Assembly: GCA_023259055.1 (NCBI GenBank)
Contig: JAHFQZ010000002.1
Location: forward strand, 124,001 to 188,000
DNA: 64,000 nucleotides
From: Nitrosomonadales bacterium
GTDB lineage: Bacteria; Pseudomonadota; Gammaproteobacteria; Burkholderiales; Gallionellaceae
Direction: 5' to 3'
Shown here: piece after piece, positions 1 to 64,000 of the stretch
Layout of the letters: every line of letters starts with the position of its first letter
Position numbering within the stretch: position 1 is the first letter of the stretch
Position numbers and translations under genes: made by a program
The notes under the pieces: model-generated
Told to the model about the DNA's origin: nothing
Seen by the model: the letters and a program-made list of their open reading frames with translations, nothing else
The model's database searches: none

Positions 1-780
1 TATCTGTAACCGAATAAAAAAGATACGCCAGAGGGCGCGGCGACGCTGCTTCTGACATATTCTTCGGATGGTTTCGGGACGGTAATGCTTCTTGTAAAAA
101 AGGAGTTCTCCGCGAAACTTTTTCCTGACGACCTCCGCCGGCAAGGTTTCCCGCTCGCTCTGCCCCCCGTGGTGCAGGATAACCGCATCGTCAATAAACC
201 CGATTTCAAATCCCCGCTTTCGGATTCTCAGGCAAAGATCCTGGTCTTCGCCGTACAGAAAAAAATCCTCATCGAATCCCCCAAGCTCGCGCAGCAGGCT
301 CGCGCTGGCAATCTGACATGCTCCCAATACGCAAGCAATACTTCCCGGAAGTGAGCCGAGGTCTGCGGCTCCGCGCCGATGTCCTGGGTATCGATATGAC
401 ACCGAATCCTGCCGCGTTCCATCTGGGTTGAGAACTTTTGGGCCTGCCAAACCAACCTTCGGATGCTCGTCCATGAACGCAGCCATCGTGAAAAGCGATT
501 CAGGTTCAACCGTAGTATCGGGGTTAAGGAAGACAACGTGCCGACCCATACACTCGCGCAAGGCTTGGTTGTTTGCGGTTCCGAATCCGCGATTGGTCTC
601 GTTGGCGATAAGCCTTACCTCAGGAAACTTCTCCCTGATGATCTCGGCACTCCTATCCTTCGAGGCATTGTCCACGACAAAAACTTCATAGCTAATTCGC
701 TGCGATGCAAAAACGGATTCCAGACAGGCAACTGTCAAATCCGCAGTGTTGTACGACACGATGATGACTGAAATATCCAT
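1..780 (-). CDS. Glycosyltransferase family 2, rhamnosyltransferase-like (3' end beyond window)
   Basis: The reading frame is open for all 260 codons from the ATG at 780 down to base 1, so the C-terminus lies outside the window. The protein opens with a GT-A fold core (MDISVIIVSYNTADLT), has the VVDNAS strand near residue 36, the FGTANNQAL segment near 66-74 and FLNPDTT near 84-90. GGFDEDFFLYGEDQDLCLRI further on carries the acidic ED motif. This pattern is typical of rhamnosyltransferase-like GT2 enzymes that add a sugar to a lipid-linked glycan at the cytoplasmic membrane face. It lies 16 bases downstream of the tandem GT4 gene in the same direction, so it is probably the next gene of the polysaccharide operon. 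The sugar transferred cannot be told from sequence. Confidence 0.85.
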   Translation of the reverse strand, partial: MDISVIIVSYNTADLTVACLESVFASQRISYEVFVVDNASKDRSAEIIREKFPEVRLIANETNRGFGTANNQALRECMGRHVVFLNPDTTVEPESLFTMAAFMDEHPKVGLAGPKVLNPDGTRQDSVSYRYPGHRRGAADLGSLPGSIACVLGACQIASASLLRELGGFDEDFFLYGEDQDLCLRIRKRGFEIGFIDDAVILHHGGQSERETLPAEVVRKKFRGELLFYKKHYRPETIRRICQKQRRRALWRIFFIRLQI

Positions 781-796
781 GGTTGTTACGCGAAAC

Positions 797-2986
797 TCAC
801 TCTCTCGTCGTGCCCTGCTTCCGTGAAAGAGCATCCTGATAAAGATGCTCCATTTTTTCCGCTAGCCTTTCCCAATCGCACATTGTAGCAGTCTGCTCCG
901 CTGCCATCCCCATCGCTTCCCGCTGCTTCGCGTTTGACAACCGGACAATCCGGTCTGCGGCAGCATCCGCATCCTGAGGGGTATGAAGAACGAAGCCGTT
1001 GATGCCTTCTGCCACTATATCCTTTGCTCCCACGTTGGGACTGACGATGACGGGCAGGCCGGCGGCCATTGCCTCCAGCACCACCATGCCAAAAGTGTCG
1101 AATTTCGAGAGCATGATGAAAATATCTGCCGCACGGTAATAGCGTTCCAGCCCGTCAACCTGTGTACCGGCAAATATCACGGCTTCGGCGACTCCCAGTG
1201 ATAGCGCTATCTTGCGATACTTGCCTTCATTTCCCCGTCCAACCACGAGAAGCCGGATATTAGCCTCAGTCTGCGCGGATCGAGCCTTGGCCAACGCCGC
1301 GATGATCGTGTCCAGGCCCTTGACCTCGAAATTCATCCCGACGAAAAGGAGAAGGATATCCGATGCGCCGATTCCGTAACGCTTCCTGATGTCGGCGCGA
1401 CAGGCAGCACGATCCGGTGTTGAAAAACGCGCCACGTCAACTCCGGGGGAAAGCGCCTGCCATTGTCCCGGCAACGTTGCATACTCGCGGCGGAATGCCT
1501 CGATAGCGAGGTTGGATACGGGGAAAAATCTGGACGATCCACCCGCCTTTATGGTCCTTCGTTCGACGGCAATTATCGCGCGATCAAAAAGGCTTGGGTA
1601 ACGTTTTCTTATGTCTCTGACCCAACCGGCATGGGGTACGGAATGCACCGAAAATATGTCGCCCCGAAGTATCCAGTCATGTGAATGCACCAGATCAAAA
1701 TTCATTCGGCTGATCATCCGGCTCGCGAACCAGGCGAACGACAGAGGGCGCAGAAAGCGCGGGAAGCGAATCATCGGGACTTTGTGAAACTTGACCCGGT
1801 CTGAATAGACGACCCACTGGTTTGCAAAAACATGGATGTCGAAGTTCTCATTCCTGGCTAATCGTTCGGTTACTTCACTGGCGAACCGCTCTCCGCCGCC
1901 GACCAGACCGTATTTGGGCACAACAACGGCGACTTTTCGAGGCGTTCGGCTTATAACATCCCTGTAAATGACCTCATATTCTGCCGCCACCACATCCCAA
2001 CCACGCACGAATTCCGGCGGAGCTTCGGTCCGATCCAGCTGTCGAGCGACGGCTGTCGCCCACTGCTGCACTGGCGCATCCAGTGCTACCACTTCTCCTG
2101 CCTCGGGGTTTACCTGGGCGGCTGCACCACAGGCATCCGACACCACCACCGGCACGCGCGCCGCCATCGCTTCTGTGATGACCATGCCGTAAGGTTCGGC
2201 CTTCGCCGGGTGCAGCAGCACGTCGATCTCGTGGAAATAGGAAGCATCGCTGCACCAGCCTAACAAACGATAGCCGCCCTGCCAGTTGTCAAACAGATGC
2301 CGAACCTTGCACTTATTAGGCCCGATCACCCACATTTCAAGTTGCGGGCGTTCCCTGCGCAATTGCGCAGCAATCGCGACCGCCAGCGGCAACCCCTTGC
2401 GCTGCCACTCTCTGCCGACAAAACCGATGATGCCGCCATCTTGCGGCACCCTATGCAGCGTTCGAACGACGCCTGGCAATACACCCGGCACAACGGGTTG
2501 AGTGAGCTTGTGCGCGTATTCCGGATAATAATGTGCCAACTGGCGCGAAATAATCTCGGAGTTGGGCACGATGCGCTGTGCAACACGTAACTCGCGCCGT
2601 TCCATGTAGAGTTGCATAATCACGCGTAGCGAGACCTTTTTCCACCAGGGTTTGTCGCGCACCGAGGCAAACGACATGCCATGGAAGGTGGTGACATGAT
2701 GCACTCCGACGCGCTCGTGGCTATGAACCAACCAACCGGGTTGCGGATTCGCGCGCAGCCATTTTTCCACGCGCCGTCCGAAGCGCCAGTAATAAAACCA
2801 GCGCGGGCGATAGATCATTGTGCCGAGTTCGTGCACCGCTATCCCTTGCGGTTTTTCGGCAACACAATGTTCGCATATCACCTGGACTTGGTGCCCGAGT
2901 TTTGCGAGTTCGCGCGTGGCCTCCCAGACATAGCGCTCCATGCCACCAACCGGCCCGTAACGCCTCACGATGTAAATTATTTTCAT
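797..2986 (-). CDS. Tandem fusion of two GT4 glycosyltransferases
   Basis: This 729-residue protein holds two complete GT-B glycosyltransferases in a row. Domain 1 (about 1-345) begins MKIIYIVRRYGPVGGMERY and has an E-x7-E motif at E264/E272 (EPYGMVITE). Domain 2 (about 350-729) begins again with a first-strand sequence, KVAVVVPKYGLVGGGERF. Its matching motif is D630-x7-E638 (DTFGMVVLE), so the first glutamate is replaced by aspartate. Typical GT4 proteins have 350-400 residues. The fusion probably adds two sugars in succession, as in LPS core or O-unit assembly; this is inferred. An obvious spacer between the domains is lacking (junction near residue 349). A broken copy of this gene's 5' end lies at 5540-5663. 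Confidence 0.88.
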   Translation of the reverse strand: MKIIYIVRRYGPVGGMERYVWEATRELAKLGHQVQVICEHCVAEKPQGIAVHELGTMIYRPRWFYYWRFGRRVEKWLRANPQPGWLVHSHERVGVHHVTTFHGMSFASVRDKPWWKKVSLRVIMQLYMERRELRVAQRIVPNSEIISRQLAHYYPEYAHKLTQPVVPGVLPGVVRTLHRVPQDGGIIGFVGREWQRKGLPLAVAIAAQLRRERPQLEMWVIGPNKCKVRHLFDNWQGGYRLLGWCSDASYFHEIDVLLHPAKAEPYGMVITEAMAARVPVVVSDACGAAAQVNPEAGEVVALDAPVQQWATAVARQLDRTEAPPEFVRGWDVVAAEYEVIYRDVISRTPRKVAVVVPKYGLVGGGERFASEVTERLARNENFDIHVFANQWVVYSDRVKFHKVPMIRFPRFLRPLSFAWFASRMISRMNFDLVHSHDWILRGDIFSVHSVPHAGWVRDIRKRYPSLFDRAIIAVERRTIKAGGSSRFFPVSNLAIEAFRREYATLPGQWQALSPGVDVARFSTPDRAACRADIRKRYGIGASDILLLFVGMNFEVKGLDTIIAALAKARSAQTEANIRLLVVGRGNEGKYRKIALSLGVAEAVIFAGTQVDGLERYYRAADIFIMLSKFDTFGMVVLEAMAAGLPVIVSPNVGAKDIVAEGINGFVLHTPQDADAAADRIVRLSNAKQREAMGMAAEQTATMCDWERLAEKMEHLYQDALSRKQGTTRE

Positions 2987-3028
2987 CTTGCCCCTGAAAT
3001 GATGTGGCGTCGTTATAGTGTGCGCGCG

Positions 3029-3943
3029 TTAATTCCCTTGGCTCCATTCGCCGCATCCAGGCACGGGATCCCACGCCTCAATGCCTTGCAACGGATAGTT
3101 ATAGCGTAACGCATAGCCAACACGCCTTAATTTGCCTAACAAGGAACCACGCACGCAGTTGTGCGGGTTGTTTGCGGCATTCCCGCCATTAGTCTTTCTG
3201 AGCGAAGGCAGGTAGAGACGGTGAAATTCAATCTGGGTAACACCCCACTTCATCACGAAGATGCGACCGCCAGGATTGTGTTTGATACGCCCGGTGCTCT
3301 TGCAACCGAAATGGTAGAAGCGGCTGAGGCCAACGATGCGGAAGTTACGACAGCCCGCCACCCAGAATTTTATCAGCAGGTCGTCATCGCTGCTCATGCC
3401 CGGCGAGAATTCCAGGCTGTATCCACCGACCATGCTCCACCATTTTTTATGCACCAGAGTAGGCTGCGAAGCCGCGCCCTCTTTATCGCCGCGACCATCC
3501 GCCACATATTGCTGCAAGAACTTCACCTCATCGAATGTGGCTGGCGACTCGCCAAAGTTTTGTTTGATGATGATGTCATTGCCGCCGTTTTCAGGTTGGA
3601 TCAGGGTGCCAAAAAACAAAGCGAGGTCGGTATCCACCGATTCGACAGCCTCGACGAAAGCCGTGTCCCATCCGGGTGCGGCCACCATGTCGTCATTCAT
3701 ATACAACACCCAGTCATGCCTGGCCTGTGCCATGAGATGGTTTACCGACAGGCAGACGCCGACGTTCCTGGCTGATTGCGTGTATTTGATGCCCTGCGAC
3801 TTCACCCACTCCAGTGAGCCATCCGAACCGTCGTTCAGGTGCACCAGAATTTCGTGCTCGAATCTGGAATGTTTCTTCAGGCTCTCGACACAAAGCTTCA
3901 AATACGCCAGATTGTTCCAACTGGGGATGACGATGCTGAACAT
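3029..3943 (-). CDS. Glycosyltransferase family 2
   Basis: A 304-residue GT-A glycosyltransferase that probably extends a surface polysaccharide. The N-terminus MFSIVIPSWNNLAYLKL is the usual first strand, HLNDGSDGSLEWV follows near residue 35, and YMNDDM near 81 is the metal/nucleotide-sugar binding acidic motif. Near residue 185 SPGMSSDDDLLIKFW gives a second acidic patch. It is a close paralogue of the plus-strand gene at 5798-6637, sharing most of the first 100 residues and the SPGMSSD motif. It ends 43 bases before the tandem GT4 gene and has a 308-base gap upstream holding a palindromic element. Donor and acceptor are unknown. Confidence 0.85.
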   Translation of the reverse strand: MFSIVIPSWNNLAYLKLCVESLKKHSRFEHEILVHLNDGSDGSLEWVKSQGIKYTQSARNVGVCLSVNHLMAQARHDWVLYMNDDMVAAPGWDTAFVEAVESVDTDLALFFGTLIQPENGGNDIIIKQNFGESPATFDEVKFLQQYVADGRGDKEGAASQPTLVHKKWWSMVGGYSLEFSPGMSSDDDLLIKFWVAGCRNFRIVGLSRFYHFGCKSTGRIKHNPGGRIFVMKWGVTQIEFHRLYLPSLRKTNGGNAANNPHNCVRGSLLGKLRRVGYALRYNYPLQGIEAWDPVPGCGEWSQGN

Positions 3944-4003
3944 GGTGGTTGTCCTATTTGGAATCAGTGTTGGGTGAGGAGTTGTTCAAAAGTGCGTTAA
4001 ACC

Positions 4004-4170
4004 CAGATAATCCATTAGGCCGTCATACCGGCGAAGGCCGGTATCCAGATAATTAAACAATTCCCCACTTAAGTGGGGCAACACCTTGGTTTTGTCCGCT
4101 TTGCGAAGCGTTTTTTATACTGGATACCGGCCTTCGCCGGTATGACGCAATTTTTCTAATGGATTATCAG
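4004..4170. repeat. MITE/REP-like element with nested palindromes
   Basis: The two ends are inverted copies of each other: 4004-4046 reads CAGATAATCCATTAG then GTCATACCGGCGAAGGCC and onward, and 4128-4170 is its near-complement. Each arm contains its own small hairpin (ACCGGC GAAG GCCGGT). Between the arms lie a perfect palindrome CCCCACTTAAGTGGGG (4063-4078) and a CGCTT-tgcg-AAGCG hairpin (about 4099-4110). There is no open reading frame. It fills most of the 308-base gap between the O-antigen ligase and GT2 genes. REP/MITE-type elements of this design are common in proteobacterial intergenic DNA; whether it acts as a terminator here is not known. Confidence 0.75.
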
Positions 4171-4251
4171 GGTTAAAAACGACCACAATTTTTTATGTGT
4201 AGCGGGCATGGCACGTTCCTACACCCGCGCTGTTTCTAATACGTGTTGAAA

Positions 4252-5496
4252 TTATTCACCATGATGGATGTTATAACAAGCCGCCAACAGCACAGCCACA
4301 GTAAAGCTGTAAAAAGCGGTGGACATGGTCAGATTCAGAACTTCCACCGTCAATCCAAACACAATGAACCCGCTCACAAAAGTGATGCCGAGCAACCCTG
4401 CCCTTTTAACTTGCCCGGATGTCGACTTTGTCGCCTGCCAGAACAATCTGAACGGTACGAAATAGATGGCAAGTATGGCGAGCAGCCCGAACACACCCAT
4501 CCCGGTGGCCTTTGACAAGATATCGCTATGCACTTCACCGCGCCCCAACTCGGCGGCAGCGGGTGTTATTTTACCGGCTTCCATCATCGGTTTCATCTCC
4601 AGCGCAAAACCCTCAGGACCCACGCCAAAAATCGGATGGCGCGAAAACACATCCACTGCTGCTTTATATAGCTGCCAGCGTATCCCGATGGAAGTGTCGC
4701 GGTTTCCTTGGCTGAAGGACGCGACATCACTTGCCAACTCATTCACGCGCCGATGGAAGGTGGCGCTTCCGGTATAGGCAATCGTGATAGCCAGTATTGC
4801 AGCCATCAAGCTTGCCGCGACCGTCTTCAAGGAAATCCTGATCATCCTGAAGTAAAAGAAGATGGCAATAAACACTGGGATCGCCAGCCAACCGCCCCTG
4901 GAACCAGATGCAAGTGAGGCCGCCAACCCGGCAGCAAAACCCAATATTTTCAGGATACGCAATAGCAACCGGTCGCGACCGAACCAATCGATGCTGAATA
5001 ACGACAACACCCCAAGAATCAATTCGAAATTACCGAAGCGGATCAAATCCAGCGTGCCTATCCCCGATCTACCACCCAGATCCTTTGCCAGCAACAACCC
5101 TGTGATGGCCGCAACAGGGAAGGCGAATTGCATCACTGTGAATATGTTCAGACGGAGGCGGTGCAATAGCAGAAACACCGGGATCGCCAGCCAGTAGCGG
5201 GACGCCGCATCATGGGGATGCCCGCCATAATTGTGATGGTAGCTCTGGCTAATGAAAATTGCGGCTGACATTGCGAACATGGCCACAAAATAAGCCTTCC
5301 ATTCATATTGCCATTTCACTGTGTTTAGGCCTGCTGGCCGCGCTACCCACACCGCAAAAGTGAGCAGCAGCATCAACAGGAATGCCCCGTTCATGCCGCC
5401 TTTCACTGTAAGCATCAGCGTCGGATAAATCAGCAGCAACAAAGCCGCCGCTTTCTCAACGAAATATAAATAGCGTGAGTACACCGTTCCCATCAC
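4252..5496 (-). CDS. O-antigen ligase / Wzy_C family membrane protein
   Basis: A 414-residue, strongly hydrophobic protein with about a dozen membrane segments. It carries hallmarks of the O-antigen ligase (WaaL)/Wzy_C superfamily: SGSRGGWLAIP near residue 200, and the large periplasmic loop with GIRWQLYKAAVDVFSRHPIF then GVGPEGF near 270-300, followed by a conserved histidine (GEVHSD). Such proteins either transfer finished O-antigen from undecaprenyl diphosphate to lipid A-core, or act as polymerase. Because two other polymerase-like proteins occur at 15.9-19.2 kb and core-type glycosyltransferases are nearby, the ligase role is favoured. This is inference from context. A decayed GT4 fragment lies upstream. 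Confidence 0.8.
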   Translation of the reverse strand: MMGTVYSRYLYFVEKAAALLLLIYPTLMLTVKGGMNGAFLLMLLLTFAVWVARPAGLNTVKWQYEWKAYFVAMFAMSAAIFISQSYHHNYGGHPHDAASRYWLAIPVFLLLHRLRLNIFTVMQFAFPVAAITGLLLAKDLGGRSGIGTLDLIRFGNFELILGVLSLFSIDWFGRDRLLLRILKILGFAAGLAASLASGSRGGWLAIPVFIAIFFYFRMIRISLKTVAASLMAAILAITIAYTGSATFHRRVNELASDVASFSQGNRDTSIGIRWQLYKAAVDVFSRHPIFGVGPEGFALEMKPMMEAGKITPAAAELGRGEVHSDILSKATGMGVFGLLAILAIYFVPFRLFWQATKSTSGQVKRAGLLGITFVSGFIVFGLTVEVLNLTMSTAFYSFTVAVLLAACYNIHHGE

Positions 5497-5539
5497 TTAG
5501 CCTCTTTCTCTATCTTGTCGTAGCTCGCCATGCATTCCG

Positions 5540-5663
5540 GCGCGCTCGTGGCTACGTGGCTATGAATCAGCCAACCTGGAGCTGATTCACACTTGGTCTC
5601 CCAGATACAACGTTACATCCCGCCAGCCGTCCCGTAGCGCCTCACGATGTAAAATATTTTCAT
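5540..5663 (-). pseudogene. Decayed 5' fragment of a GT4 gene, paralogous to 797-2986
   Basis: The minus strand from 5663 encodes MKIFYIVRRYGTAGGM followed by an in-frame TAA at codon 17. This matches the start of the tandem GT4 gene (MKIIYIVRRYGPVGGMERY) almost base for base. Homology continues upstream to about 5710 (ATGGCGTCGTTATAG and GCGCGTT are shared with 3004-3030). After the nonsense codon the copy matches only until WE, then jumps to a segment equivalent to about 2707-2742 of the intact gene, so an internal piece is deleted. This remnant accounts for most of the 301-base gap before the GT2 gene at 5798. It cannot encode a transferase. Confidence 0.8.
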
Positions 5664-5797
5664 CCAGCCTCTGAAAAGATATGGCGTCGTTATAGAATAC
5701 GCGCGTTGAACAATCCGACCGACAACATGGACATAAGCAGTATAACAAACAAGCCTCGATCTTTATGCGATTCGAAATCCACTCACTGAGATAAAAC

Positions 5798-6637
5798 ATG
5801 TTCTCCATCATCATTCCCACCTGGAACAACCTTGCGCTGCTTCAACTGTGCATCCGCAGCATCAGGCAGCATTCCGCCTATGCGCACCAGATCATCGTAC
5901 ACGTCAATGATGGCAGCGACGGCACGCTGGAATGGGTACGCGAACAGGGCATCACGCACACCGCCTCACCGCAAAACATCGGCATCTGTCTGGCGGTGAA
6001 CGAGGCGGCGATGCATGCCACGCAGGATTACATCCTGTATCTGAACGACGACATGTACTGCTGCCCCGGCTGGGACACCGCGCTGGTCAACAAACTCAGG
6101 CAACTGGACACCGATATGTTCATGCTTTCCGGCACCATGATCGAGCCGCGCGACACCCGCAATCCCTGTGTGATCGTGCGCAATTACGGCGGCGATACGG
6201 ATAATTTCGATGAAACCAGACTGCTCGCGGAATTGCCACAACTGCGCAAGGCCGATTGGAATGGCGCAACCTGGCCACCCACGCTGGTCAGCAGACGCTG
6301 GTGGTTCAAGGTAGGCGGATACAGCAGCGAGTTTTCTCCCGGCATGAGCAGCGATAACGATTTTTCGATGAAGTTATGGCACGCGGGTTGCCGCATCTTT
6401 TTGGGTGTGGGTGATTCGCTGGTTTATCACTTCCAATGCAAATCCACCGGCAAGGTAAAGAAGAACGATGGCGGTAAGCAGTTCCTGCACAAGTGGGGGA
6501 TGCGTCAATCGGTTTTCGACCGCTATTACTTGCGGCGCGGCACCCCCGCCCAAGGATTGCTACTGAATGAACCGGAGGACACTCGTGAGTTACGCTGGCA
6601 GTTGCTGCGCAGCAAATTAAAACGCGCGTTGAGCTAG
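5798..6637 (+). CDS. Glycosyltransferase family 2 (inverted paralogue of 3029-3943)
   Basis: A 279-residue GT-A glycosyltransferase. MFSIIIPTWNNLALLQLCI opens the fold, HVNDGSDGTLEWV follows near residue 35, YLNDDMYCCPGWDTAL near 81 holds the acidic motif, and SPGMSSDNDFSMKLW lies near 182. It is clearly homologous to the minus-strand GT2 at 3029-3943. It is the only plus-strand gene in the first 33 kb and ends overlapping by four bases, tail to tail, with the next minus-strand gene. It therefore needs its own promoter, which I could not identify in the pseudogene-bearing 301-base gap upstream. Substrate unknown. Confidence 0.85.
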   Translation: MFSIIIPTWNNLALLQLCIRSIRQHSAYAHQIIVHVNDGSDGTLEWVREQGITHTASPQNIGICLAVNEAAMHATQDYILYLNDDMYCCPGWDTALVNKLRQLDTDMFMLSGTMIEPRDTRNPCVIVRNYGGDTDNFDETRLLAELPQLRKADWNGATWPPTLVSRRWWFKVGGYSSEFSPGMSSDNDFSMKLWHAGCRIFLGVGDSLVYHFQCKSTGKVKKNDGGKQFLHKWGMRQSVFDRYYLRRGTPAQGLLLNEPEDTRELRWQLLRSKLKRALS

Positions 6638-7428
6638 TGGCTAGCGGAACGTAATACCTCGAGCTTGCGATATTTCAGATAAGTGGTGCGCGCATTCATA
6701 TGTGCAATATTGCACCCGGCACTTCCATCCAGCATACCTAGTCGCAAGACATAGGTTCGCACAAACGCCCAACCAGCGCGCAGAACTGCATCCAGCCAAC
6801 TGGATCGCTTCCCCGATTGAAACATCTGTTGTGCCGCGGCAGTGGAATAATGTTCCACCTTGCGCTCCACATCGTCGATCGTCAGATAGCTGTAATGCAG
6901 TAGCGGGCTTTTCAATTTGGCTGTCCGGCCTGCCAGCAACACGCTTTCATGCACCAGGCTATCCGAAAATTTTCCCGCGCCTCGTTTGAAAAGTCGCAAT
7001 ACATAATCCGGATACCAGCCGGAATGATGGATGAATTTGCCGCAGAATTGTGACAGGCGCGGCAGATAAAACCCCTGCGCACCCCCCTCGTTCATAGCAT
7101 GGATCAATTCGTCGCGCAGCTCCGGCGTGACGCGCTCGTCCGCATCGATCGAGAATACCCAGTCTTTGCTTGCATAGCCAAGAGCACGGTTCTTCTGTGG
7201 TCCGAAGCCAGGCCAATCGGCGTGTACATATACCTGTGCACCCACCTCTTTACAGATGCTCACCGTATCATCCGTGCTGCCGGAATCCACCACAACGATC
7301 TCGTCCGCCCACGACACAGACTGCAAGCAATCGCGTATGTTGGCCGCTTCATTTTTGGTGATAAGGATGACAGAAACAGATGGCAAGGTTAATGCCCGTT
7401 CAGTGTCGGCTGATATTCCGGCACCCAA
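6634..7428 (-). CDS. LPS core-type glycosyltransferase family 2 (WaaE/LgtF-like)
   Basis: A 264-residue protein of the WaaE/KdtX/LgtF type, which adds a beta-glucosyl or similar residue to LPS inner-core heptose on the cytoplasmic face. VSVILITKNEAANIRDCL, then SWADEIVVVDSGSTDDT, then FSIDADERVTPEL (the DxD metal site) and GWYPDYVLRLF are characteristic. The ATG at 7428 overlaps the preceding wbpM-like gene by 40 bases. A TTG at 7386 (TTGCCATCTGTTTCTG, giving LPSVSVILITKNE) would avoid the overlap, so the true start is uncertain. It is the last gene of the minus-strand run before the divergent GT2. Confidence 0.82.
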   Translation of the reverse strand: MGAGISADTERALTLPSVSVILITKNEAANIRDCLQSVSWADEIVVVDSGSTDDTVSICKEVGAQVYVHADWPGFGPQKNRALGYASKDWVFSIDADERVTPELRDELIHAMNEGGAQGFYLPRLSQFCGKFIHHSGWYPDYVLRLFKRGAGKFSDSLVHESVLLAGRTAKLKSPLLHYSYLTIDDVERKVEHYSTAAAQQMFQSGKRSSWLDAVLRAGWAFVRTYVLRLGMLDGSAGCNIAHMNARTTYLKYRKLEVLRSASH

Positions 7429-9224
7429 TCCTGTAACGCTGTACGCACCTGTTCATCGGGCATGGTGGCAGCGTCTGCCCATCCCAGCAATTTTTCCAGC
7501 CATGCCGCATCAGCCTGCCGCGCTTGGGCGATGCGCAGCTTTGGATGCGGCGTGGGCAAGGTATGCTCGCTGTCCGCCAGCAATTCTTCGTAAAGCTTTT
7601 CGCCGGGACGCAGGCCTGTGAATTCAATCTTGATTTCTTCTTCGGTTAATCCGGACAACCGGATCAGGTCTTTCGCCAGATCGACAATTTTCACCGGCTC
7701 GCCCATATCCAGCACGAAAATTTCACCGCCCTTTCCCATCAGGCCGGACTGCAGTACCAGTTGAGCCGCTTCGGGGATGGACATGAAGTAGCGGGTGATC
7801 TCGGGGTGGGTAACGGTGATCGGACCGCCCCGCGCAATCTGTTCGCGGAATTTGGGAATCACGCTGCCGGTGCTGCCCAGCACATTGCCGAAACGTACCA
7901 TTACAAAACGGGTACTGCCGGTAGGTTGCAACGCCTGGCACACCATCTCGGCGAGCCGCTTGGAAGCCCCCATCACGTTGGTCGGATTGACCGCCTTGTC
8001 GGTGGAAATCATCACGAACTTGCCGACCCCGTGCTGCTGCGCGGCGCGTGCGACCGTCCAGGTGCCCAGCACATTGTTGCGGATTGCCTGCCAGGCATTG
8101 TGCTGCTCCATCAGCGGCACATGCTTGTAGGCGGCAGCGTGAAACAATGCGGTTGGCTGATGCAGCCGCATGACCTCGCCCACCCGCGCCGCATCGCGCA
8201 CGTCGCCCACGAGGCAGACAAAATCCAGAGCAGTAAAAGTCTGCTTCAATTCCTGTTCGAGGGTGTACAACGCGAATTCGCACTGTTCGAACAGCATCAG
8301 CTTGGCGGGGGCAAAGCGTGCAATCTGTCGGCACAGCTCGGAGCCGATCGAGCCGCCCGCGCCGGTCACCATGACCACTTTTTCCGTCAGCAGTCCATGC
8401 AGCCCGGCATCATCCAGCACCACCGGGTCGCGCCCCAGCAAGTCGTCCAGCTCGACCGCACGCAACTGCGATATCGCCACTTTGCCGCTCATCAAGTCAT
8501 CAAAAGAGGGCACCATCAGCACTTCCACGCTGGCTTGACTGCAAAGCTGGATCGCGCGCTTGCGCTGCTGGTGCGAGCAGGATGGCATGGCGATAATGAC
8601 GCGTTCAATGCCGAAATGATTTACCCAATGCGCCAAGTCATCCAGGCGCCCCAGCACTTTCACACCATTCAGAATACGGTTTTGCTTATTAGTGTCGTCA
8701 TCCAGAAAACCAACCAATTGCCAGGATGGATTTTTTTCCAGATCTTTGGACAAAATTACCGCTGCATCACCGGCACCCAGCACCAGCACTGGCTCTGCAG
8801 ACATCTTCATGCGCCCATATAGCCCGTTTTCCTTCCACATCCGATATAGCAGCCGGCTGCCGCCCATGAATAAAATCAGCAACAGCGGATCCAGTACCAG
8901 CACTGACCGCGGCACGACCAAATCGCTGCGCAGCATCCACAACACAAACGGGATAGCTACTGCAGTGAACAGTACCGCCAGCACAATGCGGCGCAAATCG
9001 TTGAGGCTGGCATATCGCCAGATGCCGCGATACAAGCCGAATTTCCAGAACACCGCCATTTGCAGCAGGACGACCCACAACAGGCTATGTTTTATTTCCG
9101 CCGCAAAATCCGGCGGCAGCTCAAAATTCAGGCGCAGCAAATACGCGCAGACCCAAGCCAGTATCGCTGCCACTGCGTCGTGCAAGATTGCCAGTACGGT
9201 ACGAATGTTTGATTTACGCAACAT
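7389..9224 (-). CDS. Membrane-anchored nucleotide-sugar 4,6-dehydratase/epimerase, WbpM/CapD family
   Basis: A 611-residue protein. The first 140 or so residues form four hydrophobic helices, a first Rossmann-like domain follows (VLVLGAGDAAVIL near residue 150), then the catalytic SDR domain with VMVTGAGGSIGSELCRQI near 285. The active-site segment STDKAVNPTNVMGASKR has Met where SDRs normally have Tyr, as in WbpM. The family dehydrates UDP-GlcNAc to the 4-keto-6-deoxy sugar for O-antigen, usually next to a WbpL-like initiating transferase, as here. I chose the ATG at 9224 because AGGAGAA lies seven bases upstream; an ATG 45 bases earlier has no such site. Overlaps the upstream gene by 11 bases. 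Confidence 0.88.
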   Translation of the reverse strand: MLRKSNIRTVLAILHDAVAAILAWVCAYLLRLNFELPPDFAAEIKHSLLWVVLLQMAVFWKFGLYRGIWRYASLNDLRRIVLAVLFTAVAIPFVLWMLRSDLVVPRSVLVLDPLLLILFMGGSRLLYRMWKENGLYGRMKMSAEPVLVLGAGDAAVILSKDLEKNPSWQLVGFLDDDTNKQNRILNGVKVLGRLDDLAHWVNHFGIERVIIAMPSCSHQQRKRAIQLCSQASVEVLMVPSFDDLMSGKVAISQLRAVELDDLLGRDPVVLDDAGLHGLLTEKVVMVTGAGGSIGSELCRQIARFAPAKLMLFEQCEFALYTLEQELKQTFTALDFVCLVGDVRDAARVGEVMRLHQPTALFHAAAYKHVPLMEQHNAWQAIRNNVLGTWTVARAAQQHGVGKFVMISTDKAVNPTNVMGASKRLAEMVCQALQPTGSTRFVMVRFGNVLGSTGSVIPKFREQIARGGPITVTHPEITRYFMSIPEAAQLVLQSGLMGKGGEIFVLDMGEPVKIVDLAKDLIRLSGLTEEEIKIEFTGLRPGEKLYEELLADSEHTLPTPHPKLRIAQARQADAAWLEKLLGWADAATMPDEQVRTALQDWVPEYQPTLNGH

Positions 9225-10230
9225 CAGTATTCTCCTGTCTCGCTTGATGCAGCCGCCAGCGTCGATCAATCCACATCAACAAAGCTGAATAAATAGCACA
9301 CCACCAAGCCAGCAATTTTGCTTGACTCTGAACGTCCAGGCCAAGGCCCCACAAAGCCGACATACCCGCCAGCAACATTAGTGCATATTCGGCGAACGCG
9401 GTGTTGCGATGCCCAAAGCCCATCAAAATAGCGCGCTGGTAGTAATGCTCGCGGTGCGCTTCGGTGATCTTTGCGCGGCGCAAGGTACGCCTCACCAGTG
9501 TCACGCTGGCGTCAACACCGAAAGGTGAGAACACCAGCAGTGGGAACCACACCGCCCAATAGCCCTGTTGCCAGCCCCACAACCCCATCGCGGCTGCAAG
9601 GAAGCCGAGCGGAATGGAGCCTGCATCGCCCATGAAAACTTTGGCGGGTGGAAAATTGTAGTAGAGAAAACCGAGCGCCGCTGCGCCGATGGAAAAATTC
9701 AGCATGGCGAAGGTGCTGTTGCCGCCCGTAAATGCCGCAATGCCGTACATAGTAAATCCGGACAGTGCCATGCCGCCTGCCAGCCCATCCGAACCATCCA
9801 TGAAGTTATAGAGGTTGGTTACCCACACCATTAACAGTATCGCCGCCAGTGCGATCACGATATCTTGCCCGGCAACCAAGCCGGAACCACCGACCAGGAT
9901 GGCTGCGGCAACGACATGCGCCAGCAGGCGTTGGCGAACCGGAAGGCCCCGCATGTCATCAAGCAACGAGACAATAAACAGACCGATCAGCGGCAACGCC
10001 AGCCACCATACCAACGAATTAAACATCAATGTCCAGCCCGACAACACGCCCGCCATCAGTCCGATCCCGCCAATGCGCGGAATGGGTGCGGAATGCAACG
10101 AGCGTTCATTGGGGATGTCCTGGATCTTTTTTCCGAATTTGCTGGACAGAATGACCGCGATCAACGACAGGGTTACCAGAACAGAAACGATGGGGACGTA
10201 ATAAATCATATATGCGTTGCGCTTTACCAA
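9214..10230 (-). CDS. Undecaprenyl-phosphate glycosyl-1-phosphate transferase, WbpL/WecA family
   Basis: A 338-residue integral membrane protein with about ten helices. Family motifs of the MraY/WecA group are present: DDMRGLPVRQR near residue 91, NLYNFMDGSDGLAGG near 139 and GDAGSIPLGFLAA near 200, plus a HREHYYQRAI histidine motif near 262. It moves a HexNAc-like sugar phosphate from UDP-sugar to undecaprenyl phosphate and so starts O-unit synthesis. It is followed by the WbpM-like dehydratase, as in WbpL-WbpM pairs, and preceded by the remnant of the epimerase that usually makes its substrate. The start may instead be the ATG at 10209 (MIYYVPIVS). Confidence 0.88.
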   Translation of the reverse strand: MVKRNAYMIYYVPIVSVLVTLSLIAVILSSKFGKKIQDIPNERSLHSAPIPRIGGIGLMAGVLSGWTLMFNSLVWWLALPLIGLFIVSLLDDMRGLPVRQRLLAHVVAAAILVGGSGLVAGQDIVIALAAILLMVWVTNLYNFMDGSDGLAGGMALSGFTMYGIAAFTGGNSTFAMLNFSIGAAALGFLYYNFPPAKVFMGDAGSIPLGFLAAAMGLWGWQQGYWAVWFPLLVFSPFGVDASVTLVRRTLRRAKITEAHREHYYQRAILMGFGHRNTAFAEYALMLLAGMSALWGLGLDVQSQAKLLAWWCAIYSALLMWIDRRWRLHQARQENTDVA

Positions 10231-10601
10231 TCAGCAACGGTCTGCAGGCCTTGTTGCATGGTATATGGAGGTGTCCAGTTGAGTTCGCGGCGAATTTTAC
10301 CACTATCAACTTGCAATGAGCACAACAGACACTCGACCTGATCTGCCTTGCCGGTCAAACGGCCCTCCAGTTTCAACAAAAATGGAGGACAGGGAAACAA
10401 ACGCGCCGGATGGCCCATCGCTGCGCCTAACTGGCGCAACAAATCAGGTGTTGAAACGTCCTCGCCATCACTCACCAGATATGTCTGTCCGGCAGCGGAG
10501 GGATGCGTCGCGCAAACAATCAACGCATCTACCAGGTTTTCGACAAAGCTATTTGCCCCCGTTACCAATATTCGATCTTTATTCAAACTTGCTTGGACCA
10601 A
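10224..10601 (-). pseudogene. Internally deleted NAD-dependent sugar epimerase
   Basis: The 125-residue frame begins like an SDR epimerase (RILVTGANSFV, the nucleotide-binding loop). It then passes directly into the C-terminal third of the same family: ENLVDALIVCATHPSAAG, LVSDGEDVSTPDLLRQLG and SLQVDSGKIRRELNWTPPYT. About 190 residues with the catalytic Tyr-x3-Lys are missing, while the frame stays open. The family partner of WbpL-type transferases is a 4-epimerase/reductase of about 320 residues, so this is most simply a deletion between two similar short sequences (GANGFV and SFVENLVD). The product would be inactive. It overlaps both neighbours, so its translation may still matter for coupling. 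Confidence 0.78.
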
Positions 10602-11713
10602 ACCGTGCGATTCACATAATCGACGTAACTCAGCACGACTCGAAGCAGTTGCTTGGATACCGCACCCGCTTCGTAATCCTGGACTGGCTGCATCACGCGC
10701 TTAGTCTTGTCGTGTTGGGCGATGATGACTCGTACCGCATCGAGTACCCGTTCTTTTTTCAGCCCGCTCATGATAAGCGTCCCTACATCCATGCCTTCCG
10801 GGCGTTCATGCGCATTACGAATGGTGATCGCAGGCAAGTTGAGCAGTGATCCTTCTTCGGTGATCGTGCCGCTGTCGGATACGACACACAGTGCCTCCAT
10901 CTGCAATTTGATGTAATCGCAGAATCCGAAAGGTTTGAGGAATTGTATATGCGGATTGAGCTTACCCAACTCCATCGTATCCAAGCGCTTCCGAGTGCGC
11001 GGATGCGTGGAGACAATCACCGGACAGTTGTAAGTTTCTGCCAACGCATTGAGCGTTGCGACCATGTTAGACATATTTTCAGGGCTATCGATATTTTCTT
11101 CGCGGTGCGCGCTCACAATGAAGAACTTGTTTGCCGTCAGTCCCATGCGTTGCAGCACATCCGATTGCTGGATCTTCGGCATGTAATGATCCAGCACTTC
11201 ACGCATGTGCGAGCCGGTCTTGATAATGGTCTCGGGGGGAATGCCTTCGGCGATCAGGTAACGACGGGCATGCTCAGTCAGCACCAGATTGATGTCACTC
11301 AAGTGATCCAACACCTTGCGATTCAGCTCTTCCGGCACGCGTTGATCGAAGCAGCGGTTACCAGCCTCCATGTGGAACACCGGGATCTTACGGCGCTTGG
11401 CCGCGATGACCGCCAGACAAGAGTTCGTGTCGCCGTACAGCATGACCGCATCGGGCTTTTCTTTTTCCATGACCGCATCGGATTTTTCTATTACCCGCGC
11501 GATGGTTTGCGCGGCGTTTTCGCCCACCGCCTCAAGGAAGTAATCAGGCTTGCGGATACCCAGATCCTCGAAGAACAATTGGTTCAATTCGTAATCGTAG
11601 TTCTGGCCGGTGTGCACCAGAATATGTTTAGTGTGCTGATCGAACTCGGCGATCACCCGGCTCATTTTGATCAATTCGGGACGCGTCCCGACGATGGTCA
11701 TGACTTTAAGCAT
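10583..11713 (-). CDS. UDP-N-acetylglucosamine 2-epimerase family (WbjD/FnlC-like)
   Basis: A 376-residue cytoplasmic enzyme of the WecB/WbjD family. MTIVGTRPELIKMSRVI opens the fold, MLYGDTNSCLAVIAAKRRKI and HMEAGNRCFDQRVPEE are the substrate-binding core, VSAHREENID is the conserved SAHR segment and SDSGTITEEGSLLNLPAI closes the active site. Placed directly after a WbjB-like dehydratase and an RmlD-like reductase, it most likely does the last 2-epimerisation step to UDP-L-FucNAc or UDP-L-QuiNAc rather than making UDP-ManNAc. This is inferred from the neighbours. Overlaps wbjB-like by 8 bases. Confidence 0.87.
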   Translation of the reverse strand: MLKVMTIVGTRPELIKMSRVIAEFDQHTKHILVHTGQNYDYELNQLFFEDLGIRKPDYFLEAVGENAAQTIARVIEKSDAVMEKEKPDAVMLYGDTNSCLAVIAAKRRKIPVFHMEAGNRCFDQRVPEELNRKVLDHLSDINLVLTEHARRYLIAEGIPPETIIKTGSHMREVLDHYMPKIQQSDVLQRMGLTANKFFIVSAHREENIDSPENMSNMVATLNALAETYNCPVIVSTHPRTRKRLDTMELGKLNPHIQFLKPFGFCDYIKLQMEALCVVSDSGTITEEGSLLNLPAITIRNAHERPEGMDVGTLIMSGLKKERVLDAVRVIIAQHDKTKRVMQPVQDYEAGAVSKQLLRVVLSYVDYVNRTVWSKQV

Positions 11714-12716
11714 TTAGTTCTTCCTTGATGTAATCCAGTTTCGACAACAGTTTTTTGACTTGCTCGACATTCAGGCGCTCGGTGTTGTGCGAGGTGTAAT
11801 CTTCCTGATGCGATATCTTTTCTTCGCCCTCGCTGAAGTACTGCGCGTAATTGAGATCGCGGTTATCCGCCGGGATACGGTAATAGCCGCCCATATCTTG
11901 GGCTTTGGCCATTTCCTCGCGCGAGATCAACGACTCATATAGCTTCTCGCCGTGGCGGGTACCGATCACGCGGACTGGATTGCTCCTGGAGAACATCTCT
12001 TTCAGCGCTTGTGCCAGATCGGCAACGGTCGAAGCAGGTGCCTTCTGCACGAAGATATCGCCCTGCTTGCCATGCTGGAACGCATACAACACCAGGTCTA
12101 CCGAGTCCTCCAATGACATCAGGAAGCGCGTCATGTTCGGATCAGTGACGGTGAGTGGCTTACCTTCTTTAAGTTGCGACACAAACAAAGGTATAACCGA
12201 GCCACGCGAAGCCATCACGTTGCCATAGCGAGTTGCACACAATATGGTCTCTCCCTCACGCTGCATGCGTGCCTTGGCAACCATCAATTTTTCTGCCATC
12301 GCCTTGGAAATGCCCATCGCATTGATCGGATATACCGCTTTATCCGTGCTAAGTACCACCACACGTTTGACGCCATTGGCAGTCGCGGCATTCATCACAT
12401 TCTCGGTACCCATGACATTGGTTCGCACCGCCTCCATCGGATAGAACTCACACGAGGGAACCTGCTTCAATGCGGCCGCATGAAAAACGTAATCCACACC
12501 CTTCATCGCCTGATGGATGCTGTCGTAATCGCGGACGTCGCCGATGTAAAACTTCAGTTTCGGATCGTTCAACGCGATGCGCATCTCTTCCTGCTTCTTT
12601 TCATCGCGGCTGAAAATGCGGATCTCGCGCACTTCCGTCGACAGGAAGCGATTAAGCACAGTGTTCCCGAAAGAACCCGTGCCTCCGGTGATCATCAATA
12701 CTTTGCCTTTGAACAT
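11706..12716 (-). CDS. UDP-GlcNAc 4,6-dehydratase/5-epimerase (WbjB/FnlA/CapE-like)
   Basis: A 336-residue soluble SDR. VLMITGGTGSFGNTVLNRF is the NAD(P) loop, HAAALKQVPSCEFYPMEA the substrate region, and STDKAVYPINAMGISKAM the catalytic stretch with Met in place of Tyr. TRYGNVMASRGSVIPLF matches the WbjB/FnlA/CapE group, which forms the 4-keto-6-deoxy-L-sugar from UDP-GlcNAc in L-FucNAc and L-QuiNAc pathways. Full length for the family. It follows the RmlD-like reductase by 14 bases and precedes the 2-epimerase with an 8-base overlap, so the three pathway enzymes are adjacent. Confidence 0.9.
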   Translation of the reverse strand: MFKGKVLMITGGTGSFGNTVLNRFLSTEVREIRIFSRDEKKQEEMRIALNDPKLKFYIGDVRDYDSIHQAMKGVDYVFHAAALKQVPSCEFYPMEAVRTNVMGTENVMNAATANGVKRVVVLSTDKAVYPINAMGISKAMAEKLMVAKARMQREGETILCATRYGNVMASRGSVIPLFVSQLKEGKPLTVTDPNMTRFLMSLEDSVDLVLYAFQHGKQGDIFVQKAPASTVADLAQALKEMFSRSNPVRVIGTRHGEKLYESLISREEMAKAQDMGGYYRIPADNRDLNYAQYFSEGEEKISHQEDYTSHNTERLNVEQVKKLLSKLDYIKEELNA

Positions 12717-12730
12717 AATTCGACCCAGAT

Positions 12731-13585
12731 TTATTTATATGTGTGCATCAACTTGATCAATTCGGGCCACTCTGGAGCGACGTAGCCCGTTGCCAACTGA
12801 AAACGCCTTGCATCAAGCGAGCGGTCTATCACCAACTTGTCGTCCGGCACGATGTCGATACTCTTGCCGTACACGTCGGCGATCAATTTCAACAAATCAA
12901 ACTTGTTAATCGGTTTCGCGGCGACGTGGTATAGGCCGGACAGTTCCGTGTGCGGTATCACCACATCACGCACGACTTGTGCAAAAACCACTGTCGGCAA
13001 CCCGGAAAAAACGGCGCGAGTATAACCTTTGCACCGCCCCTGTTGCGACAGGAACCAGTCCAGCAGCCCATATTTACTTTGCAACTCATGGCCGATGGTC
13101 GAAGTGCGTAGAGTGATGGCGTGCGGGTAACCCACCTCACCCAATGCCTTGGATTTTCCATACACGTCTCGCGCATCGGCAAAGTCATCCTCGGTATAAC
13201 TGCCCTTCTCGCCTGAGAAGACGCAGTCCGTGCTGACATGGATCAGGCGCGAACCGACGAGTTTGCACAGCCCCGCAAGGCGGTGCGGCATCAACGTGTT
13301 GATCGGGATCGAGACCAGCGGGTCTTCGGCTTCCGGCTTGTGCTTGGTCAAGCCAGCGCAATTGACGACCACATCTGGCCGTATCTGATCCAGAACCCTT
13401 ACCAGAGCATCCGGATGCTCGACATCAATCTCCGCTATCAGCCTCTCGCCGATGGATGCGGGGAAAAAGCGCTTCACGCTTTCATCCCGAACGCTGCCGT
13501 AAACATGCCAGTCTTTTTTCTCACTCAGAACGCGCAGCACCGTACTGCCTATCATGCCGCTCGCGCCGATCACTAATACTTTCAC
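12731..13585 (-). CDS. RmlD-type SDR reductase (WbvR-like)
   Basis: A 284-residue protein of the dTDP-4-dehydrorhamnose reductase (RmlD) family. MKVLVIGASGMIGSTVLRV is the cofactor loop, VVNCAGLTKHKPEAEDP and HVSTDCVFSGEKGSYTE are RmlD-type, and VYGKSKALGEV holds the catalytic Tyr-x3-Lys. Between a WbjB-like dehydratase and a WbuB-like transferase, it is expected to reduce the 4-keto-L-sugar. CapF/WbjC-type reductases of the FucNAc route are longer (about 370 residues, with a C-terminal cupin), and no cupin is present here. The RmlD-like form resembles WbvR of L-QuiNAc pathways, so L-QuiNAc is the better guess. Overlaps the upstream gene by four bases. Confidence 0.8.
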   Translation of the reverse strand: MKVLVIGASGMIGSTVLRVLSEKKDWHVYGSVRDESVKRFFPASIGERLIAEIDVEHPDALVRVLDQIRPDVVVNCAGLTKHKPEAEDPLVSIPINTLMPHRLAGLCKLVGSRLIHVSTDCVFSGEKGSYTEDDFADARDVYGKSKALGEVGYPHAITLRTSTIGHELQSKYGLLDWFLSQQGRCKGYTRAVFSGLPTVVFAQVVRDVVIPHTELSGLYHVAAKPINKFDLLKLIADVYGKSIDIVPDDKLVIDRSLDARRFQLATGYVAPEWPELIKLMHTYK

Positions 13586-14814
13586 TGAATGTCCTTTCCG
13601 TCCTGCGCTACTGCCTGCAAATGGCCGATCAACTCATCAACCAAATGATCATGGTCAAAGTGTTCCTGGTAATAACGGCGACCGTTCTCGCCCATTTTTT
13701 CACGCTCAACGGGGGAGAGACGATATAAACGCAATATCGTATCGGCCAAGGCCTGAGCATCTTCCGCCGGCGTAGCCATCCCTGCGCCAGCTTCGGCAAC
13801 CAGGCGCGCGCCTTCGCCATTCAAACAGGCGATGACCGGCCTTCCCGCAGCCAAATACGCCTGTATTTTATTGGGTACGGTCACTTCAAAGATCGGCCGG
13901 TCTGCAAGCGTCACTAACAATGCCGATGCCTTCTGCATGAAACCGGGCATCGTCTCCACCGGAAAGCGCCCCGGCAGGTTCAGATTGGTCAGGCCACGTT
14001 GTTGCGCCTCTTTCAACATCTCCTCACGGCAACTGCCGTCTCCCAAGACGACAAAATGGATGTCTGTATATGCTTTCAAGTGAGAAGCTGCATCCACTAT
14101 CACATCAACGGCCTGTGCAGTACCAATGTTGCCGGCGAACATGACCAAAAACTTTTTATCCAGTCCAGGCACTAAGGGAGGCTCACTCTTTGCCGGAACG
14201 GAGAAAGTATCATCCACGGAATTCGGGTAATAGACGATCGGCGTATCCGATGCCAGTGCGCGAACCGGCTCTTCGAAAGCCCGCGATTGAACCAAAAGCA
14301 GATCGGCGTGGCGATAAATGAAGCGAACCACTTGTCGCACTGCGCCGATAATAAATCGATTGCGGATATAGCCAGTCGCCGAGAGACTTTCCGGCCACAG
14401 ATCCTGCACCCAGATAATGACCTTCTTGCCTTTCAGCCATCCGATGAAAAGCGCAGGGAGCGCCAACAGGATGGGAGAGAGTCCATACACAAAAATGACA
14501 TTATATTGGCGTTTGCGCAACAACCATGAGCCACTGATCATTCCAAAGAAAATGAATGAGCCATAGTTGAGCAACAATCTCAAATGGCTATTTCGACCAC
14601 GCGGGAACAGCGGAACACGATGCAGCAACGCGCCTTTCCACTGCTCTGTCTGGCAACCCCAGGCGCAATAGCCGGTGTAAATGTCGCCTTCTGGATAATT
14701 GGGCTTGCCCGTCAATACCTCAACCTCAATCCCACGCTCAACCATGCTCTCCACGATCGCGTTGATGCGAAAATTTTCCGGCCAGAAATATTGGCTTACA
14801 ACAAGTACGCGCAC
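13582..14814 (-). CDS. GT4 glycosyltransferase, WbuB-like
   Basis: A 410-residue GT-B enzyme. MRVLVVSQYFWPENFRINAI at the start, EVLTGKPNYPEGDIYTGY near residue 33 and VIIWVQDLWPESLSATGYI near 132 are typical of WbuB, which transfers an L-fucosamine-type sugar to a lipid-linked O-unit. C-terminal MFAGNIGTAQAVDVI and the PNKIQAYLAAGRPVIA segment belong to the donor-binding half. Its position immediately ahead of the RmlD-like, WbjB-like and WbjD-like genes fits a transferase using the sugar those enzymes make. That substrate link is inference. Separated by one base from the upstream GT gene. Confidence 0.85.
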   Translation of the reverse strand: MRVLVVSQYFWPENFRINAIVESMVERGIEVEVLTGKPNYPEGDIYTGYCAWGCQTEQWKGALLHRVPLFPRGRNSHLRLLLNYGSFIFFGMISGSWLLRKRQYNVIFVYGLSPILLALPALFIGWLKGKKVIIWVQDLWPESLSATGYIRNRFIIGAVRQVVRFIYRHADLLLVQSRAFEEPVRALASDTPIVYYPNSVDDTFSVPAKSEPPLVPGLDKKFLVMFAGNIGTAQAVDVIVDAASHLKAYTDIHFVVLGDGSCREEMLKEAQQRGLTNLNLPGRFPVETMPGFMQKASALLVTLADRPIFEVTVPNKIQAYLAAGRPVIACLNGEGARLVAEAGAGMATPAEDAQALADTILRLYRLSPVEREKMGENGRRYYQEHFDHDHLVDELIGHLQAVAQDGKDIQ

Positions 14815-14815
14815 G

Positions 14816-15880
14816 CTATTCTGCTCTCTCTAAAATATGCTTTAGGAAACCCGCAGCGTCTTGCAAGGGTAACAACGGCTCTTCTATCCCGAGGAAACGT
14901 TTCACCGCTCTAGCTATGGAAACCGCCGATTCCGGATCGAACGTCTGTTCCGGATCTAATACATCACGCACATAATCCAGCTCCGGTGCCAGCACTGGCA
15001 ACCCAGCTTGTCGAGCCTCGATCAACGGCAAGCCGAATGACTCAAAAGTGGACGGATAGATCAACGCGCCTACCCGATCATAAAGCTGCTTGACTTGATC
15101 ATGCGGCACACTTCCAAAATTCTCCACATTCAATCGGTACTGCCCAATCTTTTGACCCATCCAGGAACACAGCTCCGCAAAATGCTCCCTATCCAATGTC
15201 AGCTTCAACTTGGGAAACAGACCTTCCTTTGCCAACAGACACCAAGCCTCGATCAGCTGCCGATGGTTCTTATGCGGCTCGCCGGATGCAACATATAAGA
15301 ACTCAGATCCTTTTTCTTTTTGTATTTCCAGCGGCCATGTTCTTCGCACGTACTCTTCATGATTCGCCATGAACGGCAACACACGCACCGGAATTTTTCC
15401 TTTTGACCGCGCTTCCAGCAGCCTTTTCATCGAGGGCGTTTGCACAACGAACTCGTCAACATTCGTCATTCTGCCGGATAGCCAAATGCGTTCAACCCAA
15501 AGCCTCAGTCTGGTTTTAAGTGGAAAACAGTTTAATTTTACATCATCGACCAAATACCGGTTCTGAAGAAAAAGCAGCACATGCCCGCGCAACCTGAACA
15601 ATGGCGGCAAATTCCCAAAACACAGGATGATATCTTGCGGCTGAGCATTCTGCGCAAGCCACCACTCAGCCTGCAGCCGTTGTGGTATCGATGGCTTCAC
15701 AAACCTGACTGTCAGGTTTTCTGGCAACCCCCACTGCGGTGTCATACGACTATCCAACTGCACCAGCGCTTTTACGTTTCCGGGAACTGCTGCCAGCAAA
15801 GCGGTAAGCAAGGATTTCCCTCCCCCTTGATGCACATTAGTGGCATGCAAGAACAACCTTGAAGGAATTTCTCCGCTCAA
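14816..15880 (-). CDS. GT4-type glycosyltransferase
   Basis: A 354-residue protein with the GT-B C-terminal signature: FLYVASGEPHKNHRQLIEAW near residue 192 and STFESFGLPLIEARQAGLPV near 276, where E-x7-E supplies the two acidic residues. The N-terminal half (HATNVHQGGGKSLLTALLA) is the acceptor domain, with a glycine-rich loop. It probably adds one sugar to the O-unit. The start overlaps the stop of the polymerase-like gene by four bases. Specific substrate not recognisable. Confidence 0.82.
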   Translation of the reverse strand: MSGEIPSRLFLHATNVHQGGGKSLLTALLAAVPGNVKALVQLDSRMTPQWGLPENLTVRFVKPSIPQRLQAEWWLAQNAQPQDIILCFGNLPPLFRLRGHVLLFLQNRYLVDDVKLNCFPLKTRLRLWVERIWLSGRMTNVDEFVVQTPSMKRLLEARSKGKIPVRVLPFMANHEEYVRRTWPLEIQKEKGSEFLYVASGEPHKNHRQLIEAWCLLAKEGLFPKLKLTLDREHFAELCSWMGQKIGQYRLNVENFGSVPHDQVKQLYDRVGALIYPSTFESFGLPLIEARQAGLPVLAPELDYVRDVLDPEQTFDPESAVSIARAVKRFLGIEEPLLPLQDAAGFLKHILERAE

Positions 15881-17709
15881 ACCGCACCCCTACCATCACG
15901 ATATGACCTAAGCTTTCGAATCACAGCATAAACCCTATCAGACTGCACGACAGACACCAGCAGTACAAAACCCAAGATCATGCTGTAGAACGGTATATCT
16001 TGCCGGGGAGCAATACCAAATTGCGCGATCGTATTGGCCAGAGTCAATCCGAATAATGAGCAGAGCAAAGGATTGGACGTCAAGGCAAATACCCATTGCT
16101 CACTTAATTGCAGCAGAAAGGCAAACGTCGCCATACCGATCAGTACTACCCAAAGTGAACCGCTGAAATAGAGGAAGGCGGCTGCGCCCGGTAAACTGGC
16201 AAATTGCCAATTGCTGGCATCGGTCCAACGATAGTGCGAATTACTTATTTCCTGAAACTTTGTTGTTTTACCGATTTCCCGTTTCTCTTTTGCGGCATCG
16301 AATAGCAACGCACTGCTTTTCTCAGGGTATGCACTCACTGCCATCACACCCTCCAACCCGATCCAGCGATCAACGACCAGCGCCGATATTCGTGGCAAGA
16401 ACCCTGTGCCGATTTGGAAATACAGCTCGCTGAGTAATTTGTCTTTATTCTCTAACAAGCCATCGCGGCTTGAATCCGGACTTGCGGCACTTTTGGCTTT
16501 GCCTACTTTATCGCCCGTAGCCACTGCATCACTTTTAACTCCGTTTTTCATTGAGCCGTTATCCAATTGCGCTTTCTCGGCCAGCAATTCACGCAGATGC
16601 CCCTCCTGATGCTCCCCTTGCGCAATCAGTTTATTCACATGCGCTATGCCACCCTCGAGCACTTCTAGCCGTGCCGCCTTCAAGCCTTTTTCCAATTGCG
16701 CTTTCTCAGCCAGCAATTCACGGAGGTGCCCGTCTTGCGGTTCACCCTGCGCAATCAGTATCCTCACGCGAGCTATTCCACCCTCAAGCACTTCCAGGCG
16801 GGTCAGCCGTTTCTGCTCTTCGGTGGTGAAGCCGCCTGCGTGGGGGTACATATAAGCACGAATAGTAGTAACGCCTGAAATAGAGATCACCATCAAACCT
16901 AAGAATGCCAGAATCAGCGCCACAACTTTTGTTCTAGATAACCCAACCAGCCCTTGCCTGTTCTCAAACAGCGAGAACAACTGTGGAAGCGTGTGAAAAA
17001 TGTATATGCCTCGACTTAACAGGGAGGCCGTAGACGCGATCGCCTCGATGAGCAGCGTATAGATAGATGCTGAAATGCTCTTTTTTAACGACACCTCCCA
17101 CCAGAGCAGTACTGTTATCAGCAGCGCGCTACCTATGCTCACTTGCACTGCAATTAATGCATTAAGCGGCCAAGGTAATACAGTTCGCGGGACCAAACCA
17201 CCTTGCTGTATCCCCAATATCGTGTTCACTACAGCAATACCCAGCACCAGCGTCAAAGCAAATGGCCATATCCAATTCCGGTTAGCCAGATACCACATGG
17301 GCACTTTCGCTTCATCTATACCAACGACTCTGGAATATTGCTTCCCCATGAGAGTAAATATTAATTTACCCAACATCACACCGGCACTGGCCATGATCGC
17401 CACCCATAAGACGGCATCCCATGCGTCTGCCGAAGCATCAAAGGCACCTATCGGTTCCACATAGGGATACTTAAGAATCAAATGTGCAGTTATCTTTACC
17501 CAAAAACCCAACCATAAGGCTACTGTTAAAAACAGATAGCCGTAGTGCGCACGCTTTCCTAATCCAGTAAGTAGCGTAAACCAGAACATTACCGAGAACA
17601 GCAGGTAAATCAGCTTTGATCCCGGATAATTATTCAGCCCTGCGACGAGCAATGCAGCCACAAATATGGCTGCTGCGAAAAGGAAAAACCATTTGATGAT
17701 TTCTTTCAC
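15877..17709 (-). CDS. Polymerase-like polytopic membrane protein with a repeat-bearing inserted loop
   Basis: A 610-residue hydrophobic protein with N- and C-terminal clusters of membrane segments, homologous throughout to its neighbour at 17714-19240. Shared blocks include LPWPLNALIAVQV (about 178), LLSRGIYIFHTLPQLF (about 230), VVDRWIGLEGVMAVSAYPEK, NSHYRWTDASNWQF and FGIAPRQ near the end. It resembles oligosaccharide repeat-unit polymerases (Wzy) in architecture and context, but I recognise no defining motif. A stretch at about 294-425 is absent from the neighbour. It holds two tandem 43-residue units (304-346, 347-389) rich in Leu, Glu and Ala, probably helical, followed by a polar Ser/Lys/Gly linker. 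Function as polymerase is inferred. Confidence 0.75.
   Translation of the reverse strand: MKEIIKWFFLFAAAIFVAALLVAGLNNYPGSKLIYLLFSVMFWFTLLTGLGKRAHYGYLFLTVALWLGFWVKITAHLILKYPYVEPIGAFDASADAWDAVLWVAIMASAGVMLGKLIFTLMGKQYSRVVGIDEAKVPMWYLANRNWIWPFALTLVLGIAVVNTILGIQQGGLVPRTVLPWPLNALIAVQVSIGSALLITVLLWWEVSLKKSISASIYTLLIEAIASTASLLSRGIYIFHTLPQLFSLFENRQGLVGLSRTKVVALILAFLGLMVISISGVTTIRAYMYPHAGGFTTEEQKRLTRLEVLEGGIARVRILIAQGEPQDGHLRELLAEKAQLEKGLKAARLEVLEGGIAHVNKLIAQGEHQEGHLRELLAEKAQLDNGSMKNGVKSDAVATGDKVGKAKSAASPDSSRDGLLENKDKLLSELYFQIGTGFLPRISALVVDRWIGLEGVMAVSAYPEKSSALLFDAAKEKREIGKTTKFQEISNSHYRWTDASNWQFASLPGAAAFLYFSGSLWVVLIGMATFAFLLQLSEQWVFALTSNPLLCSLFGLTLANTIAQFGIAPRQDIPFYSMILGFVLLVSVVQSDRVYAVIRKLRSYRDGRGAV
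16543..16800 (-). repeat. Two tandem 129-bp coding repeats
   Basis: Within the polymerase-like gene a 129-bp unit occurs twice head to tail (16672-16800 and 16543-16671 in coding phase). Each copy encodes RLEVLEGGIA, then a variable stretch, then LIAQGE, then GHLRELLAEKAQL. The DNA copies are still very alike (for example TCCAATTGCGCTTTCTC at 16562 and 16691), so duplication is fairly recent. Being a multiple of three, copy number can change without breaking the frame. Confidence 0.85.
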
Positions 17710-17713
17710 AATA

Positions 17714-19240
17714 CTATTTATTGCGGTAAATCACATTGTTTGCGATCCATCCTTGGCGAAACCAATATGCTTGCGCAAGAGATACTACAACTATGATTGC
17801 AAAGTTCATTGCAATTTGCGCCAATAATTGCCTAGGCGTAACGCCGATTTGCGCAACCATATTCGCCATCCAAACCCCTGATGCTGCACAAAAAAATGGG
17901 TTAACAGATATGAACTGAACCAGGCGCTCACTGGCTGTCACGCTCAAGGCGAGCATCAGTGTGCCAACGAAGACTATCCAGAATGAATTGCTGAGATAAA
18001 GGAACCCACCAACGCCAGGAATAGTATTGAATTGATATTTGTTCGCATCCATTCGACTGTAATGTGAATTTGAAATGAATTGGTATTTCGTAACGTGACC
18101 TATGGCTGGTTTCTCTACCAACAACTCCTCAAAGAGACTCACACTTCTATTGGGGTAGCCAACAGCGACCATAATGCCTTCCACACCGACCCATCGATCC
18201 ACAACAAGATTCATTAGTTGCCCTCCACCCTCAACAACCGTACCAAACTGTGTGTTGTAAATCGTTTCTGCATTGATCGCATTCAACCTTACGTCATACA
18301 GCGAGTTTCTGAAAACATTAACCGCAGTACCGACAACAACGAACCCAACCATTGCCACAACAGAAAAGAAGATCAAGGATCGGGTAGATAAAGACTTCCG
18401 AAATTTGAGCTTGTTTTCCCAAGCGGCCCAAATAATTGGTAACACATGCCAAAGGTAAAGTCCTCGGCTAATTGTTGTCAGTCCGCCGACCGCCGCCTCA
18501 AACAGTGCAACCAATATTCCCGATGAAAGATTCCTATTCCGCAAGAAATCCCAATAAAGAAGTGCTGCTACCAAAAACGATAACCCGCTGTATAAGAACC
18601 AGCTGGCAACCGCATTAATCGGCCATGGAAATATCTTGCGTGCTACCAAACCCGATTGCACAAATCCATATTGGACGTTGGCTAGGTTTAATACTGCAAT
18701 TGCAAGAACCAACAATATCCACAAATACTTTTGCGAAATCTTCGGCTCATAGTCATTAACTAAATTTGGTTGGCCAGCACTTATACCCGCATTTTGATTT
18801 TCTCTGATCCAACGCATTGAAATGATCCACGCTGAACTTATCCCCAGACAGACGAGCGTAGCAACGCTAATCAATTCATCATATTCTTGAGGCGTAAAAT
18901 CAAACCCCCCGGTTGCTTCGGTATATGAGCGAGATAGAATTATATTTACAGTTAATTTCAGCCATAGCCCCAGCCAGAGAAAGACCGTCAGAATGGACGC
19001 CCCGTAACCCAGCCGGTTGCGTAAACCCAGCCACAACATGAGAGCTGCTGATGCAGAAAAAACCGTATACACAGAAAGGGAGCCTGGGCGGTGGCTGCAG
19101 GCAAGCAAAAAAAGTATGGCGTAAAAATAAATACCCAAGAGAAATACAATTCTCTTCAGACTAATTTTATGCTCAAACATAAAATTAGTTGTGTCAACCG
19201 ACAAACCTTCACCGGGTTTTTCCCCGCTTTTCTTAGGCAA
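17714..19240 (-). CDS. Polymerase-like polytopic membrane protein (paralogue without repeats)
   Basis: A 508-residue membrane protein with about ten or more hydrophobic segments, paralogous to the protein at 15877-17709. It shares FPWPINAVASWFLYSG, TTISRGLYLWHVLPII, VVDRWVGVEGIMVAVGYPNR, SNSHYSRMDANKYQF and VAQIGVTPRQLL. It lacks the long central insert of its neighbour. I place the start at a TTG (19240) because AGGAGAG lies eight bases before it and the codon overlaps the stop of the upstream GT10 gene (ATTGCCTAA). A longer frame from 19297 has no such site. Likely a Wzy-like repeat-unit polymerase or related glycan membrane protein; the assignment rests on architecture and context. Confidence 0.75.
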   Translation of the reverse strand: MPKKSGEKPGEGLSVDTTNFMFEHKISLKRIVFLLGIYFYAILFLLACSHRPGSLSVYTVFSASAALMLWLGLRNRLGYGASILTVFLWLGLWLKLTVNIILSRSYTEATGGFDFTPQEYDELISVATLVCLGISSAWIISMRWIRENQNAGISAGQPNLVNDYEPKISQKYLWILLVLAIAVLNLANVQYGFVQSGLVARKIFPWPINAVASWFLYSGLSFLVAALLYWDFLRNRNLSSGILVALFEAAVGGLTTISRGLYLWHVLPIIWAAWENKLKFRKSLSTRSLIFFSVVAMVGFVVVGTAVNVFRNSLYDVRLNAINAETIYNTQFGTVVEGGGQLMNLVVDRWVGVEGIMVAVGYPNRSVSLFEELLVEKPAIGHVTKYQFISNSHYSRMDANKYQFNTIPGVGGFLYLSNSFWIVFVGTLMLALSVTASERLVQFISVNPFFCAASGVWMANMVAQIGVTPRQLLAQIAMNFAIIVVVSLAQAYWFRQGWIANNVIYRNK

Positions 19241-20303
19241 TTTGTATTCTCTCCTGTGAGTCTTTTGGAGCATCGACAATAACAAGCATCGAATCAAAAT
19301 ATCTTAAAAATTCTTTGCTATTCAGATAGGCACGACCCGCCTCTCGAATTGTGTTGATTTGGCTATCAGACATACTGCTTATTTCGCGCCACATCTCTTC
19401 CCATGAGGCAAATTTGCGGCAGTCGATATAGGCTTCAGCTGGTATCAGCGAGTTGATGTCCGGTGCGCCAAGGTAGAGTGGGATTGTACCTGCGTAGAGG
19501 CAATCAAACAGTTTCTCAGTCACGTAGCCGGTCATTTGCATGTTCTCAAAACACAAGCTGAACCGATAGCGGCTCAACGTCTCATATTTAGAAACACATG
19601 ATCCATGATAGATAGACAACAACATGCCGCGATTCAGCCAATAGGGCAGCCACATGGAACGGCGCGACAACCACTTATCCCATCCGACACCATACAGATC
19701 TATTGCGTCTAACTTTGCCAGCGCGGCCATCGCCTCGATGCGTTTGCTGTAGAGTTCTCCCGCTCGACTTCTGGGTTTGTGGTTACCGTTTATCACCACG
19801 ATTCGATTAAGACGTTCGCCTTTTTCCCAGTGTTCTTCAAGCACACCCTTGAACGGCTGAGGCCAGAATAATTGCCTTAGCTTGGATCGATCTACGCCTT
19901 GCAGTGAATAGCCATCGCCTATGATGTTGTGCACGTACACCCGGTCAAAAGCTGCAGTCAGTTCGGGTAAGGCGCGGTAAGTCTCTGGACAGACGATGGG
20001 CGGCTCGAATAACAAGAAGCCCTTCAGTGATGTCCCTTGTTTCTTTAACCGCTCGAAATTATCCAGTATACCGAACGAGTAATAGTCGCCATGCGCAGTT
20101 CCATCTGCTCGCTGAACAAGAAGTTCGGCGGTATTGGTCTGGACACCCTGCTCGGTCAGCGTCGCGGCAAGGCGGTGATAGGGCAGCAAGCAACCGTCCC
20201 TGTTTAGCTTGTCATCCTTGCCATCGAACATTTTGTTCTGATAGTAATGGTTGGAGGGTGGGTCGATGAACACCGCGCCCTTTGTTTTCGACAATTCACT
20301 CAT
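19233..20303 (-). CDS. GT10 alpha-1,3-fucosyltransferase-like enzyme
   Basis: A 356-residue protein with the GT10 C-terminal donor site: YRFSLCFENMQMTGYVTEKL followed by FDCLYAGTIPLYLGAPDI and the EAYIDCRKF strand. These lie at about residues 243-305. GT10 enzymes transfer L-fucose from GDP-fucose. Here the operon encodes Gmd, a fucose-synthase/ColC-like enzyme and ColD, so the donor could be GDP-L-fucose or GDP-L-colitose; that choice is inference. The N-terminal region (about 1-170) is less conserved and forms the acceptor domain. Overlaps the upstream GT2 by four bases. Confidence 0.85.
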   Translation of the reverse strand: MSELSKTKGAVFIDPPSNHYYQNKMFDGKDDKLNRDGCLLPYHRLAATLTEQGVQTNTAELLVQRADGTAHGDYYSFGILDNFERLKKQGTSLKGFLLFEPPIVCPETYRALPELTAAFDRVYVHNIIGDGYSLQGVDRSKLRQLFWPQPFKGVLEEHWEKGERLNRIVVINGNHKPRSRAGELYSKRIEAMAALAKLDAIDLYGVGWDKWLSRRSMWLPYWLNRGMLLSIYHGSCVSKYETLSRYRFSLCFENMQMTGYVTEKLFDCLYAGTIPLYLGAPDINSLIPAEAYIDCRKFASWEEMWREISSMSDSQINTIREAGRAYLNSKEFLRYFDSMLVIVDAPKDSQERIQIA

Positions 20304-21328
20304 TTATTACTTATCTTTCTTAGTCGCCAGATAATAGCTTGCCCCAATTTTTTCATTCCTAAAGCAATCAATAATGAAAGCGAAGCTGCAGCGAGCAATG
20401 TCAACAGGCCACGGCGCGATACAAAAGTGGCATGCATCATATCCCGGTTGAACACGCCGCGCAGCATCGATTTTGCAGCAGCCACTTGCCCTGTTGTAAA
20501 CAGATTGATCGCGCGCCAGACCTGGTCGTTGATTTCCAACTCGCGGTAATGTCTCCAATCGGCACTCGTTAGCACTGCTTTCACTTCTGGCTGTGCCAGA
20601 TAATGTTGCATGACTATTAAACGGTCAGAACGCTCTGTGCTCAATCGTACTGAATTAGACCACTGAGTCTTGCTTATTCGATAACGCATTAGCGGTTCAT
20701 TCAGAATCGCTATCGAATGTTTACTTGCTATCCTTAACCAGACATCTAAATCGGCACTGGAACCAAACAAATCACCGCGCCAGTTCACGATCTCCTGCTG
20801 ATAGATAGGCGTACGAACCATTGCGCTGGGGCAAATCAAAAAATTGGAACGCTCTAAAACAACCTTAATGAGTTCTGTGAATTTGTAAATACATGCTTCT
20901 TGTTCGCCATCTATGGGGCGACCGATGACACCAAGCGGCTTGCCCTGGTCATCAATCGTCGTTGCCGCCGTGAATACTGCCCCCGCTTCCGGGTTGGCTT
21001 CCAGAAAGGCGACCTGCTTCGCCACCATGTCAGGCTCGTAAATATCGTCGGAATGAAAAATCGCGGTGTATTTCCCCTCAACTAATCGAATACAGTTTTC
21101 AAAATTCCTTTCGGCCCCGATATTCTTTTCCTGACGATGAATGCGCACTCTGGCATCTGCCACAGATTCAACGATTTTCAATGTGTCATCAGTAGATGCG
21201 TTGTCTGAAACATGGATCACCAAATTGGTATAGCTCTGGGCAAGGATCGACTCCAGTGTTTCCCGGATGGTTACTGCCGCATTGTAGGTAGGGATGCAAA
21301 TGCATACCAACGGCAGATCGTTACTCAT
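20300..21328 (-). CDS. Glycosyltransferase family 2 with C-terminal hydrophobic segment
   Basis: A 342-residue GT-A enzyme. LVCICIPTYNAAVTIRETLE and VSDNASTDDTLKIV form the nucleotide-binding core, and IFHSDDIYEPDMVAKQ near residue 90 gives the acidic motif. NFLICPSAMVRTPIYQQE and GSSADLDVWLRIA are in the acceptor half. The last 45 residues contain a hydrophobic stretch (GLLTLLAAASLSLLIALGM) that could hold the enzyme at the inner membrane. Overlaps the upstream glycosyltransferase by eight bases and the GT10 gene by four. Sugar specificity unknown. Confidence 0.84.
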   Translation of the reverse strand: MSNDLPLVCICIPTYNAAVTIRETLESILAQSYTNLVIHVSDNASTDDTLKIVESVADARVRIHRQEKNIGAERNFENCIRLVEGKYTAIFHSDDIYEPDMVAKQVAFLEANPEAGAVFTAATTIDDQGKPLGVIGRPIDGEQEACIYKFTELIKVVLERSNFLICPSAMVRTPIYQQEIVNWRGDLFGSSADLDVWLRIASKHSIAILNEPLMRYRISKTQWSNSVRLSTERSDRLIVMQHYLAQPEVKAVLTSADWRHYRELEINDQVWRAINLFTTGQVAAAKSMLRGVFNRDMMHATFVSRRGLLTLLAAASLSLLIALGMKKLGQAIIWRLRKISNK

Positions 21329-22319
21329 CCGTCAGCCCCATTCTTTGAAAGGCTTTTTGAAAACGCTTGGCAAAGGTGTGGTCGTTCAAAGTGCGTTCAT
21401 ACCCAGCGGCGGCGATAGACTCACGCAGCTCCGCCTGCGCCAGATAGAATTTGACCTTCTCTACCAGATCGTCCGCATCGGCATAAACACCGATCTCTCG
21501 GTCGATGTCATAGCAATGCGCCAGTCCTTCGACGTAATAGGTTAGCTGGAAGGCTCCGCAGCCATTCACCTCAAACATGCGCGCCTTCATCTGTTCAATG
21601 TTTTTTTTGCTGCGCATTCGATTGATGAACGCCCTGGGAGATGAAGCAAGATAACGTGCGTCCCAGGAGGCAGAGTTCGAAAGATTCAGGTTGATACGAC
21701 TTTCATTGAACAGCCTGACCATCCCTTCCTGATCGACTTCACCCTTGGGCCAGCGATAGCCGGCGACCTCTACACTTACGCCTGCCCTTCTGATTCGTTC
21801 GATCAACCATTCCCGGTAGGGATGCCAGCCACCAACAAAAGATACGTCGTATTTCTTTGACACGTCCATTTTGTGGAATATCTGTTCATTGCAGCCGAAA
21901 GGAAAATAGATCGCATTAGACAAACCAATCTCGCGATATTTTGCTTCACCGTGCAAATCAGGCGTGGTAAAGAAATCAAAGTACCGTGCCCAGTAGCGCG
22001 AATATTCCACACGCCAGGTATCATCGTGAAAGAAACACAATGTCTTGGTATGGTTGCGTAATTGTTCAACGACTGCCGGTTCGAACTGGTCGGTGTATAG
22101 CGAGAACAGCGTCACAGTTGGTCGCCACTCTTGCACGCGCGCCAGCAACTTTTGATTCATGCCCTCTTTACCCAGAGCTTGCAGCTCCCCCATGTAATCG
22201 AACAATTCGACCTCATGCCCCATTTGTTTAAGGCTCTGGTAGAAATTGTAATATTCATAGGAATATTCCCGTTTGAGGTCGCCATAGGTATGCAGCATGC
22301 ACGCCAGTAATATTTTCAC
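21321..22319 (-). CDS. CgeB/Glyco_trans_1_2-type glycosyltransferase
   Basis: A 332-residue protein starting VKILLACMLHTYGDLKREYS. I use the GTG at 22319 because it overlaps the wzx stop (GCGTGAAA) and GAGGG lies five bases upstream. The longer frame to 22466 merely reads through wzx. Features are CFFHDDTWRVEYSRYWARYF near residue 95, DVSFVGGWHPYREWLIERI near 158, and ARMFEVNGCGAFQLTYYVEG near 270. The last matches the CgeB-like family (glycosyl transferases group 1) with its conserved RxFE-x-xxCG pattern. A role in building the repeat unit is inferred from the operon. Confidence 0.8.
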   Translation of the reverse strand: MKILLACMLHTYGDLKREYSYEYYNFYQSLKQMGHEVELFDYMGELQALGKEGMNQKLLARVQEWRPTVTLFSLYTDQFEPAVVEQLRNHTKTLCFFHDDTWRVEYSRYWARYFDFFTTPDLHGEAKYREIGLSNAIYFPFGCNEQIFHKMDVSKKYDVSFVGGWHPYREWLIERIRRAGVSVEVAGYRWPKGEVDQEGMVRLFNESRINLNLSNSASWDARYLASSPRAFINRMRSKKNIEQMKARMFEVNGCGAFQLTYYVEGLAHCYDIDREIGVYADADDLVEKVKFYLAQAELRESIAAAGYERTLNDHTFAKRFQKAFQRMGLTDE

Positions 22320-23818
22320 GCTTCCCTCTTGGTATCTTCTAGGTGATGTCGCAGGAACAAATATTGCAGTCCCAAATAGGTAATGCCGACCAGCACCAGA
22401 ACTCCGGCGATCAGTCCCCATCCTGTTGGATTCAGCAGATGGCGGAGACCTAGCGTCATCCCCCATAGTGCCGCAGCAGAGACTCCCGCCATAAACATGG
22501 GGCGAAGCGGAGCCCCTCCGCCCACCCGCCGCGCCAACAATACGTGCATTGTCAGCACCACAGCGGATCCCGATATCACCAATGCCATCCCCGCACCCGC
22601 TGCCCCGAATTCAGGGATAAATAGAGCGCACAATGTGATCGAAAGCACCGCTCCGATCAAACCAGGCACAACCAGCCAACGTGTGCGCATATACACATGC
22701 GCGATCAGAGAATAGACTCCCATCAATACTCGCGCCGCCTCGGCAAGCGCTCCCCAGACCACATAATTCGCTGCAGATTGAAAGTTTTTTCCGAGAAATA
22801 CGCGGGTCAGTTCCGGTGCCAACATCGCGATAAACGCAACCGTCAATAACAGTGACGGAATCACCGCAGCAGCGTAGCGCTGCCAAGCCTGCGCTTGCTT
22901 AACCGGATGGCCAGCACTCACATCACGATACAGACGTGGTTGGAAATAGGTCGTTAGTACCGACTCGAAACCCGCGATCATCCCCGCGCTGATGCCATAC
23001 CCAGCGACGAACAATCCCAACTGCGCCAACCCCAGCTGCCCCTCCATCAGGTAACGATATCCCTGCCCCTGCACCCAGCCCAATCCGGCCGCGATGGCGA
23101 CAGGCCATGCAAAGCTAAACAGCGCTTGCAGATGCCGCCTGTGAATAGACGGCGGTACGTGAAGGGTTCCTGTATCTTGCAGTCGCGCAAAAAATACCTT
23201 GGTGCCAATCACTGCCAGAAATGCTTGTCCCAGCAACAGGCCGAGCAGCCAGTACTGCGCTGATGGTTGCAACATCTGCACCAGCAATGTGGCGCAGGCA
23301 AAACTCGCCGCTATCGTAGCGACCGATAACAACACGAACCGCCCACTATCTCCCAGCAAGTTCAACGAAGGAAGCGCCGTTTGATTGATCGTGTTGAAGA
23401 GCAGCGAACCACAAACCAGAAAAATCAGCCAGCCAATTGATACTCCAAAGTTCACCACGCCACTCATATAGAGAAATGGCAATCCTATTGCGGCGATGAG
23501 CGCCACCAATAGCAGATAACTTGTATAACGGATCAAATAGTGCCGTGCCGTACCACTAGCCTGCCAGGCATGCAGCCGGCGATTGATGAACATGCCGACG
23601 GGATTGACGAGGAACAGCGCAAAGAAAGCGACGGTAGTTAGAACCAGAGAGACTCTACCCATTTCCTCAGGTGACAAGAGTGTCGTCGCAACGCGCATCA
23701 TTGCGAGCGCGAGCAGGAATTGGGCTGACCTGCCAAGAATGATGGTAATCAACTGCAGGCCGCCCAAAATCGGTTTTGAAAGAAAGTCAGCATTTGTTTG
23801 GCAACAGAGGCTTTTCAC
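22316..23818 (-). CDS. wzx: Wzx-like O-unit flippase (polysaccharide biosynthesis family)
   Basis: A 500-residue, almost wholly hydrophobic protein with about 12-14 membrane segments, in the MVF/MATE-like polysaccharide exporter superfamily. LGRSAQFLLALAMMRVATTL and LLSPEEMGRVSLVLTTVAFF near the start fit the usual opening of Wzx proteins. It would move undecaprenyl-linked O-units to the periplasm. The start is a GTG (23818) that overlaps the SDR gene by 32 bases with only a weak ribosome site, so an internal start is possible. The gene name is by role and context, since Wzx sequences are very variable. Confidence 0.82.
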   Translation of the reverse strand: MKSLCCQTNADFLSKPILGGLQLITIILGRSAQFLLALAMMRVATTLLSPEEMGRVSLVLTTVAFFALFLVNPVGMFINRRLHAWQASGTARHYLIRYTSYLLLVALIAAIGLPFLYMSGVVNFGVSIGWLIFLVCGSLLFNTINQTALPSLNLLGDSGRFVLLSVATIAASFACATLLVQMLQPSAQYWLLGLLLGQAFLAVIGTKVFFARLQDTGTLHVPPSIHRRHLQALFSFAWPVAIAAGLGWVQGQGYRYLMEGQLGLAQLGLFVAGYGISAGMIAGFESVLTTYFQPRLYRDVSAGHPVKQAQAWQRYAAAVIPSLLLTVAFIAMLAPELTRVFLGKNFQSAANYVVWGALAEAARVLMGVYSLIAHVYMRTRWLVVPGLIGAVLSITLCALFIPEFGAAGAGMALVISGSAVVLTMHVLLARRVGGGAPLRPMFMAGVSAAALWGMTLGLRHLLNPTGWGLIAGVLVLVGITYLGLQYLFLRHHLEDTKREA

Positions 23819-24743
23819 ATGGTCGGCTCTTTAATTCTTTGAGGCCTTCTTCCAACTCAATATGAGGCTTCCACCCTTCAAGCCGAACGCCTCGACTCCA
23901 AGGCCTCATTACCTCACGAAACCGATATGGTCTAGCACCCCAATTTACTTTCACTACTTGCCCAGTTACTGCAGCGTAAATTTCTACAAGCTTTCGCAAC
24001 GGAAGTGGTTGTCCAGACGACACAGCATAGCGCTCATGCTGTGGCACTTTGCCGTCCAGTAGTCTCTTGGCAGCAATCAGGTAGGCTTCGATCACATCAT
24101 CAATATGCACAAGGTCAATCAGTTGTTCACCTGCCGACATATCCAACGGACAATTAGTTTTCGCAGCTTTATTTAGCCAATGAAACAGTTTTTGTCGGAG
24201 ATCATCTGGGCCGTAGGTATCGAATAATTTCAACGTGATCGCTCTGATGCCACAAGCTTGGGCGTAATACTCCAAGATGGCTTCGAATGCCTGTTTCGTC
24301 GCCGCATACAAGCAGACCGGGTTGTAGTCTTCATTGTTGTAATGCTGCCAAAAAGTCCCAGTATTAATAAAGCAGTTGACCCCATTAAGCTTCATCGCCT
24401 CAAGCAACTGATTACCAAACAGCACATTGCTCTGAATCAATGAATCGACTTCATTGGCTGTATGTTGCGAAGAAGCTAGCGAAGCTAAATGAAAAACGAC
24501 ATCAGGCTTTGCTTGAGTAACGCAATCAACCATGCTCTGCATACCACCATCGTGGATATGCTTTGTGACATATGCAAACTCTGGCGCAGAAGGTAACTGT
24601 GATTCTGCTCGACACAAAATGTGCACTTGCCACCCATCTCTCACTAAACGCCGCGAGAGATGGGCGCCTACAAAACCAGTAGCTCCACTAATCAGCGCAA
24701 CGCTCTTTATAGTATTTTTTGACGGCATCAAGCTAATCAGCAT
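23787..24743 (-). CDS. SDR reductase of the CDP-3,6-dideoxyhexose (abequose/paratose synthase-like) type
   Basis: A 318-residue extended SDR. VALISGATGFVGAHLSRRLV is the cofactor loop, NTGTFWQHYNNEDYNPVCLY then AATKQAFEAILEYY holds the catalytic Tyr and Lys, and TLKLFDTYGPDDLRQKLFHW is typical of CDP-abequose/paratose-synthase-like reductases. It follows the rfbF-rfbG-rfbH genes, so it probably reduces the CDP-4-keto-3,6-dideoxy sugar. Which stereoisomer results (abequose, paratose or other) cannot be decided. The start could be the ATG at 24743 or at 24728 (MPSKNTIKS). Confidence 0.78.
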   Translation of the reverse strand: MLISLMPSKNTIKSVALISGATGFVGAHLSRRLVRDGWQVHILCRAESQLPSAPEFAYVTKHIHDGGMQSMVDCVTQAKPDVVFHLASLASSQHTANEVDSLIQSNVLFGNQLLEAMKLNGVNCFINTGTFWQHYNNEDYNPVCLYAATKQAFEAILEYYAQACGIRAITLKLFDTYGPDDLRQKLFHWLNKAAKTNCPLDMSAGEQLIDLVHIDDVIEAYLIAAKRLLDGKVPQHERYAVSSGQPLPLRKLVEIYAAVTGQVVKVNWGARPYRFREVMRPWSRGVRLEGWKPHIELEEGLKELKSRPCEKPLLPNKC

Positions 24744-24774
24744 TCAGCATATTGTGATGGATGATTACTGACAC

Positions 24775-26379
24775 TTAGAAATTCACGCCAAAGAACGCTT
24801 CGATCTTCTCGACCACGAAACTCAGCATCGCCTCAGTCAGGCCGGGATACACACCGATCCACAGGGTGTCATTCATGATCTTGTCGGTATTGTTGAGCTC
24901 ACCGCTGATACGATAGGTGCGCCCTTCAAAATACGGCTGGCGCGTCAGGTTACCCGCGAACAGCAGGCGCGTGCCGATCTTGTATTGATCCAGATATTTC
25001 AACAGTTCGACCCGGTCGATGCCGGCCGATTCGCGCACGGTGATTGGGAACCCAAACCAGGATGGCTCGCTGCCTGCAGTGGCTTCCGGTAGGATCAGGA
25101 ATTCTTCACAAGATTTCAACCGTTCTTTGAGGAAGGCAAAATTGTGTTTGCGCGCTTCGATGAAGCCGGGCAGACGATCCATCTGTGCCAGCGCACAAGC
25201 CGCTTGCATATCGGTGATCTTGAGGTTGTAACCTAGGTGCGAATAGGTGTACTTGTGGTCATAGCCAAACGGCAACGAGCCCAGCTGCTGGCCGAAGCGT
25301 TTACCGCAGGTATTGTCACAGCCAGGCCCACAGTAGCAATCGCGTCCCCAATCGCGAAACGATTCGATGATGCTGCGTAGATCACGGTCTTTGGTGAAGA
25401 TCATGCCGCCCTCACCCATGGTGATGTGATGTGCGGGATAGAAGCTGCAGGTGGCGATGTGTCCGAAGGTGCCTACGTGCTGGCCCTTATAGCGCGAGCC
25501 GAGCGCATCGCAGCAGTCTTCGATGACCCACAGATTGTGATTCTTCGCCACGGCCATCACCGCATCCAGATCGAACGGGTTGCCCAGGGTATGCGCCACC
25601 ATAATGGCTTTCGTCTTATGACTGATAGCCGCTTCGATCTTATTCGGGTCGATGTTGTAGGTAGGGATGTCCACATCCACAAATACCGGAACCATGCCAT
25701 TCTGCAACATGGGATTCACGGTTGTCGGGAATCCCGCCGCAACTGTAATGACTTCATCACCCGGTTTAAGGGCGCGATCACCCAGCTTATGTGAAGTCAG
25801 TGCAGTGAATGCCAGCAGGTTCGCAGAAGAACCCGAGGTGGTGGTCAACGCATACGGCACACCGACAAATTCGGCAAAGCGCTTCTCGAATGCATCGTTG
25901 AAACGCCCCGTGGTAAGCCAGGCATCCAGGGAGGCTTCGACCATGTTTTTAAGTTCGGATGCGCCGATGACCTTGCCTGACGGGGGAATGACGCTGGTGC
26001 CTGCGTTAAATGGTTTGTCACGGTACTTGAGCGCAGCAAGATTCGGAATGTCCAATGTCACTAATCTGCGCAGCACCTGCTCGTAACCTTTGTCGCTCAG
26101 CCGTGCGACCGGTTTTTCTAATCGGCTGATATGCAGATTGAAGGTCTTGTCTACTCGCACATGACTTTGGTGTTTGAGCGGATCGCCACCAAAATCGGAT
26201 GTTCCCAATGCGAAACCCTGCGCTTCATCCACAGGTGTTTTGGTAATGAAGGCAATACGCACATCATCGTTTTCATCCTTGCAGGACAACGCCAGCACGG
26301 GTCTTTTCTTTTTATTGCTTAGATCGCTGAACGGGAAGTGCGCACTGTAGATTGTGCCGGGGGTAATTTCAAAGGTCAT
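24775..26379 (-). CDS. rfbH: PemK/MazF-like toxin domain fused to RfbH (CDP-4-keto-6-deoxyglucose 3-dehydrase)
   Basis: A 534-residue protein with two parts. Residues about 6-110 resemble PemK/MazF endoribonuclease toxins ([19 protein letters not shown], then PVLALS, then IAFITKT). From about 122 on ([19 protein letters not shown]) it is RfbH/E1, the PMP- and [2Fe-2S]-dependent dehydrase that removes the 3-OH of CDP-4-keto-6-deoxyglucose. The PLP lysine is replaced by His318 ([14 protein letters not shown]). Cys290, 348, 350 and 358 fit the E1 spacing C-x57-C-x-C-x7-C. The family is normally about 437 residues and lacks the first part. No stop separates the domains. GTG at 26061 or TTG at 26055 could restart a near-normal RfbH. 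Overlaps the antitoxin gene by 11 bases. Whether the toxin domain is active is unknown. Confidence 0.88.
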
Positions 26380-26596
26380 TCCAGCAATCCTCTTCTGTGC
26401 TATTCAAAACATTCTTGGCAAAGCCACTTTCATCCATCAACCCTGCCAAAGCCAGGCTTTCTTGCTGGGCCGCAGCTTTTGAAGACGCGCGAGGAAAAAC
26501 GATGACCTCGACTTCATCACCCATATCGGGTGGGAGAACCAGATGAATGGTATGACTTGCGTCTGCCGTTAGTTGTTTGCGTATTACGCTACTCAT
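26369..26596 (-). CDS. Antitoxin-like protein of a PemK/MazF-type pair
   Basis: A 75-residue protein, [20 protein letters not shown] then [19 protein letters not shown]. The N-terminal half looks like the small beta-strand DNA-binding/dimer region of antitoxins that partner PemK-type toxins. The acidic C-terminus ([20 protein letters not shown]) is the kind of tail that wraps a MazF-like toxin. Its ATG overlaps the rfbG stop (ATGA) and its end overlaps the start of the toxin-RfbH gene by 11 bases, the usual antitoxin-first order. The assignment is from length, order and motif style, without a database match. Confidence 0.72.
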
Positions 26597-27669
26597 GTTC
26601 GCGCTCCTTTCGAATACATATCAATTTGTGCCAGTGTCACTGCTTTCATGTCCGCACCCTGCTGATAATATTTATGCCAGTTTATAATTTTATCTAGCGT
26701 TTCATCCAGATGCCATCTCGGATGCCAATCCAGTCGCGCTTTCGCCTTGGAACAATCCAGCTTCAGGTAATGTGCCTCATGCGGGTGATCACCGCCATCC
26801 AGTTTCCAGCTGGCGCCTCCGCCCCATGCCTGGGTGAGCTTCTCGACGATCCATTGCACCGGCTTTGCATCTTCATCGTTCGGCCCGAAGTTCCAGCCTT
26901 CCGCGTAGATCGTACCTTCTTCGTAGAGTTTTTGCGCCAGCAGCAGGTAGCCAGACAGCGGTTCTAACACATGCTGCCATGGACGGATGGCGTGCGGGTT
27001 GCGGATATTGACCGACTTGTCTTGCGTGATGGCGCGCATGATGTCCGGAATGAGCCTGTCGTCTGCCCAATCGCCGCCGCCGATGACGTTGCCCGCACGG
27101 CCGGAAGCAATGGCGACACCATGTGTTTTATATTTCTCCGGATGGAAGTATGAGTTGCGGTAGGCAGCGGTCACCAGTTCGGCACAGCCCTTGCTGTTGC
27201 TGTAAGGGTCATAGCCGCCCATCGCTTCATTCTCGCGGTAGCCCCATATCCATTCTCGGTTCTCGTAGCACTTGTCGCTGGTCACGTTCACCACAGCCTT
27301 TACGCTGTCCGTGCCGCGTACCGCTTCAAGCAGATTGACTGTACCCATCACGTTGATAGAGTAGGTTTCAACCGGCTCGGCATAGGAGTAGCGCACCAGC
27401 GCTTGCGCTGCCATGTGGATCACAAGATCCGGTTTATGTTCGGCAAACACCGCGCGCAAATGCTCCAAATCACGGATGTCGCCAATGATGCTGGTCATGC
27501 CTTTGCCGACGCCGGCAACCTCGAACAAACTGGGATTCGTCGGCGGCGCAAGCGCATAGCCAACTACCTGCGCACCCATAGATTGCAACCAGAGCGAGAG
27601 CCAGCTTCCTTTGAAACCGGTGTGCCCGGTCAGAAGAACGCGCTTGCCTTTCCAGAATGCTGGATTCAC
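26593..27669 (-). CDS. rfbG: CDP-glucose 4,6-dehydratase
   Basis: An extended SDR that turns CDP-glucose into CDP-4-keto-6-deoxyglucose. [20 protein letters not shown] is the NAD loop, [40 protein letters not shown] and [15 protein letters not shown] (catalytic Tyr-x3-Lys) are strongly RfbG-like, as are [20 protein letters not shown] and [15 protein letters not shown]. From the GTG at 27669 the protein has 358 residues, close to the known RfbG length, and begins [10 protein letters not shown]. That codon overlaps the rfbF stop as GTGA, with GGAAGGT upstream. A longer frame starts at 27705. Acts between RfbF and RfbH. Confidence 0.93.
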
Positions 27670-28439
27670 TTCCACACCTTCCATGGCGCCTTTCCAGATT
27701 GCCACAACTCCTCAAGGTGCATCTTGTCTCGCAATGTGTCCATTGGCTGCCAAAATCCCTCGTGATGAAACGCCGCCAAGTTACCTTCTTCTGCCATACG
27801 CTCCATCGGGCCGCGCTCCCAAATCGTCTTGTCATCGCTGATGTAATCGATGACTTTCGGCGACAGCACAAAGAAGCCACCGTTAATCATGGCACCATCT
27901 CCTTTGGGCTTTTCGCGGAAGCTGTTGACTTTGTTACCGCTCATGTCCAAAGCGCCGAAGCGCCCTGGCGGAATAGTTGCAGTCAATGTGGCCTTCACCT
28001 TTTGTGCCCTGTGGAACGCGATCAGCTCTGTGATGTTAACGTCACTCACGCCATCGCCATAGGTGAAACAGAACGCCTCTTCATCTTTGACGTAATCCGC
28101 CACTCGTTTCAGACGTCCGCCAGTCATGGTCTCCTCTCCGGTGTCTACCAGGGTTACTTTCCACGGTTCGGCATAGCGCTGATGTACTTCCATCTTGTTG
28201 TGCTCCATGTCGAAGGTAACGTCGGACATGTGCAGAAAATAGTTGGCAAAATATTCTTTGATGATGTAGCCCTTGTAACCGCAGCAGACCACGAAATCAT
28301 TCACACCGTGGGCGGAATAGCCTTTCATAATGTGCCACAGAATCGGCTTGCCGCCGATCTCCACCATCGGCTTCGGACGAACTGAAGTCTCCTCGCTGAT
28401 TCGTGTTCCCAAACCTCCCGCAAGAATGACTGCTTTCAT
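27666..28439 (-). CDS. rfbF: Glucose-1-phosphate cytidylyltransferase
   Basis: A 257-residue nucleotidyltransferase making CDP-glucose from CTP and glucose-1-phosphate. [20 protein letters not shown] then [20 protein letters not shown] is the signature nucleotide-binding loop. [20 protein letters not shown] and [14 protein letters not shown] match RfbF closely, and [14 protein letters not shown] follows near residue 177. Full length. It is the first committed gene of the CDP-3,6-dideoxyhexose branch and lies 9 bases after colD, with rfbG overlapping its stop. Confidence 0.94.
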
Positions 28440-28448
28440 TATTTCTCC

Positions 28449-29615
28449 TTACAACTTGGCCAGTGCTGCAAACGCTTCCGGGATCGGGTAATGATGATTT
28501 CCAACGAACAACCCGTTCTGGTCGATGTGCTCGGCATTCCTCAGCGTGCCATGCACTTCTGAATCGAAATATTTCACCACTTCATTTTTCGCAAAGTTGC
28601 CTGCCACGATTGGACGGCACTCGAAACCCAGCTCATTCAATTTCATCACCAACGCTTTGCGGGTGAGCTTGCTGCCGGGGCGGATCACCAGACTGAAGCC
28701 GAACCAGCTGCTTTCGCCGATCTCCTGCTGAATGATGATGTCAGGGTGGTTAGCCAATGCCGCTTGCAGCAACTTACCGTTCTTGCGGCGCTCTTCCACC
28801 ATCTTGGGCAGGCGCTTCACTTGCTCGACTCCGAGCGCACCTTCCATCTCCAGCGGACGGACGTTGTAGCCGGGCAGCACGAAGCGGAACGACTCTTCGA
28901 ACGGATCATCACTCTTGTCGCCACACACCAGATTGTGCTTGGGCAGGTTGCGCGTCCAGCCATGTGCGCGAAGGGACAACAGAATCTGGTACAGCTCTTC
29001 GTCATCAGTAACGATCAGCCCGCCCTCCATGGTGGAGATGTGGTGGCTGAAAAACGAACTGTAGCTGCCCATTACGCCAAACGTCCCGGCGTACTTGCCT
29101 TGGAATTTTGCGCCCATGGATTCGCAGTTGTCTTCGATCAATACGATATTGCGCTTTCCGATGATCTGCTGGATGCGACCGAAATCATTCGGGTTGCCCA
29201 GCAGATTAACCGCCATGATCGCTCGGGTCTTGTCAGTAACCGCTTGCTCCAGTTGCTCGAGATCGTAGTTCAGTGTGTGCAAGTCAATATCGACAAACTT
29301 GATCTTCAAACCGTATTGATACAGTGGGTAGTAAGTGGTGCTCCACGATACTGCTGGCACGATGACCTCATCGCCGCGCTGTAATTTTAGTTTGGGGTTC
29401 TTGGTGTAGAACAATGCCGCTACCATCAGCAGATTGGCCGACGAACCCGAGTTCACCATCACACAATGCTGGCTGCCGACATATTGGGCGAAATCGCGTT
29501 CGAAGGCCTGCACGTTAGCGCCCATGGTGTACATGCCGGACGCGATGACGCGTTGCATTGCATCGATTTCTTCCTTACCCCAAGAGGCCGTGGCTAATGG
29601 AAACTTGAAACTCAT
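28449..29615 (-). CDS. colD: GDP-4-keto-6-deoxymannose 3-dehydratase (ColD-like)
   Basis: A 388-residue DegT/AHBA-fold enzyme, the same length as known ColD. The Schiff-base lysine of aminotransferases is replaced by histidine in SYSSFFSHHISTMEGG (His192), the ColD hallmark; this allows PLP-dependent removal of the 3-OH from GDP-4-keto-6-deoxymannose. [16 protein letters not shown] and IEDNCESMGAKFQGKYAGTF are other family blocks. I use the ATG at 29615: GAAGGAG precedes it and it overlaps the stop of the upstream gene (CAATGA). The frame open to 29693 adds unrelated residues. Unlike RfbH it has no iron-sulfur cysteine set. Confidence 0.88.
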   Translation of the reverse strand: MSFKFPLATASWGKEEIDAMQRVIASGMYTMGANVQAFERDFAQYVGSQHCVMVNSGSSANLLMVAALFYTKNPKLKLQRGDEVIVPAVSWSTTYYPLYQYGLKIKFVDIDLHTLNYDLEQLEQAVTDKTRAIMAVNLLGNPNDFGRIQQIIGKRNIVLIEDNCESMGAKFQGKYAGTFGVMGSYSSFFSHHISTMEGGLIVTDDEELYQILLSLRAHGWTRNLPKHNLVCGDKSDDPFEESFRFVLPGYNVRPLEMEGALGVEQVKRLPKMVEERRKNGKLLQAALANHPDIIIQQEIGESSWFGFSLVIRPGSKLTRKALVMKLNELGFECRPIVAGNFAKNEVVKYFDSEVHGTLRNAEHIDQNGLFVGNHHYPIPEAFAALAKL

Positions 29616-30544
29616 TGCAGAAACTCCTTCAAATAGTAATCGTATGCTCTTTCGACACCTGTACGCAGATCGCTCTGAGCCTTCCAACCCCATGCCTGCT
29701 GGCGCTCCACGTTTACTAACTTTCTCGCCATCCCGACTGGCTTACTCAAATCATGAACAAACCCTCCGGCGTATCCAATCACATCGGCAGTGGCTTGATA
29801 GTATTCATTGATGGTGTAGTCATAGCCCAAACCCACATTCATCAAAGCTGGCAAGGAATCGAATTCCTTTATGGAGCGAACAATGACATCCGCCAGGTCG
29901 CCCGCGTACATGAATTCGCGCCGTGCAGTCCCATCTCCCCAAATTTCTACGGACTGTTGCCCGTTTTGCTTGGCCTGATGGACTTTGTGGATGATCGCCG
30001 GCACGAGGTGCGAATTGACCGGATCGAATTTGTCGTGACGGCCATAGATGTTGCAGGGGATAAGCGTTTTGTACTGAAAGCTCGCATCCTCGCGCATGAT
30101 GTACTCACACAGCCGTGCAGTCACTACCTTGGCTAACGCATAGCCTTCGTTGGTCGGCTCCAGTTCGCCCTTGAGCACCATCTCTTCGCGCAATGGCTCG
30201 AAGTGGTTTCGCGGGTACATGCAGGAGCTGCCCAGATTGATCAGACGCTTGATACCTGCCTGATGTGCAGCCCAGACGATGTTGCGTCCCATGTCGAGGT
30301 TATCCATCAGGAAGCCCACCGGCTCACGCATGTTGGCCTGGATGCCGCCCACCTTGCCTGCCGCGTGGATTACCATATCCGGCCTGTGCTTGAGTAAATA
30401 GGATTGCACGGCCTTGAAGTCGCGCAGATCCAGTTCGCTACTGCGCGGCGCGGTGACATCAAATTCGACGATGTTAGGATGCTCGAGCACATTGCGCCCG
30501 ACCATGCCGCCACCGCCTGTTAATAGGATTCGAATCTTGCTCAT
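29612..30544 (-). CDS. GDP-L-fucose synthase / ColC-like 3,5(5)-epimerase-4-reductase
   Basis: A 310-residue SDR. ILLTGGGGMVGRNVLEH is the NADPH loop, HAAGKVGGIQANMREPVGFL, NLGSSCMYPRNHFEPLREEM (Ser and Cys of the active site), NEGYALAKVVTARLCEYI (Tyr-x3-Lys) and FDPVNSHLVPAIIHKVH (His) match the fucose synthase family. GDP-colitose synthase ColC belongs to the same family. It sits between gmd and colD and its stop overlaps the colD start, so it may produce GDP-L-colitose, GDP-L-fucose or both. Sequence alone does not settle this. Confidence 0.85.
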   Translation of the reverse strand: MSKIRILLTGGGGMVGRNVLEHPNIVEFDVTAPRSSELDLRDFKAVQSYLLKHRPDMVIHAAGKVGGIQANMREPVGFLMDNLDMGRNIVWAAHQAGIKRLINLGSSCMYPRNHFEPLREEMVLKGELEPTNEGYALAKVVTARLCEYIMREDASFQYKTLIPCNIYGRHDKFDPVNSHLVPAIIHKVHQAKQNGQQSVEIWGDGTARREFMYAGDLADVIVRSIKEFDSLPALMNVGLGYDYTINEYYQATADVIGYAGGFVHDLSKPVGMARKLVNVERQQAWGWKAQSDLRTGVERAYDYYLKEFLQ

Positions 30545-30558
30545 GCGTTTACTAATGA

Positions 30559-31653
30559 TTATTCGTGGGGATTGAAAGCGGCATAGCCGTGTTTTTTTAC
30601 TAGCTCATCGCGCTCCGCACCCTTAAGGTCTTCACGCACCATCTCGCTAACCAATTCATTGAATGTGATCTTGGGTGTCCAGCCGAGTTTGTTCTTGGCT
30701 TTGCTGGCATCGCCCAGCAGGGTTTCAACTTCGGTGGGGCGGAAATAGCGCGGATCGACGGCTACAATACATTTGCCGGATGCGTCGAATCCTTTCTCAT
30801 CAACGCCGTCTCCCTTCCAGGTGATGGCCATGCCCAGCTCCTTGGCTGCGGCATTCACGAAATCACGCACGCTGTATTGCACGCCAGTGGCGATGACGAA
30901 GTCTTCCGGCTTGTCTTGTTGCAGCATCAACCATTGCATTTCGACGTAGTCTTTGGCATGACCCCAGTCGCGCAGGGAATTCATGTTGCCCAGATAGAGG
31001 CATTCCTGCAGGCCGAGTTTGATGCGCGCCAGTGCGCGGGTGATCTTTCGCGTGACGAATGTCTCGCCCCTTATAGGCGACTCGTGGTTGAACAGAATGC
31101 CGTTACACGCATAGATGCCATAGGCTTCGCGGTAATTGACAGTTATCCAATATGCGTAAAGTTTTGCCACTGCATACGGGCTGCGTGGATAGAACGGCGT
31201 AGTTTCCTTTTGCGGAATTTCTTGCACCAGACCATACAACTCGGAAGTGGATGCTTGATAGAAGCGCGTCTTTTTGCTCAGGCCAAGGATACGAATAGCT
31301 TCCAGGATGCGCAGCGCGCCCAGTGCGTCGGAGTTGGCGGTGTATTCGGGTTCCTCGAACGAGACCGCAACGTGGCTCTGTGCCGCAAGGTTATAAATTT
31401 CGTCCGGCTGCACTTTCTGTATGATGTGCGTCAGGCTGGAAGAGTCGGTCATATCGCCGTGATGCAGGAAAAACGGCTTACCCTTTTCGTGCACATCATG
31501 GAACAAATGGTCGATACGCGCGGTATTGAATAGGGAGCTGCGGCGCTTGATACCATGCACCTCGTACCCCTTATCCAGCAACAGTTCGGCGAGATAGGCT
31601 CCGTCTTGCCCGGTAACGCCGGTTATTAATGCGACTTTCCTGGTTTTACTCAT
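30559..31653 (-). CDS. gmd: GDP-mannose 4,6-dehydratase
   Basis: A 364-residue SDR that converts GDP-mannose to GDP-4-keto-6-deoxymannose, the common precursor of GDP-fucose and GDP-colitose. [20 protein letters not shown] then [19 protein letters not shown] is the unmistakable Gmd N-terminus. [40 protein letters not shown] and [17 protein letters not shown] hold the catalytic residues. [20 protein letters not shown] is the C-terminal block. Start chosen at the ATG at 31653, with AAGGAAG upstream; the longer frame to 31749 runs into manC. Confidence 0.95.
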
Positions 31654-31675
31654 TTCAGGCTTCCTTGTTGTGCGG

Positions 31676-33085
31676 CTATCTGCCGTAATGATCTTCATAA
31701 CGTTGAATATCGTCTTCGCCCAAGTAATCGCCGACTTGTATTTCGACAATGTGCAAAGGCTCGATGCCGCGATTTTCCAGACGATGCTTCGCTCCTATGG
31801 GAATGTAGGTGCTCTGATTCTTGTGCACGGTGGTGACCTCATCGCCATTGGTGACCGTCGCCGTGCCGGATACCACCACCCAATGTTCGGAGCGCTGCTT
31901 GTGGCTTTGCAGGCTGAGTCTGGCGCCCGGCGCGACTTCGATGCGCTTGAGCTTAAAGCCTTCCGGGTCCTCCTCCAGCACGGTGTAACTGCCCCACGGG
32001 CGATTCACTTTGGTGTGATAGATATGCTCGGTCGCCCCTTTTTGCTGCAACGCATCCACCACTTCGCGTACGCGCTGGGTCTGGTCGCTCCTAGAAATCA
32101 GCACAGCATCGGCAGTCTCGACCACGCACAGGTTTTCCACTCCGATAGCAGCGACCAGGCGTTTTTCGGCTCGGATCAGGCTATTTTTGCATCCCACTGC
32201 AATAACGTTGCCTTGCAGGACATTGCCGTTTTCGTCCTTGGCAGAAATTTCGTGTACCGCCTGCCAGCTGCCGACATCGTTCCAGCCGATGTCGCAGGGA
32301 ATGAGCGAGACGCGATCGGACTTTTCCAACACGCCGTAGTCGATCGAGATCGATGGCATAGTGGCGAAATGTTTTTCCACGGCTTGCTGGAAGGCTACGC
32401 CAGCGCGGCTTTCGGCAAGAATGGTTTGTACAATTTGGTAAACCGCTGGCAAGTGACGTTTTATCTCGGCAAGGATCACCGATGCGCTCCACACGAACAT
32501 GCCCGAATTCCAGTAGTAATCACCTTCCTTCAAGAAGCGTTCGGCGGTGGCAAGATCCGGTTTCTCGGTAAATCGCTCCACTTCATACACATGTGCGTCA
32601 TTGGCTTGGCGCACCTTGATGTAGCCGAAGCCAGTATCGGGACGGGTTGGCTGGATACCAAAGGTTACCAGCTTGCCGTCCTGCGCAGCTCGAATAGCGG
32701 AGTCCAGATGCGCGCGGAAACGCGCTTCATCTTTGATGATATGGTCGGCAGGCAACACGACCATGATGGGGTCGTCCCCCTCCGCAATCAGGTAAGCGGC
32801 GGCCAGTGCGATGGCTGGCGCGGTGTTACGGCCAATCGGTTCGAATAGCGTCTGATAAGGCAGCAGGGCGTGGTAGGCCTCACCTTTGGCATGCGCCTCC
32901 TGTGTAACAATCAATACGTTCTTGGCCTCTATCGTCGGCGACAGACGCTCGATGGTGGTTTGCAGCAACGATGCCTCTCCATCCAGCACCAGAAATTGCT
33001 TGGGCAGATGCTGTCGCGACATCGGCCACAATCGGCTGCCGCTACCGCCCGCAAGAATGACTGCATGCACTTCACTCATGAGCAT
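31676..33085 (-). CDS. manC: Mannose-1-phosphate guanylyltransferase / mannose-6-phosphate isomerase
   Basis: A 469-residue bifunctional enzyme supplying GDP-mannose. The N-terminal nucleotidyltransferase has [20 protein letters not shown] then [18 protein letters not shown] and TGFGYIKV. From about 345 the type II isomerase cupin domain follows, with [40 protein letters not shown] and [16 protein letters not shown]. Usual length. It overlaps the MarR-like regulator gene by 14 bases and leads the nucleotide-sugar block. A phosphomannomutase (manB) gene is not present in the window and must be supplied from elsewhere. Confidence 0.95.
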
Positions 33086-33419
33086 TCTCCTGTAAGCCTA
33101 TTTGTTCGGTTTCGCGCTGCAGTTCCTCGATCTCAGCGCGAAGCCGCTCGTATTCCTGCACCTTGGATTTAAGGAACTGCACGGTCATGCGCGCTTTTTG
33201 TTCGACACCGCCCGGGGTGAGCAGGTAGGCGTAGGCCAGCTTGTTGTCGCTGTTACGGAAGTTGTTGATCTTGATGCTGCCTTTTGCAACCAGCGCATTT
33301 AGACAGAAATTGACTTTGCCAAGGCTGACGCCCAGCCGTTTCGCCAAATCCCTTTGCGAAAGTCCGGGGTTCTCTTCCAGGGTCTTGAGCAGACCGTAAT
33401 GTGTGGTGTCGTCTAGCAT
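33072..33419 (-). CDS. MarR-type EPS-associated transcriptional regulator
   Basis: A 115-residue winged-helix protein. [20 protein letters not shown] then [20 protein letters not shown] is a helix-turn-helix of the MarR-like group found at the head of exopolysaccharide operons. [20 protein letters not shown] leads into a C-terminal coiled coil ([20 protein letters not shown]). The first ATG of the frame (33452) overlaps the -10 element of the promoter, so I chose the next ATG (33419, MLDDTTHYG). Overlaps manC by 14 bases, so it is probably co-transcribed with and regulates the whole polysaccharide operon. Confidence 0.8.
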
Positions 33420-33450
33420 TTGAGGTGTGTTCAATCGATGAACGGCGCGC

Positions 33451-33479
33451 ATTACATCAGTTGAATCCGACTACGTCAA
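33451..33479 (-). promoter_or_regulatory. Sigma70-type promoter of the polysaccharide operon
   Basis: On the minus strand TTGACG (33474-33479) is followed after exactly 17 bases by TGTAAT (33451-33456). This places transcription start near 33443, ahead of the regulator start at 33419. An ATCAGTTG direct repeat (33456-33463 and 33488-33495, 32 bases apart) overlaps the element and could be an operator. Confidence 0.65.
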
Positions 33480-33550
33480 GTGTGCAGATCAGTTGTAGCC
33501 GATGAGTTTGGAGTTGCTAGCGAATAACTATATCATTCACCCGCTCAATC

Positions 33551-34543
33551 TTGAGCTTTTTGCCATTCAAGTCCACCGTGCAGAGCCTCTCAAACATTTT
33601 GCTGATTAAAACGTCTTCGCTTGGCGATGTATTGCACAACCTTCCTGTTGTAACGGATATTCTCAAGCGATTTCCGGCTATGCGGATAGATTGGGTGGTA
33701 GAAGAAAATTTTGCTGCCTTGCCTGCGCTTCATCATGGTGTTCAAAAGGTCATTCCAGTCGCAATACGCCGCTGGCGTAAATCATGGTGGTCGTCACGCG
33801 ATGAGGTTCACGCTGTTTGCCACAATTTGCGCGCTCGTCAATACGACCTTACTCTGGATACCCAAGGCTTGTTGAAAAGCGCTCTCATTGCTCGCTGTGC
33901 ACGAACGACGCGTTGCGGCTTCGCCTGGAATAGCGCCCGTGAACCGCTCGCCAGCCTGCTCTACAACCGTCGCTATGCTGTCGCCATGAATCAACATGCG
34001 GTGGAACGCAACCGCCAGCTCGCGGGATTGGCGCTGGGCTACAAGCCGGAAGGCGCACCTGATTACGGCATCCGTCCGCCCGCCATCGTCCGCCCTGCTT
34101 GGCTTACGGAAGGGCTTTATGCCGTGCTGCTGCATGCCACCAGCCGCGCCGACAAACTGTGGAGCGAGGCAAACTGGATCGCGCTGGGGCGTTATCTGCA
34201 TGAAAAGAATATTCGTTGCGTCCTGCCGTGGGGCAGCGAAGCGGAGCAGGCGCGCAGCCTGCGTCTTGCCGATGCCATTCCCGATGCCGTTTCGCCACCA
34301 CGCCTGAGCCTGAATGATGCGGCTGCCCTGCTAGGCGGCGCGCAGGCGGTAATCGGCGTGGACACCGGTCTAGCCCACCTCGCGGCGGCGCTGGGCGTGC
34401 CCACCGTCGGCATTTACACCGCGACCGACCCGGCGCTGACCGGCTTGTATGCGGGCCGGTGCGCTGTCAATCTCGGCAACGTCAACTGCGCGCCGGATGT
34501 CGCCGCCGTGATTGGCGCACTGCAACAGGCGATGGTATGCTGA
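33551..34543 (+). CDS. waaC: LPS heptosyltransferase I
   Basis: A GT9 enzyme that adds the first heptose to Kdo2-lipid A. ILLIKTSSLGDVLHNLPVVT, then WVVEENFAALPALH, DLTLDTQGLLKSALIARCA, and the C-terminal GVDTGLAHLAAALGVPTVGI then YTATDP match WaaC. The frame starts at a TTG (33551); the GTG at 33578 (VQSLSNILLIK) is an equally likely start, and neither has a clear ribosome site. It is divergent from the polysaccharide operon with about 100 bases between, and overlaps waaA, forming a core biosynthesis pair. Confidence 0.93.
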   Translation: MSFLPFKSTVQSLSNILLIKTSSLGDVLHNLPVVTDILKRFPAMRIDWVVEENFAALPALHHGVQKVIPVAIRRWRKSWWSSRDEVHAVCHNLRARQYDLTLDTQGLLKSALIARCARTTRCGFAWNSAREPLASLLYNRRYAVAMNQHAVERNRQLAGLALGYKPEGAPDYGIRPPAIVRPAWLTEGLYAVLLHATSRADKLWSEANWIALGRYLHEKNIRCVLPWGSEAEQARSLRLADAIPDAVSPPRLSLNDAAALLGGAQAVIGVDTGLAHLAAALGVPTVGIYTATDPALTGLYAGRCAVNLGNVNCAPDVAAVIGALQQAMVC

Positions 34544-35835
34544 ACCTGAGATTGCTTTATACCATCGCGCTGTGGCTACTGCTGCCGTACATCTTTTTGC
34601 GCCTGCTCTGGCGCGCGCGCAAGCAGCCGGAGTACCTGCATCATATCGGCGAGCGTTTCGGCTTTTATTACGTACGAAGCGATCGACCAGTCATCTGGCT
34701 GCACACCGTCTCGGTAGGCGAAACCCGCGCCGCGCAGAGTCTCGTCACTCGGCTGCAAGCTACTTTCCCTGATCACCAAATCCTGCTCACCCACACCACA
34801 CCGACCGGGCGTGCCGCCAGCGAGCAACTGTATGGCGACAGTGTGCTGCGCGTGTACCTGCCCTACGATTATCCGTTTGCGATTAACAGATTCCTGCGCC
34901 GGTTCAATCCGCAATTCGGCATCCTGATGGAAACGGAAATCTGGTTCAACCTGATCCGCGCCTGTCACAAAACCAGCAGGCCGCTGCTGCTGCTGAATGC
35001 GCGCATGTCGGAAAAGTCGGCGCACAGTTATGCGCGCTTTGCGCGGTTGACCCGCGATGCGTTAGGCGGACTCGCCGCCGTCGCCGCGCAAACTGCCGAT
35101 GATGCCGCGCGCCTGTCTGACCTCGGCGCGCGGAAGGTTTCCGTGATGGGCAATCTCAAATTCGACATCGAGCCGCCGCACGCCATGCTGGAACTGGGAA
35201 AGCAGTTGCGCGCGCAGTTCGGCGCGGCACGCAAGGTGTTTCTTGCCGCCAGCACCCGCGACGGGGAAGAAGCGCTGCTGCTCGACGCGCTGCAACAGGT
35301 GCGTATCCCCGGCCTGCTGCTGGTGATCGTGCCGCGCCACCCGCAGCGCTTTGCAGAGGTCGCCGCGCTGCTGGAACAGCGCCGCATTCCGTTTCAGCGC
35401 AGGAGCGAATTGGGCCAGGCACGCGATCTGCAAACCTGCACAGTTCTGCCAGAAATTCAAGTGGTACTAGGCGACAGCATGGGGGAAATGTTTGCATATT
35501 ACGCCGCTGCCGATCTTGCCTTCGTCGGCGGCAGCCTGCTGCCCTATGGCGGGCAGAACCTGATCGAGGCATGTGCAGCCGGGGCGCCGGTAGTAATTGG
35601 TCCGCATACCTACAATTTTGCCGAAGCTACTCGACTGGCGGTAAATGCAGGTGCTGCAGTACAGGTGCTTGATGTCACCGGGTTGATTGCTGAATTACAT
35701 CGCTTGTTTAACGACCCGGATGCATTGGACGAAATGCGCCATCGGTGCGCGGGGTTTGTAGTGTCCAATCGCGGTGCGACAGACAAATCGCTGCTTGTTA
35801 TTATGGCCGCTTTAAAAAATAAATCAGCAAAATAA
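34537..35835 (+). CDS. waaA: 3-deoxy-D-manno-octulosonic acid (Kdo) transferase
   Basis: A 432-residue GT30 enzyme anchored by an N-terminal membrane helix (LLYTIALWLLLPYIFLRLLW). IWLHTVSVGETRAAQSLVTR, LTHTTPTGRAASEQLYGD and FGILMETEIWFNLIRACH are diagnostic for WaaA, with the catalytic Glu in GETRA. The C-terminal half has FVGGSLLPYGGQNLIEACAA then GAPVVIGPHTYNF. The start at 34537 overlaps the waaC stop (ATGCTGA), so the two are coupled. The longer frame from 34459 is out of phase with family N-termini. It attaches Kdo to lipid A precursor at the inner membrane. Confidence 0.95.
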   Translation: MLNLRLLYTIALWLLLPYIFLRLLWRARKQPEYLHHIGERFGFYYVRSDRPVIWLHTVSVGETRAAQSLVTRLQATFPDHQILLTHTTPTGRAASEQLYGDSVLRVYLPYDYPFAINRFLRRFNPQFGILMETEIWFNLIRACHKTSRPLLLLNARMSEKSAHSYARFARLTRDALGGLAAVAAQTADDAARLSDLGARKVSVMGNLKFDIEPPHAMLELGKQLRAQFGAARKVFLAASTRDGEEALLLDALQQVRIPGLLLVIVPRHPQRFAEVAALLEQRRIPFQRRSELGQARDLQTCTVLPEIQVVLGDSMGEMFAYYAAADLAFVGGSLLPYGGQNLIEACAAGAPVVIGPHTYNFAEATRLAVNAGAAVQVLDVTGLIAELHRLFNDPDALDEMRHRCAGFVVSNRGATDKSLLVIMAALKNKSAK

Positions 35836-35858
35836 CGGATTTCTGTTGTTTGGTTACA

Positions 35859-36404
35859 TCATAAAAACACTTCTGCATTGACAAGGTTTTTACCTTGCTT
35901 GTCTTTGGCAGAAATGTTGGGGGTTGTTTGCATTTTCCAATCTATGCCCAACGCCGGGTCATCCCAACGGATACAGCGTTCGTGTTCCGGGAACCAGTAA
36001 TCCGTAGTCTTGTAAAGAAACTCAGCTGTGTCGGACAGGACTACAAATCCATGCGCAAAGCCTTCTGGTATCCAGAGTATGCGTTTATTGTCGGCTGACA
36101 ATTCCAACGCGAAGTGTTTCCCGAAGGTTGGCGAGCTTTTCCGGATATCCACCGCCACATCAAGCACCGCGCCCTGCGTCACGCGCACCAATTTGCCTTG
36201 CGGGTGTTGTATCTGGTAGTGCAGCCCGCGTAATACATTTTTAGCCGAGCGCGAGTGATTGTCCTGCACAAAATCGATATCGCGCCCAGTCAACTCGGCA
36301 AACTTACGCCGGTTGAAACTTTCAAAGAAGAAACCTCTTTCGTCGCCATACACCTTGGGTTCTATTATCAGCAAGTCAGGGATAGGTGTTCGAATAACGT
36401 TCAT
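35859..36404 (-). CDS. rmlC: dTDP-4-dehydrorhamnose 3,5-epimerase
   Basis: A 181-residue cupin enzyme of dTDP-L-rhamnose synthesis. LLIIEPKVYGDERGFFFESF, FVQDNHSRSAKNVLRGLHYQ (catalytic His), GAVLDVAVDIRKSSPTFGKH and WIPEGFAHGFVVLSDTAEFL are standard RmlC blocks. It starts one base after the rmlA stop (TGAATG). rmlB and rmlD are not in the window, so the rhamnose pathway must be completed elsewhere or fed by paralogues. It faces the waaA gene tail to tail with 23 bases between. Confidence 0.95.
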   Translation of the reverse strand: MNVIRTPIPDLLIIEPKVYGDERGFFFESFNRRKFAELTGRDIDFVQDNHSRSAKNVLRGLHYQIQHPQGKLVRVTQGAVLDVAVDIRKSSPTFGKHFALELSADNKRILWIPEGFAHGFVVLSDTAEFLYKTTDYWFPEHERCIRWDDPALGIDWKMQTTPNISAKDKQGKNLVNAEVFL

Positions 36405-37304
36405 TCAGACATCCTTTTCCTTGAGCACCTGCATCAGATAATCGCCATAACCGCTCTTTAGTAAAGGGGCGGCAAGCTTTTCCAACTGCGTAGCGTCAAT
36501 AAAACCCTTCCGGTATGCGATTTCTTCCGGGCATGCGATCTTGAGACCTTGACGATGCTCGATGGTCTGTATGAATTGGCTGGCTTCGAGCAGTGATTCA
36601 TGCGTGCCGGTATCCAGCCAGGCATAACCGCGCCCCATGATTTCTACGGATAATTTTGCGCGTTCCAGGTAGATGCGGTTGACATCGGTGATTTCCAATT
36701 CGCCACGCTTGGATGGTTTGAGATTGGCGGCGATATCCACCACTTGATTGTCGTAAAAATAAAGACCCGTGACGGCGTAACTGGACTTTGGCTGCGACGG
36801 TTTTTCTTCCAGCGACACTGCGCGCCCGTCAACATCAAATTCCACCACCCCATACCGCTCCGGGTCGCGCACATGGTAGGCGAACACGGTCGCGCCCTGG
36901 GTGCGCTGCACCGCGTTTTCCAATTGGCCCTGAAAAGAATGTCCGTAAAAAATATTGTCGCCTAACACCAAGGCGGAGGGATGATCGCCGATAAATTTTC
37001 GGCCGATGATGAATGCTTGAGCCAGTCCATCCGGTGAAGGCTGCACCGCGTATTGCAGATTTATGCCCCACGCGCTTCCATCCCCCAGCAGTTGTTGAAA
37101 ACGCGGCGTGTCTTGCGGTGTGGAAATGATCAGAATATCGCGTATACCCGCCAACATCAGCGTGGACATCGGATAGTAGATCATCGGCTTGTCGTAAATC
37201 GGCAGCAGTTGCTTGGATACCGCCAAAGTCACAGGGTGCAATCGTGTGCCTGAGCCACCTGCAAGGATGATGCCCTTCCTTGAGGGCGGGGTCATAACAT
37301 TCAC
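36405..37304 (-). CDS. rmlA: Glucose-1-phosphate thymidylyltransferase
   Basis: A 299-residue nucleotidyltransferase making dTDP-glucose. [20 protein letters not shown] then [16 protein letters not shown] is the RmlA signature, with [39 protein letters not shown] and [20 protein letters not shown]. The GTG at 37304 is a good start: AGGGAG seven bases upstream overlaps the gyrB stop, only 11 bases away. The gene is therefore probably read from the gyrB transcript. Followed directly by rmlC. Confidence 0.95.
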
Positions 37305-37315
37305 TGGATCGCTCC

Positions 37316-39721
<2,406 letters not shown>

Positions 39722-39745
39722 TCACATTGGTTGCTGAAATATTAT

Positions 39746-40852
39746 TTATATGCGCATTGGCATAACAACATAACGGAACTCTTTGAGTTCCGGATTTGTA
39801 ATCAAAAGACTACTGTTAGGATCCCCAAAAGATAATGTGACCGTGTCAGAATCAATATTATTAATTCCATCCAACAAGTAATTAATATTAAATCCAATAT
39901 CCAGGGCCTCCCCGTGATATTCCGTCTCTATTTCTTCTTGTGCCTCTTCTTGTTCACTGTTGCTACTAATAATGCTAAGTTTTTTTTCTGTCAGTACAAA
40001 ACGAACACCTCTAAATTTTTCATTTGACAAGATTGCGGCTCGTTGTAACGCTTGTTGAATGAGTGTGTTATCCATATTTAATTGATTGGTGTATTTGGGA
40101 ATAACGCGCTCATAATCTGGAAATTTCCCCTCAATTACCTTGGAAACTAAAACAACTTCGGAAAAGCTTGCTTTTACTTGTTGTGGTGTAAATTCAAGTT
40201 CAACTAAATTGTCAGAGTTGTTTAATAATTTGCATAATTCAGTTACTGCTTTGCGGGGTAAAATGGTTTCCAATTTTTCGTACTGCCCATCTATCTCACT
40301 TTCGTTATAGGCGAGCCGGTGACCATCAGTAGCCACTACCTTCAGTTTATTGTTTTCAATAATTATTAATACACCGTTTAAGTAGTAACGAACATCTTGA
40401 TGTGCCATTGCATATTGCACAGATTCTAATAAATTTTTTAATTTGGTTTGGCTTAAAACTATTTTTTTAGTATTTTCTAATTGATCAGACAACTTTGGGA
40501 AATCCTGTGCTGGTAGTGTTTGTAAAGTAAATTTGCTTTTATTGCTTTTAATTATTGCCTTGTTTTCTTTTATTTCTATAGAAATAGTGCTTTGATCGGG
40601 AAGTATACGCAGAATATCTTGAATTTTTTTACCCCCGATAGTAATAGCAAAAATTTCTTTATCTTTAGAATCTTTTTTTACTATTGTAGTAATTTGAATT
40701 TCAAGATCTGTTGCAGTAAAGCGAATCTTATCGGTTTCTTTTTCAATAAGCACGTTTGACAGGATTGGTAACGTTTGTTTTCGCTCAACAATACCAATTA
40801 CAACTTGCAATGGTTTTAGAATAGTTTCTTTTTCTGTTTGTTCAATAAACAT
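39746..40852 (-). CDS. dnaN: DNA polymerase III beta sliding clamp
   Basis: A 368-residue clamp protein. ILKPLQVVIGIVERKQTLPI then LSNVLIE is the conserved opening, and RYYLNGVLIIIENNKLKVVA then TDGHRLAY the second domain. The C-terminus is LKEFRYVVMPMRI, ending in the usual MPMR-type clamp tail. Codon use is strikingly AT-rich compared with gyrB and the sugar genes (many Lys, Ile, Asn and Glu codons ending in A/T). Lies 196 bases after dnaA, from which it is separated by an AT-rich region with a DnaA box, and 51 bases before gyrB. Confidence 0.97.
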   Translation of the reverse strand: MFIEQTEKETILKPLQVVIGIVERKQTLPILSNVLIEKETDKIRFTATDLEIQITTIVKKDSKDKEIFAITIGGKKIQDILRILPDQSTISIEIKENKAIIKSNKSKFTLQTLPAQDFPKLSDQLENTKKIVLSQTKLKNLLESVQYAMAHQDVRYYLNGVLIIIENNKLKVVATDGHRLAYNESEIDGQYEKLETILPRKAVTELCKLLNNSDNLVELEFTPQQVKASFSEVVLVSKVIEGKFPDYERVIPKYTNQLNMDNTLIQQALQRAAILSNEKFRGVRFVLTEKKLSIISSNSEQEEAQEEIETEYHGEALDIGFNINYLLDGINNIDSDTVTLSFGDPNSSLLITNPELKEFRYVVMPMRI

Positions 40853-41049
40853 AATTTAAATACCTAATAAGAGTAATAATGTCTTTGCTTACTGTTAGTA
40901 AGACCGATAATTATATTAATAACAACAATATACAAGTTATATTTTGTTATTGTTTGGTTGTTTAGTGGGCACTAGAAAAATGTGCATAATTTTAAATTTT
41001 TTACAAATTACAGAGTTAGTCACATTTGATAAACAGGAAAAACACAGTT
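40853..41049. other. AT-rich dnaA-dnaN gap with DnaA box; candidate origin element
   Basis: The 197-base gap is very AT-rich, especially 40903-40960, which would suit a DNA-unwinding element. TGTGCATAA at 40981-40989 is a perfect DnaA box (TTATGCACA on the minus strand). CTTACT-GTT-AGTAAG at 40888-40902 is a 6-bp hairpin. No gene was found. Together with the box on the other side of dnaA this is compatible with a bipartite origin, a known arrangement in some bacteria; here it is inference. Confidence 0.55.
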
Positions 41050-42405
41050 TTAACCCCTTAAAATTTGAATGAGTATTTTATAATCAGCATCAATCGTTGT
41101 ATTGCTTGCTCTAAGATTATTTATAGTTTTACATGCATGAATGACTGTAGAGTGATCTTTGCCACCAAATGAATTTCCTATTTCCGGCAAGCTCATAATT
41201 GTTAATTCGCGTGCTAATGTCATTGCAATTTGTCTGGGGCGAGTTAAATTTCTGGTGCGTTTTTTTGAAAGCAATTCCACCATTTTAATATGGTAATAAT
41301 CCGCAACGGTTTTTTGAATGTTTTCTATTGAAACATTTCTGCTTTGAGCGATTAATATATCTTTTAAAGCTTCTTTTGCAGTTTCTACTGAAATATTACG
41401 TTTGTGAAATTTTACATATGCTTCGACACGTTTTAGAGCCCCCTCAAGTTCGCGAATATTTGAGCTTACGTGTTTTGCAATAAAAAAAGCGACTGCATCA
41501 TCTAATGAATAACCATTAAGGGATGCCTTTTTAAGAAGAATTGCAACGCGCATTTCCAATTCTGGTGGTTCAATCGCTACAGTTAATCCCCAACCAAAGC
41601 GTGATACCAAGCGGCTTTCCAATCCAATGATCTCTTTTGGGAAGGTGTCGCTAGTCAAAATAACTTGTTTATGAGAGTCTACAAGGGTATTGAAGGCATA
41701 AAAAAATTCTTCTTGTGTTTTGGCTTTGCCGGCGAAAAATTGAATGTCATCAATAAGCAATACATCTAATGAGTGGTAGAACTGTTTAAATTCTTCAAAT
41801 TTGTTTGTTTGATATGCGCGGACAACATCAGCTACGTATCTTTCAGCATGCATATAACAAATTTTAATTTGAGGATTGGAAATCATAATTTGATTGCCAA
41901 TTGCTTGCAGCAAGTGTGTCTTACCAAGTCCCACACCACCATAAATAAACAGCGGGTTGTATGAAACACCTGGCAATTCAGCAACTTGTGTTGCGGCAGC
42001 AAATGCAAGCTGGTTTGCTTTGCCAATTACAAAATTGTCAAACGTAAGGCTTGGATTTATTTTTCCATAACCCCTAAAAGATGTTTCAAATTTGGGCTTG
42101 GTCTCAGCAACGGGGATTGTTTTTGTTGGGGGTTGCAAATCGGGCGGCATGTCTAAGGGTGTTGTTTCCATAACCCTAAATTCAAATAATGGAACTTTTG
42201 ACAAAGCCAGCCCAGCCTGCCGGCATATTTCAGGAAAAAAACGTTCCTGTACAAGCTTTAAAGTGAAACTGTTTGGTGCAGAAAGAATTAATGTGCCACC
42301 CTCATTTTTGAGGTGCAACGGTTTTATCCAGGAATTATATTGTTGTGGGGGCAGGCTCTTTTTAAATGAGCGCAGGCATGAATCCCAAAAAGTAATATCC
42401 TGCAT
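41050..42405 (-). CDS. dnaA: Chromosomal replication initiator DnaA
   Basis: A 451-residue AAA+ initiator. FWDSCLRSFKKSLPPQQYNS is domain I, a short linker of about 30 residues follows, and NPLFIYGGVGLGKTHLLQAI is the Walker A site. DVLLIDDIQFFAGKAKTQEE is Walker B, SRFGWGLTVAIEPPELEMRV the sensor region, and RPRQIAMTLARELTIMSLPE then IGNSFGGKDHSTVIHACKTI the DNA-binding domain IV. AT-rich like dnaN. Transcribed away from rpmH, the standard divergent arrangement at the origin. No strong ribosome site precedes the ATG at 42405. Confidence 0.98.
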   Translation of the reverse strand: MQDITFWDSCLRSFKKSLPPQQYNSWIKPLHLKNEGGTLILSAPNSFTLKLVQERFFPEICRQAGLALSKVPLFEFRVMETTPLDMPPDLQPPTKTIPVAETKPKFETSFRGYGKINPSLTFDNFVIGKANQLAFAAATQVAELPGVSYNPLFIYGGVGLGKTHLLQAIGNQIMISNPQIKICYMHAERYVADVVRAYQTNKFEEFKQFYHSLDVLLIDDIQFFAGKAKTQEEFFYAFNTLVDSHKQVILTSDTFPKEIIGLESRLVSRFGWGLTVAIEPPELEMRVAILLKKASLNGYSLDDAVAFFIAKHVSSNIRELEGALKRVEAYVKFHKRNISVETAKEALKDILIAQSRNVSIENIQKTVADYYHIKMVELLSKKRTRNLTRPRQIAMTLARELTIMSLPEIGNSFGGKDHSTVIHACKTINNLRASNTTIDADYKILIQILRG

Positions 42406-42473
42406 ATTTTTGTACTAAAGAGAAATATTCAATAACGATTAAAGTCGTCACATACTACAGCACAATGTGTAAG

Positions 42474-42482
42474 TTATCCACA
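42474..42482 (+). promoter_or_regulatory. DnaA box (TTATCCACA)
   Basis: A perfect match to the consensus high-affinity DnaA box TTATNCACA in the dnaA-rpmH gap. It lies 21 bases ahead of the rpmH -35 element, so DnaA bound here could both open the origin and repress dnaA or rpmH. Confidence 0.8.
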
Positions 42483-42502
42483 GGGGGTCTAGTATAATGT
42501 AC

Positions 42503-42531
42503 TTGACAGTCATGCCTTAAGGCTTTGTAAT
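42503..42531 (+). promoter_or_regulatory. Promoter of the rpmH-rnpA-yidD-yidC operon
   Basis: TTGACA (42503-42508), 17-base spacer, TGTAAT (42526-42531): a near-consensus sigma70 promoter 32 bases before the rpmH start. The spacer contains the perfect palindrome GCCTTAAGGC (42514-42523). Confidence 0.8.
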
Positions 42532-42562
42532 AGCGAGTTCAACGGTTTACTCAGGAAATAAC

Positions 42563-42697
42563 ATGAAACGTACATACCAACCATCCGTAACTAGAAGAAA
42601 ACGCACTCATGGCTTTTTGGTGCGCATGAAAACACGCGGAGGCCGCGCTGTTATTAATGCTCGTCGTGCCAAGGGTCGTGCAAGACTCGCTGTATAA
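42563..42697 (+). CDS. rpmH: 50S ribosomal protein L34
   Basis: A 44-residue basic protein, [20 protein letters not shown] followed by [20 protein letters not shown] then RLAV. This is L34 over its full usual length. It begins the plus-strand arm of the origin region, directly after a strong promoter. The rnpA frame starts inside its last third. Confidence 0.98.
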
Positions 42698-43049
42698 CAT
42701 ATCTGCCAAATTTACCGTTGCGCATCGATTGTTGCGCGAAAACGGTTTTGATCATGTTGTCCATGCTGAAAATATAGCGGATAGGCAATTCAAAATATTT
42801 TTTGTGCGCAACCGCAAAAATAATGCCAGGCTTGGAATAATTGTTAGCAAAAGAACGTTATCCAGAGCAGCAGACCGAAATCGTGTAAAAAGAATTGTAA
42901 GGGAAGTATTTCGCCAACACAGCATTAAAATGTGCAAGTTGGATCTAATTGTAATGATTAGAGGCTCTTATGTTCAGGAAAGTCGTGCGCAAGCTGATAA
43001 TTTGAAAATGCTGTTTAGCCGGGCAGAAAACAGATGCGCAGAATTGTGA
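42657..43049 (+). CDS. rnpA: Ribonuclease P protein component
   Basis: A protein of up to 130 residues, the protein part of RNase P that matures tRNA 5' ends. The core [20 protein letters not shown] then [10 protein letters not shown] is the RNR-containing signature of the family. The upstream part, [20 protein letters not shown], matches the usual N-terminal helix region. The only in-frame ATG (42657) lies 41 bases inside rpmH. Other possible starts are the GTG at 42678, also inside rpmH. Either way the two coding regions overlap, which is not usual in proteobacteria. Start confidence is low. Confidence 0.9.
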
Positions 43050-43243
43050 TCAAGCTGATACATGGTTATCAATATCTGATCAGCCCGCTTAGCCCGCCAA
43101 CTTGCAGATTTACCCCGACCTGCTCCCGTTATACATGTGAAGTCTTGGCAAAACATGGTGTAATGAAAGGAGGGTGGCTCGGCATTAAACGATTGCTGCG
43201 TTGCAATCCTTGGAACCCCGGCGGATACGATCCCGCACCCTAA
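43034..43243 (+). CDS. yidD: Membrane protein insertion efficiency factor
   Basis: A 69-residue protein, [20 protein letters not shown] followed by [20 protein letters not shown]. The three cysteines and the [10 protein letters not shown] motif, with [11 protein letters not shown] at the end, are diagnostic of YidD. It sits between rnpA (16-base overlap) and yidC, its usual place, and supports YidC-dependent membrane insertion. Confidence 0.96.
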
Positions 43244-43257
43244 CATCAGGCCTGATC

Positions 43258-44907
43258 ATGGATTTACAACGACTTTTTTTGTTTTTAATTTTTGTGTTTT
43301 CACTGGGTTTGGTTTGGGATGGCTGGCAACGCTATCAGCACCCCGAACGATATACTCAGCAAAGCGATGTGATCAATGAGAATGTTCCTAAGCGTCAGGA
43401 AACTTCCGCATCCGCATCTGTGGCTATGCCAGCAAGCGTTGCACAGCAACCCATCCGGCAGGGAACAGAAAAAATAATACACGTCAAAACCGATATTTTT
43501 GAGGCAGAAATTAGCACCATCGGTGGGGATATCAGCCATCTGGCGTTATTGAAACACCCAGACGGCCTAGACAAGAGCAAACCCTTAGTGCTTTTTCATC
43601 GTGGTAATGGAACTCATAATTATGTCGCTCAAAGCGGTTTGCTTGGGGCGGGCTTGCCTAATCACAACACATCGTTTGTTTCGGAGCAAGACCAGTATGA
43701 GCTTTCCGGTAACGCCGAAAATGTGCAGGTAAGGCTGAGTGCAGAAGGCGATCCCACACTAAAAACCATTAAAGTAATTACCTTCCATAAAGGAAGTTAT
43801 TTGGTTGATGTTGCCTATGAATTGGATAATACCGGGCAACAGCCAGTAACGGTAAGCAGTTATTTTCAGTTGGTTCGCGATAGTGTTGCTCCTGCAGGGA
43901 GTTCACGTTTTTTACCCACTTACACCGGGGTGGCGGCCTATACCGACAAAGAAAAATTTAAGAAAGTAAAGTTCTCGGAAATTGAAAAGGGGAAGGCGGA
44001 GTACGCTAAACAAGCTGATGACGGCTGGATTGGGATACTGCAACATTACTTTGTTGCGGCTTGGCTACCCAAGGAAAAGACTAGCAGAGAGTATTTCATG
44101 CGCAAGCTTGATGGTGACGCATATTCGGCAGGAGTAATTTTGCCCGAGCGGGCAATTTTGCCCGGGCAGAAAGCAGTTGTGAGCACTACTCTTTATGCTG
44201 GGCCTGCCCAGGCTGGCTTGGACAAAGTTGCCCCAGGGTTGGGGTTGACTGTGGATTACGGTTGGTTGACCATAATTGCCAAGCCACTGTTCTGGGTCAT
44301 GACACTGTTTAATGACTGGACGCATAACTGGGGAATTGCCATCATTTTGCTTACCGTCCTGATCAAATTGTTATTTTTTCCGCTTTCGGCGGCAAGTTAT
44401 CGTTCTATGGCAAAAATGCGCATAGTTGCTCCAAAGCTTGAAAAGATAAAAGAACAATGTGGCAGCGATCGCGAACAGTTGAACCGAGCCATGATGGAAT
44501 TGTATAAGGCAGAAAAAATTAATCCATTAGGCGGGTGTTTGCCGGTGGTGGTGCAAATACCAGTTTTTATTGCGCTGTATTGGTCTATTCTTTCGAGTGT
44601 GGAGATGCGCTATGCCCCATTCTTCGGCTGGATCACCGACTTGTCTGCAGCAGACCCATATTACATCCTGCCGATAATCATGGGGGCAAGCATGATTACT
44701 CAGATGCTCCTTAATCCAAAGCCGGCGGATCCGATGCAGGCCAAGATAATGCAAATTATGCCGGTCGCCTTCAGCGTAATTTTCTTCTTCTTTCCAGCAG
44801 GGTTGGTGTTGTATTCCGTAGTGAACAATATCCTTTCCATCGGCCAGCAGTGGTATATCACCAAGACAGCCGAGAATGAGAGCAAAGCAACCCCTGCTAA
44901 ACGCTGA
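43258..44907 (+). CDS. yidC: Membrane protein insertase YidC
   Basis: A 549-residue inner-membrane insertase. The N-terminal signal-anchor ([18 protein letters not shown]) precedes a large periplasmic domain up to about residue 345. The conserved core helices follow, with [20 protein letters not shown] then [38 protein letters not shown] and [20 protein letters not shown]. Typical of the long Gram-negative form. The ATG at 43258 is preceded by the yidD stop 15 bases away; the longer frame from 43201 is the yidD shadow. Its end overlaps mnmE by 32 bases. Confidence 0.97.
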
Positions 44908-46228
44908 CACCATTGTAGCCATTGCCACTGCGCAGGGGCGCGGCGGAATTGGGGTGGTAAGGGTATCCGGGCAACGTACCGAAGCTCTGGCGCAGGAAAT
45001 ATTGGGCAAACTCCCTGTAGCGCGACATGCTACGTATAGCAATTTTCTGGATGAAAACGGCGACACCTTAGACCAGGGTGTCGCCTTGTTTTTTTCTGCA
45101 CCGTATTCCTACACTGGTGAAGATGTGCTCGAATTGCAAGGGCATGGAGGCACCGCCGTTTTACAACTGTTGTTGCGGCGGTGTCTCGGTTTAGGTGCGC
45201 GGCTGGCGCAACCAGGAGAATTCACACGTCGCGCCTTCCTTAACAACAAACTAGATCTGGCGCAGGCTGAAAGTGTCGCCGATCTGATCGATGCCAATAC
45301 CGTTGAGGCCGCACGTAGCGCGATGCGCTCCCTGCGCGGCGAGTTTTCCGCCGCTATTTACGGTATGGTCGACAAGTTGATCAACCTGCGCATGCTGGTT
45401 GAGGCGATGCTGGACTTTCCGGAAGATGAGGTTGACACCATCGACATGGAGCGCCGTGATGCTTTGTTGAATAGCGTCAGGTTGCATTTGCAGCATACGC
45501 TGGATAGCGCAAAGCAGGGCAGCCTGCTGCGCGAGGGTGCATATGTAGTAATTGCCGGGCAGCCGAATGTCGGCAAGTCCAGCTTGTTGAATCGTCTGGC
45601 TGGCGAGGAGGTCGCACTGGTCAGCGAGATTCCTGGCACAACCCGTGATGTGATTCGTCAAGAGATTCAAATTTGCGGCGTACCATTGCACATCATGGAT
45701 ACGGCGGGGCTGCGCGAATCAGAGGATGCCGTAGAGAGCATGGGCATTGCGCGCGCGCACCAGACTATGAGCCGCGCTGATTTGATCCTTTTGCTGCTGG
45801 ATGCGAGCAAAGGCCTGATGGTTCAGGATGAGGCGATTCTTGCCGGATTGCCGACAGACACCCCTCGACTGCTGGTATTCAACAAAATTGACTTGCTTGG
45901 CGATAGCGATAGCGCATCCGGCAGCGCGCCGTTTATCGGGGTGTCCGCCAAAACAGGTGAAGGGATAGAGGAGTTGCGCGGCAAGCTGCTGGAGATGTTG
46001 GGGTGGCGCGATCAGGAAAGCGGCGTTTTTATGGCTCGGGAGAGGCACGTGCGCGCCTTGACGCAGGCGCAATCCCACCTGAATCAAGCGCGCGAAGAGC
46101 TGTCCAGTGCGGAGTTGTTTGCCGAGGAGCTGCGCTTGGCGCAACGTGCGCTGAACGAGATTACTGGGGAATTCACCGCGGATGACTTGCTTGGCGAGAT
46201 TTTCAGCAGGTTCTGCATCGGAAAATAA
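44876..46228 (+). CDS. mnmE: tRNA modification GTPase MnmE
   Basis: A 450-residue GTPase that with MnmG makes the 5-carboxymethylaminomethyl group on U34 of tRNAs. [20 protein letters not shown] is the N-terminal formyl-THF binding domain, [20 protein letters not shown] the G1 site, [12 protein letters not shown] the G2, DTAGLRE the G3 and NKIDL the G4. The C-terminal CIGK is the conserved MnmE end with the catalytic Cys. The start codon lies inside the yidC 3' end, 32 bases of overlap, so translation is probably coupled. Confidence 0.97.
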
Positions 46229-46235
46229 CCCACTT

Positions 46236-46251
46236 TGTTTCACGTGGAACA
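46236..46251. promoter_or_regulatory. parS site
   Basis: TGTTTCACGTGGAACA matches the ParB-binding parS palindrome TGTTTCACGTGAAACA at 15 of 16 bases, with the CACGTG core intact. It lies in the gap between mnmE and mnmG, about 2.7 kb upstream of parA-parB, in the usual origin-proximal position for chromosome segregation sites. Confidence 0.85.
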
Positions 46252-46326
46252 ACCTAGTGATCCAATGTGTTTGGGATTCCAGGTGTGCTGTTGTATGATG
46301 CGCCTCCTTTCCAAAATAGCGGCAGC

Positions 46327-48228
46327 ATGAATTTCCCCGATATATTCGATGTGATTGTTGTGGGTGGTGGTCATGCCGGTACGGAAGCCGCCTTGGCCAG
46401 TGCGCGTACGGGTTGTAAGACCCTGCTGCTCAGCCACAATATCGAAACGCTCGGGCAGATGTCCTGCAATCCATCGATTGGCGGGATTGGCAAGGGGCAT
46501 CTGGTCAAAGAAGTGGATGCCCTCGGCGGCGTAATGGCGTCGGCAACCGACGAGAGCGGTATCCAGTTTCGCATCCTGAATTCCAGCAAAGGTCCGGCGG
46601 TGCGCGCGACGCGCGCGCAAGCCGACCGCATACTTTACAAGCAGGCAATCCGTGCAAGGTTGGAGAACCAGCCCAATCTATGGCTGTTCCAGCAGGCGGT
46701 AGACGATCTGCTGGTCGAGGAGGATCGGGTGTGCGGGGTGGTCACGCAGCTGGGGTTGCGCTTCAACGCAAAAGCTGTGGTGCTGACGACAGGTACCTTC
46801 CTGTCTGGGTTGATTCATATCGGACTGGCTAATTATCCGGCGGGACGCGCAGGCGACCCGCCATCGATCAGTCTGGCGCGCCGCTTGCGCGAACTGAATC
46901 TGCCGGCGGGGCGTCTGAAGACCGGTACGCCGCCGCGCATCGATGGGCGGAGCATCGATTACTCGGTGATGCAGGAGCAGCCGGGAGATGATCCGGTGCC
47001 GGTGTTCTCATTCATGGGGAATGCCGCGCAGCACCCGCAGCAGTTGCCGTGCTGGATCACCGAAACCAACCAGCGTACCCATGACATCATCCGTGGCGGG
47101 CTGGATCGTTCGCCGCTGTTCACCGGCGTGATTGAGGGGATTGGGCCGCGCTATTGCCCGTCAATCGAGGACAAAATCACGCGCTTTGCCGACAAGGACT
47201 CTCACCAGATTTTCCTTGAACCAGAAGGGCTGACTACCCATGAGGTGTATCCCAACGGCATATCCACCAGCCTGCCGTTCGACGTGCAACTGGCTTTGGT
47301 GCGCTCCATCAGGGGGCTGGAAAACGCTCATATCTTGCGCCCAGGTTATGCGATCGAATACGACTATTTCGACCCACGCGGGCTGAAAAGCTCGCTGGAA
47401 ACCAAGGCGATTCACGGGCTGTTCTTTGCAGGGCAGATCAACGGCACGACCGGTTATGAAGAGGCCGCAGCGCAGGGCCTGCTGGCCGGACTGAATGCGG
47501 CTCTGCAAGCTAGTGGTAGGGAAGCATGGTGTCCGCGCCGTGACGAGGCCTACCTTGGGGTGATGGTTGATGACCTGATCACGCGCGGCGTTTCTGAGCC
47601 GTATCGCATGTTCACCAGCCGCGCAGAGTACCGCTTGCAATTGCGAGAAGACAATGCGGATTTAAGGTTGACTGAGGCTGGCCGTAAACTCGGCCTCGTC
47701 GATGATTCGCGCTGGCAGGCATTTGAACAAAAGCGCGAGTCCATTGCGCTCGAGCAGGAACGTTTACGGAATACTTGGGTGAATCCGCGTAATCTATCCA
47801 CAGAGGACGCAACGCGTGTGTTGGGCAAAGCCATTGAACGCGAATATTCGCTGCATGAACTGTTGCGCCGTCCGGACGTGAATTATGCCAATCTGCATAC
47901 ATTGCCTGGCGCTGGCGCTGGGGTGGATGATGAAAAGGTTGCCGAGCAGGTGGAAACCCAAGCGAAATACCATGGTTATATTGAGCGGCAGCGCGACGAG
48001 ATCGGACGCAACGAGCAATATGAAACTCTGGGATTGCCGGATGACATGGATTATCGCGAGGTGCGCGGCCTGTCTATTGAAGTGCAGCAAAAGCTTAATC
48101 AGCACAAACCAGAAACCATTGGACAGGCGGCACGCATTTCCGGAATTACCCCAGCAGCAATTTCATTGTTGTTGGTGCATATCAAACGCGGTTTCCGCGA
48201 TGGACAGCAAGCCCAAAAGCGCGCATGA
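46327..48228 (+). CDS. mnmG: tRNA uridine 5-carboxymethylaminomethyl modification enzyme MnmG
   Basis: A 633-residue FAD protein, partner of Mnm[21 protein letters not shown] is the FAD loop, [20 protein letters not shown] the conserved MnmG block, [17 protein letters not shown] and [20 protein letters not shown] further signatures, and [20 protein letters not shown] the second FAD region. Start at the ATG 46327 fits the family; the longer frame from 46267 adds 20 unrelated residues. rsmG overlaps its stop by four bases. Confidence 0.98.
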
Positions 48229-48866
48229 ATCCGGCGGAAGAATTACAGCATGGTATAGTCCAATTAGGGATTACGCTGGATGCGGATGTACAGCGCAAGT
48301 TGATGGATTATTTGGCGTTGCTGCACAAATGGAACAAAGTTTATAACCTGACGGCGATTCAGGATCCGCAGCAGATGGTGAGCCATCACTTACTCGACAG
48401 CCTTGCTGTAATGCCGCATCTATGGGCAGGGCGGTGGCTGGATGTGGGGTGCGGTGCGGGCTTGCCGGGGCTGGTATTGGCGATTGCGCAATCGGACTGG
48501 CAGTTCACATTGCTGGATAGCAGCAGCAAGAAAACCAGTTTTGTGAAGCAAGCGGTTATCGAGTTGGGCTTGAGTAACGTGAGTGTTTACTGCGTGCGTG
48601 TGGAGGAGTGGCAGCCAACTGAAAGGTTTGACGGGATCATCTCACGCGCATTTAGCGAATTAGGTGAATTCCTGCGCTATACCCGCCATCTTCTGGCGCA
48701 GCACGGACGGTGGGCAGCAATGAAAGGAGCACCGCAACAGGAATTGGAGAACGTGCCGGAAGGATGCCGGGTGGAGCGTGTTATTCCGCTGCATGTACCT
48801 GGATTGCACGCGGCGCGCAGCTTGGTAATTGTTAATAGTCATTCCGATTTCGAACAGAAGAAATAA
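48225..48866 (+). CDS. rsmG: 16S rRNA (guanine527-N7)-methyltransferase
   Basis: A 213-residue SAM-dependent methyltransferase. [20 protein letters not shown] then [15 protein letters not shown] is the RsmG N-terminal block, [20 protein letters not shown] the SAM motif, [17 protein letters not shown] motif II and [15 protein letters not shown] the post-I site. The ATGA overlap with mnmG fixes the start. Always near mnmG and parAB in this group. Confidence 0.97.
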
Positions 48867-48928
48867 GCGGCGGCGAAAGCAGTTCAGATAAGTAATTAAG
48901 CGCTAAAGATATTTTCAAAGTGGTTATA

Positions 48929-48942
48929 GTTTCATTTGAAAC
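48929..48942. promoter_or_regulatory. parS-like palindrome upstream of parA
   Basis: GTTTCATTTGAAAC is a palindrome with 6-base arms and equals the inner 14 bases of parS except for its central CG, replaced here by TT. It lies 24 bases before the parA start and close to its ribosome site (AGGGAG). It may be a weak ParB site controlling parAB; this is inference. Confidence 0.45.
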
Positions 48943-48966
48943 CGGAATTAAAGGGAGTAAAGCAAC

Positions 48967-49749
48967 ATGACTAAAATATTGGCAATAACAAACCAGAAGG
49001 GCGGTGTGGGGAAAACCACAACCAGCGTGAATTTGGCAGCCAGCCTCGCAGCGGCAAAACAGCGCGTTTTGCTGATTGACCTTGACCCGCAAGGTAATGC
49101 CACAATGGGTAGCGGCGTCGACAAGCGCGATTTGCAGTCCAGCGTCTATGAAGTATTGTTGGGCAGTAAAACGATAGCTGAGGCGCGAATGCACGCAGAG
49201 GCAGGAAAATATGACCTGTTGCCAGCTAATAGGGATTTGGCAGGTGCAGAAATTGAATTGGTAGACTTGGATCGTCGAGAAACACGATTGCGCGATGCTC
49301 TGCAATTAGTAGATTCTGAATATGATTACGTGCTGATTGATTGTCCGCCAGCCCTTAATTTGCTGACACTGAATGGCTTGTGCGCGGCCAAATCGGTAAT
49401 GATCCCTATGCAATGTGAATACTATGCGCTCGAAGGTCTGAGCGACTTGGTGAATACAATCCGCAAAGTGCGTGCCAATTTAAATCCAGAGCTGGAAATT
49501 GAAGGGTTGCTTCGTACCATGTTCGACCCGCGCAATGCTTTGGCTCAGCAAGTTTCGGATCAATTGCAGGAGCATTTTGGCGATAAAGTTTATCGCACTG
49601 TGATTCCGCGTAATGTGCGATTGGCAGAAGCTCCCAGCTTTGGTGTTCCGGCGCTTTATCACGACAAATTATCCAAAGGAACACAGGCATACCTGGCTTT
49701 GGCCGGGGAGTTTTTGAATAACGCGGCACAACCTGCTGCACTGGAATAA
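48967..49749 (+). CDS. parA: Chromosome partitioning ATPase ParA (Soj)
   Basis: A 260-residue deviant-Walker ATPase. ILAITNQKGGVGKTTTSVNL holds the KGGVGKTT motif with the signature lysine, LLIDLDPQGNATMGSG is the Walker A' region and YDYVLIDCPPALNLLTLNGL the Walker B. It moves ParB-parS complexes over the nucleoid. Good ribosome site AAAGGGAG. parB follows 10 bases after. Chromosomal type without N-terminal DNA-binding domain. Confidence 0.97.
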   Translation: MTKILAITNQKGGVGKTTTSVNLAASLAAAKQRVLLIDLDPQGNATMGSGVDKRDLQSSVYEVLLGSKTIAEARMHAEAGKYDLLPANRDLAGAEIELVDLDRRETRLRDALQLVDSEYDYVLIDCPPALNLLTLNGLCAAKSVMIPMQCEYYALEGLSDLVNTIRKVRANLNPELEIEGLLRTMFDPRNALAQQVSDQLQEHFGDKVYRTVIPRNVRLAEAPSFGVPALYHDKLSKGTQAYLALAGEFLNNAAQPAALE

Positions 49750-49759
49750 GGGAACAATC

Positions 49760-50617
49760 ATGGCAAAACCACAAAAGGGTTTGGGGCGCGGACTGGACGC
49801 TTTGTTATCCGGCGGGAATAGCGAAAAAGATGAGGTGATGCGCGATTTGAATGTGGCGCTGCTCAAGCCGGGAAAATATCAGCCACGTTCACATATGGAC
49901 GAGGCTTCATTGAACGACTTGGCTTCATCGATAAAGGCGCAGGGCGTAATGCAACCCATTCTTGTGCGCCAGGTTGCAGGTAGCAGTTATGAAATTATTG
50001 CCGGTGAAAGACGTTGGCGCGCAGCGAAAATAGCCGGGCTGACCCACGTGCCGGTACTGGTACGCAGCGTTCCGGACAATGCGGCGCTGGCGATGGCGTT
50101 AATTGAAAACATTCAGCGCGAAGATCTCAATCCTCTGGAAGAGGCAGTGGGCATCCAGCGGTTAATAGATGAATTCAAGATGACTCACCAGACAGCCGCA
50201 GACGCGGTAGGGCGCTCACGCAGCGCCGCGAGCAACCTGTTGCGACTGCTCAAGTTGCCGCAACCGGTACAAACCATGCTGGCGGAAGGTAATATCGACA
50301 TGGGCCATGCCCGTGCTTTGTTGGCGCTGGATGGTATACATCAGATCACCGCTGCCAACAAAATCGCCGCAGGCGCACTATCGGTGCGCGAGGCGGAAAA
50401 ACTGGTTCAGCACCTGTTGAATCCTGCACCAAAACACGAGAAGGCAAAACCCAGTCGTGACATTGTCAGATTGCAGGAAAAAATCGCCGATCAGCTTGGC
50501 ACCAAGGTGGAAGTTCAACATGGCACGAAAGGCGCAGGCAAGTTGATAATTGAATATAAAACCCTCGACCAACTCGACGGCATCCTTTTAAAAATGGGCG
50601 TGAAGGTTAATGACTAA
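49760..50617 (+). CDS. parB: Chromosome partitioning protein ParB (Spo0J)
   Basis: A 285-residue CTPase/DNA-clamp protein. KGLGRGLDALLSG is the short ParA-interacting N-terminus. LKPGKYQPRSHMDEASLNDL, GERRWRAAKIAG (the GERRxRA nucleotide motif) and ENIQREDLNPLEEAVGIQRL form the N domain. HQTAADAVGRSRSAASNLLR is the helix-turn-helix that reads parS. The C-terminal 80 residues make the dimer domain. A parS site lies at 46236-46251. Confidence 0.97.
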   Translation: MAKPQKGLGRGLDALLSGGNSEKDEVMRDLNVALLKPGKYQPRSHMDEASLNDLASSIKAQGVMQPILVRQVAGSSYEIIAGERRWRAAKIAGLTHVPVLVRSVPDNAALAMALIENIQREDLNPLEEAVGIQRLIDEFKMTHQTAADAVGRSRSAASNLLRLLKLPQPVQTMLAEGNIDMGHARALLALDGIHQITAANKIAAGALSVREAEKLVQHLLNPAPKHEKAKPSRDIVRLQEKIADQLGTKVEVQHGTKGAGKLIIEYKTLDQLDGILLKMGVKVND

Positions 50618-50674
50618 TCGGTGGTAGAGCTGCATGGGCGTAGACAGGGACAATGTATTTTTATAATCCGGGTT

Positions 50675-52216
50675 TCAATTTTCAAATAGTCCGGTCACGG
50701 CGTCTGTGCTGGATACCCTAGTCACCCAATTTAACTCATCTGCATCTAGCGGTTGCCCGGATTCGATCTGGTGTTGCAGGACGCGCAAATCCGCCTCGGA
50801 TGCGTCTTTCCCTTGAGCTGCACGAATGCTTATTCGTTCACGCAGAATCGCAGGGTCAGCCTGAATATCCAGAACCCGAAAAGGCAATTCACACCGTTGC
50901 GCGATCTCACGGAATAAGTCACGTTGCCAGCGCATGAGGAAAGCGGCGTCGACAATCACCTGCCAGCCAGCGCCTAGCAAATCTTCGGCCAAACGCGACA
51001 GATGCTCATAGGTGCGGCGGCTGGCATCCTGCGTATACAGGCCTTTTTCTATGTCACTCCCGCTGGATGCAGAAGCTGCAATGCCGGCCAGCCGTTTGCG
51101 CTCGATATCGGAACGTAATCGCACCATGCCTTGCTCCTGCAACACCGATTGGGACAGCGTCGTCTTGCCGCAGCCCGATAGGCCGTGCGTGATCCAGAGT
51201 TGTGGCGGCGCAGCTTGACTTAACTGCCAAGCCAGTTGCAGGCACTCGTTTACCTCGGCATTGCTGCCCTCAGTCTGTTCCGCGCGCAGTGCCGCTACTT
51301 TTGCTCGAACCATCGCGCGATACACGGCGTAAAAACGCAGCAGGGCCACGCCCTGATAATCGCCGCTGACTTCCAGCCAGGCATTGAGAAAGCGGAATGC
51401 CAAGTCACGGTGCTGACGATGCAGCAAGTCCATGTAGCAGAAAGCCACTTCCGAGATCACATCGATCCAGCGCAATTCAGTGCTGAATTCGATGCAGTCG
51501 AAAATAATCAGCTGTCCGTTTACCCATGCCAGATTGCCGAGATGCAGGTCACCGTGACACTCGCGCACCATGCTATTACGCTTGCGTTCGATCATCAACG
51601 GGGCAAGACGCTTGTGTTCGTCCAGGCTCCAGCTTTGCAGTCGCGCCAGCTGCTGTTTTTGCTCATGATCGCTCAAGCGTTCGGCCAAAATCCGGAAGTT
51701 GTCAGTAACTGGCTGCAGTATCGCTTCCGGCTTCCCCCAAGGGCTGTCGGCGGGTGCCACTTGGCATTCGCCGAAATGGAATTGCGCCAGCCGCGCCGCG
51801 AGCCGGTCTATTTGCGGGACACCCAATTCGCCACGCTCAGATAAATGGTCCAGCGTGGCATCGGGGGGAAACTGGAGCATTTTCACGGCATATTCGATGG
51901 TGAGGCCCTGGCCGTTGACACGCGGCGCATAGGGACTGACGGTGATGGCAACCACGCCAAGATATATTTCCGGGGCAAGCCGCCGGTTTAACCGCACTTC
52001 ATCGGCACAAGCCTGCTGCCGCAGTGTCAAAGTGCTGAAATCAAGAAAACCCAGGTTCACAGGCTTTTTGATTTTGTAGGCATATTTGCCGGTGAGCAAC
52101 ACCCATGAAATATGCGTCTCGATCAACTGCACCTTTCCCACCGCATGGTCAAAGCAGACCGGATCATTCATCAGCGAATGGATCAGCGGAGGAAGCTGGG
52201 ATGTCTCAGGCATCAT
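50675..52216 (-). CDS. Aminoglycoside-phosphotransferase-like / AAA ATPase fusion protein
   Basis: A 513-residue two-domain protein, of the class annotated as bifunctional aminoglycoside phosphotransferase/ATP-binding protein. Residues about 30-320 are kinase-like: HGDLHLGNLAWVNGQLIIFD then CIEFS contains the APH catalytic HGDLHxxN motif and a metal Asp. From about 330 a P-loop kinase-like domain follows: WITHGLSGCGKTTLSQSVLQ then EQGMVRLRSDIERKRLAG. Substrates are unknown and no antibiotic resistance should be assumed. The ATG at 52216 gives an 11-base overlap with rsmI; the frame runs open to 52240. Confidence 0.85.
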   Translation of the reverse strand: MMPETSQLPPLIHSLMNDPVCFDHAVGKVQLIETHISWVLLTGKYAYKIKKPVNLGFLDFSTLTLRQQACADEVRLNRRLAPEIYLGVVAITVSPYAPRVNGQGLTIEYAVKMLQFPPDATLDHLSERGELGVPQIDRLAARLAQFHFGECQVAPADSPWGKPEAILQPVTDNFRILAERLSDHEQKQQLARLQSWSLDEHKRLAPLMIERKRNSMVRECHGDLHLGNLAWVNGQLIIFDCIEFSTELRWIDVISEVAFCYMDLLHRQHRDLAFRFLNAWLEVSGDYQGVALLRFYAVYRAMVRAKVAALRAEQTEGSNAEVNECLQLAWQLSQAAPPQLWITHGLSGCGKTTLSQSVLQEQGMVRLRSDIERKRLAGIAASASSGSDIEKGLYTQDASRRTYEHLSRLAEDLLGAGWQVIVDAAFLMRWQRDLFREIAQRCELPFRVLDIQADPAILRERISIRAAQGKDASEADLRVLQHQIESGQPLDADELNWVTRVSSTDAVTGLFEN

Positions 52217-53108
52217 CCGTGCATTGGTCGGGGTTGTCATCGGTGTTTGGCTTTTTCAATTGCAGCGCACTCTGGTAAAGCTCGTTGCGATTGGCCCCGG
52301 TGATCTTGGCGGCAAGTTGCACAGCCTGTTTGAGCGGCAATTCATCGAGTAGCAATGATAGGGTATTTAATGTTTCGGCATGCAATCCCGGTTGCGGCAC
52401 CGCGCCTGAAACCAGCAAAACAAATTCACCGCGCTGCTGGTTGCTGTCCGCAAGCAACCAGGCTTCTGCTTCAGACAATCGGCATGAATGAATAGTCTCG
52501 AACAGTTTAGTGATTTCGCGCGCCAGAATGATTTGCCGTTCTCCGCCCAACACCGTGCACAAGTCGGCAACGCAATCGAGAATACGGTGAGGCGCTTCGT
52601 AAAATACCAGCGTAAAGGGATAGTTGGCCAGCGTTTGCAGCATCGTGCGCCGTGCTGCAGATTTGTTTGGCAAAAAACCGTAGAACAGGAAATGCGGTTC
52701 GGTCATGCCCGAAGCAGACAGTGCGACGATTGCCGCGCTGGCGCCGGGTATCGGGATGACGCGCAAGCCTTCCTCCAGCACCGCCTTGACCAGCAAAGCA
52801 CCGGGGTCACTTACCGCCGGGGTTCCGGCATCGCTGACGAAAGCCACGCTTTGCCCTGCATGCAACAGCGCGATGATCTTTTCCGCCGCGCCGCGTTCGT
52901 TGTGCTGATGCACTGCCATCAACCTGTTTGCGCTGATGCCGTGATGGGTCAGCAAATGTGCGGTATTGCGCGTGTCTTCCGCTGCAACGACATCAGCCAT
53001 CGCGAGCACATCCAGCGCGCGCAGCGTGATGTCGCGCAAATTCCCGATCGGGGTCGCAACTACATATAAAGCCGGTTCCAGCTTTTGCGGATGTTCGCTA
53101 TGCAACAT
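52206..53108 (-). CDS. rsmI: 16S rRNA (cytidine1402-2'-O)-methyltransferase
   Basis: A 300-residue SAM methyltransferase. ALYVVATPIGNLRDITLRAL, VVAAEDTRNTAHLLTHHGI, VAFVSDAGTPAVSDPGALLV and IPIPGASAAIVALSASGM are the tetrapyrrole-methylase-fold blocks of RsmI. FYEAPHRILDCVADL and ILAREITKLFETIHSC follow. AGAGGAG three bases ahead supports the start. It modifies the ribosome decoding centre. The kinase-like gene overlaps its end. Confidence 0.96.
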   Translation of the reverse strand: MLHSEHPQKLEPALYVVATPIGNLRDITLRALDVLAMADVVAAEDTRNTAHLLTHHGISANRLMAVHQHNERGAAEKIIALLHAGQSVAFVSDAGTPAVSDPGALLVKAVLEEGLRVIPIPGASAAIVALSASGMTEPHFLFYGFLPNKSAARRTMLQTLANYPFTLVFYEAPHRILDCVADLCTVLGGERQIILAREITKLFETIHSCRLSEAEAWLLADSNQQRGEFVLLVSGAVPQPGLHAETLNTLSLLLDELPLKQAVQLAAKITGANRNELYQSALQLKKPNTDDNPDQCTDDA

Positions 53109-53231
53109 GTGCTCCTCTTGCTTTCGACTTTGCTCATAACTATACGCCAGTACAATAACTGTTTAGCATGCGCGACTCGAAAAAAAGTGACGCATATTGC
53201 GACATTGCTGTCTTAAAATTGAAGGAATCCG

Positions 53232-53306
53232 ATGAACAACTGTCACTTGGCGCAAAGCGCTGCGCTTATTACATCCCACTCCGATATAAGCCATGAGTGC
53301 CGATGA
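53232..53306 (+). other. Possible short leader ORF upstream of the uracil-DNA glycosylase
   Basis: ATG at 53232, preceded by GAAGGAA, opens a 24-codon frame (MNNCHLAQSAALITSHSDIS and four more) whose stop overlaps the glycosylase start by 14 bases. The glycosylase ATG itself has no clear ribosome site, so the leader might couple translation. It could equally be chance. Confidence 0.25.
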
Positions 53307-54021
53307 CTTGATTGCCGCTGCAAAAAAATTATCACGGGCCGTAACTGGGCTGTCTTTTGCCGCGCCGGTCACGCATGTCTATAACCCGCTCGATTATGCC
53401 TGGGCATGCCACGAGCAATACCTGCGGCGCTATGGCGAAGGAAAGAAACGCATAGTCTTTGTCGGCATGAATCCCGGCCCGTTCGGCATGACCCAGATCG
53501 GCGTGCCGTTCGGCGAAATCGCGGCGGCGCGCGACTGGCTGCACCTCGATGCGCCCATCGCCAAGCCGGCGCGGGAAAATCCGGCGCGCCTCATCGAAGG
53601 TTGGGACTGTCCGCGCAGCGAAGTGAGCGGACGGCGGCTGTGGGGGCTTTTTGCGCAACGTTTCGGTCAGGCCGATAGATTCTTCGACGAACACTTCGTC
53701 GCCAACTATTGTCCATTGGCGTTCTTTGCCGGCGCGCGTAACGTTACGCCGGACAAGTTGCCCACCGAGGAAGCGGCACCCCTGTTTGCGGCCTGCAATA
53801 CACATCTGACCGAAGTGGTGCGCGCCAGCGGCGCAGAGTGGGTGATCGGCATAGGCGCCTTTGCGGAAGCGCGTGCACGTCATGCGCTGGCTGATGTTCC
53901 GGGCATCCGCTTCGGCCGCATCCTGCATCCCAGCCCGGCCTCGCCTGTTGCCAATCGCGGCTGGGCGGAACAGGCGACGAAGCAGATGCAGGCGCTTGGC
54001 CTTTGGGATCACCCGGGGTAG
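53293..54021 (+). CDS. SMUG-type uracil-DNA glycosylase
   Basis: A 242-residue glycosylase that removes uracil (and related bases) from DNA. IVFVGMNPGPFGMTQIGVPF is the SMUG1-family active-site motif, GWDCPRSEVSGRRLWGLFAQ lies next, NYCPLAFFAGARNVTPDKL is the base pocket region, and ILHPSPASPVANRGWAEQA holds the catalytic/DNA-wedge histidine segment (HPSPASP). Full length for the bacterial group. Monocistronic, plus strand, facing the hemerythrin gene. Confidence 0.9.
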   Translation: MSADDLIAAAKKLSRAVTGLSFAAPVTHVYNPLDYAWACHEQYLRRYGEGKKRIVFVGMNPGPFGMTQIGVPFGEIAAARDWLHLDAPIAKPARENPARLIEGWDCPRSEVSGRRLWGLFAQRFGQADRFFDEHFVANYCPLAFFAGARNVTPDKLPTEEAAPLFAACNTHLTEVVRASGAEWVIGIGAFAEARARHALADVPGIRFGRILHPSPASPVANRGWAEQATKQMQALGLWDHPG

Positions 54022-54028
54022 TTACCGC

Positions 54029-54439
54029 CTACATCTGCTCTGCCAGTGGATACAGATGTCTGTTTTCGCGCTGGATGCGTTCATGCAGAGCCTTGAATAC
54101 CTGATTTGCCGCCCTGCGGAATCCGTCCGGATCTGTCTCTACTCTGGAACCTATATTCCACTTGAGCGAAAAATCGCTGTAAGCGGCGGCGATAGAACCC
54201 ATTTCGGTTTGATATTTCTTGGCTAACTGGGTTGCCGAAGCGTTGTTCGACCGGGTAAATGCGGGATAGAGGACCCGGTCTTCAGCTGCCAAGTGCAGCT
54301 TGATGGTGTGGTTCATGGAAACCACTATACTGGCGATGGGTTCAGCGTTGTCGGCAATGCCTGCTTGCACCAAGCGTCTCAGTTCGCTTACCTTGCCCAT
54401 GACGGTCAAATGATCCCGCTTGAAATTTTCGATGTTCAT
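54029..54439 (-). CDS. Hemerythrin-domain protein
   Basis: A 136-residue four-helix protein of the hemerythrin HHE family. Probable diiron ligands are visible in order: FKRDHLTVM (His near 10), MNHTIKLHLAAEDRVLYPAF (His and Glu near 43-58) and HERIQRENRHLYPLAEQM (His/Glu at the C-terminus). These proteins bind oxygen, NO or sense redox state. The start has AGGGAGG upstream. No partner domain is fused, so it acts alone in the cytoplasm. Confidence 0.85.
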   Translation of the reverse strand: MNIENFKRDHLTVMGKVSELRRLVQAGIADNAEPIASIVVSMNHTIKLHLAAEDRVLYPAFTRSNNASATQLAKKYQTEMGSIAAAYSDFSLKWNIGSRVETDPDGFRRAANQVFKALHERIQRENRHLYPLAEQM

Positions 54440-54669
54440 GCTTGATGCCTCCCTGAATTGACGAATTAATACACGAGTATTTTAGTACAGTTTTGTGAAT
54501 TTTTGCACAGAACTACTTTCCGCGCACTTTTTGGCGACGTCAGGGGGGAATTCAAGTAGCGGAGTTATGGCCGGGCAGAGCAGGCAACGCGGCAGCCTCA
54601 GCCACCCGGCCTGTGGGATCAACAAGGGATAGCGTCTGCCCGGGTCGAAAGGTTGGTTTTTATTCGAGC

Positions 54670-54849
54670 CTAGGGCATATCGGGTTTTGCAGGGGTTGCA
54701 GCCGTATTCGTTGTGTCCTTTTTAACCAGCTTGGCAAATGGGCATTTGCTTTCCCGAGAACTTGTGTTTGTATTTGTTGTACTGCATCCCTGAAGCAAGA
54801 ATGAAGCGGCGACCAGCACCGGAATAACAACTTTGACAGGTGGCAACAC
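54670..54849 (-). CDS. Small predicted lipoprotein
   Basis: A 59-residue frame with GTG start (54849) and AAGGATC five bases upstream. VLPPVKVVIPVLVAASFLLQ then GCSTTNTNTS is a lipoprotein signal with lipobox LQGC; lipidated Cys22 would begin the mature protein. The mature part is a short Ser/Thr/Lys tail with a cysteine (SKCPFAKLV), ending in AATPAKPDMP. No family recognised. The plus-strand frame over the same bases (54613-54804) is Cys-rich and without lipobox, so I prefer this one. Function unknown. Confidence 0.6.
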   Translation of the reverse strand: MLPPVKVVIPVLVAASFLLQGCSTTNTNTSSRESKCPFAKLVKKDTTNTAATPAKPDMP

Positions 54850-54987
54850 AGTAAGATCCTTGATGATAGTGATTGAAAAGCGGAAAAATTAATAACCTAT
54901 TTTGCCGTCTGGCGAAGCCGCTGAAAAGTCTTTAGTAAGGCGCAATAACCAACGGGCATTGCGCCGTATGCAACGATACCTTCTACT

Positions 54988-55923
54988 TCAGAGATCGCAT
55001 GAATTTCCTGAATTTTCATTGAGTATCTTTTTAGCCAAAAAATTCAATTCAGGAATAATGATTTCTTGACTCCCACCCGTCAGTTTAATAGTGAGATCAG
55101 AGCTAATAAGTTTTGCCAGTTTATTCTGTGAATCGGTTGTCATATCGCACCAAACGAAATCGAGCATGTGTAGTAGCTCTTTTTCCATAGCGAGATTCCC
55201 CATCTGCTCTGTCTCTGTATTCCTGAGGCTGCTCTCTATTAAAGGAAAATTATCTTCTAATGCTCGTATATCCTCGTCTGTATATTCGGCGCCATTGCAA
55301 GTAAATTGGCAGGATAAGTTCCTTGCTGCACTGAATCTTACTTGTTGGCTGGGATCGCTGGCGATGATTTTCAAAAGGGTTGGGGTAAGCTTGTCCAGTT
55401 CTGTATAGTAAAAAGAGGCTGCAAAACCTCGCACTTTGGAGGATGAATCTCGAAGCCCGACCTCGTTATATTTTTGACGGTCTGGGTGGTCTTGATTATT
55501 GATATTACGAAGGGCAACGGCTCTCTCTTCATCAATTTTTATATTCGTAAAAATGACAACCCAATCTTTGCTGTCAAGGCTTGCTTGAAATTTTCTTGGT
55601 GCTAATACAGCCCTAGGTTTATTATCAGGGAAAATCTCCCGCATTCGTTTCTCATAGGCGCTCTTCACACAAGCGGCATCAGAACAAGAATTTCGCTTCT
55701 TCAACCATTGTTTCTGCGTTTGTTTGGCCGTTCTGGCAATATTCTCGTCTAGCAACGCAGTTTCGTAGACCCCAGCCATCCGTTCATCAAGCTGTGATAA
55801 CTCGTCGTCGGTACAGATTAGTTTTTCAACATGGTTGCTTGCCTTTTCACAGTCAAAGCTCGCTGCCTGTGTCGTTGCCAGCAAAGCAGACCATCCCAAA
55901 ACAATCCAAGCGATGCGTTTCAT
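54988..55923 (-). CDS. LprI-family N-terminal domain protein with repeat-like C-terminus
   Basis: A 311-residue exported protein. MKRIAWIVLGWSALLATTQA is a signal peptide; the ATG at 55923 is chosen because it puts the signal at the start (the frame opens at 55950). ASFDCEKASNHVEKLICTDD then ELSQLDERMAGVYETAL is the LprI-like domain with its cysteine pair (Cys and the CSDAAC region). From about 150 on, KVRGFAASFYYTELDKLTPT and QQVRFSAARNLSCQFTC look like HEAT-type helical repeats. Family members are described as lysozyme inhibitors; here the role is uncertain. Confidence 0.72.
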   Translation of the reverse strand: MKRIAWIVLGWSALLATTQAASFDCEKASNHVEKLICTDDELSQLDERMAGVYETALLDENIARTAKQTQKQWLKKRNSCSDAACVKSAYEKRMREIFPDNKPRAVLAPRKFQASLDSKDWVVIFTNIKIDEERAVALRNINNQDHPDRQKYNEVGLRDSSSKVRGFAASFYYTELDKLTPTLLKIIASDPSQQVRFSAARNLSCQFTCNGAEYTDEDIRALEDNFPLIESSLRNTETEQMGNLAMEKELLHMLDFVWCDMTTDSQNKLAKLISSDLTIKLTGGSQEIIIPELNFLAKKILNENSGNSCDL

Positions 55924-55998
55924 ATTGCCCTTTTTCAGTGCTAAATTCATAATTGGATGGCGCTTTCCAATGACTTGTATTGGCTGCGATGTAAACCC

Positions 55999-57321
55999 TT
56001 AAATCTTCCGCACAAACACCTTCGACTTCCGCTGCCAGTTATATAGCGACTTCTTCTGCGCGGGCAGTGCCGAAACATCGGCCTCGTTGAAGCCGCGTTC
56101 GATGAACCAGTGCGCAGTACGCGTGGTCAGGACGAATAGTTTCTTCAGCCCCTGGTTTTGCGCGACGCCGATCATGTGATCGAGGATGGCCTGGCCGTAG
56201 CCGCGGTCGCGGCATTGCGCGTCCACCGCGAGGCAGGCCAGCTCGGCGGCGGCCTCGTCGGGGAACGGGTAGAGTGCAGCGCAGCCGACGATGCGGTGGT
56301 CGTGTTCCAGCACCACGAATTGGTCTATTTCGCGTTCCAGCAGTTCGCGGTTGCGCCTCACCAAGATGCCTGCAGCTTCCAGCGGGCGCAGCAGATGCAG
56401 GATACCGCCGACATCTTCGATCGTCGCGGCACGCAGGGCGTTGAGCGTGCTTTCCACGACCATCGTGCCGATGCCTTCATCGCTGAATAGTTCTTGCAGC
56501 AACGCGCCATCGGTGTGGCGGCTGATCAGGTGGGTGCGCGCGACGCCCGCCTCGCAGGCGCGTACCGCGCAGGGCAGGTACATGCTCACATCGTCAGGCA
56601 GCTTGCGTTTGCCAGTCAGCACTTCCTGCGCCTGGATGATCGTGAGTTCCTTGAGCAGCTTGCCTTTCTTGTCGTGCACGCCGTCGGTGTCCATCAGGAA
56701 CACCAGCTTGTCGGCATCCAGCGCGATGGCGGTGGCGGTGGCGATGTCTTCCAGCGTGACATTGAACACCTCGCCGGTGGGCGAATAGCCGAGCGGCGAG
56801 AGCAGCACCACCTCGCCGAAATCCATGCGGTCATTCAGCGCCGCGACGTCCACTTTGCGCACGGTGCCGGTGTGCATCAGGTCCACGCCGTTGACCACGC
56901 CGATCGGCTGTGCGGTGATGAAGTTGCCGCCCGCCACGCGGATGTCGGCATTGGCCATCGGCGAATTCGCCAGTCCCATCGACAGCAGCGCCTCGATCTC
57001 GACGCGCACCCGGCCGACCGCTTCCTTTACGCACTGCATGGTTTCCTCGTCGGTCATGCGGATGCCTTGATGATAGGTGTCGCCCAGATTATTTTTCGCC
57101 AGATGCTGCTCGATCTGCGGGCGCGCGCCATGCACCAGCACCAGCCTGAAGCCGAGCGCGGCGAGCAGGTTGAAGTCGTGCGTCAGTTCGACAAATTTGC
57201 CGTCGGCGACGACCTCGCCTCCAAAGGCGATGACAAAGGTCTTGCCGCGGAACGCGTTGATGTAGGGCGCGACGGAACGGAACCAGGCAACGAAGTCGGC
57301 GGGGGTCGTGGTGATTGGCAT
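55999..57321 (-). CDS. argA: N-acetylglutamate synthase
   Basis: A 440-residue enzyme of the bacterial ArgA type, catalysing the first step of arginine synthesis. The N-terminal amino-acid-kinase-like domain has FRGKTFVIAFGGEVVADGKF, LALFRLVLV-like VLVHGARPQIEQHL, and LVFLMDTDGVHDKKGKLLKE. The C-terminal GNAT domain has LACLAVDAQCRDRGYGQAIL (acetyl-CoA loop) and LTTRTAHWFIERGFNEADVS. Full length. Arginine presumably inhibits it through the kinase-like domain, as known for the family. Single gene, with an inverted repeat upstream. Confidence 0.95.
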   Translation of the reverse strand: MPITTTPADFVAWFRSVAPYINAFRGKTFVIAFGGEVVADGKFVELTHDFNLLAALGFRLVLVHGARPQIEQHLAKNNLGDTYHQGIRMTDEETMQCVKEAVGRVRVEIEALLSMGLANSPMANADIRVAGGNFITAQPIGVVNGVDLMHTGTVRKVDVAALNDRMDFGEVVLLSPLGYSPTGEVFNVTLEDIATATAIALDADKLVFLMDTDGVHDKKGKLLKELTIIQAQEVLTGKRKLPDDVSMYLPCAVRACEAGVARTHLISRHTDGALLQELFSDEGIGTMVVESTLNALRAATIEDVGGILHLLRPLEAAGILVRRNRELLEREIDQFVVLEHDHRIVGCAALYPFPDEAAAELACLAVDAQCRDRGYGQAILDHMIGVAQNQGLKKLFVLTTRTAHWFIERGFNEADVSALPAQKKSLYNWQRKSKVFVRKI

Positions 57322-57413
57322 GTAAAGCTCCCTAGTGCAATACGCGCATCATGCCGCGCTATTGTTCATCTAGCAACTGTCCGGCAATGGCCTGTTTTCA
57401 TCGGGGTGATGCG

Positions 57414-57487
57414 GTAGGGGCGTATGGCAATACGCCCTTCAATCAAATAAGGCGCGCCAAAAAGGGCGTATTGCCATACGCCCCTAC
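57414..57487. repeat. Perfect 24-bp inverted repeat between argA and rsmE
   Basis: The arms at 57414-57437 (GTAGGGGCGTATGGCAATAC then GCCC) and 57464-57487 are exact inverted copies with a 26-base loop. The right arm contains the rsmE stop codon (TAG). RNA from either strand could form a long stem, so it may end both transcripts or be a MITE-type repeat. No target-site duplication could be defined. Confidence 0.75.
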
Positions 57488-58215
57488 GAAAAATCCCCCC
57501 ACAATGTTTGCAGTGCGGCCAGCCCGGCGACTGCTGCGGTTTCCGTGCGCAGCACACGTGCGCCGAGACGTATCGGGTTGAAGTCGCAACGTAACGCGCT
57601 ATCGCTTTCCGCTTTGGTAAAGCCGCCCTCCGCGCCGATCAGCAATACCACTTTTTCTTGCGGTTTCTCCAGCCTATGCAGCGAGGTCGCGCCCTGCGGC
57701 AGCAGGATGAGTTTGGTGCCGGATAACGCTTTCATGTGCTGCAGCCATGCCATGATGTCCAGCGGCGCATGAATTGTCGGCAGCACGTTGCGCCCGCACT
57801 GCTCGCAAGCGGAGATGGCGACCTGCCGCCAGTGTTCCAGGCGTTTTGCGGCGCGTTCGGCGGTCAGCCGCGCCACGCTGCGTTCGGTGTCGAGCGGCTG
57901 GATTTCTGCGACGCCTAGCTCGGTGGCTTTCTGGACCACCCAATCCATTTTCTCGCTGCTCGACAGTGCCTGCGCCAGCGTGACCTGCAACGGCGATTCG
58001 CGGCTGACATTGCCGGAGGTGATCTCACCGATGACGACGCGCTTGCCGCCGATTTCGGTTATCACGCCGTGGCATTCGTTGCCGTTGCCATCGAAGATTT
58101 CCACACTGTTTCCCTCGTGCAAGCGCAACACGCGGGAAGCATGGTGAGCCGCGTCCGGAGGCAGTTCGAACGTGCCGCTGGTCGGCAATGGAGGGGGGCA
58201 GTAGAAACGCGGCAT
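57484..58215 (-). CDS. rsmE: 16S rRNA (uracil1498-N3)-methyltransferase
   Basis: A 243-residue SPOUT methyltransferase. HHASRVLRLHEGNSVEIFDG is the N-terminal PUA-like part, LAQALSSSEKMDWVVQKATE then LGVAEIQPL the substrate region, and LIGAEGGFTKAESDSALRCD, IRLGARVLRTETAAVAGLAA the knotted SAM-binding C-terminus. ATG 58215 is preferred over the TTG at 58221. Its stop lies in an inverted repeat. Confidence 0.95.
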   Translation of the reverse strand: MPRFYCPPPLPTSGTFELPPDAAHHASRVLRLHEGNSVEIFDGNGNECHGVITEIGGKRVVIGEITSGNVSRESPLQVTLAQALSSSEKMDWVVQKATELGVAEIQPLDTERSVARLTAERAAKRLEHWRQVAISACEQCGRNVLPTIHAPLDIMAWLQHMKALSGTKLILLPQGATSLHRLEKPQEKVVLLIGAEGGFTKAESDSALRCDFNPIRLGARVLRTETAAVAGLAALQTLWGDFS

Positions 58216-58288
58216 GGTCAAGGTGCAGCGGAAAATGAGTGTCGGCGTGATAATATATCGTATTGGAAATTGTTGTCAGGAGTTCAAC

Positions 58289-58870
58289 ATGGTCAGTCTG
58301 CAACCTCCGTTATGCGATTTCGGATGGAAAGCCCGCGATTTCGACCTGCCCGGTGTGGACGGCAAGCGATACAACCTTGCCAGCGCGCGCGGCAAAAACG
58401 GCTTGCTGGTGATGTTCATCTGCAATCATTGCCCCTATGTGAAAGCCATCCGCGACCGGATCGTGCGCGACACGCGCGAATTACAGCAGCACGGCATCAA
58501 CTCTATCGCCATCATGTCGAATGATCCTGCGGAATACGCGGAAGACTCGTTCGACAACATGAAGCTGGTGGCAAATCAATTCGGCTACCCTTTCCCTTAT
58601 GTGTGGGACGAGACCCAGCAGGTCGCGAAGGATTACGGCGCGGTGTGCACGCCGGATTTCTTCGGGTTTAACGCCAATCTTGAGTTGCAGTACCGCGGCA
58701 GGCTGGACGCATCGCGCAAGGAGGCGGTTCCCGGCGCGCAGCGCGACCTGTTCAACGCAATGCTGCAAATAGCGCAGACTGGACAGGGGCCGCGCGAGCA
58801 AATCGCCAGCATGGGTTGTTCCATTAAATGGCACAGTGAGGCGCAAGACGTCAAGCGGAAAGCAGAATGA
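58289..58870 (+). CDS. Thioredoxin-fold redoxin (AhpC/TSA-like)
   Basis: A 193-residue thioredoxin-fold protein. FDLPGVDGKRYNLASARGKN then GLLVMFICNHCPYVKAIRDR contains a Cys-x2-Cys motif (CNHC) at the usual place. IMSNDPAEYAEDSFDNMKLV and PFPYVWDETQQVAKDYGAVC match the thioredoxin family group with VCTPDFFGF further on. ATG 58289 has AGGAG six bases upstream; a frame from 58214 is a shadow. Probably a peroxide or disulfide-linked redox protein. It is followed by, and overlaps, the phosphatase gene by four bases. Confidence 0.85.
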   Translation: MVSLQPPLCDFGWKARDFDLPGVDGKRYNLASARGKNGLLVMFICNHCPYVKAIRDRIVRDTRELQQHGINSIAIMSNDPAEYAEDSFDNMKLVANQFGYPFPYVWDETQQVAKDYGAVCTPDFFGFNANLELQYRGRLDASRKEAVPGAQRDLFNAMLQIAQTGQGPREQIASMGCSIKWHSEAQDVKRKAE

Positions 58871-59679
58871 ATAATTCAACTACAGGCGGTATGGGCGCGC
58901 TGCTCAAGGCGGCAGTTGCAGCGGTCAAACTGGTAACCGCTGAGGAAATCATGCCGCGTTATCTCAAGGTGGCACATCAACACAAAGGCGATGGCAGCCT
59001 GTGCACCGAGGCTGATCTTGCTGCGCAAAGCGCGCTAATCAGGAAGTTGCAATCCATTCTTAATGTGCCGGTGTTAGGGGAGGAGATGACCGATGCTGAG
59101 CAGCATGCACTCTGGAAGGCGGGCCATGACGGCCTGTGGTGCATCGACCCGATCGATGGCACATCCAATTTTGTGCGCGGGCTGCCTTATTTCGCGGTGT
59201 CCGTTGCGTTGATACGCGAAGGCAAGAGTGTGCTGGGTGTGGTGTATGACCCGGTAGCAAACGAGATGTTTGCCGCCGAACATGAGCGCGGCGCGTTTCT
59301 GAATGGAGAAAAACTGGTTGGCCGCGAGTCGGAGGGCACGCTGGCACAAGCCTTGGCCAGTGTGGATTTCAAGCACCTGAAAAGGAAATTGGCCATTCAA
59401 TTGGCGACTAACCCGCCGTATTCCTCGCAGCGCAATTTTGGCGCAAGTGCGCTTGACTGGTGCTATACAGCAATGGGGCGCAATGACGTGTATTTGCACG
59501 GCGGGCAAAAACTCTGGGATTATGCCGCCGGTATGCTGGTCTTGCGGGAGTCAGGCGGCCATGCATGCTGTATCGAAAGCGATGATTTCGCCCAATGCGA
59601 CATCTGGCAACGTTCCGTTATCGCCGCGCGCGATCAAATATTTTTTGAAGAATGGAAAAACTGGATACGCGCGCAGTAA
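58867..59679 (+). CDS. Inositol-monophosphatase-family phosphatase
   Basis: A 270-residue Mg-dependent phosphatase. SLCTEADLAAQSALIRKLQS, VLGEEMTDAEQHALWKAGHD, then WCIDPIDGTSNFVRGLPYFA (the IDPIDGT metal motif) and the C-terminal GGQKLWDYAAGMLVLRESGG define the IMPase family (SuhB/CysQ/HisN-like). It could hydrolyse inositol phosphate, PAP or histidinol phosphate; which one is not shown. Overlaps the redoxin gene. Confidence 0.85.
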   Translation: MNNSTTGGMGALLKAAVAAVKLVTAEEIMPRYLKVAHQHKGDGSLCTEADLAAQSALIRKLQSILNVPVLGEEMTDAEQHALWKAGHDGLWCIDPIDGTSNFVRGLPYFAVSVALIREGKSVLGVVYDPVANEMFAAEHERGAFLNGEKLVGRESEGTLAQALASVDFKHLKRKLAIQLATNPPYSSQRNFGASALDWCYTAMGRNDVYLHGGQKLWDYAAGMLVLRESGGHACCIESDDFAQCDIWQRSVIAARDQIFFEEWKNWIRAQ

Positions 59680-59713
59680 GGGCACGCCGTGTCTGTGCAA
59701 TAAGGGGAATATC

Positions 59714-61087
59714 GTGAAAATATTGATACTCGGCGCAGGTCAGGTCGGCTCTACTGTGGCGGAAAGCCTGGTGAGCGAGGCTAACGATATTACCGTCGTT
59801 GATTCCGATGGCGACAAGTTGCGCCAACTGCAGGACAGGCTGGATTTGCGCACCCTGATTGGCAACGCGGCGCACCCTTCCACACTTGAGCAGGCGGGCA
59901 TCGCCGATACCGACATGCTGCTGGCCGTCACGCAAAGCGACGAAGTCAATCTGGTGGCCTGCAAGCTTGCAGCCAGCCTTTACAACACGCCGACGCGCAT
60001 TGCCCGGATCAGGTCTGCTGATTACCTGAAGCGCAAGGAAGTATTCAGCGCCGAAAATTTTTGCGTGAATTTTTCGATATGTCCTGAACAAATACTTACC
60101 GAATACATCGTCAAGCTGATCGAGTTTCCTGAAGCGCTACAAGTTCTGGAATTTGCCGATGGCAAAGCATCACTGGTGGCGGTGCGCGCAATTGAAGGCG
60201 GGCCGCTGGTGGGCAAGCCATTGAGTTTTTTACGCACTCACATGCCGCAGGTCGAGGCGCGCGTTGCGGCGATTTTTCGCAAAGACGGACCTATTATTCC
60301 CGAGGGCAGTACCGTGGTGCAGGAAGGCGACGAAATTTTCTTCATTGCCGCCACAGACAACATACGTAGTGTGCTCAGCGAAATGCGCCGCATGGATAAA
60401 CCCAGCAAGCGCGTGATGATTGTAGGTGGCGGCAATATCGGCCGCAGGCTGGCAAAGGCCTTGGAGCGTGATTATCAGGTTAAGCTGATCGAATACAACA
60501 AAAAGTCTTGCGAAATACTGGCCGGAGAGCTGGCCAAAACCCTGGTGCTGCATGGCGACGGTACGGATGAAAAGCTGATGCAGCAGGAACATGTCCACGA
60601 GATAGACGTATTCTGCGCATTGACCAACGACGATGAGAACAACATCATGTCCTCTTTGCTTGCCAAGCAAGGCGGTGCACGCAAGGTGATTGCATTGATT
60701 AACCGCAGCGCTTATGTCGGCCTGGTGCAGGGAGGCAAGATAGACATCGCGCTCTCGCCGGCGCAGGTCACGATCGGTTCGCTGCTTGCTTTCGTACGCC
60801 AAGGAGACGTGGCGGCGGTGCATTCATTGCGGCGCGGCGCGGCGGAAGCGCTCGAACTGGTGGTGCATGGCGACCGCCAGTCCTCGCGTGTGGTGGGGCG
60901 ACGCATCGATGAAATCGACCTACCCAAGGGCGCGACCATTGGCGCAATTGTGCGCGGCAGCAATGTCATCATGGGGCATCACGATACGCAGATCGAGGCG
61001 GAAGACCATGTGATCGTGTTCGTCATCAACAAGCAGATGGTGAAAAAGGTCGAGAAATTGTTCCAGGTTAATATCGGGTTCTTCTGA
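59714..61087 (+). CDS. trkA: Trk potassium uptake regulatory subunit
   Basis: A 457-residue cytoplasmic protein with two RCK/TrkA_N domains. MKILILGAGQVGSTVAESLV binds NAD(H), with VVDSDGDKLRQLQDRLDLRT, and MIVGGGNIGRRLAKALERDY starts the second domain near residue 235. Start at the GTG 59714, with AAGGGG six bases upstream. The frame open from 59438 reads through the phosphatase gene. The stop overlaps trkH by one base. It controls TrkH opening. Confidence 0.95.
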   Translation: MKILILGAGQVGSTVAESLVSEANDITVVDSDGDKLRQLQDRLDLRTLIGNAAHPSTLEQAGIADTDMLLAVTQSDEVNLVACKLAASLYNTPTRIARIRSADYLKRKEVFSAENFCVNFSICPEQILTEYIVKLIEFPEALQVLEFADGKASLVAVRAIEGGPLVGKPLSFLRTHMPQVEARVAAIFRKDGPIIPEGSTVVQEGDEIFFIAATDNIRSVLSEMRRMDKPSKRVMIVGGGNIGRRLAKALERDYQVKLIEYNKKSCEILAGELAKTLVLHGDGTDEKLMQQEHVHEIDVFCALTNDDENNIMSSLLAKQGGARKVIALINRSAYVGLVQGGKIDIALSPAQVTIGSLLAFVRQGDVAAVHSLRRGAAEALELVVHGDRQSSRVVGRRIDEIDLPKGATIGAIVRGSNVIMGHHDTQIEAEDHVIVFVINKQMVKKVEKLFQVNIGFF

Positions 61088-62547
61088 TGGGGCGCGCCCT
61101 GACCGTTATTCATGCTTTGGGCTTGATGCTGGTAGTTTTCAGCGCTGCTTACATAATGCCGGCAGTCACCGCGCTGATATATGCCGACGAATCCGTGTTG
61201 CTGGATTTCCTGCTGGCGATGGTCTGCACCTTGGCCATCGGTCTGTTGATGTGGTTGCTGACACGCCGTTACAAGGGTGAGCTGTCCATTCGGCACGGGT
61301 ATTTGCTGGTAGTGTGCATGTGGACGGCGATGCCCGCAGTAGCAACGTTGCCCCTGCTGCTGGTGATAGACGGCCTGTCGTTCACCGATGCCTATTTTGA
61401 AACCATGTCGGGATTAACGACCACTGGCGCAACCGTGCTGACCGGGCTGGACAATTTGCCACCGGCCATCAACATCTGGCGGCATGAATTGAACTGGCTG
61501 GGCGGCATGGGGATCATCGTTTTAGCGGTGGCAATTTTGCCGCTGCTCGGTATCGGCGGCCGCCAGCTGTTCAAGGCGGAAACCTCGGGGCCAATGAAGG
61601 ATTCCGCGCTGACCCCGCGCATCACCGAGACGGCGCGCAACCTCTGGCTGATATATTTGGGTATTACCATTGCCTGTATTCTGTCGCTGAAGGTGGTAGG
61701 TATGGATTGGCTGAATGCAATTTGCCATGCGTTTGCCGCGATGGGGCTGGGCGGCTTCTCCACGCACGATGCCAGTATCGGTTATTTCAACTCACCGGCG
61801 ATTGAGGCTGTGCTGATCGTATTTATGCTGATTGCCGCGATGAATTTTGCAACCCATTTTCTTGTCTGGCGAGAGAAGAGCTTATCCCTCTATTTACGCG
61901 ATGTGGAAGGTCTTGCCACCGTGGGAATTACGCTGGCGAGCTGTGTAGGGATCGCCGTATTTCTGTGGTGGCAAGGCACTTATCCGAGTTTCTGGACAGC
62001 GCTGCGCCACGCCAGTTTTAATCTGGTTTCGATTGCTACTGATTGCGGTTTTAACAGCACGGACTTCAATCAATGGCCGATTTTTGCGCCTATGTGGATG
62101 TTGTTTCTGAGTTGCGTGGTAGCCAGCTCTGGTTCCACGGGTGGCGGCATCAAGATGATCCGCACCCTGGTGTTGTTCAAGCAGGCAGGGCGCGAATTTG
62201 TCAAACTGCTCCATCCCGCAGCAGTCAACCCAATGAAAATTGGTGGACAGGTCATTCCGAACAACGTGGTATTTGCGGTGCTCGGCTTCATCTTTCTGTA
62301 TTTCATGAGCGTGGCCACGCTGACTTTTATATTGTTGATTAGCGGGCTGGATTTTATCTCAGCATTTTCCGCGATCATTGCTTGTATCAACAATGCGGGA
62401 CCCGGTCTGGGTGTAGTGGGCCCTGCCAGCAACTTTGGTGTGCTGACCGATTTCCAGACATGGGTATGTACGTTTGCAATGCTGATCGGACGGTTGGAAG
62501 TCTTCACTGTGTTGATTCTGTTTACCCCGCATTTCTGGCGGAGGTAA
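61087..62547 (+). CDS. trkH: Trk potassium uptake channel subunit
   Basis: A 486-residue membrane channel with about ten helices. FTDAYFETMSGLTTTGATVL holds the first selectivity-filter glycine, ICHAFAAMGLGGFSTHD the second, SIATDCGFNSTDF the third and CINNAGPGLGVVGPASNFG the fourth. LNWLGGMGIIVLAVAILPLL and LGIGGRQLFKAETSGP are TrkH signatures. It takes up potassium with TrkA. The ATG shares a base with the trkA stop (TGATG). Confidence 0.95.
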   Translation: MGRALTVIHALGLMLVVFSAAYIMPAVTALIYADESVLLDFLLAMVCTLAIGLLMWLLTRRYKGELSIRHGYLLVVCMWTAMPAVATLPLLLVIDGLSFTDAYFETMSGLTTTGATVLTGLDNLPPAINIWRHELNWLGGMGIIVLAVAILPLLGIGGRQLFKAETSGPMKDSALTPRITETARNLWLIYLGITIACILSLKVVGMDWLNAICHAFAAMGLGGFSTHDASIGYFNSPAIEAVLIVFMLIAAMNFATHFLVWREKSLSLYLRDVEGLATVGITLASCVGIAVFLWWQGTYPSFWTALRHASFNLVSIATDCGFNSTDFNQWPIFAPMWMLFLSCVVASSGSTGGGIKMIRTLVLFKQAGREFVKLLHPAAVNPMKIGGQVIPNNVVFAVLGFIFLYFMSVATLTFILLISGLDFISAFSAIIACINNAGPGLGVVGPASNFGVLTDFQTWVCTFAMLIGRLEVFTVLILFTPHFWRR

Positions 62548-62664
62548 AAATGTCTGTCGGAAAAACGCCATGACAGAGGCAGGGAGATACGTTAGCATTG
62601 GCGCCTCGAAATCGTTGAAAACACAGATGATGAGTGCGTCAGTGCCAAAGCAAGAGGGATCAAA

Positions 62665-63081
62665 ATGAGCGATGAGGATAAGCCCTTAACAGGAGTAAAG
62701 GTGTTGCTGATCGACGATAGCAACACCATAAGACGTAGCGGAGAGATATTCCTCTCGCAAGCGGGATGCCAGGTCATCCTTGCCGAAGATGGATTTGACG
62801 GCTTATCCAAGGTAGTAGACAACCAGCCCGATGTCATTTTTGTGGACGTCATGATGCCGCGTCTGGATGGCTACCAAACTTGCGCGCTTATCAAAAAAAA
62901 CCAACAGTTTAAAAGCACACCCGTGGTTATGTTGACCAGCAAGGACACGCTGTTCGACCGCGCACGCGGAAAAATGGTCGGTGCAGATCAGTATCTGATT
63001 AAACCATTCAATAAAAAAAGTCTGATAGAAGCCGTCATTATGCATACTCAAGAGAAAAAGGAAGTGGATTATGGCCATTAA
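62665..63081 (+). CDS. pilG: Twitching-motility response regulator PilG-like
   Basis: A 138-residue CheY-type receiver. KVLLIDDSNTIRRSGEIFLS has the acidic pocket, DVIFVDVMMPRLDGYQTCAL the phospho-accepting Asp, VVMLTSKDTLFDRARG the Thr/Ser switch and YLIKPFNKKSL the Lys. First of a pilG-pilH-pilI-pilJ series, which in known systems controls type IV pilus movement. pilH overlaps by 11 bases. Confidence 0.88.
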   Translation: MSDEDKPLTGVKVLLIDDSNTIRRSGEIFLSQAGCQVILAEDGFDGLSKVVDNQPDVIFVDVMMPRLDGYQTCALIKKNQQFKSTPVVMLTSKDTLFDRARGKMVGADQYLIKPFNKKSLIEAVIMHTQEKKEVDYGH

Positions 63082-63436
63082 GAAAATACTGGTTGTGGAC
63101 GATTCGGCGACAGAGCGCCATATTCTCGGGGAGATTTTAGGCAAACAAGGGTTTGAGGTTTCATTTGCAGAGGATGGCGAAAAAGGCGTGGAACAAGCCA
63201 AGCTGAGTAAACCGGATTTGATCATCATGGATGTGGTGATGCCTGGTATGAATGGATTTCAGGCGACCAGGGCGATATCCAAAGATCCCGAAACACAGCA
63301 TATTCCAATTATTATTTGTACCACCAAAGACCAGGAGACCGATAAAGTTTGGGGCGTGCGGCAGGGAGCCAAAGACTACGTGGTTAAACCAATAGATGCA
63401 GCTGAACTGCTGGGTAAGATCGCTGCTTTGGGTTAA
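63071..63436 (+). CDS. pilH: Twitching-motility response regulator PilH-like
   Basis: A 121-residue receiver-only protein. KKILVVDDSATERHILGEIL, DLIIMDVVMPGMNGFQATRA with the phospho-accepting Asp, and YVVKPIDAAELLGKIAAL give the full CheY set. IIICTTKDQETDKVWGVRQG then AKDY is PilH-like. Overlaps pilG and precedes pilI by 14 bases. AAGGAAG before the start. Confidence 0.88.
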   Translation: MAIKKILVVDDSATERHILGEILGKQGFEVSFAEDGEKGVEQAKLSKPDLIIMDVVMPGMNGFQATRAISKDPETQHIPIIICTTKDQETDKVWGVRQGAKDYVVKPIDAAELLGKIAALG

Positions 63437-63450
63437 GCGGCAAGGCAACC

Positions 63451-63948
63451 ATGTCGAAACGGCTTAATTTACGCGACTTCCAGCAGGGTCTGATCGACCG
63501 GTTGCAGGCGAGGGATGTGTCAGAAACGCGGGTTTCTACCTTGGGCGTTCAGATTTCCGGGCGAAACTGGCTGGTAGAAATGGGGGATATTTCCGAAGTA
63601 CTTCCGTTGCCACCCTTAACACCAGTGCCGTTCACAAAGCCATGGTTTCGCGGTGTGGCGAATGTGCGGGGCAACTTGTACAGCGTTATCGATATGGCTG
63701 CCTACGAACACAGCGGTGTGGCGTCAGGGGATACGAATAATCGTGTTCTTCTTGTTGCAGGGAAATACACTATTAACGCTGCGTTGCTGGTTGATTGTGT
63801 GTTGGGTTTGCGCGATGCGCGGTCGTGGCGTCAAAGCGAGGGTATTGATAAGCAAACCGAGTATCACGATGAGTTGGGCACGTCTTGGCGCAAACTGGAT
63901 GTGCATGGTCTTGTAGAACAAGCGGAGTTTTTGCAAATAGGCAACTAG
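63451..63948 (+). CDS. pilI: CheW-like adaptor PilI
   Basis: A 165-residue CheW-domain protein. VSTLGVQISGRNWLVEMGDI then SEVLPLPPLTPVPFTKPWFR, GVANVRGNLYSVIDMAAYE and LLVDCVLGLRDARSW form the five-strand CheW repeats, with the WFRGVANVRG receptor-contact motif. It links the receptor PilJ to the histidine kinase of the pilus chemosensory system. Followed 28 bases on by pilJ. Confidence 0.88.
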   Translation: MSKRLNLRDFQQGLIDRLQARDVSETRVSTLGVQISGRNWLVEMGDISEVLPLPPLTPVPFTKPWFRGVANVRGNLYSVIDMAAYEHSGVASGDTNNRVLLVAGKYTINAALLVDCVLGLRDARSWRQSEGIDKQTEYHDELGTSWRKLDVHGLVEQAEFLQIGN

Positions 63949-63976
63949 TCTTTCCCGTCTGATAAAGGAAAATAAC

Positions 63977-64000
63977 ATGGCATCAAAACTGACATTACCC
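63977..64000 (+). CDS. Start of a pilJ-like methyl-accepting protein (cut by window end)
   Basis: ATGGCATCAAAACTGACATT then ACCC encodes MASKLTLP and runs off the edge, with AAAGGAA upstream. Only its place after pilI suggests pilJ, the receptor of the cluster. Confidence 0.5.

Follow-up and report, generated by a model that had tools for sequence, protein, structure and literature searches.

A polysaccharide gene cluster within the 64,000-nucleotide stretch of bacterial DNA analysed here (the window) encodes a Wzy-like membrane protein in which one very large loop, predicted to be periplasmic, carries a length-variable helical repeat. The protein, 610 aa in length (15877..17709, minus strand), was delineated from its ORF, a structure model and an alignment of 21 homologues, and the whole variable loop, delimited by the loop lengths of those homologues, spans residues 285-447 (163 residues; 16369..16857, minus strand), with the invariant arginines R284 and R448 flanking it. 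Comparisons among related genomes support a variable number of units across species, giving a natural series of 0, 1, 2, 2 plus a remnant, and 5 copies of one helical module inside a polymerase-like protein. These natural variants would permit a direct test of the idea that such a module acts as a spacer or a ruler, and so bear on how Wzy-type polymerases set chain length.

Self-comparison and unit alignment place unit 1 at residues 304-346 (16672..16800, minus strand) and unit 2 at residues 347-389 (16543..16671, minus strand), with a period of 129 bp, head to tail, in frame and without indels (TRF score 342), precisely the span 16543-16800 and the two 43-residue copies described in the initial annotation. 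The repeat is beyond chance, because the self-alignment of the protein at an offset of 43 scores 155, a value reached by 0/200 shuffles (shuffle mean 26.2). The same annotation had called the copies young and nearly identical at the DNA level, and here the data point the other way: only 98/129 bases are identical over the full unit, the best block reaches 96/118 (81.4%), and dS and dN between the units are 0.87 and 0.17 (Nei-Gojobori). In that block 18/22 mismatches fall at third codon positions, and the protein sequence of the unit is constrained, held while synonymous sites drift. Core dS between orthologues of different taxa is larger still (1.38 and 1.93), and orthologous units (W1-L1, W2-L2, W1-K1, W2-K2) match at 83 to 89/129 bases. 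Since identity within the gene exceeds that between orthologues, the window pair would have been duplicated after the taxa split or been partly homogenised, and on either account its divergence marks the duplication as old. Ten units from four proteins align gap-free, with 10/43 columns invariant (R1, L2, I9, A10, I16, G19, L26, L29, E32, K33). A copy-by-copy orthology of units across species was dropped, since support values in the unit trees were low (29-81 for DNA, 23-92 for protein).

The proposal that the unit can vary in number without frameshift stands at the level of species, the level covered by genome collections that hold one genome per species. The window protein has two units. The orthologue from a Polaromonas MAG (L005:4995-6974; genome G1258) has two units and a degenerate remnant, a half-unit at residues 414-433 whose score was reached by 0/1000 shuffles; a possible second half-unit, seen by eye only, lies near residue 389 and begins before the tested stretch. 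A Polaromonas paralogue (L005:2976-4763) carries a single unit, 13 to 17/43 residues identical to the other units, which scores above all 2000 pattern-preserving shuffles and has the 10 invariant positions. The orthologue in genome G107, of another genus in the same family (L027:7374-10031), has five units, three of them within 192-bp units, of which neighbours match at 171, 190 and 118/192 bases. It is here that a recent event fits: because two 192-bp units match at 190/192 bases (units K3 and K4, dS 0.03, a near-identity that misassembly might also produce), amplification appears recent in G107 and old in the window. The model of the 885-aa G107 protein (pLDDT 79.0, pTM 0.63) shows a row of helices, as expected. 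All remaining homologues, the window paralogue included, have no unit, and the loop lengths of the 21 homologues, 26 to 415 residues overall, divide into 26 to 82 without a unit and 117, 163, 211 and 415 with one. A profile of the unit hits 2/399 genomes of the order, solely at this gene.

The structure model of the 610-aa protein, built from a 20-sequence alignment (mean pLDDT 83.1, pTM 0.77), reads as 12 TM helices, of which TM9 (259-287) and TM10 (519-544) stand on either side of the insert. Helices in the insert run over residues 297-320, 326-363 and 369-388, the middle one passing from unit 1 into unit 2, and each unit is predicted to form a helical hairpin; residues 390-418, just after the repeats, are modelled with low confidence. 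The initial annotation had entertained a loop facing the periplasm, and this orientation of the TM9-TM10 loop is predicted from the model together with a charge bias, since Lys+Arg density, computed with model-derived helices, is higher on the predicted inner than the outer side in 21/21 homologues (pooled, with the insert left out, 404/2582 versus 104/1683). Against this reading counts the insert's own Lys+Arg density (359/3331), which exceeds the 104/1683 of the remaining outer loops. In the window protein a plain hydropathy count gives 11 segments, the short TM8 (234-249) being overlooked, and taken alone it would place the loop inside. Residues invariant among the 21 homologues include S232, R233, R284, R448, W449 and E453.

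What kind of protein bears this loop? Topology, loop arginines and context make it Wzy-like. We do not assign it to the Wzy family, since no Wzy profile is matched, the RX10G/RX15G motif is not conserved and a comparison with the folds of solved relatives (WaaL, SEDS, GT-C) gave no confident match. This motif is described in the two large periplasmic loops of the P. aeruginosa and S. flexneri Wzy. In the present family it is not conserved: it occurs sporadically among the 7 members listed, and the stretch 11 to 16 residues beyond R233, R284 and R448 has no conserved Gly. No Wzy profile was matched in Pfam by the 21 members (E up to 0.1), in NCBIfam by 5 proteins or in PHROGs by 20 proteins, and no match naming a polymerase was found among PDB sequences. 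Foldseek against the PDB found nothing with E up to 0.001, and the best VIA-align Z, 7.9, is a value usual for common helical arrangements; the fold search of viral models likewise gave none at E up to 0.001, and among the 50 matches listed for each of these searches there is no Wzy or WaaL entry. As domain names, PF16326 (E 0.061) and PF19955 (E 0.37) were rejected, being below their cut-offs, as was Sensor_TM1 in the paralogue (E 0.0079), and 11 Pfam and 4 PHROG families, each matched by one member (best E 1.6e-05 and 9e-05), were taken as coincidental. The likeness to Wzy O-antigen polymerases of the Wzx/Wzy-dependent pathway lies in the conserved arginines at periplasmic loops, in the place within a polysaccharide gene cluster and in the helix count, the 12 predicted here being within the 10-14 TM helices given in the available text of a Wzy review (PMC12004945). 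The window protein differs in having one very large loop rather than two, and in the tandem helical repeats within it. No case of a Wzy with tandem repeats in a periplasmic loop was found in a search of mostly open-access papers, and the titles or abstract openings listed yielded no Wzy or O-antigen polymerase with an intragenic repeat or tandem duplication. We infer polymerase activity for the 610-aa protein, and the linkage to fnlABC, together with the invariant R233, R284, R448, W449 and E453, provides handles on a polymerase-like family that is unnamed in the profile libraries searched.

The earlier description of the gene as polymerase-like is supported, and the repeat gene sits in a polysaccharide cluster with an initiating transferase and glycosyltransferases. 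Three genes in this cluster match profiles of FnlC-, FnlA- and FnlB-type enzymes (10583..13585, minus strand), and we take the corresponding sugar to be UDP-L-FucNAc; the FnlA match is below its NCBIfam cut-off (572.8 versus 730 bits) and the 2-epimerase match above (255.4 versus 210.15). Matches to FnlA, FnlB and FnlC occur together beside the polymerase-like gene in 11/18 loci, a count that includes FnlA over 63 residues only in L031 and FnlA at 43% in L052 and L061. One locus beyond these, L053, has FnlA and FnlB matches, and the other six are without FnlB and FnlC, with the gene near a contig end in L029, L055 and L056 and with FnlA matches that are weak and overlap a PglF-like hit in L050 and L032. 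The genes flanking the repeat gene stand in the same order in the window, L005 and L027. A Wzy_C-domain protein in the same region (4252-5496; match at 4471-4941), probably an O-antigen ligase, is the main rival candidate for the function of polymerase; the genome has a second Wzy_C protein, a 680-aa frame on contig C8.

The loop accommodates other repeats as well. Internal repeats beyond all shuffles (0/200 each; G107 0/60) are present in 5/21 loops and are of three unrelated kinds: the 43-residue unit, present in the three orthologues; in G437 (L034/L056), an EKQAA-type repeat of 5 residues; and in G724 (L053), a duplication of 19 residues at offset 48. Four further homologues were borderline (9 to 13/200 shuffles) and were left out of the count; among control segments of the same proteins, 2/105 pass a weaker test of 100 shuffles, each by one point.

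Why build a stack of helices into such a loop? The reading we favour, to which we give about an even chance, is that of a Wzy-like polymerase whose periplasmic loop provides a spacer or docking arm of variable length. The polymerase would make a surface polysaccharide, in a cluster that includes fnlABC-like genes of the UDP-L-FucNAc type; the TM9-TM10 loop between R284 and R448 bears in-frame 43-residue units, predicted to be helical hairpins, and the stack would lengthen by tandem duplication over evolutionary time. Rising above the membrane, the stack would most likely act as this spacer or arm and fix how far from the active site a partner or the growing glycan lies. The repeats may, however, be tolerated without function: the loop could be a permissive site at which repeats from recombination or slippage are tolerated and their number has no functional effect, an account that is clearly less probable, though one to be taken seriously. 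It would suit the range of loop lengths among the 21 homologues, the three unrelated repeat kinds and the absence of repeats from most family members, but the protein sequence of the unit is kept while synonymous sites change, and the diverged single unit of the Polaromonas paralogue beats its 2000 shuffles with the 10 invariant positions retained. A third account, in which the window duplication arose by recent slippage or through faulty assembly, would fit two tandem, in-frame copies; we regard it as extremely improbable, as the copies differ at 31/129 bases, a pair of units occupies the same place in the Polaromonas orthologue, and the divergence and dS of the window units contradict it.

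The initial annotation had suggested that changes in loop length might alter glycan chain-length control. A more specific idea, which we consider unlikely, is that the repeat stack acts as a ruler for glycan chain length within the protein and takes over part of the work of a Wzz co-polymerase. Two of the three genomes with the 43-residue unit, G107 (five units) and Polaromonas G1258 (two plus a remnant), are without a PF02706 or PF13807 match, and this would suit a ruler, but in a draft genome the lack of an HMM match carries little weight. G437 is without a match to either domain as well. The genome of the window has one match to each domain, both in a 757-aa frame on contig C2; these are its sole matches, and neither domain was found in the 610-aa repeat protein. 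Across 17 carrier genomes, either domain occurs in 2/5 with a loop repeat (G000, the genome of the window, and G724, the repeat group also comprising G107, G1258 and G437) versus 9/12 without, some of these matches being below cut-off; the difference is small, and the counts lean towards a ruler and are too small to show one, so that with too few genomes the comparison was dropped as ruler evidence. The periplasmic parts of the Wzz and Wzc co-polymerases are helical. In the available text of PMC10030265 such parts are associated with Wzy, which recalls the present arrangement, but they belong to separate proteins around Wzy, at 8:1, whereas the window helices lie inside the polymerase-like protein itself. 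WbdD of E. coli O9a speaks for a ruler: according to the portion of PMC5082667 available, a coiled coil sets O-antigen length there, and like the window protein WbdD has a helical segment, variable in length, that is connected with polysaccharide assembly. WbdD, however, terminates chains as a kinase/methyltransferase, its coiled coil is parallel and trimeric, and it belongs to another assembly pathway (PMC5082667). It would likewise be surprising, in our estimate, if the stack were an internal evolvable ruler, with the hairpins determining how far the enzyme reaches and in-frame gain or loss of units retuning polysaccharide length in one mutational step without Wzz.

The protein family is rare in the genome samples searched. 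Carriers number 1/61 among relatives, 7/399 in the order, 3/158 in the family, 2/34 in the genus of G107, 6/369 in the class and 4/398 in the phylum; the samples overlap, and the genome of the window is included in all except the genus-of-G107 sample. Two scans of viral contigs found no relatives, and a plasmid search returned one Rhizobium plasmid match at 31.6%, and no match with another family member as query. In L032 (G237) the homologue is broken, its matches being scattered across a number of short frames, and one of these frames is interrupted by a TAG.

The paralogue adjacent to the repeat gene (527 aa; 17714..19297, minus strand; 31% identity) has no repeat unit, and its 37 residues between the two conserved arginines, compared with 163 in the repeat protein, confirm that the neighbour lacks the insert. 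Diverged polymerase-like paralogues lie side by side elsewhere too, with two at window 15877-19297, two at L027:7374-11484 and three in Polaromonas at L005:1489-6974; one polymerase per cluster is usual. In the Polaromonas cluster a perfect run of 18.7 TTC repeats (L005:4770-4825) separates the paralogue with one unit from the orthologue with two, and a change in the length of this run could alter expression of the downstream gene; no promoter-like site was found on the coding strand after the run in this locus. At L056 (G437), the locus of the EKQAA-type homologue, adjoining GT10, GT2 and flippase-like genes match those of the window at 59, 53 and 71%, which suggests that parts of the cluster have been exchanged. 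Further along the window, at 24775-26379, a 534-aa frame appears by eye to fuse a PemK/MazF-type N-terminal domain to a sugar aminotransferase.
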